A DNA stretch of 64,000 nucleotides from Tetraselmis striata (taxonomy: Eukaryota > Chlorophyta > Chlorodendrophyceae > Chlorodendrales > Chlorodendraceae). Under the pieces are notes generated by a model that was given only the letters and a program-made list of their open reading frames with translations, did not search any database and was not told the DNA's origin. Made by a program: the position numbers and the translations under genes. Positions 1 to 64,000 of the stretch are shown here, one piece after another (position 1 is the first letter of the stretch; each line of letters begins with the position of its first letter). Location: positions 1 through 64,000 of the forward strand of contig VCJN01003014.1 of NCBI GenBank assembly GCA_006384855.1, read 5' to 3'.

Positions 1-519
1 AAAATAAATGATGCGGCATTTTGTTTTCGCCCCGGGGATAGGACTGGCAAGAATGAAACCCTCGCAGCGTCTCTTCACCACCGTTTATCTTCACGACCCT
101 CGTCTCTTCACCACCGGCAGCGATCCGGGACGCTCCCCCCCGTTGTAGTCATCAAGAAAATTGATGCCGAAGCATCCCGCACGACTAGTTGAAGGCTTAT
201 GATTGAATTAAAGATTCTATTAGATCACCATCGTCTGAAATAACACTGCCAGGCAATATATAAATACCCGGCACTGACCACAAAGGTCTGTCCTACCAAA
301 TTGGGCGTCGGCCCATTCGAGTAATGCGAGAGTTGCTTGGGGCAAGCACCATCCCGCGGAGAAAAGCATTTCGGGAGCAGTGCGATACATATGCAACAAA
401 AAGGCAACGTGAGGGCGGGAGGACCCGACTCCATAGCTGAAAATTTTCCCCATTCCCAGACATTCTAGGGCGCCATGAAGGGAGGGACCACTGCCCAAAT
501 GATGTAGCATAAAAGCAAA
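1..519. other. intergenic, no gene recognised
   Basis: Short overlapping frames only, with no domain, no plausible splice structure and no repeat shared with the rest of the window. I see nothing supportable here. Confidence 0.5.
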
Positions 520-745
520 GCAAAGTAAAGTTCGCCCCGATTCATCGGCCGAAGCCGCCCCAGCACTTGACCTCATGCGCCAACTGCAGTTGTAGGTTTG
601 GCATAGCCATTAGACCGTTGCCTAATTCGAACCCCGAAGGGCCAATGCATCGACCGGGAAAACCCGAGACACGGGCCCGGACGATATTACGTACCCTGAA
701 ATGACAGAGCCGGGAATCGATCCAGGGACCTCATGAGTAGTATAC
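520..745 (-). mobile_element. SINE copy 1 (diverged)
   Basis: Reverse-strand copy of the tRNA-derived SINE that is best preserved at 44013-44255. It shares the 3' body, including the conserved stretches around 'TGCTGGGGCGGC', 'CTATGCCAGACCT' and 'CCCTTCGGGGTTCGAA'. The tRNA-like head (lying near 690-745 in this orientation) is diverged: the B-box-like element is recognisable but the A-box is not. No clear target-site duplication remains, so this is an old copy. Confidence 0.7.
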
Positions 746-1848
746 CTCCTTATCCGGACAGCAACGAGGCATGTTAAGGATATCGATGGCATCACGGGTA
801 CAACAAGTACTCGTAATCCGGACAGACGGCCTAGACGAGTTGGGACCAGCCGACCTGCCAGACTATCCGTGCGTCGGCCGTTCCTGTCCGCGCGTCGGCC
901 GTTTTTATGGTCCTCATTCAAGTCGCGACGTACCCCGGTACGTATCACGTCTTTATTATACGACATGAAACCGGTACGAACATGCAATGACGACTCTCAC
1001 CGCCCAACCGGTCTTGAACCGCCGACTTACATATTCGTAGTCACTCGCTCTACTATGGAGCGCCCCAATCAGACTAAGTTCCCGGATTAGATGGTCGGAT
1101 CGACCAAGGAACTCATACAAACAAAGTGTAAACCGTTGTTATTTTCGAACCTAATCCTTAGTTTATGAGGTTATTTCCTCCTTTCCGCGTTCGTATTTAC
1201 ATCGGGGCGCAGTCAGCCTGGGGCTAATCTACCGGTCCAAGGCCTTCATCGCCGTGCAACAGTCTAGCGCATCAGTACAATCACGCCAAATTGAAATTGA
1301 TTACAACGTCTAGTCTGCTGCATCTACTGATCCACTCGCTCATACTTAGTTGTTCTTAGGACCTTCGTTCTATCTCTAACCACAGTGGCGAACACGAAGT
1401 GTTATCACAGCTCAAGCTATCGGCCATCCTCCTATGTTTCCTAGTAGCCCCTCCTCCTTCCAGTGGGCTATAGCTAAGACAGCAGCGCCCCCCTGCTCTC
1501 CCTACCTAAGTCAGACCCATCCCATCCAGAGCTCAGCAGGCACGCTAAGGCAGCCAGAGGCGTCCCGCCTGCCGCTACCGAGGTGTGATGGTGGAGGGGA
1601 GCTAACCCGAATAGCTCCATGGTGCTCAGTATTTATGTACCGCTGAGCCGGCTAGCTTGGTGGGTGGGGGCTACAAAGCCCTCCATCTCGAATTTTGTTT
1701 GGCACAGTATACTACGTTTAATGGCATGATGACTTATTTATTCGTCTCGTGCATGTACCAAGCCCGCGGGTCGGGCGATACACTGTCTTTGCAATACTTG
1801 CGGGGAAAGTGCTAGTAAATTCGAAAACATGCATTCCGGGCGTATCGG
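746..1848. other. non-coding, nothing recognised
   Basis: Only short low-information frames are present. Around 840-905 there is a small internal repetition of a 'GTCGGCCGTT' motif. No gene or element is supported. Confidence 0.4.
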
Positions 1849-1912
1849 CTAAAAACGTCCGCAGTTCTTGGGTTGAGGCGCTGATAGTTGCGGGCGTGCG
1901 TCCGGCTTGGGG

Positions 1913-2308
1913 TTATTGGGTGCCTTGCCGGCGGAGAGTATATCCGTAGGTGGGCCGCAAGGGGGTCGTCCGGCGCGGGGGGCGACGGGGGCGGTGAGCC
2001 TCTGCCGCGAGCTGGGCCATGCGGGACGCATGGGCTGGTTTGTTGGTTGTGGAGGTATGCTCGAGGGGGGCGGTGGCCTCCGAGGCCTCTCTTGTCGCGG
2101 TGGGGGCTTGGGCTGCGGCCGGTGGAGCCGGCTCGGGGTGCGGGGCTGGATCGACGCTTGTCGCTGGCTGATCGACTTCCGGTATAGGTGGCGAGTCGTC
2201 GCCGTCCATCACCGTGTCGTGAGGGGCTGCCGTGGCCGGAGGATGGGCCGCTTGTAGCTGGCTAGTTGGTGGTGGCGGGAGCTCCCGGGGGAGCTGGCCG
2301 TGGTGCAT
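1913..2308 (-). other. Pro/Ala-rich open frame, unassigned
   Basis: An open frame of about 130 residues rich in Pro, Ala and Thr (segments like PPIPEVDQP and PEPAPPAAA). The composition resembles the disordered N-terminus of a retroelement Gag, but there is no capsid or zinc-knuckle signature. It lies next to the tandem duplication at 2717-3165, which is also open on the minus strand. It could equally be a GC-rich chance frame; I do not assign a function. Confidence 0.2.
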
Positions 2309-2716
2309 CGCCGACTGGTCGGCTGTAGTCGGCGCCGGTTAGTGAACAGTCGCCATCCTCTCCCGCCCATGTAGGTGCATGTTACTCGCTACGACGGGTT
2401 TTGCGTCGGATCCCGTGTTAGTGAGTCTAGCTCTGCTCAACCCTGCCGGAGCGGCGGCAGCCGGCATAGGGGCGCGTCGGGTCACCGCCCGGACGTCTTG
2501 AGTTTATGTGTATACCCCGAGCTTGGGGCCGAGGGTACGGATCGGGTTCAGGAACATACGGCTGCGGCGCAGGTCGACCCCGTCACACGGCTGCGGGTCG
2601 CCAGATCGCTGAATAGCAGTGCGACTTGTGTGGCACAACCGGTACCATGGGAAAGATCGATTGGGGGCTTGCGGGACTGGCGGCTCAAAACGCGGAGGAG
2701 ACGGCGGACAGCAGGT

Positions 2717-3165
2717 GGGAGTCGGGTGCCTGTGATTTTATTTCGCAGCATTGGGTGTTGGGATCTTGGGGGGTTGGGCTCTGCCGTTGCGAGGCGCATC
2801 GATAGTGGCGCCGACTGCGGCGTTCTGTTGCTCCTCGGGTATGTTGATGTCCATGTTGGCTGTAGTGATAGCTAGTCTCTTGTGGAGCCTGCTCTTCGCG
2901 CCTCGGTGAGCGCTGGCCGGCAGTTGGCCTGGGGCGGGCAACAGTTGGAAGTCGGGTGCCTGCGATTTTTTTAGGCAGCGAAGGTTGTTCGGATCATGGG
3001 GGGTTGGGTCATGCTGCCGCGCGGCGCATCGAGAGTGGCGCGCGCCGACTGCGGCCTTCTGTTGCTCCTCGGGTCTGTTGATGTCCACGGTGACTGTAGT
3101 GATGGTCTCCTGTGGAGCCTGCTCTTCACGCCTCTGTGGGCGCTGGCCGGCAGTTGGCCTGGTGG
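2717..3165. repeat. tandem duplication of ~225 bp
   Basis: Two adjacent diverged copies (about 2717-2943 and 2947-3165). Both begin with 'GTCGGGTGCCTG' and contain the shared stretches 'CTGTTGCTCCTCGGGT' and 'GTGGAGCCTGCTCTTC', ending at 'GCTGGCCGGCAGTTGGCCT'. On the minus strand both are open in one frame (ORF 2738-3220) with a repeated 'PEEQQ(K/N)AAVGA' block, so the duplication kept frame. No recognisable domain. Confidence 0.65.
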
Positions 3166-3518
3166 TGGGTCGTCCGGTCATCGGGCTGTCCACCGTTTCA
3201 CATGAGTACACTATCATCACCAGTAGAGCCGCGTTGGCTCGTCCGGATTTAGTACATAAGCAGTAGTTCGCCCGGTGTTAATAAAGGCCGGCTGGAAAGT
3301 GAGAATTTCTAGTCAGTACGCCAGCGTGGTGCACGGGCCATGTGCAGGGACCGGCCAGGAGCTACCGTTGGATCAAGCACAGAAGGATAGAACTGAGCGC
3401 GAGGTGTACCGCGCCCGACTCTCGGTGCGACCGAGTGTGGGGGCCCTTGACGTTCCGCCTGAAGCCGTCCATTTCCGCGAGTAGAGCCTTGCCCTGCTCG
3501 CCTAGCCTGCCGCCCTCC

Positions 3519-4262
3519 TAACCGCTTTTCCGGTTACATGTGTTGCTTAATGGTACGGGTTACTAGTTAACAAGTCGCTGCGCCCCTTCGTGTGCAGCAC
3601 GAGTAGACATAAAAGCAGCCGCAACAGTTGAGCATGCCATCTTTCAGTGTCGTTGTGTTACACACAGCGATTTACTGTCCCGTAACATGTTGCGGGCAAG
3701 GTGACATGTTGCTTTGGACCACACCCGGCTCACCATCCGTGTGTGTAATTCTCATCCGTTCGTCCGTGCGTCACCATAGCAGATGAAGACGACCCCGTCG
3801 CCGAGCCGACGCTCGAATCACTTCAAGCGGACATGCATGCCCATTCTACATTGCTGCTAGAGCTCACATCGCCGTTGGCCAAACTGACGGCTCGTGGACG
3901 CGATATTGATGGAGACGGATGTAACAATCGAGTCGACATTCGTCGTCTCAAAAGAACAACTCTTGCCACATGGCAGCATTATACGGTACATATACCCGCA
4001 ATCGCAGGTACACATAGTATTATTAGTACTCGTACACATAGTACGGATATTGATTCGTAGTACATCGTAATCGTATACTTGTCACACTACATTCCTCCCT
4101 CCCGCAGCGAGACATCAATTCTGTGATCGAAACTGTGACCTCTGGGTCCATGGACCGAAAACCATGCTCCGAAACCAGCGTAACATCGAGGCGACATTCG
4201 TCTCAAAAGAACAACTCTTGCCAGTCCAGAGCGGCCGTGTCGGTTCAAAATCTGCGAGTGGA
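3519..4262 (+). mobile_element. 5' fragment of the tyrosine-recombinase element
   Basis: Aligns to the left end of the intact element at 36409. It shows the A-repeat (the 'CAGCACGAGTAGACATAAAA' block), the segment around 'CCACACCCGGCTC', and the start of the Gag-like ORF (residues like EPTLESLQADM at about 3807-3840). It loses frame early. A later block (4224-4262) matches the Gag region again, so about 260 bp of other sequence lies between, bordered by a short direct repeat ending 'AACAACTCTTGCCA' (near 3937 and 4192). No recombinase remains. Confidence 0.7.
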
Positions 4263-5231
4263 CGTTTTATTCTCTGAGTCCCAAAAACCTGTCAGCCTTG
4301 ACATCAACTTTGCATCCTACTACCCTTCCCGTCATACCTGCCCGGAGCGTACGCCCGTCTTCGGGCTGCAACACCACGTAATTTTCCAACCTTGTAAGGC
4401 GGAATGCTGGGGTGCGGCCGCCGTAGCGCTGACATTAATTTTAATTCCGGCGTAAAGGACAACAGGCGGCGCACTACTTTGTAATGGGTTCCCATGGGGC
4501 CCCGTACATGGCTACATGGCTACCACTACCAATATACCAGACTGACTACCACTACCAATATATCAGACTGTCTACCGGTGAGCAAGTCGGACCGCGACCT
4601 GCTATAGATAGCACACACACACATGCATGCATGCATGCTTGCATGCATGCATATGTATAATGTAGTCGTTCCTATGCCATATATCTATATCAGGGGCCCG
4701 TGTCTGTACGTAGAGTGAATACGTACGACATTACACTGCTCCTCGTACAGCACCAGGAGCACTGTTCTGTTACATATTCATGGTACGTACCTACAACGAC
4801 ATGTATTCGTACTACGAGTTATTGTTTTGCAGGTAATTGTACAACAAACATGAGCTGAACCGTCGTCGTGAATGGTCTTGTTGCATGGTATGTACCTAGA
4901 TACGGCTAGCATGCAACGGCAATCTTAGGATTACACCACAGCTCTGTATTATAGATGCGCCGGGCGACGGTACTTGCATCATGTGAGAAAAGTGATTTGG
5001 AGGCCTGTTGGAGATTTACAACAAGAATTGGCGCTGCTGCTGCTGCTGCTGGCGGCATGTAAGAATACATAGGAAAATCATTTGCGTTTTGGCAGGGAAG
5101 GGAGAGCCTCAAGCCCAGGCGGGAAAGGGGGGGGGGGGGGGGGGGGGGATCCAGCTTCCTCTATACTCCTGTATGGGCGGTGCTGCCCGAGTGAGGAGAC
5201 TGTAGACTGCAGCATGTGCTGTATATCCTGA
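4263..5231. repeat. non-coding with simple repeats
   Basis: Contains a two-copy tandem repeat near 4522-4575 (ACCACTACCAATATA units), a (CA)n run followed by (CATG)n at about 4611-4655, a (CTG)n stretch near 5033-5051 and a 22-nt G run at 5127-5148. It is downstream of the EF-hand gene and probably holds that gene's 3' UTR. No coding feature. Confidence 0.5.
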
Positions 5232-6911
5232 CTATGCGGCCTCTGCTTGTGAGGACACAGTGGCCCAGTGCACCATGCGGTTCATGCCCTCCAGGCTCAT
5301 GAGGTCCACCAGCTCCGGATACTTGCGCCACGCGTACTCCCACTCCGCCTGGCTGATCCCATTGCTGCCGTCCTGGTCGAGGTCGGCGAAGATCTGCGCC
5401 ACTGCCGCCGGCACCTCGCTCTCCACCTCGGAGCGCAGCAGCTCGGTGACCGCAGCTGCGTCGCCTTGGCGCCCCCCGGGACGCCCCAGCACGTCGCTCT
5501 GATCCATCAGCCAGGGCACAGCCGCACTCACCTGCGTTGCGCGGCATTGTCCATGCCCCAGGTCAGCACATCAAAGGTCCAACAGCCAGACAAGCAGCCC
5601 AAAACGACTCTTGCATGGCCAATGCCCTGGAGCACCACTGCACCATAATAGAAATCCGCTCTCAGGGGGGGGGGGGGGGGGGGAATCAACGAAGCAAAAT
5701 TTGACGGAAATGTCTGAGGTAATGCTCTACAACTGTATGGATGTTAGGATGCAGGTCGTGGGTGGCGGTGCCGTGAGGCAGGGGGCCTTGGGGCGCGGGC
5801 GCTCACCAGCCGCAGATGGCTGTGGAGCATGCCCTTCAGCTCCGCCTGGTTGATCTGGCCGCTGCCGTTGAAGTCCGCCATGCAGAAGATGAGCCCCGCG
5901 CGCTCGTCGGCCTGCGGAGGGAATGCACGACCCAATTGGCATGAGCTGGGGTCTGCGCTGAGATGTTGACGCCAGTGCCGGTGTGTTGACTGGGATGCTG
6001 CTGTGCCTGCCTTTCAGTAGCGCATGCACTCTCACTGATGGTGCACCCTCATGCCCATTTGTTCCGGGTATTACAACCGCCTGGAACGCATTGCAGTGTG
6101 GCCACACGCTCGCTACCTGTTTGTCCGTGAGCAGCAGGTGAAGCGCGCGGCCCAGCACCTCCACGCGGCTGCGCCCCCGTGCCCCGCTGTCAGCGCCGCC
6201 GGGCTTGCCCAGAAAGCCCTGCCCCAGGCACAGGCCGGCCAGCCCCTGTGCCAGCGCGGCCCGCAGGCCTGCGTCCGCTGCGAGCAGCGCAAACCCTCGC
6301 GAGCAGCTCAGCTCAGGCCGCACCTGTGGCGGGATGAGTGTAGCGGAGGCAATTATGAGTTTGGAGGGGGGGGGGGGGGGGGGGAGGGGGGGGGGCTGTC
6401 AGCCCTTCCCCACAAGTCTACACAAACCCCCTTCATCGGATTTTAAAGCCTGCACTCACATCTCCCAAGAGTGAGCGCTCTGTGACCAAAACATCCCTGC
6501 CGTCATTCCTCAGTAAATGCGATATCCAGCATGCCAATGTAGCAGCCTCAGCATCCATAGTTTACTACTCGTGCCATGCCAAGAGAACATTCCCGCAGTA
6601 GTGGCAATGTCACCAGCAATCATACAGTCCATCCCTGGCCGGGCGCGTGCCTTTGACAGCTCCACACTGGCAGCCACCAAGCAGTCGTTTTTGTCCTCCA
6701 GGAGCGCCGCGACATCCGGCACACCCGGCTGGAACTGCGGCGCTGCTGCGGAGAGCGCCATCACCACCGCAGCCACCTCCTGATCCTGAATGCTCTCCAC
6801 TGTCGTGCGCAAGCTGGAGTCTGAGGGCGGGCCTGGCCCTGTGGGTTGCGACGATGGCGGGGTGGGGCGCGCCACAGCTATCTGGAGTGGGCACCGGGTG
6901 GGCACAGCCAT
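5232..6911 (-). CDS. EF-hand calcium-binding protein
   Basis: Predicted Ca2+-binding protein of 309 aa. Exons (high to low): 6911-6614, 6479-6460, 6323-6117, 5911-5807, 5531-5232. All have GT/AG borders and the phases fit throughout. Two canonical EF-hand loops are visible: DFNGSGQINQAE (about residues 188-199) and DQDGSNGISQAE (about 262-273), with acidic residues at loop positions 1 and 3, Ile at 8 and Glu at 12. The N-terminal half is Ala/Pro-rich and carries no domain I recognise. Exon 2 is only 20 nt. Introns 2, 3 and 4 hold or border long G runs (6366-6395, 5665-5683), which are poly(C) in the sense strand. The start is the first ATG, 124 bp below the COQ10 stop. Specific function (sensor, flagellar, channel-linked) cannot be told. 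Confidence 0.8.
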
Positions 6912-7035
6912 GAGCGCGGAGGCTTACAGCCTGGTGTTTGGGTGGAAACACCAACACACACCCATGCATTGGACATACATGCGCGGGATCATGCATCCCA
7001 TGATACATCATTTTTGACGAGCGTGTGCATTTGTG

Positions 7036-8157
7036 CTAATGCGCAGCGTAGGGGAGGGGGAGGGGAGGGATTCTGGGCTCATAGGGGAGCGCCACCTTCC
7101 GACACCGCGCCTCAAACGCTTTGACCTGCTGGCGTGTGACGTCATTGAACACAACATCGACGGCGGACTGCAACAACGAATTGCTTACGCCAAACTCCAC
7201 GGTGAAGTCTACTGCGGTGTGGTCCGGCTTGCCTGCGCAAGTATGCGATGCAAGTTGAGCATCACCAATCGCTCAGTCGCTTTCGTCTGGCTGCAAGCAC
7301 GCGCTCACAGGCATCATCGCCCTACAGCAGTGGCACCTGGAACCTCCTTGAACTGCCAGCTGCTAGTGAGCGTAGTGAACGTCGGGGACTTGATGGCCTT
7401 AATGCTTATTCGCCTTCCTGCGCGGTCCAGCTTCACCCGCGACGTGTAGTCCTCCCGAAAGACACGAAATCCGATCCCCATCTCCGCAATCATTTCCGTC
7501 TCCGATGGCCTGCGATTGCCCACCGATGCTGTTAGACACATCCCCCCCACAAACATCCGCGACAAGTATTTGAACTGGCTGAGCAGTCTTGGCTATTGCT
7601 TGAGGTCAGGCATCCGGGTTCAGTGGAGGGGTTCATGAGTTGACAGTGGCGTCCAGAGGCGGCTGAGAGTGCCGTAGTTGGGCATTGACATAAAGCCGCC
7701 CACTGAGACAACCACGAGCGCCCAGCGTCGCGGTGTTCAGCAGTAAGGAGCAGCGTTACGTTTGCTGGGCGTACTGACTGGCGGGAACTTGGGCTTGCAC
7801 GCACCTCTTGAGCACCTGGGAGTGCACGCAGAAGGGAAGGAAGTGCTTGTACTCGTCCACGTTGGCAACCACATCGAAAAACAAGTCGGGCGGGACGCTG
7901 ACCACGCGCCGCTCGCGGTGCGTCTGCAGCTGCCCTGATGAGCTACCCAGCGAGAAGAAGGGACGAGCTGAGGATCCCAACGTCCCGGCTGCCGGAGGTG
8001 GAGGCCACGGACAGGCGAGCGCGGCGACGTTTTCTGGCCCGTTGAACCGCGGGCTGTGTTCGGCGGCGGGAGACGCAGCGGGGGGCAGCGCGGTGGCGCT
8101 CAGCAGTCGGCAGGCGCGGGACGCGCGGCCAGTCAGCCGCGCGACCTGCCCCAACAT
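7036..8157 (-). CDS. COQ10: Coenzyme Q-binding protein COQ10 (START domain), mitochondrial
   Basis: Homolog of COQ10, which binds ubiquinone and supports its use in the respiratory chain at the inner mitochondrial membrane. Exons: 8157-7805, 7509-7337, 7232-7036; phases join exactly to give 240 aa. The first ~75 residues are Ala/Arg/Ser-rich with few acids, fitting a mitochondrial presequence. The START/polyketide-cyclase-like domain follows: 'HRERRVVSVPPDLFFDVVAN' then 'VDEYKHFLPFC', 'AEMGIGFRVF', 'YTSRVKL', 'WQFKEVPG', 'TAVDFTVEFG' and C-terminal 'VKAFEARC', which is the order seen in the family. Length is close to other COQ10 proteins. The EF-hand gene follows in the same orientation after 124 bp. 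I am confident of family and exon structure; the localisation is inferred. Confidence 0.92.
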
Positions 8158-8808
8158 CTTGGACTAAAATTGATGCGGCGCTGGGTCCAAGGTTGAAAAG
8201 TAAGGCGCAGGTGGCTGACAGCGACTGACAATCTGCCTTGTGAAGGGTCTGCGTGGCTGCCTGCTCGACCAAATGTAGAAGCGCAAACAGGGGTACAGTA
8301 CAGTACGAACAGCGGATCGACGGGACAATAACCCGAGGGACCGAGAACCCTCAGCATCCGGCTGTGCCACCCGCGCGAGAACATCAAACGTATATTTACA
8401 TCGGGGCTTTCACAAAAACGCACTACAAAGAGAACTAAGAGCAATTATGAGAGGTTGCCAGCAAAAGAGATACTTAAGCCTGAAAACAAGGTCGAACATC
8501 AAACTCAACCAGGACTCAACAGTCAATAGTTTATAGGGCGGAAGTTCGGCAATTAATAGTTAGAAATCGAGTACAGGAATCGAATAGTAGAAATACTGTG
8601 GAACAGAGACGGTGGCAGAGTCTAACAGAAGCAAATCCCCAGAAAACCATTTACACTATACACTTGGCCGTAGTTTAATGGATAGTTTGAAAAAATGAAA
8701 TTCAAACCCCGAATTCGAATAGGACCATCATAACTTGATTTGTCGCTTTAGGTGCCCGCCCTCTTTTTTCTGAGCTCCTTTTTTTTCTCCTGCTGCATCC
8801 ACATGTAC
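8158..8808. other. upstream region of COQ10
   Basis: No gene. Probably contains the COQ10 promoter. A ~50-bp stretch (8440-8490, 'GGTTGCCAGCAA' region) has a diverged relative at 15583-15635. T-rich runs occur at 8764-8790 just before the TIR element. Confidence 0.4.
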
Positions 8809-10156
8809 TACACCCCTCCACATAAGTTTGGGGTCCCTTTTCGGCAGTCTCAAGACTTCAGAAGTCTAGGGTACCTGAACGTAGGTTATATGAGATGAAA
8901 CCCTGGAATCTCAGAGGGTTTTATAAGACCTGCATAACGAGTGGCTCAAACCGAAGCTTAAAGACCTTTGACTAGGGTGTCACGCTGCACTTGGTGCGTG
9001 GATGGGCGTCGCCTGCAACTGCACCAAAACCAGGGTCGGTATCGCGCACACGCCGACGCGCGTGAATAGACAACCACACGGCGGGATGGCCATGGACGCG
9101 TGAGGAAACACATTGGTGAGGGGCTCGGGTGCATTTGGTTGGGGTGCAGCCGTGTGGGTGGCTGCTAGTACATGTCGCGTTGCGATACTGACATGGCATC
9201 AGTGTTGGCCACGCTCAGCAACACCCCCTCGGCTTTAAAACACTATAACTTCTCAGGGTTTGCTCAGAAAAAACATTTTAAAAATACCACGCAATTCCTC
9301 GTTCAAATCTGCGTCAAAATCAGTCTTCCAATATCAAAAATCGATATTTGGGGCCCCGGGAAAAATCCCCAAAGATGATCATCCAAGTTGCCCCTCACTG
9401 CCTCATGTGCCCACCCATGTCGGGCGCGTGGCTTTGCGCCAAGTGCGTGTCTAAGCCCCATACTCGGTTGCGCGAGAGGATTATGTGTGTGGATGACCAC
9501 GGACCACCAACACTTGGCATGTGCCGCCTCCTAGCGATACACACACCTACCAGCCAAAATGCCATTTTCCACAGCATTTTTCAAGGAATTTCATATTAAT
9601 TAAAGTCCACGCCCCTACCGCGCCACCCCGCCCACGAAACGGTGCAACTGGCATTCCACCACGCGCCCCCATAGTAGAGCATTGCCCTACGCCAAGGGGG
9701 CCATCGAACGTCTCTCCTACGTGCGTTCGCCACAGAAACAGCAGCATTTTCACTCCAAAACTGCCCCCCACAGTGGCCAACTTGTCGTTGGGGTGTCACG
9801 TCGTGCCTATAGCGACATGCTTTCAGTGGCCTACACGCACGGTGTGTGCAACTTATGCCAAGGGCCGTATTCACCGAGTTTGGTGCGACGAGTGCCGCTA
9901 TTTCCATAGGTTTGGACGGTTGGCGCAACCCACAATTTTCTAGCGCCAACGCATCATGCAATGATTCCGCGTTTTTTCAAGGGCGCCCACAAATGGTCGT
10001 GTTGTCGCGCGGGTGGGTATAAAGCGCACAATAGGCGTTTGCCCGAACTATTCCCACTGTAGTTGGCATGTATGCACATGCAGCCGGCGTTATCCTCGCC
10101 CATGCATGCGCTTTGCGACCTAAAATGCAAAACCCGGACTTATGTGGAGGGGTGTA
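8809..10156 (+). mobile_element. TA-flanked TIR DNA transposon, copy 1
   Basis: Element 8811-10154 (1344 bp) is bounded by 17-bp terminal inverted repeats CACCCCTCCACATAAGT and flanked by TA on both sides (8809-8810, 10155-10156). A second copy lies inverted at 44609-45879 with the same ends and TA flanks. TA targets suggest the Tc1/mariner-type or a related superfamily, but I see no DDE/D transposase motif. Both copies share a stretch rich in Cys (e.g. VWCDEC...FHRFGRLAQP, near 9860-9940), which may be a relic of a coding region. Probably non-autonomous. Confidence 0.8.
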
Positions 10157-10670
10157 CAAAGAACTGTGAAAAGCGCTGCAAAAGATGCAATTTGGCGGTT
10201 ATATAATTGATGGTGATGTCATGCAAGCACACATTGGCCGGCTAGCTATTGCCTCAGGGATAACATGCACAAGAGATGACAATTATGAAGAAAAACCACA
10301 TGATTACAGTGTTGAAGTATTAGCCCCTTGCCCTCCCGGCCGAAGCCTACCTATCGTATGCCGGCATCGCAGTTTCGAGGGCGCTGAGATAAGCGAACAC
10401 GATGGGCGACCTGCACTTCGTCGTCCAGTTGCCGTTGCCGCGGAGCAGCTTGTGTAGTCTATTCGCAGCTTTACCAGGATCCGGATCGTCTGCATGCTTG
10501 CCCATTTCAAACTTGCCGCCGAAGAACCGTTCAAGACAATTGTCGAGGGGGGGGGGGGGGGGGGGGGCGAGGGGGGGGGCTTCCGCATCTGCGCCCATAC
10601 CCCGCCGTTCGTTTTGTTATTCTCAGGTGAGATGCACGGGAACAACGCGAGGTGCGCATGCTGCACATCA
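10157..10670. other. non-coding with long G run
   Basis: No gene recognised. Contains a 21-nt G run at 10547-10567 followed closely by a second shorter one (10571-10579). Confidence 0.4.
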
Positions 10671-11590
10671 GCACATGCAAACCGTTTGGGGGGGGGGGGG
10701 GGGGGGAGGGGGGGAGCTAGGGCCCCCCACACGGAAGGCTCGCCGGGAATAACGCAGCTCCAATAAAATGCTCCGAAACCAGTTCTGAAACCGTCGCCGC
10801 AACGCCCGGATGCTGCCCAATATGGTGGCTATTCCAGCTAAAATCATGGTGGCATAGTGGACTATATATAGCCAGCACATGGTATGATTTGCAGCTAGAA
10901 ACGTGGCGATTGCTATCCGAGTACATATTTGCTGCCGCTCCGTAGAGTACATACACCGCAGTAGTGTTTATACCGCACAATATGGCAGTGCATATATACC
11001 ATCAACCGAAAAGTGCGCAGAATCTGTTCTCGCGCTGGGGAATACCAGACAGTATATATATGACTACAACATATCAGCACATACAAACCGTTTGGGGGGG
11101 GGGGGGGGGGGGGGGGGCTAGGGTCCCCCACACGGAAGGCTCGCGGGGAATAACGCCGCTCCAATAAAATGCTCCGAAACCAGTGCTGAAACCGTCGCCG
11201 CAACGCCCGGATGCTGCCCAATATGGTGGCTATTCCAGCTCAAATCATGTTGGCATAGTGGACTATATATAGCCAGCACATGGTATGATTTGCATCTCGA
11301 AATGTGGCGATTGCTATCCGAGTATATATTTCCTGCCGCTCCGTAGCGTACATACACCGCAGTGTTTATACCGCACAATATGGCAGTGCATGTATACCAC
11401 CAACCGAAAAGTGCGCAGAATCTGTTCTCGCACTGGGGATGGCTAGACATTCTATGTATATATATGACTACGTATCAGCACATACAAACAGTTTGGGGGG
11501 CGGGGGCTAGGGCCCCCACACATGGAATGCTCGCCGGGACCAACGTAGCTCCAAAAAATGCTCCGAAATCAGTGCTGAAAACGTCGCCGC
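10671..11590. repeat. tandem ~400-bp repeats, 2 full and 1 partial copy
   Basis: Units begin at 10671, 11077 and 11478 with 'GCACAT(G/A)CAAAC(C/A)GTTTGGG'. Each continues through a G run, 'CCACACGGAAGGCTCGC' and 'AATGCTCCGAAACCAG', then an AT-rich half with 'GACTATATATAGCCAGCACA'. Copies 1 and 2 are very similar; copy 3 is truncated or diverged after about 11580. The G run shrinks from 19+7 and 24 nt in copies 1 and 2 to 6 nt in copy 3. Frames found in all copies look like chance; no domain is present. Confidence 0.85.
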
Positions 11591-12330
11591 AGAGCACCGC
11601 ACGGCCGCTGCGTCGCCGGGACATCACCCAGTGGGTATATATGCTGTCGGCATGTGCAAAGGGCTGGCGGGGCAACAGCTCGGCGGCAGATGCGTGATGC
11701 ACGCTGATATTGCTACGAAATCAAGAATTCATTACACGGAATGATGGAAGCGCCACCGCAGCGCACCGCACGGCCGCTCATGCGTTTCCGGGACGACTCT
11801 CAACAGAGATAGTATCCAAATAAACCAGCACTACGACAGCCGCACCAAGCCCGCAACACCGCCAGGTGCCCTCTGCTGGGTCGCGAGGGCACTAATACTC
11901 AACGATTGTTCTCTCGAATCCCCTCCGCATGTTAGTGGCTTACCACAATCAATTAGGGTGGGGGAGAGGCATGGTGCATCGCGGTGTAGTTGTTGGAAGT
12001 GCATGCCACATGTCACAATGAATTACATAGTCTGCCGCCGTACATAAAGTACTATAAAATCATTACAAACAAACCGTAGGGGGGGGGGTGACCTAAACCA
12101 TGTCATTTTGTCGGAATGGCGTTACGTAGTAGTACCGGATAATTGTCACATGTCAACATAACCTCCGAGCATGTCGCGCGCTATCGGGCCGAACTCCGTC
12201 GCTTTCCTCCACGACGACTTGGACTGACGCACGTTAGTTGTCGATGACGACGCATACTTACAGAACGCCACCAATCAGTTTCAGGGCATGGTGGGGGTGG
12301 CTGCGGTGAGAGTGGGTGTTGTGATGCCCA
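11591..12330. other. non-coding, weak internal repeat
   Basis: A GC-rich block around 'GCACCGCACGGCCGCT' appears at about 11594 and again at about 11763, indicating a small duplication. Otherwise nothing is recognised. Confidence 0.35.
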
Positions 12331-12587
12331 AGCGCAATGGCGGCCCGCGGCTAGGGTTCTGCGGCGGGTGATGTCGAATGGAGCATGTAAAGCCGACGTG
12401 GCATCGCCAAGGATAGCGCCCACGCAAACATGGGGCCAGGCGCGGCCGGACGCTCGCAACGGCTTCTCCAGTACTTTACTAAGTACTGCTTGGGATTCAG
12501 CATCTTGTTTTGCCAATAGCCGATCTTAAGCCCCCCCTTTTTCGTCTGAGGGTAAAGAGGCAGCTAAAACAACAAATACAGTTGTGA
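12331..12587 (-). mobile_element. 257-bp dispersed repeat, copy 1
   Basis: Nearly identical in reverse orientation to 16246-16499, which is a clear insertion. On the minus strand it is open through most of its length (frame with 'MAKQDAESQAVLSKVL'), and the same frame is kept in the other copy. The ends ('TCACAACTG' and 'CGCCATTGC') are not inverted repeats. Superfamily unknown. Confidence 0.7.
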
Positions 12588-14155
12588 TGACCTAAATGAC
12601 AAGGTACTGGTACCATGTAGGGAAAGATAACGTATACATCGTATGCATGTGACGTGATCGATGGTGAGCTTTTCGAGATGCCATGGATGTATTGATAGTT
12701 GTGATGCTTGAGGAGCACAACGCTGCTTATGGTGATCGGTATTTGAAAATGCCGGTTACATGTTCGGCCACCTCGATATATGGCATCGGGCATATGGACG
12801 GTTGCGCTATCTCAGTCCGCCGCGAACATTAGTACGGTCCTGACTCCGCGTGAGCTACGGGAGCAGATCGCCACCGGGTACTTTTTGCCTAGCCCATGCT
12901 TGGCCCCAGTGATTGGCAGCCATATTATGGCAGCCCCTCGACAACGCACAACCCCGTCATTGAGACATTTTCGACTTCAATGGCGAAGCGCTCATGAACC
13001 TCCCGGCACGTGGTGACGGTCAGTGGCGTGTGCATCACGATGCCATCGCGGACGCCTTTCACGATGAGTCACTGTGCTCACGATCAGGGCACCCATGTGC
13101 GCCGAGAGTAGGTGGATGACTTGTTGTCTTGTTCTAGCAGGCAGTGCCTATGGGTTATAGGGTTTTAATAGGGTTTAGGGTAGGACCCATGGATAAACTC
13201 AAGGGTCTTATGCCAGACGGAGAGCTCTCATCGCGGCGTTTAACGTCGTGACCGGGACATGAAGCACCCGCTACCGGACTATGATAATGCGGCACGGCAG
13301 GGTCAAGCAAGTACATTGCGTTGCTCCACTTGCCTTCAAAAGACTTCACGCTAATACGCGCTTTAATTTATGGATTCTATGCGGGTTCGTGCGGCCAAGT
13401 CGTAAGACAGTTGGCCCGGTTTTCTAGGGAAAAAGTTGTAAGAACTTCCAAATTTCAAATTGCAATGCCCATATCATGCCACGGTTGTAGATTGGTCTGA
13501 GGCTTACTTTGAGCACACCTTGTTGGGCGACATGCAACGGGAGTAGTTTTTGGGGGTGCGGGATGCCGCGTGGCAGAACGCGCGGAGCCTGGATGACAGC
13601 ATGGGCCACGTCAAGACATCGTGATGAACATGTAGTCAAAGTACATGGGCATGGTCTCCGGCACTATGGGTGAGGTAAGCAAGGGGTGCGCCTCACGTTA
13701 CGCGTTGTTGCGTGTGTGCTTGGCAGAGGCCCTCTCATCGCGAGGCACTCGGTGCATCACCCGAGCTCATCGAGAGGCCTTTCTCTCTGGAGATTTCATA
13801 GGGGTGCTGAGCTTTGGTGGCAGCAGCTCGAGAGCGTGCACGCTGCCTCATCATACGGCCTCGATTCATCCGTCACCCCGTTGCGCGGAAGCCACGCGGG
13901 GCGGCCATGAATCACCCTCGCACACACGTGCACGGGTGGCCCGGACTCTCCGCCGGGCGCGTATCACTCAATCGCCCCGCCTCGTGCGGGTTGCATGCCG
14001 CTTTCAAGCGGCTATATGTCGACATGCTATAGTCATGCTTTCAGCGGCGGACTTTTACTACCGTTTTTATTTGTAAATTGCGATTCACGCGAGTACCAAC
14101 ATGTACCAATTTAATATTGGGAACTCGTCAAAGTGCCCGACCCCATTATTAGCCT
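12588..14155. other. mostly unassigned; possible retroelement relics
   Basis: No intact gene. A short segment near 13037-13075 encodes, in one frame, residues like 'HHDAIADAF', matching the motif seen again at 14210. This suggests pieces of one decayed non-LTR element. A degenerate telomere-like stretch (TAGGGTTTTAATAGGG) lies near 13155-13180. Confidence 0.35.
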
Positions 14156-14395
14156 GTGCTACAAGCACCATCAGTACCGGCGCCGGCAGAGGCTCACTTC
14201 CGAGTGCAGCACGATGCCATTGCGGATGCCTTCGCTGAGTATTGCATGGAGGCACTGGGTGTCCGCGTGCGCCGGGAGGTGATGGATGCCCTCTTTCAAC
14301 ATGCGGTGCCGGCCGACATGATCGTGTTGCAGGATGAGCTCAAGGTTCCGATCCCATGCGGCCCTCTTGATGTGCAATCGTGCAATTGGGCATAA
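14156..14395 (+). pseudogene. relic of a non-LTR retrotransposon ORF C-terminus
   Basis: An 80-residue frame containing 'HDAIADAFAEYCMEALGVRV' followed by 'RREV' and 'PADMIV'. The pattern R/Q-H-(N/D)-A-(I/V)-x-D followed by a PAD or RPAD segment is common downstream of the reverse transcriptase in LINE-type elements, where it begins a nuclease-like region. No RT motif survives nearby, and downstream frames up to about 14690 are broken. The assignment rests on motif resemblance only. Confidence 0.4.
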
Positions 14396-14742
14396 CGGTG
14401 AGCTTGATGCCGGCAATAACATGCACCTTCTCCTGACAACAAAGGTCAAACCTCTGCGATTCGAAGCTAGGTACACCGCGGCGCCATTGACAATGTTGTC
14501 GACCGGTACGAGCGAGGCCACCCTCCGTGCCCTACTTGGCGGCGCCAGGAGGGGATCCACAATTGCGGCTGATGCGCGAATGGTGACGGGCCAGTCGCGC
14601 CTTGTTCTGCAATTGTCCAAGAGTGGCGAAGTCGGGAACGCCATATGTTATGCAATTTGTCATTGCATCACTCTGGTTTGCAAACAGCGGGTTTGACCAT
14701 GTTTTGCTATTAATAAAGTCAGAATTGAAGTACCCATACAAG

Positions 14743-15030
14743 GTACATTCCTTGCTATCCGCTCGGTTAAGCAAGGAATATACGCTCGGGTGTTTTAAGC
14801 GGGTCATCTCTTATGCGAGAAGTCCCGGTTTCGATTCATGGTCGGTGTATTTCGGCAATATCGGCCCAGCGTGTCCCATGTTTATTACCCGGTAGATGCA
14901 TTAGCCCTTCGGGGTTCGAATGAGGCAATGGTCTAAGGGCTATGCCAGACCTCCGACTACAGCTGGCGCAAGAGGTCAAGTGCTGGGGCGGCTTCGGCCG
15001 ATGATGTCCCGGGGCGAACTTTACTTTTAC
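14743..15030 (+). mobile_element. SINE copy 2
   Basis: Plus-strand copy of the tRNA-derived SINE. The head contains a duplicated or rearranged A-box region ('CCGCTCGGTTAAGC' then 'CGCTCGGGTGTTTTAAGCGGG'), the B-box-like 'GGTTTCGATTC', then the conserved body ending 'GGGGCGAACTTTACTTTTAC'. It forms an inverted pair with copy 3, about 150 bp away. Confidence 0.8.
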
Positions 15031-15183
15031 GGTTACCCGTCCTGCTACCCTTTTTATAATTTCCAAATCCCCCCCAAAATAACAACTCACTCACCAGCTC
15101 GCGTACTGCTCTCGCGGCGGAGGCCGCGCGCCGCGCGGCCGTTAAACTATAGCAACCAACCAACCAGCCAACCAGCACGAGGA

Positions 15184-15438
15184 AAAAGTAAAGTAAAGTT
15201 CGCTCCGGGACATCGGCTGAAGCCGCCCCAGCACTTGACCTCTTGCGCCAACTGCAGTCGTAGGTCTGGCATAGCCCGTGGACCATTGCCTCATTCGAAC
15301 CCCGAAGGGCTAATGCATCAACCGGGTACACCCAGGACACGCCGGGACGATATTGCCGAGAATACATCAGCCAGGAATCGATACCGGGACCTCTCGCGTA
15401 CGAGACGGTCGCTCAACCGAGCGAACAAGGGATGTACC
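15184..15438 (-). mobile_element. SINE copy 3
   Basis: Reverse-strand copy, well preserved: A-box 'CGCTCGGTTGAGCG', B-box 'GGTATCGATTCC', body through 'GCCCTTCGGGGTTCGAATGA' and a 3' end of repeated TTTAC units. No convincing target-site duplication. The head resembles a tRNA D-arm and T-arm, but an anticodon arm does not fold properly, so this is a SINE and not a tRNA gene. Confidence 0.82.
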
Positions 15439-16017
15439 CAGTAAGAGTACTCATACGGGGTAGCGACAAGGTACTCCGATACGGCCCGCTTCTATTAATA
15501 GCAGGCGGTTTGTGTAGCCTTCACATACTTTCTTACATCAGTGTTTTTTTAAAGCATATATGCCCACTGAAAGCATAACTAAAAGCAATTGTGAAAGGTT
15601 GCCAGCAAGAGAGAGATATAAGCCTGAAACCAAGGGTCAAGCAGGAGGCCAAGGAGCCAAGAACCAAGGAAGAGCCACGAGAACCAGAAGTCATCAACAA
15701 GTCTCCAGGAACCAAAGGGTGCACGGAATAAACACTGAAACCCAAGGAACGACCAGAAAAACCGAAAGGGAAACAAGAAAGTTAAAGAATGGGGACCACC
15801 GCCCAGGGGTTCGCCATCAGCCGCGGTGAGTGCGCTTGCACCCGGGTCATAGCAACACAGGCTGACAATCAAGCGACGCAACGCACGCGCAGCACCATCA
15901 TGTGTACCGTTGATCTCCTACATGGTAGTGCTGCTTTTGGCGGTGGATATGTTATAAGGCCTTTTGGAATTCACAGGATTCCCGACATGGTCGGTCAATT
16001 AAGTCCTTATACTGTTT
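15439..16017. other. non-coding
   Basis: A purine-rich stretch (15640-15790) and a short block shared with 8440-8490. No gene recognised. Confidence 0.35.
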
Positions 16018-16245
16018 TTCAAAGTTAAGTCTGGTTTGCCAAAAAGGTCGCGCAGTCTGTTTTACACGGGCAAGAGCCGAAATTGGCGGGAAGGTTAAGT
16101 GAAAGCGTGGAGGAAAAACGGAGTCGGGGGGGGGGCGCTGCGTGTAACGCAGCGAAGCTAGAAGATGGCAGGCTCAGCATTTATGGCTGCGTTTATGTCT
16201 ACTCATGCTGCACCCAAAAAGGGCGCAACGACAGGTGCCTAGTAA

Positions 16246-16499
16246 TCACAACTGTATTTGTTGTTATAGCCGCCTCTTTACCCTCAGACGAAAAAGGGGG
16301 GCTTAAGATCGGCCATTGGCAAAACAAGATGCTGAATCCCAAGCAGTACTTAGTAAAGTACTGAAGAAGCCGCTGCGAGCGTCCGGCCGCGCCTGGCCCC
16401 ATGTTTGCGTGGGCGCTATCCTTGGCGATGCCACGTCGGTTTTACATGCTCCATTCGACATCACCCGCCGCAGAACCCTAGCTGCGGGCCGCCATTGCT
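16246..16499 (+). mobile_element. 254-bp insertion inside the A2 repeat, copy 2
   Basis: Interrupts the A2 repeat between TAA (16243-16245) and TAA (16500-16502). The uninterrupted A1 copy reads straight through at 19457-19466, so this is a genuine insertion with a 3-bp TAA duplication. Its partner at 12331-12587 is almost identical. TAA duplications are typical of PIF/Harbinger elements, but terminal inverted repeats are not evident, so the class is uncertain. Confidence 0.8.
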
Positions 16500-16639
16500 T
16501 AACCCGTACCACTGAGCAGCTGGGTAGTTGGAAAAGCGGTTAAAGGAAAGTAGGAAACCCCATAAACAAGTTTAGAACATTTCAAAGTTGAGTCTGGCTT
16601 TGCCAATGATGAGCGAGCTGCAGAGAGCGGTATATTGCG

Positions 16640-18330
16640 GAGAAGGGGTAGCGCAAGGTCATGCAAGGGGGCACCGGGAAGGCCACCGTTGCGGAGTCTT
16701 GTTGGACTTGGAAGTGGCGGAGGGGTGCGATGTGACCAGAAAAGAATCACGCGCCATGCGAAGTAGGAAGGACATTGGGGTCGATGTAGTCCAGAGCGAC
16801 ATCGGAGTTAGTGGCCCGGCCGCCTTGGTAGCGAATGTGGGACAGTGCCGTTCCGATGGCGTTGGCGGCAGATGCTGCTCCCTTGCGAAGGTTGTGTGAG
16901 CTCGAAGAAAAGCCGGCGGGGTGGGTGGGGGGGGGGGGGGGGGGGGCAGCACCGACAAGACGAATGGCCGTAGAGAGCCAATCCGACAGTGTGGCTACAG
17001 CCCAAGACTTGAACTGCTCGCTCGGAGTGACTGCCCAGAAGTTTGTTTCGGCCAAGGCAACATGGGCCACGGGGACAGACTGTACGTGGTCGATGGAATG
17101 GTGCGCTATGCGGGGATGCTCCGACACTGGAAGGAGCAGCACGCGCAAATCGTCGGGGCCGCTTCGACCGGCGAGGCCTTTCTCGCGGTACACATGCAGG
17201 GTAAGGTTGTAGTCATCGACCTGCACGTCCCGCACTCGGCAGGACACGCGAGTAAGTCCCCTGGCCAAGAACAAAAAGTTGACAACCGATGCCACGAGGG
17301 CTCGGAAGTCGAACTGGTACTCGAGGAAGGGAGCCGACACAATCGACTCTGCCCGCTCGACCAAGCTGTAAGCGACATCATCATGCAAATGGACACGCAA
17401 AGGGGCAGTCTCCAGGCGGCGTTGCCTTAGCATCAGACCACGACGAGCCGCGGTAAGGTGCAGGCTGTCCTTGGCGATCGGGTCTATGTTGTGCAGCTCA
17501 AAGAACTTGTCGATTGCTGACAGGGAGGGATGTATGTAACGACTTAGCCCCAAGGTGCCCCCGCTCACCAATCCAAGCAACGTACCGGACGATAGAAGCA
17601 ATGGTCGCCTCCAAAGGGCTGATGTCCTCGGAGTCGTGGCAGAACTCCGCAAACTCCTCAGACTGAGGCAGTCTGCCGGCGTAGATCTTGAGCGTCTGTG
17701 CGGAGAGGGAGCTGGATAGTAGGTCGAGGGTCCGCTGTCCCAGCTCGCATGTACCGAACGCTTCATGTAAGCGAGACCGGACGAGTGAGGCAGCCCAAGG
17801 GGCGACGGCCTCGGGCTCGTCAGTTACGTAAGTACGGCGCTTGGCTGACGGGGTAACATGGCGCCGGTTAATCTGAGCAAAATATTCAGCGGCAGCGGTT
17901 AGGTTGTTGGCGGTTGGCCGGTATTTGCTGGACGGGTTTGCAACAGCATCGGTACGGGTTTGCGGGGCTAGATTTAGGTAGGAGGGCCGCCCCGCGCGCC
18001 CTTCGCGCTCGTGGCACCTGTCACGCGCGAAACGTACACGCGCGAAGCTTGGTCGTTGCTAACCATTTCTAACATGCAGTGTGACAACGCAGCGATGAGA
18101 TGGTATATGGGAGGCGGATTGTTGAGCCGCCATGTGCAGGTGTGCGGGGTGATTGAGCCGCACTCCGCTGAAGCTGTAAGAAGCGCCGCACCGAGGAAGG
18201 TCTAAATGAAGTCTGTGAGGTGGGGGGGGGGGGGGGGGGGGGGGGGGCGGGGGGGTCCGGTCCGGACACATACAGGGCGCTCATCCCGCCGTTGAGCTGC
18301 CAAGGTTCGCCGTGCGGCGGTCACCGAAAG
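16640..18330 (-). pseudogene. tyrosine recombinase pseudogene
   Basis: Same family as the ORF at 37621-39246. The longest open part is 17766-16747. It keeps the box-I Arg (FLARGLTRVS), the Lys (VYREKG), the H-N-L-R-K box and the final Tyr (LDYIDP), but the Trp of 'GGWATNSD' is Arg here. Upstream of about 17640 the frame is broken by several indels, and two long G runs on the plus strand interrupt or pad the coding sequence. Not functional as it stands. Confidence 0.85.
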
Positions 18331-18359
18331 GTGGCCTCGCAAAGCGCCAGCAGCTCGCG

Positions 18360-19237
18360 GACGAAAGGCGCCCCATACCGTCACTCGTGCTCACCTTCGC
18401 GGCCACGCCCGCGACCGCCGCCACACCCACGTCCACGCCCGCGTCATGCAGCCGCTGCCGCCAACTGAGCAATAGCGGTAGCTTTCGCGCTGCAAGCGAT
18501 AGTCGCCTCGAAGACGCGACTCTCGTAGCCCTTCATCTGGTCCCCGAAAATCGCTGAGCCCATATGCTCATCAGCACGCTGAAAATGCTGAGCTCGCAGT
18601 ACGTCCATAACACCTTGATCACCGTGCACACGATTGACCTCGTTAAGCCTACGCGGGAAGGCGAAACGCTTTGTCGATGCTGGCCTCGGCATGGTTCCGA
18701 GCGCAGGCGAGGTAGGGGGCGAAGTCTTGATTGGCAGCAGGGACGTAGGGTAGCAGCTCGTCGAGAGCTACGAAGAGTGTGGCCATGTGGGCTCCGAAAC
18801 ACGACATCCAAAGATACTCCTCCTGGGCCGGCAGACGCCGGTCATCCTGCTTGAGGTACTCGCTCGTCACGTCGGTGCTCAGGGGAAAGAGCCCATGCGC
18901 TCGGCTGACCGGTCGAAGGGGCCTCGTAACGAACCATACTCGGCTCGCTGCAACATCTCCGGCCTCGTCACTCACGGATTTTGCTCCGACACGGCCGCTT
19001 TGGGCTAGCTCTAGAACGTCGGGGCGCTCTGCGGCTCCCCCGCTGCCTGTCGGCTGTCCCGCGACGCGCTGCCTCGAACCAGAGCCATGTATACTCCATC
19101 TCCGACAACACGGTTACTAGCCGTCAATTGAGCCAACGTTGTTCCAAGCTCGCGCAGCAATGTAGACATGGCCTTCATTTTTGCTTGTAGCGATTCGAGC
19201 GTCGGCTCTACGACGGGTTCTTCTCCATCTAACATAA
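18360..19237 (-). pseudogene. Gag-like ORF pseudogene of the YR element
   Basis: Matches the Gag-like ORF at 36709-37584 in pieces. Frames at 19268-19011, 18975-18649 and 18692-18444 carry 'DGEEPVVEPTLESLQAKM', 'YLKQDDRRLPAQEEYLWMSC' and 'VHGDQGVMDVLRAQHFQ'. At least two frameshifts separate them. Inactive. Confidence 0.8.
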
Positions 19238-19543
19238 TGATGCACGGACGTACGGATGAGAATATCACACACGGGTGGTGAGCCGTGTGTGATATTCTTG
19301 AACAACCTGGGGTGACCTTGCAACAGGTTACGAGACATTTAATCGCTGCGTGTAGCGCAGCGAAACTGGAAGATGGCAGGCTCAGTTGTTATGGCTGCTT
19401 TTAGCCACTATGTCTACTCGTGCTGCACCCAAAAAGGGCGCAACGACAGGTGCGTAGTAACCCGTACCACTGAGCGGCACGGTACCTGCTGGAAAAGCGG
19501 TTCAGGGAAAGTAGGCAACCCCATATATAAACAAGTTTAGAAC

Positions 19544-20337
19544 TAGCGACTATCTCCATACATATTCATCGTCGGTGGCAAATCATAATAAAATAATTAA
19601 ATGCCGCCCAAATAGTACCGTAATACACGCAATTCTGGTAATAGTCATCCGCCCGCGGGCCTGTCGGTGTCGCGCGGCGCGCGCAGCGGGCACCGTCTCG
19701 CGTACTGGTAGTTGAGCGCAGGCACAGCACGACCGATCGAGCATGGCTTCTGCGCCGCGGCTGCTTTCACTCGCGGCATCCCGCGGCTTCCGGCAACCTC
19801 GGCTTCCCGCGAAGGCCGCCGCTTAAGCGGAGGCTAGTAGACAGCGGCGATGTATGGCAGCCCATGGCGCTGCTAGCTTGACGCGAGATCGGCTTTTCAA
19901 ACCTGCGACGTACCGCCGGAAGGAAGGGGCGCAGGTGACCCCCACCCCCAACTTCGCCCCCGACCTCACGTGCACGCAGTGACGCCCAACGACCAACCTG
20001 GTTGCGAGTTGTATCTCGCCCGACCCTGGCGAGCCGCCTCCTTTGGGCTGCGGCGCAGGGCTGGGGCCCGTGTAGCATCTCGCGAGGCTGATCCCCGCTT
20101 GCAGTCCCCACACGGCATCCGCTCTCACTGCCCTGGCCTTGAGGAAAGAAAAAAATAGGGAAAATGTTCTCCCAGCGCCGTTACGTCGCAACTATCCGGA
20201 ACGCAGGCCTTTCCGCACGAGCGACCACCACACGGAGCTGACGCATGCGAAGGAGCAGCCGAGCAGGTGCAGATGCTGGTGTTGGAGTAGCCTGACTCGG
20301 TTTGTGCGCACACGCCATCGAGCAGGGTAGAGGCAGG
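19544..20337. other. intergenic, probable promoter of the glycosyltransferase gene
   Basis: No coding feature. GC-rich from about 19640 onward, which fits a 5' flank or UTR of the gene starting at 20338. The dispersed motif TAGCGACTA lies directly at the end of the YR element (19544-19552). Confidence 0.35.
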
Positions 20338-23300
20338 ATGGGGGCGCGTGCGAGGCGCGGCGCGAGGGTGGCCGCCTGCTCAATGCTGCTGGTGCTTGCA
20401 GCGCTCTCGGCTTGGCCGCCGGGCGCGACGGCCACCGGGGAACGAGCACGCAGTGAGCGAACACCGCTCCCCCGCTCCCTCCATCCCTCCATCTTTCCCG
20501 CATCCCACTCTGATTCGTCATTCGACTCTAGACCACGGCACCACCACGGGCGCCGTCGCGACCTTGTTACCTTGCACCTGAGCCGCCCTCCCTCCCCCGC
20601 AGGCCGCATCGCGGAGGCGCGGGCCTCGTCCCAGCGGCTGCGTACCCGCAGCCGGAGCCGCGGCAGCACCCGCCCCCGCAGCTCCGCTTTCCCTTCCACT
20701 GCGTCTGTGAGCCAGCTGCTACGCGGGTCGTCGGTAAGTGCGGCCGTGCGTGCCACGCGCATTCAGCTTGGCAGCGTTCTTTGTATATCCTTCTGGACAT
20801 AGTACGCAACTGTGCGCATGGCAAGCATGCTTTATATAAATTAATGGACAAACGACGGAAAAGCGCGGGAATGCAAGCAAATGCGTGTCAGGGCTGGCTC
20901 CAGGCCCGACCCGTGGCGGGGAAGGGCATTTGCAGAAGATGTGCCATGGTAGTGTGAGCTGGGGATGGGGAGGCACGCTGGTGCTACCGGCATGGTTCAT
21001 GCGGATGGCTGGGGCCTCACCATCACCCCCCCTCCCCCCCTCCCCCCCTCCCCCTCCAACCTTCGCAGAGGCGAGTCGGCACCGCGCCGCGACCCTCCAG
21101 CACCCTGCAGGTGCCTGAGGCGCTGCCGCACTCGGCTTGCGAGCCGTACGAGCAGCGGGAGCTGCCCATGTTCAAGGTGCCCCGGTGAGGAGCTCTGCGC
21201 GGAGACATCCCGCCAATGCCAGCACTTCCCTTCCCGCCCCACCCACCACCCGCTATTGCCGCACACACCCCCAGCCCAATATTTCATGCCGGTGCGCTGC
21301 AGCACCTTCCACTCTTAGCTCACACGCCGCGGCGGCGCTCCACAGGATGAAGTGCCCGCGCTTTGCGGACTGGTCGCCCATTGCCGCGGTGGGCGCGGAC
21401 CTCGCCAAGCCGGGCGCCATCCTGGCGGGGGACACCAAGCAGCGCAAGCTTATGGAGATCATCCTGCTGCAGACAGTAGAGAAGGCGCCGACGCCGCAGG
21501 AGCGCGCCAAGCTGCTGGATAAGGTGGGGGCGTGGTGGCTCGGCATGCATACCTGGAACCACGCTTTATGACCGCTGTACGTTGTTGGTATCGACCCCTT
21601 TGAATAGGAAGGAAAGCAGTGCTCATATGGAAGCCTATCAGAACCGCATGTACATGGCACAGAATCCCCCACACGATGGTACAAGCAATTCATTGACCCA
21701 ATTCAACGTTAAGGGTATATGCTTGCTGGGAGGGATCAGCTTTCATGTGGGCAGCCTATCATGACCATCCACTCCCCCCTCCCCCCCGTGCCTTGTACAC
21801 GGCGAGCAGTTCCCCGGCGCCAATCACTTCCTCATCTACGCCACAAAGCCAATGACCGCCGAGGAGGCGCTCAACCGGCTGGTGGCGATGGCAAGCGCGA
21901 GCGCGGTGGTGCTGGTGGAGCCGGGGCAGGAGGCGGACGTCACGCCGGAGCTGCTGGCTGCTGCGAAGGCGCTGCTGGGCCGCCATGAGCGCATGGGCAT
22001 GCTGGGCTTTGGTGCCGGCTGGCGAGACGGGGTGACGGTGCGGGCGGGCGACAGGGGCAAAGGCAGGGGCGTAACGGGCGGCGTGGCGTTTGTGGACGCG
22101 CTGCTGTCTGGGCCGGTGGTCGTCAAGCGCGATGCCTTCCTGGAGGTAAGCCCAGCATCGCAGCGTCTGGGGCTTGATCACAATGACACACGTCTGGTGT
22201 CTTTGGAGGGGCAGTGTAGCCCGGCATGGGCATTTTCGGCTGGCTGCTGCACGCTGGCTCCTGCTCACCTCGCAACACCTGGTTGCACCCCTCTGCTCCC
22301 AGGTGGGCGGCCTGTGGGCGCAGTGCCCGGGCGAGCCGTGCCTGTCGGTGTCGTACGCCGAGCTGTCGCTGCGCATGTGGGAAGGCGGCCGCCGCGTGGC
22401 GCTCGCGGGCGTGCCGGGCCAGCCAGGCAACAAGGCGGGCCGCCGGCTGCTGGAGGTGCGCCGCCCTGATAAGCTGCAGTGCCACAGGGCGGCGCACCAG
22501 GCCCGCCTCCGTCAATGCGCAAACCCAATGCCACTACATGTATGACATCATGCGTTGCGCCATGTTGGTGCCAACAACTACATTCAAATAGACTTTGCCC
22601 CGTATCGTAACTGACTTTAAGTATCGTAACTGACCGGTATCCCAATAGTTGATACTGTTTTTTAAATGGAAATGTGTACATGTCGAGGTATTTCACGTAT
22701 GGTATATATTTGCATCGTGATACAAATGCCATATATTGTATGTATATCATGGCATAACAATTGATGACTTTATTATATATCACGATGCGTATAAGTAATA
22801 TTTTGCAGGGTGCCGACACGTTTGTAAGAACAACACGAATAGCAACCTTTCCTACCTGTCAGAGGTCGAATGTTGACGAAACTGTCGTAGAACTATAGCA
22901 AATGTTCTTATCCGGATAGGTGGCATGCAAGCCCAATTCGAGGCCTATAATGGCGGTTCTTATAGGTGCACTGGCATCCGTATGTATATCATGGTATAAC
23001 ACCTAGTTGTGTATAGTCAGCTTAAGTACTTGAGTGGATGGTGGCAGTTTTAAATTGAAATTTGAGCAATTCATAAAGTGACACGCGGATAAGCATTCCT
23101 GTGCAGATTGAGCAACCAGGAAGACAGTGATTTCCGTAAGTAATCAGTGAATGTAACCTTATTATGCCGTTGTTTCGAAACTATCAATAATGATAAGGGC
23201 TGCCAAGGAAAAAGTGCGTCATGGCGCTGACAGCCTCCCCCCCCCCCCTGCCCCTTCTGCTGCAGGTGGATGGCAACAACACAACCGATTCCATCTCCAA

Positions 23301-26300
23301 GCTGCAGCCGCACTGGCTGAAGAAGCTGGCGAGCGGCGATTGGGGCGGCCTGATGCAGCCCGGTAAGGGGTCCGGCCTGGCGGAGGACCCACTGGACAAG
23401 CTGGCGCGGCTGCGGGCAGAGGCGAATCGGCGGGAAGGCGCCCGGGGGCGCGAGGAGAAGAGCGCGGAGGAGCCGGAGGAGCCTCTGCCGGCGGCCTCCA
23501 AGCCGCAGAAGAAAAAGAAGGCGTCGGGTAGCAAAGAGGCCAAAGAGGCAAAGGTGGCCACGGAGACGAAGGCAACGAAGGAGGCGGCCGTCGAAGAGCC
23601 TCCGGAGACACGGCCGCCCAAGACGTTTGAAGAGGAGGCAGCTGTCACTGCGGTGGAGGACCGTGCCACGGGGCGCTGCGCCGACGCGCTTCGCACGCGG
23701 CTGGCGGAGCTGCGGCCCACGTCGCGGCTGGCCAAGTGCATGGCGGCGCGCGCGTCGGCGGCGGGGGATCTATACGGGGACACCGTGGACGCGGAGGACG
23801 GCGGCGCGCGGCGGCGCGCTGGGGCGAACCTCGCGGCGCTCAGCATGGGCCTCGAGCAGCGCAGCATGACGCCGTCGGACGCCATCCCTGTATGCGGCGC
23901 TGTATCGGCGCAGACCGTCGAGGACCACAAGTGCGCCTGGCGCTTCCGTCATGGACCCTCCCCGTCACCGTCATCAATGCAGCGCCGACTGAGTAAATCG
24001 TACAGCGTGGGGCACGCCCGCAGAGCGACTATTATACCGCTGTTTTAAGCTCTACACACTCCCATGCAATTAATCTTGGTGTAGTATTTCATAGCGGTAA
24101 TAAAGGGTTATTCTTCTTCTTTCGAATTAGGGTAGTTGTTGCTCGCCGTGATTTGCTTGTCAGTATGGGTATAGTACATCATATGCACCAGTATTGCGCT
24201 GACACTCCTCATCGTTTTGACGATGAATGATAATGGTGGTATGAATCTCGGGCATCCTCTTACTATCAATAAAATGTTCTCCCCACATTCACCTTCACAC
24301 GAGCAATGCCATGCGTTGATGCGAGGGCCCCTGCGCCCTCCTGCGCTGCAGGTGCCCAGCGGAGCGCGCCCAGGCGGCTCTCATCCTGCAATACTTCAAG
24401 CGGCCGCAGAACATCGAGCTGCTGGCGGGTGGCATCGCAAACACCACCATGGTGCGGCGCTGTGCCGTCAGTGGCGGGACCAGTGGTGGGGGGGGGGGGG
24501 GGGGGGACCATCATGGCACAAACCGCCGAGGTTGTTTGAGTGCACAGGAGAGATGCTGCTGAGCGTGCTGATGTGGCAATGTTCATGCTGGCGGACGAGG
24601 GCTACCATGCGGGCAGGACAGCTATCTTGCCTTTGCCCATGATATGTGCTCGGCAGCGCCATGATCCCCCATCCCCCACCCCCCTCAATGGCCCTTGCCG
24701 GCTGCGCCCGTCCTGCGCACCCAGGGCATCACCACCGAGCTGCTCATCAACGACGACAGCCGCTCCGACGTCGCGGAGTGGTTGGACGCGCTGCGCCGCG
24801 TGGGCTATCCTGGCCGGGTCTTTCTCGCGTTGTCCAACAACATCCACGAGATCCGCGGATACAACCGCCTCAGCAAGTTCACCACCGCGCACAACCTGGC
24901 GCACTTGCAGGTGCGCGTTCTAACCAGCACAGCATTGCCGTACTACCAGCCACTCTGCTGGACAACCCATAGGGTGCTTGGCCCAGTGTTGGCCTGGAGC
25001 ATGCTTGCCATGCACGACCATGATTGCACGGTTTTGCTGTATAGCTGCTGGCATCTCAGACGTGTGGTACATAATGTATGCAGTGTCGTGACAATACATT
25101 TATCACGATATTCTGTGAAACGTTGCACTCTTGGCAACGCGTGAGCTGCGCTCGACACGGATTGTGATGGGTGATTCTCTGGGGAACAGGGCAGAGGTGC
25201 TGCGTACATGGGAGGGAACAGCGAGGGGGAGAGCGATTGGAAAGCAGCGCGATGCATAATTCTGTGGCCTGTTATATCGATGCTCTGGCGATGCTAATAA
25301 CGACTATACTGCTGCTGCTGTCGAGCAGCCGGGGGTCGACTCGCGAGTCACGCCAGCACTCGCAGGGTGCTATGATATGATGCACTTCTTTCGTATCTTC
25401 TCGATTGTGTTTGCGGTCTGGTATAAGGATTATGTCGCCGTGTGGTCGCGATAAATAATTTAACACTTTATTGGACGCGCCCGCGTTGTGGCGATCGGCG
25501 ACGAATAAGCACTGCGACTCGAGAAGCTACGCAATCATCGTCGACATCCACGTCCCGCCGTAGCTGTAGGCTGCAGACATGTCTCATGCTCCGATTTGTT
25601 TGCTTTTTCAGCGCCAGCGGGTGGGGCATGGCGAGTCGCATCGTCACTGTTATTTACACGCTTAGTCCACCGGCGAATGCTGACGACGGCCATTGCTGTC
25701 GAAATTTCCCGAGATTTTGTGGAGTAAAGTATTATACTTTATTGTAATATCGTCATATCGTCGTAGTCGTCGCGCCCACTTTTATATGTGACTGATTAGT
25801 CGCTATCTATGTCACAACAAATTGATGATAGACAATAATGCTGGTTGTATAAAATAGTCCGATATATATGATGATGCGCGCTCCCATGGCAGGCGGTCGT
25901 TGCTGCCTCGTCGGCACTAGAATCTCAGCCGAATGCTCGTCGGACGGTGCGCCAGAGGGGCAGTCCCGCAGGGGCGTGGCACAGTGTCGCCGGATGTGGG
26001 ATAGTCTTGGGAGCGGCAACAGAGACCGTTGGGATATCATGCCTGAAAAGTGGACTCAGAGCATTCACGTAGCTTGTTTGTGGGGCGCCCTGGCAGGATG
26101 ACGACGTGCCCGCGTCAGCCGACTGGCTGCACCACGCGCTCGTGCTGCTGAAGAACCAACCCAAGCTGGCGGTGCTGGGCGGGCTGCGCGGCCGCATGGA
26201 CTATGGCACCATCATGGACACACGCTACAACTACATCAACGGCCCCAAGTACGGCGTGCCCTCCAAGGCGCGCGGCTGCTGCAAGAAGATCGTGCACTGG

Positions 26301-28600
26301 GACAAGGCGTCCAAGATCCCTTTTATGTTCATGTACAAGGTGCGCACCTCCTTATGTGAACACCGTGCACACGCACATTCCGACGCTATTCGCCAGTGCG
26401 CCGTCTCGACAATGTTGCCGCCACACAGAGAGCGAGAAAGAGGGGGGGGGGGGGAGAGAGCTTGTGTCTGACATTCGCCGACCATTTGTACGAAATGTCA
26501 CACTGCTTGAAAGCAACATGGAGGCTCAAATGTCCACTTAACTAGCCCTTGGTGACACTTGTTTATATAATAAGGCTGTAAGGAAGTCAGAAAGACGCGT
26601 TCACGCGCGTGTGAATTCCGACCGTGCAATCTGATCATTGTCGAAACAAAAATGTGTTGAGGCTGACGAGTGTGCCGCACCCCTGCAGGTCAACCTGAGC
26701 CCACTCATCATGCCGCGACGATACTTCATGCAGATGGGCATGTACCATCTGCACTTTTCATGCGCGGGTCAGCCGGGCATCGGGCTGGACTTTGAGATCA
26801 GTGTCCGCGCGTGGAAAATGGGCCTGCAGGTGCAGACCCCCCCCCTCCACCCCCTCCCCCCCCCCCCCCCTCGGCCCTGCCGCTTCCGCCTGTTTACCCA
26901 ACCCAACCCACTAGGTGTGTATCGCACTGTGCCGGTGCCGACGCACTTTTGCTATATGTGAAATAGCTATAATATGAGAGCGTTTTGACTTGAAGCAAGC
27001 AAACGATTGGACGATGAACATATTGCGACGGTCAAAAGTGTCGCCAGGCACCCCCAAACTAAGGCGTTCTTATCAGTGTATCTGCAACCGTAGCGCAGTC
27101 ACACAAGGCAGGGCCCGGAGCGAAAACGCGTGGCGTTTGAGTGTACAAATATGCCCGCGGATTCTTTACAACACACGGCACAGAGAATTCCGGTATCGGT
27201 ATCATTACTTTATCACCGGCGTGCCGGCAGTGTGTATTTCCGGCCGTTTTCATACGCATGTTGCCGTCAGACATATGCCGGCAGTACACGTACCAGTACA
27301 TGCGAAAGGATAACGTCCCCCATGCCTGTGGGCATGCGGGCGATCGCACAAAGGTTGCGATTCTGCGCGCTGACGACAGGCCGGCCGCGATGCTTTGCTG
27401 TGCGCAGGCTGGGCTGTACGACGCCAAGTTCAAGCTCCAGGTCGGGCAGAGCCGAGCCACTGGGACCCGCAGCAGTGCCAAGTGCGCGACGCCCCATTGC
27501 CCCCCCCCCCCCCCCCCGCCCCCGCTCTCGGCTCTTCTACTTGCCCACAGCCAGACCCCCCGCCTCCTACTAGCCTGGGGTCAGACCCCTCCCCCCCCCC
27601 CCCCCCCCCCCTCCCCTAACCCTTCTAGTTTCCATCCCTGCTCTGTGACAAATGCCCTATAGCCTCAACGGACCTCTTTCATCCGCGTTGTGACGGATGC
27701 CCGAGTCATGGGTGGGAGGACAGCGCCTGCCACCAAGGGTGTCTGCCGCCCGTCCGCTTGGTCAAACATGTATCCAGAGCGTGATGTGCGTGCACCGCTT
27801 TCCTCACTCGGAACAGCAAATGAAGACGGCACGGCGTATCAATCATGTATATGTGCACTCAGTGGCGCGTACATCGCGGTGTTGATGCTGCGGGCATGTG
27901 ATGCTGCCGAGCGGTTAACACTGACATTCGGCCCCGAGCATTCCCGACATTTGAATTCGCTATCCGAGGACGCATTCCTGGTGTGAGTTGAGTGACTGGT
28001 GCGCGAGGTTGCGCACAATCCCCCCATAGTAACCCTCGCGCCGTCGATGCCTTGGTCGCCTGGTTTGGGTTCGAGTGCTGCTGTGTGCGTCCTGCGGGTC
28101 GCCGACCAGCCCGTGCCTGCTGCCCGCCTGCCACCCGCAGGCTGTTTGCCCTCCGGCGGAGCAACGAGCTGCGCAACAATAAGATGATGTACACCATGTA
28201 CAAGGGCTTTCACCACAAATCGGGCATGTCGCGCGCCTCGGCTGCGCTCAACAAGCTCCCCGCCCCCAAGGTGCCGCCCCCCCCCCCCCCCCCCCCCCCT
28301 CCCCCCGGTTTCTGAAACCTTACCCTCCGCCGTGCCATCTGCAAGCGCGCATGCGTCCCCAGCGGCCGTTCTTGGGGCAACGCCTCCCTGACTACCACCC
28401 CCACTGCCCTACCCTCCCTTCTGTTTTGGTGACGCCCGGCGTAGGGGTACGAGCCAATGAACGACGCGGGCGGCACGGCCAACTTCCTGCGGCAGCACCG
28501 CGGCTGGTACCTCAGCAATAAGGTGTCCCGCAGCCGCAGCAGCAGGCAGAACTTTCAGGACTTTGTGCGCAGCGTGGCTCGCAGGGCAAAGGGCACGTAG
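20338..28600 (+). CDS. secreted/Golgi family-2-like glycosyltransferase, 14 exons
   Basis: Predicted nucleotide-sugar glycosyltransferase, about 907 aa. Exons: 20338-20452, 20603-20733, 21069-21184, 21346-21523, 21810-22145, 22303-22455, 23266-23930, 24352-24451, 24725-24910, 26097-26339, 26689-26829, 27408-27481, 28141-28270, 28445-28600. All junctions are GT/AG and in phase; the end of exon 8 is least certain. An N-terminal signal peptide or anchor is visible (VAACSMLLVLAALSAW). A Lys/Glu/Ala-rich low-complexity stretch sits in exon 7. The GT2-type core is in exons 8-11: 'ILQYFKRPQNIELL', 'ITTELLINDDSRSD', 'IHEIRGYNRL', the metal-binding 'LQDDDVPAS' split by the exon 9/10 junction, and 'GIGLDFEISVRAW', the usual place of the catalytic acid. 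Introns carry C-rich tracts and a G run (24488-24506). Acceptor and product are unknown; cell-wall or glycoprotein sugar is plausible for an alga. Confidence 0.82.
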
Positions 28601-29624
28601 CCCCCCCCCATTCCCCGCTCACCTGCCTGCAGCGGCGCACGGCACGGCACAGGCTCCCGCCTGGCGCTAGCTTGTACAGCTGCACGCTGTCCCAGCTTCT
28701 CCTTCCGATGGTTGCGCGCCGTCATGACACCAGTCGGCGGCACCAGGGCCGCCAACCGCACTGTGTGAACGCCATGTGAGAAGCTGCGCATCGTATCCAC
28801 CCTCTGGTTCCGCCTTTTGTATAATTGTCTTTAAAGCTCCCCCCCTTCCCCAGGTTTTCATCTTAAAAGATGAAACCGTGTTTATTTTTGTTATTCTATC
28901 GTCATTGTCATATATGGTAGTAGGGTATAGTCTGGAACTACTACAGTCTATCAGAATACAGAACACCACAAAACAATGCTTGTGTCTGCCACATGAATGC
29001 CGGGAAAGACTTCATTATTATTTTCGGACCCTAGAGTCCGATTCGATGGTAATGTGTAGGGTTAAAAACCCATCAAACCCTAAAACTAAAACCCTAAGAC
29101 AAAACCCTAAACCCCAAGTCTGAAAACCCTTAGTAATGATGATCTGCACTACAGGATGTGTTACAACACTGCGCAGTGACTTGCTGGGCCGGGGGGGGGG
29201 GGGGGGGGGGGTTACACCGAGGGGAAGGATGGAATCCGTAGTGGGACATGTAGAGAGCAAGGCAGGACCGCGGCCAGAGCTTGTATCTCCCGCAACAATG
29301 TTACAGCTCGTGAATCTACAGGTTCCTAAGGCGCAGGGCTGCCACCCCCGCTGCATTCCATTATGTACAGCTATATACTTTGGTCTGTGCGGTATGTATG
29401 AGATACCACACATGCCCTTCTACTGTGAAAATCGCACTTTTGACCAGCGCTGCATGCCGGTTCCGGCGTCATGCCTCCAGGCTAGGTGCGGGTTTTAGCC
29501 CGAACCCTATGCTGGACACACTGAGACCTCAGTTTCGTTTATTTTGCGTTTCGGCGGATACTGCCGCCGAGGGGGCAGCCTCGGGCCGGTTGTCTCTAGT
29601 CGCGGGGCCGTGCCAGTGCCGCCC
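28601..29624. other. convergent intergenic region
   Basis: Lies between the 3' ends of the glycosyltransferase and PC-esterase genes. Contains degenerate telomere-like repeats (see 29050-29130) and a 21-nt G run at 29191-29211. No gene recognised. Confidence 0.45.
29050..29130. repeat. interstitial telomere-like repeats
   Basis: Several CCCTAAA or CCCTAAAA units (AACCCTAAAACTAAAACCCT, AAAACCCTAAACCCC), which match the telomere repeat of plants and green algae. Units are irregular, so this is a short interstitial array or a chance A/C-rich tract, not a chromosome end. Confidence 0.5.
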
Positions 29625-31348
29625 CTACAAGCTGTCAAACTTCGTCCAGGACTTTAGCAGCCAGGCGTTGCTGCTGGATCGTGTGTGGGCGCCTGCGTGG
29701 TCGCCCAGCAGCCCCTCCTCCGTCCCTGCCTCATCCCCCTCCACCTGCTCCTCCCCCTCGCCCTCCTCCGACTCCTGCTCCGCGTCTTCGCTGGGGGTGG
29801 CCGCAATCTCCTCCGCCGACATCCACTCCCCCTTCTTCAGGGTCAGCTCCAGCGGCGGGTACTGCCACTCCACGCCGAGGGACCGGTGCGGAATGGGGAT
29901 GCGCAGCTCGCTCTCGTGACGGAGCGCCGCCGACAGGAAGTTGTAGAAGAGCACGGACCACAGCTCGTACACGCCGCCGTAGCCGGGGCAGTGGTGCGTG
30001 CAGTCCGCGACGCGCGTGGTGCCCAGCGTCTGGGGGTGCTTCCCGGGCAGCATGGCCGTCAGGTTCCACACGCGCAGGAAGGGCATCGGCACGTGGTAAT
30101 GTTCAAACGCCTCCAGCCCCTCCTGCATCAGCACCCGGTTCCGCCAGTCCGTGCGGCGCATCACATCCAGCGGGTACCGCGTGCAGCGGAACTCGCCGGG
30201 GACCACGTGACGCAGCCTGTCGCTCTTCTCCTCGGGGTAGTTCCCGCCCAGACCGCCCTTGAAGTGCTGCGGGCTGGTGTCCCGCCACAGCCACAGCGGC
30301 ATCCGGCGGCCGCTCTTGGACTGGTACGACAGCAGCTTGGCAAAGCCCCGCAGGTCCTGCGCCAGCCCCTCCGGCGTGTTGTGGTGCAGGCCAACGTTGG
30401 CAAGCACGATGTCGCTCTCGCGCAGGTCGTTGTAAAACACCACGTTCTGCGGGTCCACGACGTGCCGGTCGTTGCGCACAAAGCACAGCGAAGTCCCCCC
30501 GGGGTAATTGTGGCAGTGCTTCCTCCAGTTCGCTCTGGCCGCCTGGCAGAGAAGGACACGCAAACCGCGCGGCTTCTCAGCTCCACTCTCGAGCACGGGC
30601 CGCCGCGGATCAGCAGGTGCACTTACACATGCCGGTAGTCAGGTGCATTCACCCAGAATCGTTAGTCGCTACTACTTCCGTATGATGATTACCGTACACT
30701 GGTACAGGTGCGAGTACCAGTACGGGGCCGGCGAGGCGGCGACTCGGGCGACGACCAGTTTGGTGTCCCTCGGCTGGCCCAGCGTACCTCGAAGCAAGGC
30801 CGTGTCAGCAGCACGCCGGTGTGCCGGTCCGGGGATTCCAGCACCTCGCAGCCTCGTGTTAGACCGTAGTGCGCCCTCATGGTGATGTTGGGGCTGCCGA
30901 GCGCGTGCTGCTCCAGCCGGGCGCTGAGGTAGCTGAAAAACTGGCGCTGCGTTGAGTCGCCCCAGACCACCAGCCGCCGGCCGCGGATCAGGCGCAGCAG
31001 CTCCGCCGGCTCGAACGGATCCAGCAGGCAGCCATCGGGGCGCAGCTCCAGCATGCGCTGGTCGCGCTCCTTGCAGTACTTGGTGGTGTAGGGCATGTGG
31101 AAGTCCCGCACCGCCGCAATCGCCTCGCTATCCTCACCTGCTTCCTGAGTAAAAGGTCGCACAACCAATGGCAGCTCCGTTCGGAGGCTGAGCACGCTGT
31201 CGTAGCACCGCTTGCTGTCCTCTATGGACGTTACAGATAGCCCCGATACCATACCAGTGGCCCTTTGCGGTAGAAATAGCACGTGCAGGGCCAAGATAGC
31301 AAAGAAGCCCGTCGACAGGCGGAAGAGAGGGTGACGGCCGGACCCCAT
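29625..31348 (-). CDS. PC-esterase / TBL-like protein, paralog 1
   Basis: Predicted 492-aa member of the PC-esterase (trichome-birefringence-like) family, SGNH-type enzymes that O-acetylate wall or glycan polymers in the secretory path. Exon 1 31348-30788, exon 2 30542-29625, intron 245 bp, phase 0. N-terminal signal anchor (FFAILALHVLFL). The catalytic Ser motif is in 'RRLVVWGDSTQRQFFSYL'; the second catalytic motif D-x-x-H is in 'ADCTHHCPGYGGVYELWSV'. 'LWLWRDTSPQHF' lies between them. The tail is Glu/Gly-rich. I chose the ATG at 31348; the frame is open upstream to 31471 without another ATG. The paralog at 40298-42296 has the intron at the same place. Substrate unknown. Confidence 0.85.
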
Positions 31349-31471
31349 GACGCCCTGCGCCAAATATGCAAGGAAGATTCGGCGCGGGGTGCACCGAATG
31401 ACGGTACCCCCCTTGCGCGCTCGCAAGTGATACGCAACGTCCCCTCTGGCGCCTGCTATCAAGTGTTTCAA

Positions 31472-31807
31472 CGTCAGGCTTTATGGACTGGCGAAAAGTC
31501 GTTATGAAGTGATGGCGACACTCGTGCGGTGGTGGCAGCCCCGTGCCCCACGGCGTCGTTTTGGCTTTTGGTCTCCTCGTCAGTCAGCTGAGGGGCCTCC
31601 TATGCGTGAGTGCAGGTAATAAGGATTACGTCCGTACCAATACCCTGCTGTATTGGAAGTGCCGGCGCGATCATCAGCACCGTCAACACCCGGACCCGGG
31701 TACAAACACCGACTATGTGATCCGTACAGTTCAACACCAGCCCCGCGCCGACCGGCCGGGCCGTGACGGCGAAATTAGTGCTGGGCCGTCAGCGGGGTAG
31801 TCGCTAC
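31472..31807. other. 5' flank of PC-esterase paralog 1
   Basis: No coding feature recognised. Ends in a tandem TCGCTAC/GTCGCTAC at 31801-31815 that supplied the hAT target site. Confidence 0.4.
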
Positions 31808-31815
31808 GTCGCTAC
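31808..31815. repeat. hAT target-site duplication, left
   Basis: GTCGCTAC, repeated exactly at 36139-36146 beyond the other end of the element. Eight bp is the standard duplication length for hAT. Confidence 0.9.
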
Positions 31816-34800
31816 CAGAGTTGCCCTGAACCCCCCCCCAGAGTATTCAGTTCAGCCTGAACTGAATTCAGGCACTTCAGGCTGAATTCAGGCCTGGATT
31901 CAGGCCTGAATTCAGCCTGCAGACCCTTCAGTTCAGGTATTCAGGTATTCAGGCTGAATACCGTGCCTGAACCCCCCTCAAGGCTTGTATATATTGTGTA
32001 TGGTGTGGGCATATCAGCGCCTATTCAGTCACTACTCCCTAGCGGCAAGCATGACAATACATGGACCTCCGAAGACATGCATATGGAGTGATATATGTGT
32101 GTGTGTGTGTGTGTGTGTGCTCATGCCGTTCCGTTGAGCAAGAGGTGGTCGGCGAGCCGGCGCGCCTCTGCGCCTCCCCCCCCCCCCCCCCCCCCCCCCC
32201 CAACTAACCTCCAAGAGACAGTGGCCTATAAGTTACTCAGTGCTTTTGTAAAGAAATTGTTACATGACTTCGATGAAAAAACCCTGACCCTCCCGCCTTC
32301 GCAGGCTGCCGGTGTCTTGATAACTTCTTTACGATTCGATGGCTGCGCTGTCGTCCAGCAGTGACTGCACATACTCCGCACAGCTGATGCGGGCTTCCAC
32401 GGTGCTGCTCGCCTCACTGTCCGCAGTGACCTAAACAGAGGCGGAGTCCAATAGCGCGGCAGCCTCCTGGACCTCGCTCCGAATCTTGATATCCGGCTTG
32501 ACAGAGAGCTTGTAACACTCCTTGCCAAAGTTGTACGAGAGAGCAGCGTCCACCTGTGCACCCAAGTCTACATTCTTGTGTATGAATACTTGAGTGGCCA
32601 TATCTCCACATACACCCATCCTATTCCGCAGGCTCTGCGTGACTAGGCCAGCGAGAGAGAACACACGCTCGCACTCTATCTGACTAGCAGGGATTGCAAG
32701 CAACATACGTGCCAATTCCGAAACAACTGGGTACTTGGTGGCGTTCTCACGCCACCAACCTAGCACGTCACACGCCTCGTCCGGATTGGGCGCGGCGGTA
32801 TCCTCGCAGAAGGCTGTCAACTCAATTTCTATATGGGAAGCAAACAGCTGCCTAGTCTCCTCAGATGTGTCACCGTTATCATCAGGGGCACAGTCACCAC
32901 TAGCATCATCATCACTATCGAGGTCACACAAGGCAACGCGGCGCTTGGTGGGGGCGGCCTCGGCACGCATCTGGGTGGATGCATTCTTCTTCTCTCGCTC
33001 CATGTGCAGCTTCAGCTCCAGCAGTGTTGGCAACAACGCCTCCGTCTTGCATCGCCTCATCAGTGCCTTGCTGCTGCGGCGCCGCGCTCTCTCTCCCTCG
33101 TCACGGGCAGCCAACAAAAAAATGTCCCCAAGACAGAAGCGGGGGTCCACCAGCGTTGCTAGTACCTCATGTCGGCGGTCATGGTCGAAGGTCCTGAAGG
33201 GCGTCATCATGTTGTTCACCTCACTCAGAATGGGGTCGATCATGGCATCGCTCTGTGTCTTCAGATCACTGTTGAACATGTATGCATACCCACAGGTGTT
33301 GCTAAGATTATTGTAGGCAAGCAAAGATCAGGCAGGAAAGGGCGCGGGGCGTACTGCTCTTCACCATCATCGTCCTCATCAGCTCTGCCGGGGCGGGTGG
33401 CAGAGATGGCCACAGTTTGGTTACGCATCTCAGTGTATTTGGCCTCCAGCTTGGCGATGGAGTAAAAAGCGTCGGACAACAGCCAATGGGAACCGTTGCT
33501 CTGTGCCAGCTTGACGAGTTTGCAGGGGTGGGACAGCACATCCTCCATGGCCGCTGCCACAGACCATTCCGCGTGGGTGGGCTGCCGCTGTCGCAAGTTT
33601 GTGCTGGCGGTCTGCGGCATTGTGCCATACAAGTGGTCCACCACAGCACGTGCCGTGATAAGGCTCCTCAGCATGCTCCATGTCTGACGTGCATATGCAC
33701 GCAATACACGTGACTGTCAGTATGTTGTATTGCACCACGAAAGGGCATGCACATCAATTCAGGAGAAATACAATACAGCACGGCATGTTGTGTCACTTAC
33801 GCTGGTGAAGCGCGTCTTCACTGGTGTGATGAACTTGACAGCCTTCACCCGCATCTCACGGCATGCGAGGACCAGCGTGTGCCAGCCCTTGGAGGACTTC
33901 TTGGTCCATGTGATGCAAGATTTAAGCTTATTCAGAATCTTGCTCAATGTGAAACTCTGCCGCACATATACATCCAACACACATATGGCAGTGAGTAGAT
34001 ATATAGTGGAGTTGGGCATGACTGCAACATCACATGCATGGGATGCCAATGCAGAGGGGAGGCAAGGCGCACCGATACGGATGTCGCCGCTGCTGCTTTC
34101 ACAACAGCATTGCATGCTCCGTTGATTTTGTGCGCGAAGCACGATGTCAAAAAGGGGGAGGCCAGGTCTAAGGCAACACAGTACATCATGCCAGCCAGCA
34201 CACGAGAGGCGGTGGCGAGGTTTGCGCCACCATCCTTCACAATAGCTACAACCCGATGGGAGAGGTCGAACTCTGCCAACACGGGTCTCATCTTGTCCGC
34301 AATGGCCTCGCCAAAGGTGATGTCGGCGCATGAGAGGATGCCGATGTGGTTGTGGTGCCACACCCAATCCGATGATATGAAGTGAACATCCACAGACAGA
34401 TTATCTTCCGTTTTGCGGGACATCCACAAGTCAAAAGTGAGAGCCACTCCACGCACACCTTTCAGTAGGCCTTTCAGCCGGTTGCTGGCCTCTTCTTTCA
34501 GCTCCGGCAATAGCTGCGATGTCAGTTTCGCCCGACAGGGTAGAGGCAGCGACGAATCGAGGAACCATATGAAAGCCTTGAATATTGGGTTGGCGACGAA
34601 TGATGCTGAATGGTAGCCTGCAGAAGACGATGAGCAAGCACAGCAGCCGCCAGAAGAAAATCACTCGCTTGTCGTCGTGGGGGTGCTTCTTCGTCGACAT
34701 GAAGTGCGACCTGACAGTGTGTTTCGTGGCGGTGGTGGTATTTCTGGGGTCTCCAGAGGAAGCTATCGCCGCGCTCCTCTTGGAGGAGGTTCTGTTGGCG

Positions 34801-36138
34801 TGGGGATCGCCGAGACAATAATGTGTCACCTGTACCGCGAAAATCGTAATGACATATATGTCAGTCGCAGCGCCACTACTAGGCCGAGCTTGCGTGCGGA
34901 CAAGCAAAAAGACGATAAGGGGCAAGCGGGGATGTGAGGCGGACCTTGCGGAGGTCTTCCTTATGATAATGTTCCACGTGGTATTTCAGGGACGTGTTGC
35001 CGTGATCGGGCTTGTAATCGAACGTGTGCTTGGCCTCGCGGCCCAGCTTATCTGTAGGAACGGGGGGGGGGCCCAGAACGCGGCATCGGCGTCGTGCGCC
35101 GCAGTTCCCTCGTCCCCGTCTGGTGGAGACGGGTACATCGGATGTAGCTGCCCACACTTGGCAGCGTAGCAGACGAAACATGTGACGCGGGTGGCGGCGT
35201 TAACGATGCTATGCTCGTCCTCCTTGTTGTCAGGGTTGGGAGGGGATTCGGGCACGAAGAACGACCATACAAGTTTCGTCTTATTAGTGATGCCCCGAGT
35301 GGCTTTCAAGTTTCTCACGAGCATATCGGTGCGCTGTTTCAAGTGTGATGGTTCCTCCTCGGCTGCTTGGTCGTCGTCATCGTCAAGTTCTATCGGTGGT
35401 TCAGCGCGGGCACTGTCGGGCCGGGGCAAAGCGGACTGCGACGAGTCGCCAACGCTACGGCGGTTCGTTTGGCGGGATGGGCCGGGGCGCGAGCCTGGTG
35501 GCGGCAGCGGCATGCTCTCTTCGTTGCCGGCGGCTTGCATGTCGACTTCGGCCTCCGCAGCACCGGCGTAAGGTTCGGCGGCCTCCGAGGCGACCTGCGC
35601 GGCTTCCATAGTCAGCTTGGGGAGGGGGGGGGGAGGGGGTGGCTGAGCGTAGGGTTGAGAGTTGAGTAGACTTGAGAGTGGAGAGTGTAGTGCTGTAATC
35701 GTGCGCGGCCATTTTGGTGATGCTGTTTTCCGTATTCCTTGGCGGCGGGCGCCAGCCTGCGTTGCCGCCCCACCAAGGAATACAGCACGTGCATGATGAC
35801 GCATTATAGAAAGTGAAAACACCGTTTAACACTGCGCAATATACTATTGGAGCACCACCATGTACTATATGCCACATATGTGGGCCTGGTACGGATGCAG
35901 CCACATGCGACACCTGGGGCGCTTACAATACAATTTCTCTGCGGATTCGGACATATCAGAGCGAATGGATTCTCCCGCTAGCCGCTACGCTCAAAACCCG
36001 TACGTTTAGAGGGACTTCAGGTAGGGGGTATTCAGGCCATTTTCGCTACAGGTAGGTATTCAGCCTGAACTGAATTCAGCTGAAGTCGGGACTTCGGCCT
36101 GAAGTGGCCTGAACTGAAGCCCCTTCAGGGCAACCCTG
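31816..36138 (-). mobile_element. complete autonomous-looking hAT transposon
   Basis: A 4323-bp element. The ends are inverted repeats, CAGAGTTGCCCTGAA on the left and (reversed) CAGGGTTGCCCTGAA on the right, one mismatch in 15. Both subterminal regions (31840-31975 and 36010-36130) are packed with TTCAGGC/GCCTGAA units, often as palindromes, the usual binding sites for hAT transposases. It has an exact 8-bp target duplication and carries an intact transposase gene on the minus strand. A 26-nt C run (32176-32201) lies downstream of the gene. It sits between the two PC-esterase paralogs. All features point to recent insertion. Confidence 0.93.
32431..35609 (-). CDS. hAT transposase (BED finger, dimerisation domain)
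   Basis: Predicted 860-aa transposase that would cut and paste the element bounded by 31816-36138. Exons: 35609-35156, 35051-34945, 34791-34665, 34617-34079, 33956-33801, 33683-33355, 33301-32431; all GT/AG and phase-consistent to the stop. A disordered acidic N-terminus precedes a BED-type zinc finger spanning the exon 1/2 junction (C-F-V-C ... H-V-E-H-Y-H). The RNase-H-like core follows: 'GVALTFDLWMS' (first acid), 'VVAIVKDGGANLATA' (second acid region) and 'CFAHKINGACNAVVK'. The C-terminal hAT dimerisation region includes 'WWRENATKYPVVSELARMLL' and 'ECERVFSLAG'. Exon 3 is the least certain part. No in-frame stop interrupts the model. Confidence 0.88.
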
Positions 36139-36146
36139 GTCGCTAC
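36139..36146. repeat. hAT target-site duplication, right
   Basis: GTCGCTAC immediately outside the right inverted repeat; identical to 31808-31815. Confidence 0.9.
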
Positions 36147-36408
36147 CCTGTACCAGCTTACCCCTGGTACCAGGTAGCGACTAGCGTCTCGAGCTGTAGG
36201 AACCCATTCCTTGAGCTGGACAACCTACCTCGTGCTGTGTAGGGAGATGACGCGTTGACACGGGTGCCAGTACGACGTTGCTGGCGCAATGGCGCATGAT
36301 GCTACGAGGCCGGGCGGGTACCCGTACTCAACCGAGGAAATCGAGATTTCGTCGTCACCGAGATAATAATCAAAATTTCGTCAAAGGGCGGGCGGGGCCT
36401 GTGTGTTC

Positions 36409-36594
36409 TGATCTAAACTAGTTTATGGGGTTTCCATCCTTGACCTAACCGCTTTTCAGCTACAAGTGCTGCGCAGTGGTACGGGAACTAGTAACTGTTG
36501 TTGCGCCCTTGTTGGGTGCAGCACGAGTAGACATAAAAGCAGCCAGAACAGCTGAGCCTGCCATCTTCCAGTTTTCGCTGCGTTCCACGCAGCG
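36409..36594 (+). repeat. A1 split direct repeat
   Basis: 186 bp, identical by eye to 39326-39511. It probably holds the element's promoter, since it precedes the first ORF. It ends in a perfect 7-bp hairpin, CGCTGCG-TTCCA-CGCAGCG (36576-36594). Confidence 0.9.
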
Positions 36595-36708
36595 ATGTAA
36601 AAAACTGTCTCGTAACCCGTTGCGAGCAAGGTCACCCCAGGTTGTTCAAGACCACACCCGGCTCGCCACCCGAGTGTGATATTCTCGTCCGTACGTCCGT
36701 GCGTTACT

Positions 36709-37584
36709 ATGTCAGATGGAGAAGAACCCGTCGCTGAGCCGACGCTGCAGTCGCTGAACGCAGATATGAGGGCCCAGTCTTCATTACTGCGAGAGTTGGC
36801 TACAGCTGTGGCACAATTGACGGCTCGTGATCGCGTTGTTGATGGAGAAGGGGCACATGGCTCCGGCTCAGGGCAGCGCTTCGCGAGACAGCCGACAGGC
36901 AGCGGGGGAGCCGCAGAGCGCCCCGACTTGCTAGAGCTAGCCCAGAGCGGCCGTGTCGGAGCAAAATCCGTGAGTGCCGAGGATGATTACCTCGCGGTGC
37001 CAGAGCTACTGCAGAGAGCAGAGTCTGGTTACGAGGCCGTTCGACCGGTCAGTCGAGTGCCTGGACTTTTCCCTTTGAGCACCGACCTAACGAACGAGTA
37101 CCTCAAGCAGGATGACCGGCGTCTGCCGGCCCAGGAGGAGTACTTGTGGATGTCGTGTTTCGGGGCCCACATGGCCGCCCTTTTCGTGGCGCTCGACGAG
37201 CTACTGCCCTACGTCCCTTCCAGCAACCAGGACTTCACCCCCTACCTCGCGAGAGCCCGGAACCACGCCGAGGCCATCGACAAGGCGTTTCGGTTTCGTT
37301 TGGCCTTCCTACGGAAGCTCAATGAGATCAAGCGTGTGCACGGTGACCAAGGTGTTCTGGATGTGCTGCGAGCTCAGCATTTTCAGCCTGCTTCGGAGCA
37401 CCTGGGTTCCGCGATCTTTGGGGACCTCATGCGGGACTACGAGCGTCGTGTTTTCGAGGCGACCGTTGCCAGCAGCGCCAAGGCGACCGCTACTTCTCGA
37501 GTGGCGGCTGCAGCTGCAGGTCGCGGGCGTGGGCGAGGACGTGGCGGGGGACGTGGACGTGGCCGCGAAGGTGAGCACGAGTGA
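36709..37584 (+). CDS. Gag-like ORF1 of the YR element
   Basis: 291 aa from the first ATG (36709). The first third is acidic and likely disordered, with a short heptad-like segment (SLNADMRAQSSLLRELATAV) that could oligomerise. The middle (about residues 115-260) is a compact helical-looking domain with 'YLKQDDRRLPAQEEYLWMSC' and 'HGDQGVLDVLRAQHFQ', conserved in the decayed copy. The C-terminus is an Arg/Gly repeat (GRGRGRGRGGGRGRGREG) suited to nucleic-acid binding. Position and layout suggest a Gag-like structural protein; no zinc knuckle or known capsid motif is visible. The recombinase frame opens 36 bp downstream. Function is inferred from position. Confidence 0.75.
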   Translation: MSDGEEPVAEPTLQSLNADMRAQSSLLRELATAVAQLTARDRVVDGEGAHGSGSGQRFARQPTGSGGAAERPDLLELAQSGRVGAKSVSAEDDYLAVPELLQRAESGYEAVRPVSRVPGLFPLSTDLTNEYLKQDDRRLPAQEEYLWMSCFGAHMAALFVALDELLPYVPSSNQDFTPYLARARNHAEAIDKAFRFRLAFLRKLNEIKRVHGDQGVLDVLRAQHFQPASEHLGSAIFGDLMRDYERRVFEATVASSAKATATSRVAAAAAGRGRGRGRGGGRGRGREGEHE

Positions 37585-37620
37585 CGGTGTGGGGCGCCGT
37601 TCGTCGGAGCTGCAGGAGCC

Positions 37621-39246
37621 TTGCGAGGCCACCTTTCGGTGACCGCCGCAAGGCGCACCCTTGCAGCTCAACGACGGGATGAGCGCCCTGTGTCAGGACC
37701 TGACCCCCCCACCTTACAGACTTCATTTAGACCTTCCTCGGTGCGGCGCTTCTTACAGCTACAGCCGAGTGCGGCTCAACCATCCGCACACTTGCACATG
37801 GCGGCTCAACCATCCGCCTTTCTTACAACCCCATCTCTGCGTTCGTCGGTTGTTACACTACGAGTTACAACCGGTTCGCAACGACCAAGTTTCGCGCGTG
37901 TACGTTACGCACGGGACAGGCGCTATGAGCGCGAAGGGCGCGCGGGGCGGTCCTCCTACCTGAACCTAGCCCCGCAAACCCGTACTGGAGCTACTGCAAA
38001 CCCGTCCAGCAACTACCGGCCAACCGCCGGGAACCTAACCGCTGCTGCCGAGTACTTTGCGAACAGTAGCCGTCCCGGTGGCACTCTGTCAGTAAAACGA
38101 CGCACTTACGTAATCGACGAGCCCGCAGCTATCGCTCCGTGGGCTGCGTCACTGCGATCCCGACTACAGGACGCGTTCGGCTCAGACGAGCTAGGCCAGC
38201 GGACGCTCGACCTGCTCTCCAGCTCCCTCAGCGCTCAGACCCTCAAGAGCTACGCCGGCAGGTTGGCTCAGTTCGCTGAGTTCTGCCACGACTCCGAGAA
38301 CATCAGCCCGCTAGAGGCGACTACTGCTACTGTTGTTCGGTACGTTGCCTGGATCGGGGAGCGAGGGCATATCGCAGCTAAGTCGCTGCAGCCCTATCTG
38401 TCTGCCATCAACACCTTCTTCGAGCTGCACAACCTCGTCCCGATCGCCAAGGACAGCCTACACCTCACTTCGGCAAGACGTGGGTTAATGTTACGTCAGC
38501 GTCGACTGGACGCTGCCCCTTTGCGTGTCCCTCTGCCTGCGGATGTAGCTTACCGCTTCGTCTCAAAGGCCGAGCTAATTGTGTCTGCTCCTTACCCAGA
38601 GTCCCACCTCGACTACCGAGCCCTCTTGGCCTCGGTTGTCAACTTCCTGTTCTTTGCCAGGGGCCTTACTGGCGTCTCCTGTCGAGTGCAAGATGTGCAT
38701 GTCGACACCTACAACATCACCTTGCAGATCTACCGCGAGAAGGGTCGCGCCGGCCGGCGGGGACCTGACGACCTGCGCGTACTTCTCCTTCCAGTGTCCG
38801 AGCACCCTCGAGTGGCACGTCTCTTGCGCTACTTCATCGACAACGTCCAGTCTGTCCCCCTGGTTACTGTTGGCTTGGCTACCTCCAACTTCTGGGCTGT
38901 CAATGTGGCTGAGCAGTCGAAACCTTGGACTGCTACTACGATGTCAGACTGGTTGTCTACAGCAGTCAACCTAGTCAACGCTGCCCCCCCTGCTGGCACT
39001 TCCTGGACTTCACACAGTCTACGCAAGGGCGCAGCCTCTGCAGCAAACGCCATTGGAGCGCCACTGTCCCACATCCGCTACCAGGGCGGTTGGGCCACTA
39101 ACTCTGATGTCGTTCTGGACTACATCGACCCCAACGTTCTTCCTTCTCCTGGCGCGTGGTTCTTCTTTGGACACATCGCCCCTCTACGCCACTTCCAAGT
39201 CCAACAGGACTCCGCAGCGGTGGCCTTCCCAGTGCCTCCTTCATGA
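37621..39246 (+). CDS. tyrosine recombinase (YR), ORF2
   Basis: Open frame of 541 codons; its first ATG is at 37798, giving 482 aa. Expression from there, or by splicing or readthrough from ORF1, is possible. An N-terminal SAM-like DNA-binding region ('QTLKSYAGRLAQFAEFCHD') is followed by the catalytic domain. All active-site residues are visible (numbered from 37621): Arg347 in 'FFARGLTGVS', Lys374 in 'IYREKGRAG', His465 and Arg468 in 'SHSLRKGAASAANAIG', Trp491 in 'GGWATNSD' and the nucleophile Tyr501 in 'LDYIDPN'. It would integrate a circular DNA copy of the element through the split repeats. Its decayed copy at 16.6-18.3 kb has lost the Trp. Closest to DIRS-type YRs by context; a Crypton-type assignment is less likely because Cryptons lack split repeats. 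Confidence 0.92.
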   Translation: MRGHLSVTAARRTLAAQRRDERPVSGPDPPTLQTSFRPSSVRRFLQLQPSAAQPSAHLHMAAQPSAFLTTPSLRSSVVTLRVTTGSQRPSFARVRYARDRRYEREGRAGRSSYLNLAPQTRTGATANPSSNYRPTAGNLTAAAEYFANSSRPGGTLSVKRRTYVIDEPAAIAPWAASLRSRLQDAFGSDELGQRTLDLLSSSLSAQTLKSYAGRLAQFAEFCHDSENISPLEATTATVVRYVAWIGERGHIAAKSLQPYLSAINTFFELHNLVPIAKDSLHLTSARRGLMLRQRRLDAAPLRVPLPADVAYRFVSKAELIVSAPYPESHLDYRALLASVVNFLFFARGLTGVSCRVQDVHVDTYNITLQIYREKGRAGRRGPDDLRVLLLPVSEHPRVARLLRYFIDNVQSVPLVTVGLATSNFWAVNVAEQSKPWTATTMSDWLSTAVNLVNAAPPAGTSWTSHSLRKGAASAANAIGAPLSHIRYQGGWATNSDVVLDYIDPNVLPSPGAWFFFGHIAPLRHFQVQQDSAAVAFPVPPS

Positions 39247-39300
39247 CTTGGCGCTACCCCTTCTCCGTCAATCCACCGCTCTCTCCGTTCGCTCAAGACT

Positions 39301-39327
39301 GGCAAAACCAGACTCAACTTTGAAATG
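39301..39327 (+). repeat. B1 split direct repeat
   Basis: 27 bp ending AACTTTGAAATG, identical to 39606-39632 (B2), and overlapping the first two bases of A2. Confidence 0.88.
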
Positions 39328-39511
39328 ATCTAAACTAGTTTATGGGGTTTCCATCCTTGACCTAACCGCTTTTCAGCTACAAGTGCTGCGCAGTGGTACG
39401 GGAACTAGTAACTGTTGTTGCGCCCTTGTTGGGTGCAGCACGAGTAGACATAAAAGCAGCCAGAACAGCTGAGCCTGCCATCTTCCAGTTTTCGCTGCGT
39501 TCCACGCAGCG
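39326..39511 (+). repeat. A2 split direct repeat
   Basis: Second copy of the 186-bp A repeat, directly joined to B1 as expected for split-repeat elements in which the B1A2 junction mirrors a circle junction. Confidence 0.9.
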
Positions 39512-39605
39512 CCCCCCCTGACTCCGTTTTCCCTCCACGCTTTTCGCTAAACCTTCCTGCCAATTTCGGCTCTTGACCGTGTAAAACAGCCTGCGCGACC
39601 TTTTT

Positions 39606-39632
39606 GGCAAAACCAGACTCAACTTTGAAATG
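39606..39632 (+). repeat. B2 split direct repeat and right end of the element
   Basis: 27 bp identical to B1. The same sequence closes the decayed copy (reverse complement at about 16018-16040), which fixes the right boundary. Confidence 0.85.
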
Positions 39633-40297
39633 CCGAAAAGGTGGATTAGTTTTACAGCATTTTCTTGGGCAGGCGCGCAACCCCGTCGCTCGGCAACTCG
39701 CAAGGACATAAAGCACGAAGTGAGGGAGGATGGGAAGGATGCGGCCCGCCACCTGGTTGACGGGGCGCAAGTGGAGGTTGGGGACAGCAGAGACCACGCC
39801 TGCCACTACACACTGAGCAGGTGACAGGCATACAAAACCTGCTGGGCAGATTCTGATAGCTGAAGAGAAAGTGAATGTGGAGGGTGCGATTGTTAGAGGG
39901 CAGACCCGCTTTAATCACCTGTTTCAGGGCCGGGTGCTTGTGCAGAGCGCATGTGCAATATTTACAAGGGAAACTAAAGTCTCACTGAAGACTGATGTGG
40001 TTCTTTTGTTTCGAATTGGGGTTAAGCCCAAAAAGAAAAAGAAACTCCCGTATAAACAAGTCTGACATGCTGGTTATCTGCCTTTCCGAAAGAAAAGGCT
40101 GGGCTAGGATATGCATAGGTCATACGTTCTTTTGCCTGATGAGGCTGCATGAATACCGAGTCATCCCTGCAACTATAAACGTGCCAGATAGATTGTGCAT
40201 CCTAATGCACGTCACTGCCGTTGGACACCAGGCACAGGGTGGAAGATCAGGCAAGTTGCCGTGCTGTAGACTTGCTAGTGCAGCAAGGCTCCGGCTG
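39633..40297. other. 3' flank of PC-esterase paralog 2
   Basis: No coding feature recognised; likely contains the 3' UTR of the minus-strand gene that ends at 40298. Confidence 0.4.
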
Positions 40298-42296
40298 TCA
40301 TATCTCCGAGTTGTGCACGGGAAACGGTCGCCTCACAGGGCGGCTGCGCAATCTACTGCGCCGCAAAGCTTCTGGTGCTGTGTACTCCGTGGGGAAGTCA
40401 TCAGAGCTGGGTTCTGTCGGCATTGGGGTAGGCCGCGCACTGTCCGATGAGCCCACATACTCGTCCATGACATCATCCGTCTCCAGCAAGTCGGCGTCAC
40501 TAGTGTTGCCCAAACCTTGCATTTCCTCCGCTGTGAACCACCCCGCGGCTCCCCTGTTCTCCCTGAGAGTAAGCTCCACCTCTGGATATTCCCACACCAG
40601 GTCTGCTGCCTCGGGCGGAACCGGCACCCGGAGCTCATCTTCGTGCTTGAGCGCCGCCGTCAGGAAGTTGAAGAACATCACAGACCACAGCTCGTACACG
40701 CCGCCGTAGCCGGGGCAGTAGTGCGTGCAGTCCGCAATGGGTGTCTGGCCAAGTGTCTGGGGGTGCTTGGCCGGAAGCATGGCTGTCAGGTTCCAGATCC
40801 GCAGGATTGGCATGGGCAGGTTGTAGCGATCAAATGTCTCGACCCCCTGCTCCATCAGCACACGGTTGCGCCAGTCGTAGCGCCGCATCTCCTGGTAGGG
40901 GTACTTGGTGCAACGAAATTGCTTGATGTCGACGTGCCGCAGAGTGCGACCGTTGTGCTCTGGGTAGTTGGGGCCATTCTCACCCCAGAAGTGCTGAGGG
41001 CTGGTGTCTCGCCACAGCCACAGCGCGTGGCGGCGGCCCTGCCGCGCCTGGTAGGAGAGCATCTTGGACAGGTCCAGCAGGGTTGAGGCCAAGTCCGGCT
41101 TGTGGTTGTGGTGCAACCCCACGTTGGCAAACACGATGTCGCTCTCCCGGAGATCGTTGTAGAAGACCACGTTCCCGCGGTCAACTGTGTGCTTGTCATT
41201 GCGCACAAAGCAGATCTTGGTGTTTCCAGGATACTCCATGCAGTGCCGGTTCCAGTCCGCAATGCCAGCCTGCGGGGTTAAATTAATCATTAGCCACAGA
41301 TGCACATGGGTATCATGCCGGACAGGTTCAAATCCTGACGCGTGTCTACCTGCATGTGTAGCTACAATTTCCAACCATGATAGCCATCATTCTAAATACG
41401 ATGGCATTCACACTACTGCGAAACCGGCTAATGTGGTGCTGCTAAACGCTTGTGTATTCCGATGGGGCAGAATCCAAGACGCGTGCATCACCAGCTTATG
41501 AACGAAGCCATGCTGATCAGGTTGAGCTTATTGTGCTTGCTTACACCAAGATGCAAGGGGAGCACTGAGAGACACCAGGACAAAGACAGGCAATATGTTG
41601 ATGCAGGGAAACGTGGGCGAACAATACCTTAAAACAACTCTCGCTCAGCCGCAGTCCTTTGTACTTGTCTCGAGAGTCGAAGAAATCCTTGCAGCCGCCC
41701 CGTTCAATCTTGCCGTAGTGTGTCTTCTTCGTGACGGTGGCCTCGCCGACGGCGAAAGGCTCGAGCCGAGCGGTGAAGTAGCTGAAAAACTGTCGCTGCG
41801 TGGAGTCGCCCCAAATGATCAGCCGCCGGCCGCGAATCATCCGCAGGAAACCCTCTGGATCGAGAGGTTCCAACAGGCACCCCTCCGGCCGCAGCTCCAG
41901 CATCTGCTGATCGCGCGCTTTGCAATAATCGTTGGTGTACGGCATGTAAAACGAGCGAATGTTCTTCGCTTCGCGACTGATTTCTACCGCAGCAAATTCG
42001 TCGCTGCTGCCGTCGTCGGGCTTGACGGCCCGGACCTCGCTGCGGATCTCGGTTCTCAGACTGGCCACGGAATCATAGCACCGTTTGGCTTCCTCAACGG
42101 ACGTCACCGACAGGCCAGTGACCTCGCCAGACGCCCCCCGCACGAGCAGCAGGAGCTGCGTAACAAAAACAGCCACATATAGTATGGGTTCGCGTCGCCG
42201 ACCCGACACGCCGGCCGCCCGCATGACGCCCCGCTCGCGCTTGGGAACCGGCGGCGTGGCCGGTGACGAAACTGCTCCATGACAGACGACCTGCAT
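40298..42296 (-). CDS. PC-esterase / TBL-like protein, paralog 2
   Basis: 546 aa in two exons: 42296-41628 and 41269-40298, intron 358 bp, phase 0, at the same site as in paralog 1 (after C-F-E/K). N-terminal membrane anchor ILYVAVFVTQLLLLV. Ser motif in 'RRLIIWGDSTQRQFFSYF', then 'LWLWRDTSPQHF' and the D-x-x-H motif in 'ADCTHYCPGYGGVYELWSV'. The C-terminal tail differs from paralog 1, being Ser/Thr/Pro- and Arg-rich. The family is known for O-acetyltransferase or esterase activity on polysaccharides in the Golgi; the substrate here is unknown. The pair most likely arose by tandem duplication and was later pushed apart by the hAT and YR insertions. Confidence 0.87.
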
Positions 42297-43270
42297 CCTG
42301 AATCCTCCGCGTGCCCTGCCTGTCCCAGTGCCCCACAGGCCTGGCTGGGCTGACCAGGGAAGGGCGGCGGGCGCGGTGGTACGTCGACGCGCAAGAAGCT
42401 ACAGCGAAGTCAACTTTTAGGGCCCGCGCGCCGAGGTGCGCCGCCCAACAACCCTGCGAGCGTCGACGAGGTTGCACCGTGGCTGAGGCAAGCCTCGGCA
42501 ATATGGCTATATTTGGGCAGGCCACCCGTGCAGGACCCCTAGCACGATACTGGTGTACGGATGCTTTGTGGGTTGTACCCGCCCTCTGCGACCGCTACTG
42601 GGCGAGGTGACACGGATGACTGATGCGCCCCCACAACCGGACGGCGACTGATGCGGTCAGGTGGGGTGCGCGACGACCCCGCGCGCGGGCGCCGGCCGCC
42701 CGCGCGCGGCGGCGCCCGGCTGCTGCTACCGGTACGGATATGAGTACAGGGTAGCGTAGTTCGGGTAGCAGTATACTACCGCGCGCGGCACGGTACCTGG
42801 TTAGATATAATACATTACTGCTGAGGATGCGGGGAGTAGTATATGAAGCAGGTGCGGCAGCCGGCGGACCGTGCAATAAACTGCTGCTGTCTTTGTATTT
42901 ATATAAACGTAGGTTCGTGATTTCAATACAATGGTTCCTTTGCACGGACCTTTGGTAGCGACTACCGGGTACTCGTCGTATTGGTATAGATAGTACGGGT
43001 ACTGGTAACGCGCCGATATCGCCTTCTGCTGCTAGCTCATGTAAGTACACTGGTAACGCGCCGCGCCCTTCATGATAGTCGCAATATACTGCAGGTACTG
43101 ATGGTGCAGATATATACAGGTACCGCAATCGATGATGCCTGAAATCCTACGTTGCAGTCGCGGCGGCTACGCGACCGGAGCGCGGTCAGTTCGTCATCAT
43201 TGTGCGCGCGGCTGTGGCAGCAGGGATGAGCTCGCCAGGTACCGGCGCTATCTGGACGATACAGCAGTAA
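42297..43270. other. non-coding, rich in GTAC/CGGTAC-type short repeats
   Basis: From about 42600 on, short degenerate motifs such as GTACGGGTAC and TAGCGACTAC recur on both strands. No gene is recognised. The first 300 bp probably contain the promoter of PC-esterase paralog 2. Confidence 0.4.
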
Positions 43271-43449
43271 TACTGGTGTGAATTACAAAAAGGGCAGTTC
43301 CCCAGAATTAGCAGTAATACTGGTAGCGAACGGATATTCATATTTAATCCTTCGCGACTATAATAAATTTGAGGATTAGTCGCTACCAGTAATCGCCATG
43401 TTGATTTTCTAATTCTGGGGAACTGTCCTTTTTGTAATTCACACCAGTA
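43271..43449. mobile_element. 175-bp MITE with 39-bp terminal inverted repeats
   Basis: Element 43273-43447. Ends CTGGTGTGAATTAC... at 43273-43311 and the inverse at 43409-43447; the two arms differ at only one or two bases over 39 bp. It is flanked by TA on both sides (43271-43272, 43448-43449). The interior is about 97 bp with no coding capacity. TA target and length fit a Tc1/mariner-related MITE. Confidence 0.88.
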
Positions 43450-43999
43450 ATCGCCACCCGGCGGCGAGTGATGCAACTAGTGGCTACGAGTATTCGATAC
43501 CAGTACGACTTATTCGGCGACAACGGTCATTTTCATCTTTGCCATAGGATACAGGTACGGATGTATACATATAAAATATTGGAATACATAATATAGCGCT
43601 AGTCTCTACCAATTATAAGGAACAGGGCAACCATGAACCAAAAGACCAGAGGACGGGGCTACGGGCTACGGCGAATGGGGCTACGGCTCGTACCAGGGCC
43701 CGTACCGTTCGGTCTGACAGCAGGGTACAGGGTACCGCCACTATTTGTCGTATAGTATCTATCAGGATTACCCGTAGGCGGTCGGCGGTTGTTAGTTATG
43801 TTGTGCTGACTGGTCGCTAGTTCGCTACATCACAAGTACCTGCTGAGTACGGGTACTGCTGAGCTGTATCACATAAGCAAGACGCGTGATGGCTTCAGCC
43901 TGGAGGCTGTAGAAAACTACGGATCATCAGTGTCTAGCTACATAGTAGCTGCCAGGTGACTACCGCCGTAAAATACTACTCTCGAGCATAGTAGCTGAT
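43450..43999. other. non-coding
   Basis: Short GGTAC- and CTAC-rich motifs; no gene recognised. Confidence 0.35.
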
Positions 44000-44268
44000 A
44001 CGTAAAATTTTGGTACATCCCTTGTCCGCTCGGTAGAGCGGTCGTCTCGTATGCGAGAAACCCGGGTTCGACTCCTGGCCGATGTATTATCGGCAATATC
44101 GGCCCCCCGGTTGATGCATTAGCCCTTCGGGGTTAGAACGAGGCAATGGTCTACTGGCTATGCCAGACCTATGAGATACAACTGCAGTTGACGCACGGGG
44201 TCAAGTGCTGGGGCGGCCTCGGCCGATGTCCCGGGGCGAACTTCACATTACTTTTACGTAAAATTTTG
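44000..44268 (+). mobile_element. SINE copy 4, best preserved, with 13-bp target duplication
   Basis: SINE at 44013-44255 (243 bp) between exact 13-bp duplications ACGTAAAATTTTG (44000-44012 and 44256-44268). The head has a Pol III A-box (CCGCTCGGTAGAGCGG) and a perfect B-box (GGGTTCGACTCC), as in tRNA. The body carries a second B-box-like 'CGGGGTTAGAACGAGG' and ends in TTTAC units in place of poly(A). The long target duplication indicates LINE-assisted retroposition. A real tRNA is ruled out by the lack of a pairing anticodon arm and acceptor stem. Confidence 0.92.
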
Positions 44269-44606
44269 ATATCATAAGTTTGTATACACACATAGCGCTA
44301 GTCGCTATGTACGGATTTTTTCTGTGTGGATTTCTTGAATGTTGCATCTAGCTCATGTATTAATCATATATCATAACATCGGTCGCTATAAGGATTAGTC
44401 GCTATGTAATACAGTGAACTTTTACATCGGTCGATATATATATGTGGGCGTTGTCTAGGGCCCTTTCCGGTGATTTCCTGATCGCCTATTGCAGCTAGCT
44501 AGCCCATGTGTAAATGTAGTCCCTGTATCATTTTAAGTCTTGAGTTTATTCCAGCTGGCTGTCATCAGGTGAGGGTGCCAGCCCAGGATGATCCGGTGAA
44601 GAGGAA
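44269..44606. other. non-coding
   Basis: Two copies of the dispersed motif TAGTCGCTAT (near 44299 and 44395). Nothing else recognised. Confidence 0.35.
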
Positions 44607-45881
44607 TACACCCCTCCACATAAGTCCGGGTTTTGCATTTTCGATCGCAAAGCGCATGCATGGGCGAGGATAACGCTGGCTGCATGTGCATACATGCTAA
44701 CTACAGTGGGAATAGTTCGGGCGAACGCCTATTGTGCGCTTTATACCCACCCGCGCGACAACACGACCATTTGTGGGCGCCCTTTCAAAAACGCGAAATC
44801 ATTGCATGATGCGTTGGCGTCAGAAAGTTGTGGGTTGCGCCAACCGTCCAAACCTATGGAAATTGCGGCACTCGTCGCACCAAACTCGGTGGATACGGCC
44901 CTTGGCATAAATTGCACACACCGTGCGTGTAGGCCACTGAAAGCATGTCGCTATAGGCACGACGTGACACCCCAACGACAAGTTGGCCACTGTGGGGAGC
45001 AGTTTTGGGGTGAAAATGCCGTTGTTTCTGAGGCGAACGCACGTAGGAGAAGCGCTCGATGGCCCCCTTGGTGTAGGGCAATGCTCTACTATTGGGGCGC
45101 ATGGTGGAATAATGCCAGTTGCACCGTTTCGTGGGCGGGGTGGCGCGGTAGGGGCGTGGAATTTGATTAATATGAAAAGTGTTGGTGGTCCGTGGTCATC
45201 CAAATACATAACTCTCTCGCGCAACTGAGTATGGGGCTTAGACACGCACATGGCGCAAAGCCACGAGCCCGATATGGGTGGGTACATGAGGCAGTGAGGG
45301 GCAACTTGGATGATCATCTTTGGGGATTTTTCCGGGGACCCAAAAATCGATATTTGATTTTGGAAGATTGTTTTCGACGCAGATTTGAATGAGGAATCGC
45401 GTGGTATTTTTAAAAAGTTTTTCTGAGCAGACCATGAGAAGTTATAGCGTTTTAAAGCCAAGGGGGTGTTGCTGCGCGTGGCCGACACTGATGCCATGCC
45501 AGTATCGCAACGCGACATGTACTGGCCGCCGCCCACACGGCTGCACCCCAACCAAATGCACCCGAGCCCCTCGCCAATGTGTTTCCTCACGCGTTCATGG
45601 CCATCCCGCCGTTTGGTTGTCTATTCACGCGCGTCGGCGTGTGCGTGATACCGACCCCGGTTTTGGTGCAGTTGCAGGCGACGCCCATCCACGCACCAAG
45701 TGCAGCGTGATTCCCTAGTCAAAGGTCTTTAAGCTTCGGTTTGAGCCACTCGTCATGCAGGTTTTATAAAACCCTCTGAGACTCCAGGGTTTCATCTCAT
45801 ATGCCCTACGTTGAGGTACCCTAGACTTCTGAAGTCTTGAGACTGCCGAAAAGGGACCCCAAACTTATGTGCTGGGGTGTA
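44607..45881 (-). mobile_element. TA-flanked TIR DNA transposon, copy 2 (inverted relative to copy 1)
   Basis: Element 44609-45879 (1271 bp), flanked by TA (44607-44608, 45880-45881). Its left end CACCCCTCCACATAAGT equals the right end of copy 1; its right end has CACCCCAGCACATAAGT (reversed). It carries a 256-codon open frame on its minus strand (45590-44820), part of which is also open in copy 1. That frame has Cys-rich segments (CHVVP..., VWCDEC) but no transposase motif I recognise. About 73 bp shorter than copy 1, so internal deletions occurred. Confidence 0.8.
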
Positions 45882-47134
45882 CTTCTGGCATGTAGCGACT
45901 ATGGTGTCGTCATCCGCCGACGAGGCTTAGCTACACCGGCGGTTTTCCGAGCGCCGTGCCCCCTCGCATATGAGCGGCAGTACGTAGCGGCAATTCTACT
46001 GAGACAACACTATAACGTAGCCTCAGTGTACAATAACCGGTAAAGGTCGGTGGGCACGGGGGTGTTCGTTACAGAAAAGGAAAAGGCCGGATAACCGCTA
46101 GCTGCCTCTAGCGACTATGTACTCATGAATCTCATCTCCAGTCCAACGGTCAGGAAACCCTAAACAACTGTCAGCAACGTCACTTCAACCAAAAGGCACA
46201 ATAATTAGCAAAATTAATAGTTATAGCAACGCATAAAATCCAATAACTAGTATCATAGTACTCGCACCACAGTGCACATAACAAGCAAATCACAGAAAAA
46301 TGATACCTCAGTACACAAAATTCAAATGAGACTCCAAAGGGAGGGCGGGTGGGAAATCAGAGCGCCGGTAAGCACGACGAGATAATGAGCAATCACACAG
46401 ACAGCCGCCGCATTATTTGCAGCGGGCTACGGCGCGGAAAACCGGCATTTTCAAATGCCGGCATCAAACGTTATTCCACAAGCTGCGTACAACTACATCC
46501 ATGCATGGCAATTGAAAACGCTCGGTTTTCCGATCGAGCCGTGCCCGGGCTCGCAAATGAGCGGCAGGCACTCAAATAGCACTAGTACTTAGCCTCACTA
46601 CTGTGCAACCGAGTGTAATTAATAAGCAAGCTCGGCGGAGCCAGTGTAGAGTGGTCCGCCAAAATCAGGACTCATCCTCATCATTAGCCTTCTCGCAAAC
46701 ATACCAAGTAAAAGTCTGTGTGTAGTGAGTTCGTGACCGTCCACCTCATCAGGAATTAACGGTATATTCGTCCGGTTCATAATCCGGCAAGGGAGCCTCG
46801 CAAGGCACAAACGTGGTCGGCGTTTTAGGCACGACCGAGCGCTCGTCCACAACAGTGAAATTCGAGGCGGGCATGATTGCGCGTGATACGGAGAGCAGTC
46901 ACTCCTCACTACACCCTTCATATCCGTGAGTCCGTGACTTGGCACGAAACACAACCGAAGCCCATATGCTGACCCCAATCTTCTCGGGCAATCCCGGCAC
47001 TAGCATCGGCGCAGAAGCACCGTCACCACGGCAAGAGTGTGATCCTTAATAAGTAGCCAAGAACACACTAGCCTCCCGGTCCACATCATAATTAGCATGT
47101 AATACCCCTTATTAATTACCCCGTAATGTTACCA
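45882..47134. other. intergenic, unassigned
   Basis: AT-richer sequence with no recognised gene. The segments near 45935-45990 and 46440-46590 share short blocks (GAAAACCGGC / GGCGGTTTTCCG; GAGCGGCAG), suggesting old repeats. Confidence 0.35.
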
Positions 47135-47552
47135 ATATGAAGTAACTTGACAGTTGAATCAGCGATGCGTCGATTTTTCAGAAAATTTTAAAAGAACGGG
47201 TTCTATATCACTAGCCTACAGTTCCACGAATTGCATTGCCAGCGCTTTGAAGTACCAGCAGCGAGCGTTTGCATTATTGCCAACGCTTTGAAGTACCAAA
47301 GTTTTTTTTCCATTACCAGCAACGAGTAGCGAGCACTATTTCCAGTACCTCCCAACCGTGAGATCGTAATCGGACGGCTGTGTAATTAAGGACCGTGGGC
47401 GGGTGCGTGGGCGGGTGGGTGGGTGGATTATAGTACTTAGCAGTACATGCCAGTAGATAAGCGCTTTAGTCATGCACCTATAGGCCCGATCCGCTGCACT
47501 ATACGGGTACCCGTACGGCAATAAAGCTCACCGCCGAAAAATCGACGCTTCG
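47135..47552 (+). repeat. long terminal inverted repeat, left arm
   Basis: Reverse complement of sequence within 59991-60633. Shared landmarks: ATATGAAGTAACTT at the outer end, 'GAACGGGTTCTATATCAC', 'CATGCACCTATAGGCCCGAT' and 'CACCGCCGAAAAATCGACGC' at the inner end. About 418 bp, imperfect. Confidence 0.85.
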
Positions 47553-48455
47553 CTTGATAATGACACTCGTCTATAGTCGTTCCGTGGCATACTTGTAATA
47601 AACTCTATAAGGCGCATATCACACGTCATTGCGACGCTATATCTGCGGTGGTCTATTTTTGCATATGGCACTAGAAGCCCGGCAATCTCGCGTCCTGATG
47701 CGCGAAAGAGCGAAAGAGCGAGAGCGCGCGGCAGTGGGCGGCGAGGCGCACGGCAGTTGGCGGCGAGGCGCGCGGCAGTGGGCGGGCGGAATAAAGTAGA
47801 TACATACATCCGGCGGTTTCAGCCGGGACCTCCACGGCGGCGGGCCTGCGGTTCGCGAGTGGCGGTAGCGGCTACTGCTGCCACGGCGGCATGGCGGCCG
47901 GCCCGTGACCCAAACGCTTCACCGCCCGCCGTGGCCACTAGCCTCCCGGACTGACTCGTAAATATTCCTTAACAAGTAGACCCGTTGCGGGAGTGTGGAG
48001 TCCAGAGAGCCGCGCAAGGATCAGTCGTAGTAGTCGCTACAGTATTGTACAGCCCCGCGTCCGCCAAACCGCCGACCCGGAGTCCGGGGTCCGTCGACGG
48101 ACGGGCGGCGAGGCGGACATGCGACGGTCGTCCGGCGTCCGGCGACGGACGAACGACGGCGTCCGGCGTTGGTCCGGTCCACGCGGCGGGCTCGGCGCTT
48201 CGCGCCATGCCCGCCCCGTAAACTTGACGAACGACGACTACGATCGGCCCGACCGGCGGCGGGCGGCGGGCGGCCGGTACTGTTACCCGTACCGAAACAG
48301 GTAGTTAGCAGGTAGTATGCGCGACGGATTTTAGGCATGCGCGGAATGATAACGGAATCTATAACGGATAAATTTTCGATCTATCTAATAATCGATGCGA
48401 AACCGTTCCGAAAGTCGGCGACGGACAAAGAGACAGACACACAGACTCACAACTC
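47553..48455. other. inner flank of the inverted-repeat region
   Basis: GC-rich, with GGCGGCGAGGCGC-type short tandem repeats near 47730-47790. No gene recognised. Confidence 0.35.
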
Positions 48456-49930
48456 ACCTCGTAATTGATATGGTAGGATGACCCGTAATCGCGATTTTCT
48501 CAGGGAATGGGCGTGTAATAATCGCCACTTTCAGCTAGGCTCGGTAGTCGCAATGGCGCGCCCGGCTCGCACGCGTTCGTTCCGTGATATGCTACTAGTA
48601 GCATGTTGTGCCATCCCCATAGTTCATTGCACCCACATCGCGCGGCTACCTGTAATCGTTGGGACTTTCGCCGCACTGAACTCTGATGCATCACAAGCTC
48701 CGGGACGACGCAACGGCCAACGGTACCGTAGGTCTCAAGCCGGCTAAATTGCTGCAAGTCGCGCGGATAGTTTACCATGCATCGCACTAGCGCCGGAGCG
48801 CCAGTGACTAGCCCATGCCAACCACGCCGCTGCGAGCAGCCACCGGCGCCGAGTAATGGTGGGCCATGGGGCGTTGCAACTCGAAGCGCCGTATTCCTGA
48901 GGGCAAGTAGGGCTGGACGCTTGCCGAGGATACTCAGGAAGAGGCGACCAAGAGAATATGCTGCCGCGCGCCGTGTGGTGCCTCTTTCACGAATACTGTG
49001 TTCTACGACAAGCACATATGGGCGTGCGGCACGGAGCCTCCGTCCACCGCCGCGCCTGTCGCAGCAAGCCGGAGGTGATGGCGCCCTTGCGATAGCTGCT
49101 GCAGCACCGTACGGCCGTCACCCCTCTGCTCCGTCCGGACCCGGTCAGACAGAAACGCAGGGCGAGCCGGGTCCATCGATAATGTCGCCGCCGCCATCGC
49201 CCCCACCGCCCTCTCCGCCGCTCTCATCTCCCATAAACGAATCAACGAGCCCGCACCCAGCGGCGCGGGGAAGAGTGTTCGGTGTCGTTTGATGGGGGGC
49301 TGGTAGCAAGTATGGCAGCGCGGGAGATGAATGCCGAGCTTCACGTGGGCGCTGTCATAATAACCAAGACGTTCGGGACGCGGGGGAGCTTTCTCGGCCT
49401 TGTCAACCCCCCCCCCCCCCTCTGTTGCCCTCCATGACGTGTAGTTACCCCTGCCATAGGCCCACCGCCGCCCTGTGATAGCCGCCGTGTGTATCACCCA
49501 ACATTCAGGTCGTCAGTTGGAGATGGGATAACGAGAACGCAGACCCGGCGGATAGGGAGCTGGGATGAAGGTGATTGACGACGACAGCGACTCGGAAGAG
49601 CTAACTGAGTCGGAGATCCAACCGCTATACATGACGACAGAGCAGCTGAGCGATTGCATTTGCAGGTTGGATCAAGGCGCCATTAATGCCCCACCGGCGG
49701 TGCGCCCCTTACGCATGCACCGCCTATGCTTTTTGGGGGGTGCTTGCCCGCGTTGTTGCCCCATAGTTTAGGTATTGGTGAGAGTAGTATTGCACTTGCA
49801 ACGTGCAAACGATGAGTTCTTGTGTCTCCTTATTACACGCGCGTTCGTTTAGTTGCTTGCACGCATGTGCATCTGACAAGAGCTACGCGAGCTTCTCGAC
49901 GCCGACAGCGACACCGATAGCGACATTGTC
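48456..49930 (+). repeat. direct repeat L with broken gene segments
   Basis: Diverged direct duplicate of 58005-59545. Both copies contain the non-coding lead-in (GGAATGGGC...TAATCGCCACTTT...CTAGGCT), a short segment encoding (R/C)NSKRRIPE, an exon-like piece with 'NAELHV..VI..TKTFGT.GSFLG' (49312-49405) and a second with 'MKVIDDDSDSEELTESEI' (49565-49620). The pattern 'K.FG..G.F.G.V' followed by 'Y.DGD.EEL...E' resembles small Tudor-like domains common in plant and algal proteins. Frames between the pieces are broken, so I call it a repeat with pseudogene content. Confidence 0.6.
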
Positions 49931-50057
49931 GACAGTGGAGCAGCACCTGGACCCATACTTCTCTAGCATGTCTCTGTGGCGGCCATGTTTTGTGGGACGG
50001 GTTTTTCGGGAGGCCGTTGGCGCAGACGATGCGGTGGATATGCGACAATTTGCGTAG
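49890..50057 (+). pseudogene. fragment related to the tnp2-like transposase gene
   Basis: Encodes 'LDPYFSSMSLWRPCFVG' and 'AVGADDAVDM', closely similar to 'LDPNFPSLPLWCPGFVG' and 'AAGADDAVDM' in the transposase gene at 63045-63135. The surrounding frame ends soon after. It shows that the inverted-repeat region contains pieces of a related DNA transposon. Confidence 0.65.
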
Positions 50058-50391
50058 ACCGTTCGGGGGAAAGGTCTACGACCCGATGCCGTAGACCGTT
50101 CCGGACGCAACTATAAACATCTCTCCTGCCACGATCGCGCGGCAACAACACCACCGCTCTACCCCGTCCGGCTCTCTGCCCACACTGGTATCATCAGAAT
50201 CTGCATGTCCGCCCCCCCCCCCCCCCCCCCCCCCCATCCTCCCCCCCTCCCTACACCGTTCTCTTGCCCTCGCGCCGGCCTAGCCGCCACCGCGATTTGC
50301 TGACTGTCCTACTGCCCGTCGTGCAGCAGCCCCGCACGCAAGCAGTTGCGTGACCCGATGGCGACGACCAACGCTCCCGCCGCTCTTCGTC
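50058..50391. other. flank of the Gypsy insertion
   Basis: Contains a 24-nt C run (50212-50235). No gene recognised; continuous with 56348 onwards if the Gypsy element is removed. Confidence 0.45.
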
Positions 50392-50396
50392 CCTTC
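50392..50396. repeat. Gypsy target-site duplication, left
   Basis: CCTTC, repeated at 56343-56347 just after the 3' LTR. Five bp is typical for Ty3/Gypsy integrases. Confidence 0.9.
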
Positions 50397-50773
50397 TGTT
50401 AGGACTACACCTAACCCTGCACTATACCCACATAACCACTTATCTCATATTACTATCATTTCCTATATCATATCATTACCTGCCGTACTTCTGTAACTCG
50501 TACTGTAACATGTACGCATACCATTAACCATTATCAATCCCAATCACCAATGCTACTACTAACAGTCCCCGATGCTGCTACTGACATTCCCCGATGCTAT
50601 ATCTCCACAATGACCAAGACTGACCGCTGAACTGCTCTGCCGCCGCTCTGCCTCTGTGCTGCTGACTACCGATAAATAGCTGAACCAGCTGATGATTCTG
50701 TAACATTCGATACTGTTTCCTCACAACCTTTGCCTTCGCCTCTAATTGCATTAGAGCACTACTGTACCTTACA
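50397..50773 (+). repeat. 5' LTR
   Basis: 377 bp, begins TGTTAGGAC and ends CCTTACA (TG...CA). Identical by eye to 55966-56342. Just inside it, 50775-50792 (TGGTTTCGTTCGAGCTCT) is in the position of a tRNA primer-binding site, but I cannot name the tRNA. Confidence 0.93.
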
Positions 50774-51343
50774 TTGGTTTCGTTCGAGCTCTGGTTAAAG
50801 ATCCCCGCCGCGCTTCCACCGCGTATGATCCCCCCCCCCCCCCCCCCCCCCCGCCATCGTGAACGACCAGCCTATCACTGCCGCCGCCGCTGCCGCTAAC
50901 CATCGAAGTACAGATTGACACCGCCCGGTGGCCCGCGTGATCCGGGCCTAGCTGGCCAAACCAACAACCCGCGCCCTAGCCACGGACATCATCCACGCAT
51001 CGCCAATGGACGTAACTTCGCCCCCCCCCCCCCCCCCCCCCCCCCCACCGCCGCGCCCGCGCGCTTCCCCTGCCAACGACATCCCTACCGATCGACGCCG
51101 TCCGAGCCTTCCAGCTGCTACCCTGGACACCCTTCGTTGCCACCTTGAAACTGTCGACGCTGAATTCGCCGCTATGGCTTGGCCGGATATTGCCGTTATG
51201 CTGAAACCTGGTCTGGCTATAGTAAAGTAGGCCATTCTGTTATAGTCTGCCCTAAGACGAACCTCGCTGACAAAAGCTTAACAAGCTAAAGTGGCTGCCA
51301 CCGAAACCTCTAAGGGTCTTGAGGCCATGAACCTGAATGACCA
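50774..51343 (+). pseudogene. gag remnant
   Basis: Only about 190 codons lie between the LTR and the next ORF, too few for a normal Ty3/Gypsy Gag. Two long C runs (50830-50852, 51021-51046) lie in it. The frame that runs into the methyltransferase ORF encodes 'GYSKVGHSVIVCP' (51212-51250), which looks like the second half of a CCHC zinc knuckle with the first Cys positions lost. Four stop codons then separate it from the ORF. The capsid domain appears deleted. Confidence 0.5.
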
Positions 51344-52327
51344 ATGACGGGTTGGGGCGGAGTATGCTGTCAGCATTCGAGTTATAATTCAATCGAATTT
51401 GTCCCAGCTCCGCCGTGTTATCCCCCGACCTCTGAGGCCCGATCTCCAATGGCACTGAATCCGGACGAGAATAGCCCGGCTACCGCCGCCCTAGTGGCTG
51501 ATGCACAAGCTGAGGCCTCCTCGGTATTGCCCACCGAGTCGTACGAACCAGAGTCGCTCACCAGCGAGCAGGTTCGTAGGTCCCTGTCTGCCGCTGACTT
51601 TGCCATCCCTGCGGACAATCCAACCGAGGGCCTGTCTCGTACTGAGAAACGTTCTGCTATCGACAATTCCGCCAACGCCAGTACGCTAAACAGCGGCGGG
51701 ACTAAAAAGAATATCAACCGGCCACCTGCCTGCCCACCTGACTCTATTCGTTTTGATAAAACTGAAATGTCTCGACTAAATTCTGAATATGGTCCCATAA
51801 CTCTGGACGCTTGTGCCTCTGCGTTTGACGCTGTTTGCCCTGAGTACTGCTCTAAAGATAAACCCTTTACCTCAACTTCAGCTATTGGTCATACTGTACT
51901 AATAAATCCACCATACGACGAATCAGTATTGCCGATTCTCGAACATTTTGAGTCTCAACGCCGGGAATCACCTTCTGACACCCGTGCTATAATCATTTTG
52001 CCCCGCTGGTCTTCTGACTTAGGGAAATCCTGGACCCCTATACTGAAAAAGTACAAACGACTCCATTCCTATCCCGCGGGTACCTACCTGTCCCACACTG
52101 CCACATCTGCCACTGAGGACTTGCCAACGCCACCCACACAGTGGATAGTTGACGTATACCTCGCAGATAGCACTGTCGAGGAACGTGAGGCTGCTGCTAT
52201 TAATTCTGTCATGGTCACTGAGGACTACAAAGCCCTCAGCTACGAATCGCAAGGTAAGACACACATCCCGCGTGCCCGACTCAAGTCGCACCAACCCCGC
52301 TTTGAAACACAAAAAGCCTTTATATAA
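51344..52327 (+). CDS. DNA N6-adenine methyltransferase-like (Dam/phage type) ORF in a Gypsy element
   Basis: 327 aa from the ATG at 51344; another good start is 51449. Residues 1-125 are Ser/Ala/Glu-rich and likely disordered. Residues about 135-275 match the layout of phage-type and DIRS-type DNA N6-adenine methyltransferases: 'EYGPITLDACASAFDAVCPE' (the L-D-A-C-A signature), then 'HTVLINPPYDESVLPIL' with the catalytic N-P-P-Y tetrad, then 'AIIILPRWSSD' and 'WIVDVYL'. These enzymes transfer methyl from SAM to adenine N6 in DNA. The frame has no stop, and the motif is intact although the neighbouring pol is broken. It sits where the end of gag is expected, before the protease. Such a domain is known in DIRS elements; I know of no standard place for it in Ty3/Gypsy. 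Activity is inferred only. Confidence 0.75.
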   Translation: MTGWGGVCCQHSSYNSIEFVPAPPCYPPTSEARSPMALNPDENSPATAALVADAQAEASSVLPTESYEPESLTSEQVRRSLSAADFAIPADNPTEGLSRTEKRSAIDNSANASTLNSGGTKKNINRPPACPPDSIRFDKTEMSRLNSEYGPITLDACASAFDAVCPEYCSKDKPFTSTSAIGHTVLINPPYDESVLPILEHFESQRRESPSDTRAIIILPRWSSDLGKSWTPILKKYKRLHSYPAGTYLSHTATSATEDLPTPPTQWIVDVYLADSTVEEREAAAINSVMVTEDYKALSYESQGKTHIPRARLKSHQPRFETQKAFI

Positions 52328-52332
52328 CGTCT

Positions 52333-52827
52333 ATGAACGACAACGATCTACTATTACTCAACCCAACTCTAGCTGAACACCCTGCTTTACCGCCCGCTAT
52401 AATGCTCGATAGCGGCGCTACCCTTTGCTTTATTGATGAACGGTATGTCCGCCTAAACAAATTACCGACTCAAACTCTAAATGATAAAATACGGATCGTC
52501 ATGGCTGATGGCCGCCTCTCTCTCGCGGCTAAATCGTGCACCCTCAAGTTAAACATAAACGGTTATACGGCTACAGTTGAATTTATCGTTACTACACTAC
52601 AGAACTCGTTCAACTGTACACTAGGCATGTCCTTCCTAAAATCGCACAACCCCGATATTGATTGGGCAACCGGTAAATTAACTTTTCACGATGGCAGTGA
52701 AATAACCTGCCCAACTCAATCCCGCGAATCTAACGTCGATATCGTTCACGCTAATGCTATGGCTCGTGAAATAAAGCGAAAAGATCCGAATACTGTATTT
52801 TTTCTGCGCAATCCTAAAAGAATATGA
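52333..52827 (+). CDS. aspartic protease of the Gypsy element
   Basis: 165 codons, starting 5 bp after the methyltransferase stop in another frame. The retropepsin active site is '[13 protein letters not shown]' (about residues 23-35), and the later '[18 protein letters not shown]' matches the region before the flap partner in Ty3 proteases. It would cleave the Gag-Pol polyprotein. The frame changes at an A-run near 52815 into the RT frame; whether this is decay, sequencing error or ribosomal frameshifting is unclear. Confidence 0.85.
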
Positions 52828-54360
52828 CGCTACTGAAACAACTACCGCGGAAGAAATTGACTCCGACATCGCAGCGGTGACTACTGACCACAGCACAGAA
52901 TACACTAAACAGGTACAATCTATACTGCTTAAGCACCGCTCTATTTGCCAACCTCTTGACTCCCTACCGCGCTCACGCCCTGGCCTCGACCTTGAAATAC
53001 CACTAACCGAAAATTCATCTGTTCCGGCCGGAAAAATCTACCGACTTTCACCCGCTGAATTAGAGGAATTAAAAAAAAAACTTAACAGCTTCTTAGAGAA
53101 GGGTTTTATCCGTGAATCTTTCTCTCCCTTTGCCGCCCCTGTCCTTTTTCGCTCGAAAGGCAAACGGCGGCCTCCGCATGTGCATCGACTACCGTCAACT
53201 TAACAAATACACCAAACGAATCGAGTTTCCGGTACACAACGCGGACATGCTACTCGATATGCTGTCTGGTGCTGCAGTTTACTCTGCTCTCGACCTTGCT
53301 CTAGGATACCACCAACTTCGCATCAAAGACTCTGACGTACAAAAAACTTCGTTTAAATGCCAGTTCGGCCAGTTCGAGTTTCTAGTAATGCCCTTTGGCC
53401 TCACAAACGCCCCCTCTGCCTTCCAATGCTGGATGAACCATGTACTACAGCCTCACAAAAACACCTTTATCCTCGTTTACCTTGACGACGTTTTAATCTT
53501 CAGCAACTCTCTCGACGAACACCTCCACCATCTCGACATCACACTCGGCTTACTGGCGCAGCATGATATACGACTACGATTATCTAAGTGCTTTTTCGGT
53601 AAACACGAGCTCGAGTACTTAGGACACATGGTCAGCAAAACTGGCCTACGCCCCTCTGATAATAAAGTCTCCGCCGTTATGAACTGGTCCCCACCGCGAT
53701 CTGTTCAGCAGGTCCAACAGTTCCTAGGCTTTTGCAATTTTTACCGCCGTTACATACACAAATACTCTCACTTAGCTGCACCCCTTTACAACATTACTCG
53801 CAAAAAAAAAAACTTTCGAGTGGGGTGTACGCCAACACACTGCTTTTAATGCACTGACACGCGCGCTCTGCTCTGCCCCTGTACTAATAAGTCCTAAAAA
53901 ACCGGTCCTGACGCGGAATTCGTCATATCCACGGATGCCAGTAAATACGCCTTAGGCGCGGTTCTTTTACAAAAAGACGGTTCCAACAAGTTACGCCCGT
54001 GCGCTTACTTTGCCAAAATACTACAACCTGCTCACACAAATTATCCTACATATGACCAAGAACTATTAGGTGTTGTCTGCGCGCTTAAAAATGGCGCTGC
54101 TATATCGAAGGTGCTGCTAAGATTACAGTAATCACCGATCATGCCACCTTACGTCATTTACCAACTCAAGATGCCCTCGGCCGCCGCCACGCCCTCTGGC
54201 TCTCTGACAGTTCACCTTACCTTGCCATCTCAACCCGCACTCAAAAACCTATTCTGTCAATGCTTTACCGCAAAGGTAGTCAAAATGAAGCTGACGCCCT
54301 ATCCCGCCGATCTAATCTTAAACATGATGTCCTCGCCGCTGAGGAAAAAATACTTAAACT
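52828..54360 (+). pseudogene. reverse transcriptase and RNase H (frameshifted)
   Basis: RT fingers and palm: '[12 protein letters not shown]', 'YSALDLALGYHQLRI', 'FLVMPFGLTNAPSAFQ' and the catalytic 'LVYLDDVLIFS' (about 53470-53505). RNase H: 'FVISTDASKYALGAVLLQKD' (first Asp), 'YDQELLGVV' (Glu) and 'VITDHATLRHL' (Asp). The frame shifts near 53150 (T5), 53805 (A11), 53895 (A6) and 54085 (A5), all in homopolymers. Conserved motifs survive on both sides of every break, so the element was recently functional or the breaks are base-calling errors. Confidence 0.88.
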
Positions 54361-54539
54361 CCGAACTAGAGGATATGCATGATTTTCTCTCGTCTATGTG
54401 TCACCTGCAAGTTGACTCCTCACTGCTTAACCGTACTCGCCACGGCTATAGCATTGATGCAAATTATTCAGGCCCCGTATTCATGTTGATGTCAACTTTG
54501 ACTCTACCGATAACCTTTATTGGATGGCTGATAAAATAT

Positions 54540-55440
54540 TTGCATACCTACTGCCGATAAACAAATCATGCACTCTATAATACACGAATATCATGATATT
54601 GCTGGATACCCGGACGCCCGACGCACTTTACTCAAATATTTCGAAAACGTTCTCACCTGATGGCCACGCATGAACAAAGATATATAAAAACAAATACTGC
54701 AAAAATATTGCTCCACCTGTCAACGCATTAAGGCTTCTACCCAAAAACCACCCGGTATATTATTTCCGTTACCAAAAGCCTCTCGACCATTGGGAGATTA
54801 TTTCAATGGATTTTATTATAGGCCTCCCTTTACAAGACGGCTATGATGCTATTGCAACCTTTGTCTGCACCTTTTCGACACAAGCCCACTTTATTCCCTG
54901 CGACATGTCTATTGACGCTCCCCAATTGGCCAAACTGTTTCTAAATAACATCTACCGTCATCACGGCCTGTGCCGCACTATTATTTCCGACCGTGATCCC
55001 CGTTTTACCTCCGCATTTTGGCAATCCTTATTTCGCTCTCTCAAAACAAAGTTGAAACATATCATCATCATACCACCCTAAAACTGACGGCCAAACTGAA
55101 TTTACCCACCGCACTGTTGAACAAATACTTCGCGCTTTTGTGCATAACAATCATGATGACTGGTAGAATACCCTTTGCTGAATCTCATATAATAACTCCA
55201 CCCACTCCGCCAAATCACACTCCCTTTGAAGCCGTGTATGGCCTAAATCCGTTAACCCCTGCCAGTCTTTTACACCAAACCCCGAATACAAACCACCCAC
55301 ACCTTGACCTCTTACATACTATACATGATACTCATGCCCTTATAACCGAACAGCTGAAATTAGCCGACGAATACCAAAAAGCTTATGCAAACAACTGTAC
55401 CCGACCAGAAATGTTTTTTGAAGGGTAATAAGGTATGGCT
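54540..55440 (+). pseudogene. integrase core (frameshifted, with stops)
   Basis: N-terminal zinc-binding region ('IHEYHDIAGYPDARRTLL' then 'CSTCQRI'). The core follows: 'EIISMDFIIGLPLQDGYDAI' (first Asp), 'RTIISDRDPRFTSAFW' (second Asp) and a 'TDGQTE' segment in a shifted frame (Glu). Two in-frame stops in the zinc-binding region (a TGA at about 54658 and a TAA at about 54687) and at least two frame changes (near 54790 and 55075) break it. Confidence 0.85.
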
Positions 55441-55888
55441 GTCCACTGAACACCTCCTATTACAAAATCAACCAACTAACAAATTTCGTCAACGTTTTCT
55501 TGGCCCTTATCCTATTGTTCGTAAAATTTCACCTCAAGCTTACCACATACGTTTACCCCACACAATGGAATGCCACCCTGTGTTTCACATTTCCCGCCTT
55601 CGTCGCTATCACTCCCCTGATGTTCCACCCGACACTGTCCCTGGTCGAACTGCTCTACCAGCAGATGAATTTATCATAGACCAAATCCTCAACCACCGTA
55701 TCGAATATAACAACGACAACCTTGACTACTCCCGCGGCCATGCACCTCTGTTCCTAGTCCGTTGGCAAAGCTATGACGGATCCCATGCCTCATGGGAACC
55801 ATATCAAAGTCTTCGTCGTGTTGATATGCTACACCTATATGCAGACAAATCTCAGTCCTTGCGTGACTTATTCCACACACCACACTAA
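55385..55888 (+). CDS. integrase C-terminus with chromodomain
   Basis: Open segment ending at the stop 55886-55888. The first part has 'KFRQRFLGPYPIVRKISPQA' and 'HPVFHISRLRRY', the GPY/F module of Ty3/Gypsy integrases. It ends in a chromodomain (about residues 95-155): 'EFIIDQILNHRI' ... 'FLVRWQSYDGSHASWEPYQS'. Chromodomains in chromoviruses read histone methyl marks and direct insertion into heterochromatin. Two cage aromatics (W, Y of 'RWQSY') are present; the first is Phe in place of Tyr. Confidence 0.88.
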   Translation: MQTTVPDQKCFLKGNKVWLSTEHLLLQNQPTNKFRQRFLGPYPIVRKISPQAYHIRLPHTMECHPVFHISRLRRYHSPDVPPDTVPGRTALPADEFIIDQILNHRIEYNNDNLDYSRGHAPLFLVRWQSYDGSHASWEPYQSLRRVDMLHLYADKSQSLRDLFHTPH

Positions 55889-55953
55889 CGCAACTTGCAT
55901 TCCAAATATCCGGCCCGCTTCCCCTTGAAAATACCGTAGCTATTTTTTTCCGT

Positions 55954-55965
55954 GAGGGGAAGGAA
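55954..55965 (+). other. polypurine tract
   Basis: GAGGGGAAGGAA immediately upstream of the 3' LTR; primes plus-strand DNA synthesis in LTR elements. Confidence 0.88.
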
Positions 55966-56342
55966 TGTTAGGACTACACCTAACCCTGCACTATACCCAC
56001 ATAACCACTTATCTCATATTACTATCATTTCCTATATCATATCATTACCTGCCGTACTTCTGTAACTCGTACTGTAACATGTACGCATACCATTAACCAT
56101 TATCAATCCCAATCACCAATGCTACTACTAACAGTCCCCGATGCTGCTACTGACATTCCCCGATGCTATATCTCCACAATGACCAAGACTGACCGCTGAA
56201 CTGCTCTGCCGCCGCTCTGCCTCTGTGCTGCTGACTACCGATAAATAGCTGAACCAGCTGATGATTCTGTAACATTCGATACTGTTTCCTCACAACCTTT
56301 GCCTTCGCCTCTAATTGCATTAGAGCACTACTGTACCTTACA
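55966..56342 (+). repeat. 3' LTR
   Basis: 377 bp, TGTTAGGAC...CCTTACA, no difference seen from the 5' LTR. Confidence 0.93.
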
Positions 56343-56347
56343 CCTTC
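56343..56347. repeat. Gypsy target-site duplication, right
   Basis: CCTTC, identical to 50392-50396. Confidence 0.9.
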
Positions 56348-58004
56348 CGCGTGGTTCGACCCAACGTTGCGCATGCTGCCCCTGTCCGTCACGTGCAGTC
56401 CCCGCCGGTCGAGGTGCAAGACGAGCCGGCAGTCGTTGAGGACGAGGCGCTGGCCATTGACGACGATGCACGAGGACGACAAGCCCGGAGAATGGTAGCG
56501 GCCCCAACGAAGACGACGACTCCTTCTGGGAATACGACAACATGGACGGCAACACAGACGAACCAATTGAAGCTGCCGCCGACCCGCCTGCGGCTGGGCC
56601 TGTCGCCGCCGCCGCCGCCGAGCAGGCGAATACTGCGCCCCATTCGAAGACCCAATGGCTACTTGGCGAGGCGGTCACTGTGGTAAAGGCCGTGTTGGCT
56701 GCCGACAAGACAGAGCCCAAAACCACTCAAGTCCCACTAGCCTCCGCCCAGCATGTCTCGTAATTACATTGTAATGGCCCGTATTCGCGATTTTCCCAGG
56801 AATGGGCTTGTAATCGCTATATATACCGTATAATATCCACTTTTCTGCTAGGCTCGGTAGTCGCAAAGAAGTCCCCAAGTTGACTACCGTCAATGCCTCT
56901 CACATTCATGTTGTCCACACCAGGGCAAGCAATCGGAAGCTCTATCTTTGCACCTCGTACTTCAAACAGAGGGACAACACTAAGCATAACGATAACTTCA
57001 TACCTAACCCACATCGCAACATGCTCACCCACACCAACTAGTCGCCGCTCAACAATGGTTAACTTCGCTGGCGGGACAGGGATACCCGTAGGGAAGCATT
57101 TCATATTCCACCAAGTTGGTGGCTTGTCCTCCCCCCTATCACCTTTCGAACTGGCACAGGTCCTCTACGGCTGAAAAATCTTCAGTCTAAAGGGCAGTGC
57201 GCCTATTATATGGGATCTTTCGTGTGGGGATTTGCTTCCACCTGGAGTCCTCTGCGAAGGTATGGTGGAAGGCATGGGCACTCGTCGCTTAAAACGGTCC
57301 GGACACTTAGGGGGGTGTCGCAGGCCGTACATCGGCCGTGCGCGGGGGATAGGTCGTTGAGTCGCTCAGCGGCGCAGCGCACGCATCGCCAAGAACCAGA
57401 CATAATGCACCTGCACACAACAACATAAATAATGCACACACCACAGGTCACATAGGGGGTCGACACATATTCTGACCGGCAGAAACTTTGATGTGGTTCT
57501 ATACTGCCGGATTCTGAAAGTTTGACTAGGGCGGGTGCCTGATTTGGACCAGGGACCACTTTGACAGCGAGGGGAGGAGGGTCGCGGTTAGGCAGAAAGT
57601 CGAATGCGCACTGTGACTTGCCCGCGCTCACCTGACAAGCTTCGGCCGTGCTCCGCCTGGATGATGGCGAAAACCACCGTGGCGGCAGGCTTAAGTGTCC
57701 TTGAGACGTTGTGCCGGGCCTTGAGTGACCGAACCGTGTATGGTCGCCCCACGAGCGGCGGGCGTGGGCTGGGTGGTGATGGCCAACTGACTGTCCCGGG
57801 CGCGTCGCGTAAGCATACAGTTATGCGGGCCGCGGCGAGGGCTACTAATGTGCCGATACCGGTACCCTACTTTTAGCCGTGGGCAGGCGTCCAGCCCTCC
57901 TTCCCCTCAGGAATACGGCGCTTGGAGTTGCGACGCCCCATGGCACACCAGTACTTGGCGCCGGCGGCTCGCAGCGTGTGGGGGTGGGTATTTACACTAG
58001 CCTC
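56348..58004. other. interior of the inverted-repeat region
   Basis: 56351-56763 holds an acidic, Ala/Pro-rich open stretch (DDDSFWEYDNMDGNTDEP in one frame) that reads toward 50391 when the Gypsy is removed, so the insertion split a coding-like region. At 56740-56870 there is a third copy of the lead-in motif of repeats L and R. On the minus strand 57420-57330 encodes 'WRCVRCAAERLNDL...GRCTAC', similar to a C2-C2 zinc ribbon or RanBP2-type finger. At 57873-57960, also minus, the RRNSKRRIPEG segment recurs. No intact gene. Confidence 0.45.
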
Positions 58005-59545
58005 CCAGCCTGTCTCGTAATTACACTGTAATGGCCCGTAATCGTGATTATCCCACGGAATGGGCTTGTATTCGCCGTATCTACCGTGTAATCGCCACTT
58101 TTTTGCTAGGCTTGGTAGTCGAATTGGCGTGCCCGGCTGCCCGCGGTCCGTAATTCCTACCAGTATGTAGGCTACTAGTAGCATGTGCCATCCCCACAGT
58201 ATATTATACCCACATCGCGGCTCGCGCGGCAACCCGTAACGTGTAGCACTTTCGCCACACTGTACTTTAACGGCTCAGCACACGCTCCGTGACGACGCCG
58301 CAACGGCCAACGGCCTCAAACCGCCGGCTGAATTTCTGCAAGTCCCGCGGACATGTTACCATGCATCGCAGCAGCCGGAGCGCAAGTGACTAGCTCCTAC
58401 CCACCACCCCGCTCCTGCGAGCCGCCGGCGCCGAGTAATGGTGTGCCATGGGGCGTCGCAACTCCAAGCGCCGTATTCCTGAGGCCCTGAGGGCAAGGAG
58501 GGCTGGACGCCTGCCACGGGGATTTGGGAAGCGGCGGTAAAGAGAGTGCGCTGCGGCGCGTGTGGCGCCCCTGTCTCGAGGACTCGCTTCTACGACACTC
58601 ACAGATGGACGGAAGCGTGCGCCGAGCCTCCGGACGCCGCCGCGCCTGTCGCAGCCGGTGGTGATGGCGCCCCCGCGCCGCTACTGCACCGTACGTCCGC
58701 CATGCCTCTATAATCTGCTCCGTCCGGACCCGGTCAGACAGAAACGCGGGGCGAGCCGGGTGATGCATCGATGCTGTCGCCGCCGCCACCCCCCCCGCCT
58801 CTCTCTCCGCCGCTCCCGTCTCCCCGAAACGAATCAGCGAGCCCCACACTACGGCGGGGAGGGGCGTTCGGTGTCGCATGATGGTGGCCTGGCAGCAAGC
58901 ATGGCAGCGCAAGAATGGAATGCCGAGCTTCACGTCAGCACGGTCATAACCAAGACGTTCGGGACGCTGGGGAGCTTTCTCGGCCAAGTAGCCCCCCCCC
59001 CCCCGCCCCCACCCATGTTGCCCTCCTTGACGTCCCGTTACTACACCTGCCATAGGCCCACCGCCGCCATATGTGATATATAGCCACCCGTGTGTATCAC
59101 CCAACGTACATGTCGTCAGTTGGATATGGGATAACGAGGAGGCAGATAAGGCGGATCGGGAGCTGTTGATGAAGGTGATTTACACCGACGGCGACGAGGA
59201 AGAGCTAACCGAGTAGGAGATACAACCGCTATACCTGACAATAGAGCAGCTGAGCGATTTCACTCGCAGGTTGCCTCAAGGCGCCATTGACGACCTACCG
59301 GCGGTGCGCCCCTTGCGCACCCACCGACGGTGCCTTCAGGGGGTGCTTGCCCGCGTTGTTGCCCCATAGTTTACGTATTGGTAAGAATATCGCACTGGCG
59401 AGGTGCAAACGATGATTTGCTGAAGATGACGGTTACCCGCGCGTTCGTTTAGATGCTTGCGCGCATACATGTGCACTTGACAAGAGCTACGCAAACTTCT
59501 GGATGCCGACAGCGACGCCGATAGCGGCGCCGAAGGCATTGTCGC
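58005..59545 (+). repeat. direct repeat R with broken gene segments
   Basis: Duplicate of 48456-49930. Carries the same segments: MGRRNSKRRIPE (58449-), 'MAAQEWNAELHVSTVITKTF' (58901-) and 'MKVIYTDGDEEELTE' followed by an in-frame TAG (59213). A C run at 58990-59003 and diverged frames show decay. The two copies differ by several per cent plus indels, so the duplication is older than the Gypsy insertion. Confidence 0.6.
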
Positions 59546-59775
59546 GGGGGTTGTGGATGGCAACCCATCTGACGACAGCCGCGGCGACAGCGCGCGACGG
59601 TGAAGGAGACGATGGCGCGAGGTATGACTTCAGTACTGGGACCAACAACGCTCGAGGGAAGTACGACGACGGGAAGAGGTGAGCATGTATCGTGTCGACC
59701 CGCCCCCTGTGTGGCGCCTTCTAGTCCGTTGCTAACAGCAGTTTCTCCACCCCGCTTCGCAAAAGACGCCGTCAG

Positions 59776-59973
59776 TTGTACACCGGTAGTGCCGACGCCA
59801 TCCTGATGGAGGCCGCGCTCAAACTCTGCGAGTGGAAGCTGAAGCACAATATAAAGACGGCGGTGTTCGAGAGGCTGTCGAAGGTGCTGAAGAAGCACGC
59901 GCTACCGAAGGACGGGTCAGAGCTTACCGAGCGAGACGTGGTACCAGATGGAGCAGTGCCGGAACGTCCCTGA
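59776..59973 (+). pseudogene. N-terminal segment of a tnp2-like transposase
   Basis: Encodes 'LMEAALKLCEWKLKHNIKTA' and 'VFERLSKVLKKHALPKDGSE'. The pattern of a helical 'L..W...H.I...AFE.L...L...LLP..N.LP' is typical of the N-terminal part of En/Spm tnp2-like transposases. It is cut off by a stop 20 bp before the right inverted repeat. It may be the first part of the gene that resumes at 60917, or a separate fragment. Confidence 0.45.
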
Positions 59974-59990
59974 CATAAAGAATTATCCAT

Positions 59991-60633
59991 CGAAGCGTCG
60001 ATTTTTCGGCGGTGAGCTTTATTGCCGTACGGGTACCCGTATACTGCGGATCGGGCCTATAGGTGCATGACAAAAGCGCTTGTCTACTGGCATGTACTAC
60101 TACGTACTGTAATCCACCCGCCCGCCCACCCACGGTTCTTAATTATACAGCCGTCCGATTACGATCTCACGGTTGGGAGGTACTGGTACAGGTTCTCGCT
60201 ACTCGCTGCTGGTAATGGAAAAAAATATATACTCGCAAGTCGTCACAAGCGCTTATCTTCTGACATGTTCTACAAAGTACTATAATCTGGTGGAGCCCGC
60301 TACTGGTACTCGCTACTCGCCACTGGTATAAGGATCACTCGCTACTTGCTGCTGGTATTAACGTTAATGGAAAAAAGATGATACTCGCTAGTCGTCACAA
60401 GCGCTTATCTACTGACATGTTCTACTAAGTACTAAAATCCGGTGAGCCGCCGCTCGAAACGCTGCGCCTGATGACTTCTATGCAAGCCACACGCGAGTTC
60501 ATAGTCGCTACTTCAAAGCGCTGGCAATGCAATTCATGGAACTGTACGGTAGGCCAGTGATATAGAACCCGTTCCTTCAAAATTTTCTGAAAAATCGACG
60601 CATCGCTGATTCAAGTTTTAAGTTACTTCATAT
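59991..60633 (-). repeat. long terminal inverted repeat, right arm
   Basis: About 643 bp, inverse of 47135-47552, longer because of an internal tandem duplication (the 'GTCGTCACAAGCGCTTATCT' block occurs at about 60238 and 60395). Its outer end is GTTACTTCATAT. Confidence 0.85.
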
Positions 60634-60916
60634 CGTTCACTGCTTCCCGTGCGACGAGCATCGGTACTTCCACTCCCTGCATGGTGACTGGCTGGAGCTA
60701 CGATGACCGCTACCCTCGCTCGCCGCAATATGACGCGCTAGACACCCGAGTCACTGCGCCTCCCGCGCCCCGCCACGCCTCAACTGCGCAAGTTTTACTA
60801 CGACTTCAATGTCTGTGAGGTGATGCGCCCCCACCCCCTTCCGTTTGCCCCCACTCATTGGCAGCATTTTCAGCGCAAAGCTTCATTGAGTTATTGTTGC
60901 TGTTGCACGAAACACG
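60634..60916. other. flank between inverted repeat and transposase gene
   Basis: No recognised feature; may hold missing 5' exons of the downstream gene. Confidence 0.35.
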
Positions 60917-63900
60917 ATGATGCATGTGGTGGAGCATTTCTTTTGGGATGAGGAATGGGCTCTGCGCCGAGGCACATGCAGAGACCAGTCTATCAATGGG
61001 TTTTGGAACTCTGAAGCGTGCAAGGCCATGGATGCTGCCACCAACGGGCAGTTTTCTTACAAAGACAATGGGGTGTATGATTTATGTGGAGATGGGGTGG
61101 AGCTGCACTACAGCAAAGCATATTCATGCTGGATATCTGGCATTAGGTTCGTACCCCAGTGCTTTTGCATGCTGCGAGATATATGAGTATAATTCTAGTT
61201 GGGTGGTCTTGACATGTTGTAGTGCAATGTGGCCTTTTACTGCAGGTGTCAAGATATGCCGTCATGAAATCGGGGGGAGAAGCGCAACAGGAAGGTGTTG
61301 ATCATCATCCCAAGGCCCTTTGCACCAAAGCACATTGACATATATGTGGAGGAGACACTCAAGGCAGTTGCCATGACGCAGAGCGCGGAGGGCGCACTGA
61401 CAGTTCAAGATGTGTATGAGGTGACGGACAGCGATTGCAACAAGTCCAGAGCGTGCCGTGACTTGCAGCATCAGGTGTGCACCCACTGTCAGCCTGAAGT
61501 GGGTATGCTAGCCTGCGGTTGGCTGCTGCCGGCATATAACACTGACCTGCACATTCAATGTGAGATGTTGGACCAAAGATATACATAGGCGCCTTCTTTG
61601 CTTACATGCCTGGACGCTTCAAGGCTATGAAGAGTGGTGGAGTTACATCGTGGCACGGCTGCTCCTAGTGTCTGCTACATATATAGTACAGAGGGCAGGG
61701 ACAAGAAAAAAGGTATGACCGTGCATGCAGTAAGTGTCTGCATGCATATATCGTGTTACTGTTGTGGATGATGCTGATCATGCATGGGCGGGTGCGGCTT
61801 CAGGTGCAGGCAAGTACTACTTTGAAGTCTGCCGTCCAGACGCCCGTTACTGCGATGGCTATACAGACGGCGTGCACATGGTGGTGATGGATGCAGCGCA
61901 GGGAAAGACTGCCGGCGATGACTATGAACCCAGCATTGCCTGGTGCGGGGGTGCCCACCTGCAGCTGCCCAGCGCATATATGCGGTATCTGGCAAGGGAG
62001 GCCGGCGTAGGGCGCATCGTGCAAACGATAGCCGGCACTTCGGGCCTGTATGTCCCCATTTCTGCACTGGGTGCTATATGTAAGCTATGTTGACTTTTGG
62101 CCCCTGCCGATAGCACATGTACTACTGCTTGGGGTAGTCAAGGACTTTTGGGAGTATGTCGGCACCCTGAAGGTTAGTGAGCCTTTACATTGATGGTGCT
62201 GCCCGCAAGTGGTTTCTGCCGCAAAGGGCGTTGCCGATATGTGTGTGCCCTTACGGGATATGCGGCCCAAGATGAAGAAGATGGACAGGCGGATGGCGCG
62301 GGTCACCCTGACCAGTGACTTTGGCAGGCCAGTCCGGCCGATGATGCCGTCAGCCGGCACAAGCGGTGTGGTGTGTGCCAACTTGACATGCGAGGACCAC
62401 CTGCACTTCGCGGAGACTGTGGCTGTGCTGGTCCTTGGGTGAGAGGCCCTCGTTGCTATTGCTAGGAGTAACACAGCCCAGCTCCGCCGTAGTGGGGTGC
62501 TGTAAACTGAGGACGTGACCTGCGCGGCAATCGCTGCAAGGATATGTTTGACAGCGCAGAGCATTAACACCTGGCAGTCATGTGGCATCTATTGCAAGGA
62601 GCGGTCATCCACTACCTGAGGGACTGCGAGGAGTGTGACGCTTCTGCTGACAGTGAGGAGTGCCGGCGTGTCAACGAGTACATCAAGAAGCAGCGGGAGG
62701 AGGGTTTCGACTGCTTGCTGACCTGTGCGCAGATGTGCGGCATGCATTTGCCTGATGACATGATGAAACTGAACCTGCACAACCTAGTCTGCTGAGTCAG
62801 AGCCCAGGAGGCGGCCAGGGGCAGCACTGCCCGCGACTCAGAGCTCTGGATGGAGCGCACCGTGCGCCCCCCCCTTTCCCTCATACAATGTGTCTAGGCT
62901 GCTCTCATATGAATACATGCCCTATGTCATATGCAGATGCGGGACGTGAAGTGCGTGGCAAGAGGCAATGGCACCATTGACACGGAGCGGGCCTACGGGC
63001 GGCAGTTCGTACCGGAGGCCCGCATCAAGTTCATGCATGCAGGACTGGACCCAAACTTCCCTAGCCTGCCTCTGTGGTGCCCAGGCTTTGTGGGACAGTG
63101 GGAGGCCGCTGGCGCGGACGATGCGGTGGATATGTTTGAGGGCACGGGACCGGGCTGCAGGCGCGCCACCGTCCATGCAGGCAACTCAGGCGCCCCCGCC
63201 ACTTGGACGGACTGCGAGGTGGCGTTGGCTACGTATTGTGAAGGAACTGGCACACTAGAGCCTGAGCCAGCCTGGAAGGAGGAATATGATGCAAGGGGGC
63301 TCGACCCCCATGAAATCAAGTGAACCCCCTCCCCCCCGCCCCCCCCCGGCCCCATGCCGCCCTCTACTTTCCAATACTGCTTGAATCGTAACGCATGTCA
63401 CAAATCATAATCTTAACGCAGCATGCTCCGGGTATATACTCAACTTCCTACTACCATGTGCACCGCCTATTTACTACATACCCTGTTGCGCGCTTGCGCC
63501 CCGCTGCCCCGGCCTCGTTAGCAAAGGAAATGCGGTTTGTGAAATCGACGGACATGAGTCGAATTCACTCTTATCTGTGGTCAAGAATGATTTAATCCGA
63601 TTCTTGATTCCGATTAATGAGGTTGTTGTCACTATCCCGCAGGTACAACCTGTATCACCAGTGCAAGATAGGGGAGGGGACATCATTCCTGGCTACCTCT
63701 GTAGGACACAAGGACGGAAGGGCAACTACTGGATAAAGGCACCCCCCCCTCCCCACCCCTTCCTCCACGCCTGACTCCAAACTGCCTACATAGGGTCGCC
63801 CTGCTGAGTTCTGGTATATACACACATGCAGGTCGTGCATGAGAAGCCCGAGACACGGAGGCATGTGGTGTTCAAGCACAAGACATGGGACGAGCAATGG

Positions 63901-64000
63901 GTGCCCACCGATGAGTACGGCAAGCAAGCCATACTGCGAGACAAGCGTGCCGAGGTGGAGCAGCATGACAACGACGTGTATGTTGGGGAAGTGTTGTACT
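60917..64000 (+). pseudogene. tnp2-like (En/Spm-type) transposase gene, partial at right edge
   Basis: Multi-exon gene running off the window. Clear exons: 60917-61146, 61246-61474 (phases fit), then blocks at about 61806-62078, 62210-62441, 62580-62880, 62935-63321, 63643-63700 and 63832-64000. The order of motifs matches tnp2-like transposases: 'FFWDEEWALRRG', 'NGFWNSEACKAM', 'YDLCGDGVELHYSKAYSCWI' (G-D-G-V acid), 'LIIIPRPFAPKHIDIYVEET', 'WHLLQGAVIHYLRD', 'LNLHNLVC', 'RAQEAARGS...SELWMERT' and the C-terminal 'HQCKIGEGTSFLATS'. Two TGA codons interrupt otherwise conserved stretches (61265-61267 and 62793-62795); both would be CGA (Arg) by a single C-to-T change. I therefore call it a recently dead transposase gene. 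A KDZ-type relative is the main alternative. Confidence 0.65.

Follow-up and report, generated by a model that had tools for sequence, protein, structure and literature searches.

What is a Dam-like adenine methyltransferase (MT) domain doing between the gag and protease of a Ty3/Gypsy chromovirus, and is it still an enzyme? The question comes from a locus in a 64,000-nucleotide stretch of the Tetraselmis striata genome (the window, by which we mean the whole stretch that was analysed), for which an earlier note proposed that a chromovirus had acquired such an enzyme. The description underlying that proposal holds well. The uninterrupted 327-codon frame with LDACAS and then NPPY is there in the sequence, as are the identical LTRs and the target duplication, and positions 50397-56342 are a Ty3/Gypsy chromovirus copy with a Dam-type MT domain, belonging to what we call family A (Table 1). 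The protease (PR), reverse transcriptase (RT), Tf2-type SH3 and chromodomain all score above their Pfam cut-offs in the window. RNase H (RH) and integrase (IN) do so in an intact relative, L031, and their broken pieces can be mapped in the window.

Table 1. Features of the family-A element in the window.
Feature	Position	Strand	Remarks
Target-site duplication CCTTC, left	50392..50396	.	flanks LTR
5′ LTR, 377 bp, TGTTAGG...TTACA	50397..50773	+	identical to 3′ LTR over 377 bases
gag remnant, C-terminal pieces, broken frames	51107..51344	+	by comparison with L031 gag frame
327-codon open frame with Dam-type MT domain	51344..52327	+	Pfam match 51770-51961
gag stop TGA then CGG (candidate type II readthrough context)	51345..51350	+	context as in PMC3542737 (extracts)
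Stem 5′ arm GGCGGAG, starting 8 nt past the stop	51356..51362	+
Stem 3′ arm CTCCGCC	51408..51414	+
SAM-binding motif LDACAS	51803..51820	+	read from sequence, compared with relatives
Catalytic motif IV NPPY	51905..51916	+	read from sequence; variants in relatives
Aspartic protease RVP_2	52333..52827	+	Pfam 40.7 bits, cut-off 20.3; frame shifted relative to MT frame
Reverse transcriptase core RVT_1	53112..53849	+	Pfam 108.6 bits
RNase H region, broken frames, approximate limits	53782..54530	+	mapped against L031 Pol
Integrase region (H2C2 and core), broken frames, approximate limits	54065..55425	+	mapped against L031 Pol
Tf2-type SH3 and chromodomain	55385..55888	+	SH3_Tf2-1 66.5 bits; Chromo 33.3 bits, cut-off 25.1
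Polypurine-rich tract ahead of 3′ LTR	55952..55965	+	sequence before LTR
3′ LTR	55966..56342	+	377 bases identical to 5′ LTR
Target-site duplication CCTTC, right	56343..56347	.	flanks LTR

The window copy is defective. Its pol has several frame changes, and most of gag is deleted: only 104 of the 377 residues of the L031 gag frame are matched, about 0.5 kb is missing, and 570 nt separate the primer-site-like TTGGTTTCG from the gag stop, as opposed to 1,104-1,122 nt in copies with a nearly full gag. The MT frame does have the position between gag and protease that the earlier note gave it, but the gag on its left is a remnant. That a defective element has identical LTRs suggests either that it was mobilised in trans not long ago or that its sequence contains errors. 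Among homopolymers of at least 12 nt, the window holds 11 C-runs and 11 G-runs (12-26 nt), including C-runs at 50830-50852 and 51021-51046; these may be real, or may be artefacts of assembly or sequencing. Around the element we also see inverted repeats at 48838-48925 and 57882-57969 (88 nt, 90%) and at 57905-57974 and 58415-58484 (70 nt, 97%); these may belong to an older repeat that received the insertion.

Given such a copy, with long C-runs beside its gag remnant, one could argue that the MT domain is a non-functional passenger, or an accident of assembly in a single copy. We consider this very improbable. In the genome (224 Mb in 2,903 contigs), we find the MT core at E ≤ 0.001 in at least 138 places, counting the one in the window (134 of 1,356 candidates were scored), and 24 of the places listed have a frame open for at least 1,400 codons with no internal stop. 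A gene model labelled jgi/Tetstr1 (P0005), which the protein search gave, fits this genome: its final 50 residues are found without a mismatch in L024, on contig C1254, and a second stretch of it matches at 97% some 2.3 kb away on that contig. The domain has relatives in other sources, and it is under purifying selection in one of its families (see below). A chance ORF or a fusion present in one copy, the outcome that would have sunk the earlier proposal, is ruled out by that number of places.

Searching with MT queries, we find three related families: A (the window copy; NPPY), B (HPPY) and C (NPVY). Each has a Pol of one frame, about 1,525-1,534 codons long, represented by the intact L031 in A, by L032, L045 (1,525 codons) and L050 (1,522 codons) in B, and in C by L068, which has gag, and L033, whose gag is broken. 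In L031 and L033 Pfam gives the domain order MT-PR-RT-RH-IN-SH3-Chromo; the L031 matches are gag-asp_proteas, RVT_1, RNaseH, H2C2, rve, SH3_Tf2-1 and Chromo (35.4 bits, cut-off 25.1). The gag frame of L031 contains CSGCGKTGHSIMVC, by eye a CCHC knuckle, and has no Pfam match at E ≤ 0.01; the gag of L068 matches zf-CCHC_3 with 22.3 bits (cut-off 27). An adenine-MTase-type domain between gag and protease is therefore kept in other full-length copies, which the earlier note had proposed to look for. The gag-deleted sub-lineage of family A consists of L001 (the window copy), L013, L022, L025, L026 and L027, and L033 and L069 are gag-broken copies of family C; these sub-lineages were probably moved in trans by full copies.

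A fourth family, D, appeared among integrase matches (L073:1267-5886, contig C2072). In the H2C2 list, with 150 of 1,266 candidates scored, L073 was the sole locus of a new group that we examined, and it likewise carries an MT-like domain. Its gag, with a Ty3_capsid match above the Pfam cut-off, is followed by an open frame of 1,539 codons in which Pfam finds Dam at 23.6 bits and Nudix at 25.5 (cut-off 21.1), then PR, RT, RH, IN and SH3, and finally a Chromo match that is weak at 15.1 bits (cut-off 25.1), so that MT-like and Nudix domains both lie ahead of the protease. When aligned to the A-C profile, the D domain reaches an hhalign probability of 97. It is present in at least 150 places (150 of 1,167 candidates scored), 88 of those listed being identical in protein, and D is the most abundant of the four families found.

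How is the domain expressed? In families A to C, a single stop separates gag from Pol, and the reading frame does not change across it (L003/L031, L030/L032 and L068). In family A the stop reads UGA-CGG in 26 of 28 loci and UGA-CGC in one, and was not found in one; in family B it reads UGA-CGG in 22 of 30 loci and UGA-UGG in four, and was not found in four (A loci L001-L028 and B loci L038-L067 here and in the motif IV counts below; L029/L030, which are B loci found by the A query, and L031-L034 are excluded as repeats). In family C, UGA-CGG is present in L033, L068 and L069. Exactly 8 nt past the stop a helix starts in all three families, with arms GGCGGAG/CTCCGCC in A, GGCCAGT/ACTGGCC in B and GGCGACATG/CATGTCGCC in C: the place and the pairing are the same and the letters differ. 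An equally good helix occurs in 114, 142 and 28 of 5,000 shuffles for A, B and C, and in family A the script scores an overlapping helix, which includes G-U pairs, highest. Taken as a whole, the post-stop region has an unremarkable folding energy (z of -0.06 for A and -0.65 for B). In L033 and L069, the C copies with a broken gag, the junction stem is broken too. According to PMC3542737, type II readthrough uses UGA-CGG (or CUA) and an extended stem-loop that lies about 8 nt downstream of the stop. Judging from this arrangement, the UGA-CGG and stem of all three families are likely to serve as such a signal. Family D has GGGAAAC just ahead of the gag stop, in a phase that fits a -1 shift, and would use it as a frameshift site in place of readthrough. 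From the arrangement at the end of gag, we infer that the MT is made only at the level of Pol.

Is the 327-codon frame nonetheless a gene of its own, with its own start? Its ATG, at 51344, shares bases with the TGA that ends gag (51345-51347). We could read the frame of this ATG in 25 of the 28 family-A loci (the pattern is unmatched in L011, L017 and L024), and in 18 of these 25 it opens merely 14 codons, so it is not the start used by family A, and a free-standing MT gene is rejected. The ATG of the window copy is in the MT frame as the by-product of a small shift common to the gag-deleted sub-lineage; in L007 it is in frame (391 codons) through a different change. We also considered a free MT conserved within the gag-deleted sub-lineage alone. 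There, the six ATG frames have 327, 516, 141, 145, 145 and 225 codons, which looks like decay and not like something kept. Normally, the MT domain is the N-terminus of Pol, behind the gag stop.

To which family of methyltransferases does the domain belong? Dam (PF05869) is the best Pfam match of the window ORF, as the earlier note had anticipated (E 5.9e-5), but at 23.2 bits it does not reach the curated cut-off of 28.1. Scores below that cut-off are also obtained for L031 of family A (20.5 for the whole of ORF2, 23.0 for a part), P0006 of B (23.9), L033 and L068 of C (21.8 and 24.6) and the D locus given above. Three relatives from other sources exceed it (P0001 31.3, P0003 31.6 and P0007 28.4), and P0008 has no Dam match in Pfam at E ≤ 0.01. 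In PHROGs the window ORF matches a phage DNA methyltransferase (phrog_111, E 3.6e-4). The NCBIfam model TIGR01712 (phage_N6A_met, cut-off 97.05) gives 23.4 bits for P0001, 21.6 for P0003, 22.3 for P0007 and 17.6 for D, and 53.9, also under the cut-off, for L036, a DIRS element of the same genome; the window has no match to this model. Wherever Pfam, PHROGs or NCBIfam gave a methyltransferase family, the phage N6-adenine family was the best one. Other searches added little: PDB by sequence gave no match, PDB by profile gave implausible matches only, and a scan of IMG/VR gave 39 pattern matches, none of which was confirmed. A bacterial contaminant is ruled out, as the domain sits within Pol alongside Gypsy domains.

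The closest solved fold to the modelled domain is that of PCIF1/CAPAM, the cap-specific adenosine-N6 MTase, at 16-22% identity; residues 59-67 of the model, just past the SAM motif, have pLDDT below 50. (A single-sequence model of the MT-Nudix part of family D has a mean pLDDT of 41 and was not used.) PCIF1 being an RNA enzyme, RNA would be as possible a substrate as DNA. The domain might be an RNA adenosine-N6 methyltransferase that marks the genomic RNA or a cap-proximal adenosine, in the particle or in the cytoplasm, and so affects stability, packaging or translation. We regard this as unlikely. The sequence families put the phage DNA-adenine family first among methyltransferases, the Pfam PCIF1_WW match of the window ORF has 16.5 bits where 31.1 are required, and an MT made within Pol would also have the reverse transcript at hand. 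Few phage Dam enzymes are known to have structures in the PDB, which would bias the ranking of the closest solved fold.

Dam-type enzymes have a motif IV of the form (D/N/S)PP(Y/F/W), following motif I. Family A, with the window copy, has the two motifs in this order; the motif IV of B, C and D departs from the form. An unbroken LDACAS is present in 17 of the 28 A loci and in 29 of the 30 B loci. In family A, 22 of 28 loci read NPPY, and the others read TPPY (two), HPPY, TPQY and SPPY (one each) or are unreadable (one). All six exceptions (L015, L017, L021, L023, L024 and L028) have stops inside the MT domain, so the loss of NPPY from other copies, which would have counted against the earlier proposal, is confined to broken ones. 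Beyond family A the catalytic motif is not generally retained. Family B reads HPPY in 29 of 30 loci and PPPY in one, family C NPVY in L033, L068 and L069, and family D LNAPY, so that three of the genome's four families, the most abundant one found among them, have an altered motif IV. Homologues of the MT domain found in other sources by protein search (P0001-P0004 and P0007-P0030) are also of both kinds, with NPPY in P0001, P0007 and P0009 and NPPF in P0003, P0010, P0011 and P0016, and with NPVY in P0002, CPPF in P0008, CPMQ in P0018 and P0019 and FPPI in P0023. The label of "6mA writer" would then be true of some lineages at best.

Does selection act on a domain that has lost its catalytic Asn? 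Comparing L038 with L045 in family B, we count 11 synonymous and 2 non-synonymous changes over 172 codons of the MT, a Ka/Ks of 0.05; the same pair gives 0.61 for the linker, 0.11 for PR and 0.02 for part of RT, and the changes of linker and MT differ with a Fisher p of 0.006. The MT Ka/Ks of L038 is 0.05 against L050 and 0.10 against L049. Eleven pairs were run in all, and as these three compare the same two B sub-lineages, the contrast is essentially one comparison. Within the B sub-lineages and within A the changes are few (the A pair L003-L006 has an MT Ka/Ks of 0.61 from 3 changes alone), and across families Ks is saturated or nearly so. The MT of family B is under purifying selection even though its catalytic Asn is a His: the fold has been maintained here after the loss of the catalytic residue, and the low dN/dS that the earlier note proposed to look for in other copies is found for this family.

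One could go further, and propose that the domain is a pseudo-enzyme in all these retrotransposons, a module that binds SAM or nucleic acid on behalf of Pol or the particle, the NPPY of family A being a leftover. Such a reading would fit the replacement of motif IV in the intact, many-copy families B, C and D and in P0008, P0019 and P0023, in all of which the domain stays, and it would fit the selection seen in B. We find it somewhat unlikely, as NPPY or NPPF is retained in family A and in the homologues named above more widely than drift would preserve it. The narrower proposal, restricted to the lineages with HPPY, NPVY, NAPY or CPPF, we make tentatively, as a real possibility: the fold is retained there, in B and C the SAM motif as well, and together with the selection in B this suggests that the essential role of the MT in those lineages may not be methylation. 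METTL14 is a catalytically dead partner of this kind, and these families would be a retroelement counterpart.

How old is the association? The identity of the MT to that of family A falls from 0.73 in B to 0.63 in C, 0.53 in P0007, 0.44 in P0008 and 0.28 in D, and that of IN falls from 0.72 to 0.68, 0.62, 0.55 and 0.42. The two drop together, which is the pattern to be expected of an MT that has moved along with Pol. In a tree of MT domains the Gypsy MTs are on one side of a branch with DIRS and phage on the other (support 100/99), and B groups with A and P0001 (94/87), which makes NPPY to HPPY the likely direction of change. A second tree joins D to the Gypsy MTs at 95/93, with long branches. 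P0002 falls with A and B in the first tree and is unplaced in the second, and several joins are open. Both trees have long branches and are rooted for drawing only, and the phages are represented in them by 3 proteins out of 80 matching records; the first includes 11 of the 28 listed homologues and the second 9, the rest, mostly fragments, being excluded. From these comparisons, the capture of the MT appears to be old, common to at least four families here and to elements elsewhere. A chromovirus does hold an MT, as the earlier note had it, but the acquisition is not a recent one by this element.

Compared with known systems, the closest arrangement is that of the DIRS1-like retrotransposons, which also have a Dam-type MT in the pol of a retroelement. 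In DIRS1-like elements the MT comes after RT-RH and there is a tyrosine recombinase, whereas the window element has its MT before PR, and has LTRs, a DDE integrase and a chromodomain; with LTRs and integrase domains present, it is not one of them. In the literature, adenine MTs are known from DIRS (PMC3266345, PMC5890265), and cytosine MTs from Gypsy as well as DIRS elements (PMC5890265); PMC6338049 speaks loosely of DAM-/DCM-encoding Ty3/Gypsy and DIRS elements, with DAM assigned to DIRS and DCM to both groups. A 2011 paper describes the role of the MT in DIRS elements as unknown (PMC3266345), and our literature search found no later answer. KnitGypsy-Dnmt3 of Klebsormidium is also a Gypsy element with an MT in Pol, reported to be under purifying selection (Ka/Ks below 0.2), but that MT is a Dnmt3 acting on cytosine C5, with no structural relationship to adenine MTases (PMC5890265), and the extract of that paper describes no adenine MTase in Gypsy. 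Orchid Ty3/Gypsy elements have captured an N6-methyladenine enzyme too, an ALKBH5-like m6A demethylase, which is an eraser from another enzyme family and not a writer (PMC9289625). Within the papers found, in the form available, there was no chromovirus with an adenine MT, no MT-Nudix pair, and no repeated change of the catalytic motif in such an MT. Phage N6-adenine MTases (PF05869, TIGR01712) have the same motif order at similar spacing (D..A ... NPPY/F), and in the 15 matches listed they are about 28-35% identical to P0003 over a third to half of its length; the Gypsy MTs, unlike those of phage, have a C-terminal block KYK.IH.YP.G.YLF ... W.VDVYLAD.TVEER. As for the junction, the UGA-CGG and stem are shared with the type II readthrough of plant and animal RNA viruses (PMC3542737); here they stand at the gag-pol boundary of an algal LTR retrotransposon. 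Tca2 is another gag-UGA-pol retrotransposon, whose junction alone drove no readthrough in yeast (PMC2194720).

The account that we favour, with about even confidence, is an old capture of the MT by a chromovirus and its delivery with Pol, the domain methylating the element's own nucleic acid in the NPPY/NPPF lineages and being elsewhere probably repurposed for something non-catalytic. The domain at the start of Pol would descend from an N6-adenine methyltransferase of phage/DIRS type. In intact copies, ribosomes would occasionally read through UGA-CGG, aided by the downstream stem, to produce a Gag-MT-PR-RT-RH-IN-chromodomain protein, so that the MT would be packaged in particles at the level of Pol and freed by the protease. 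The freed MT would bind SAM and the nucleic acid of the element, and in the NPPY/NPPF lineages it would methylate N6 of adenines in the reverse transcript of its own element, either ahead of integration or during it, and the choice of insertion site would lie with the chromodomain integrase. In the families with HPPY, NPVY, NAPY and CPPF, the same fold would persist in a role for which catalysis is probably no longer required.

One green alga thus holds related families that, in otherwise intact polyproteins, either keep or have replaced the catalytic residue, with a recognisable candidate signal for readthrough or frameshifting ahead of Pol, and this makes the role of MT domains in retroelements testable. 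Should family A turn out to methylate its own cDNA or RNA, one element would combine a writer of adenine marks with a chromatin reader. If it does not, the MT domain has a new structural role.

The same genome also has DIRS-type elements with Dam domains (L035 and L036, on contigs C1802 and C103, and L037, on C2142), with what we take, from its motif, to be a tyrosine recombinase. One group of these MTs reads CNPPF, and another, of 696 codons and in many copies, reads NAPF.
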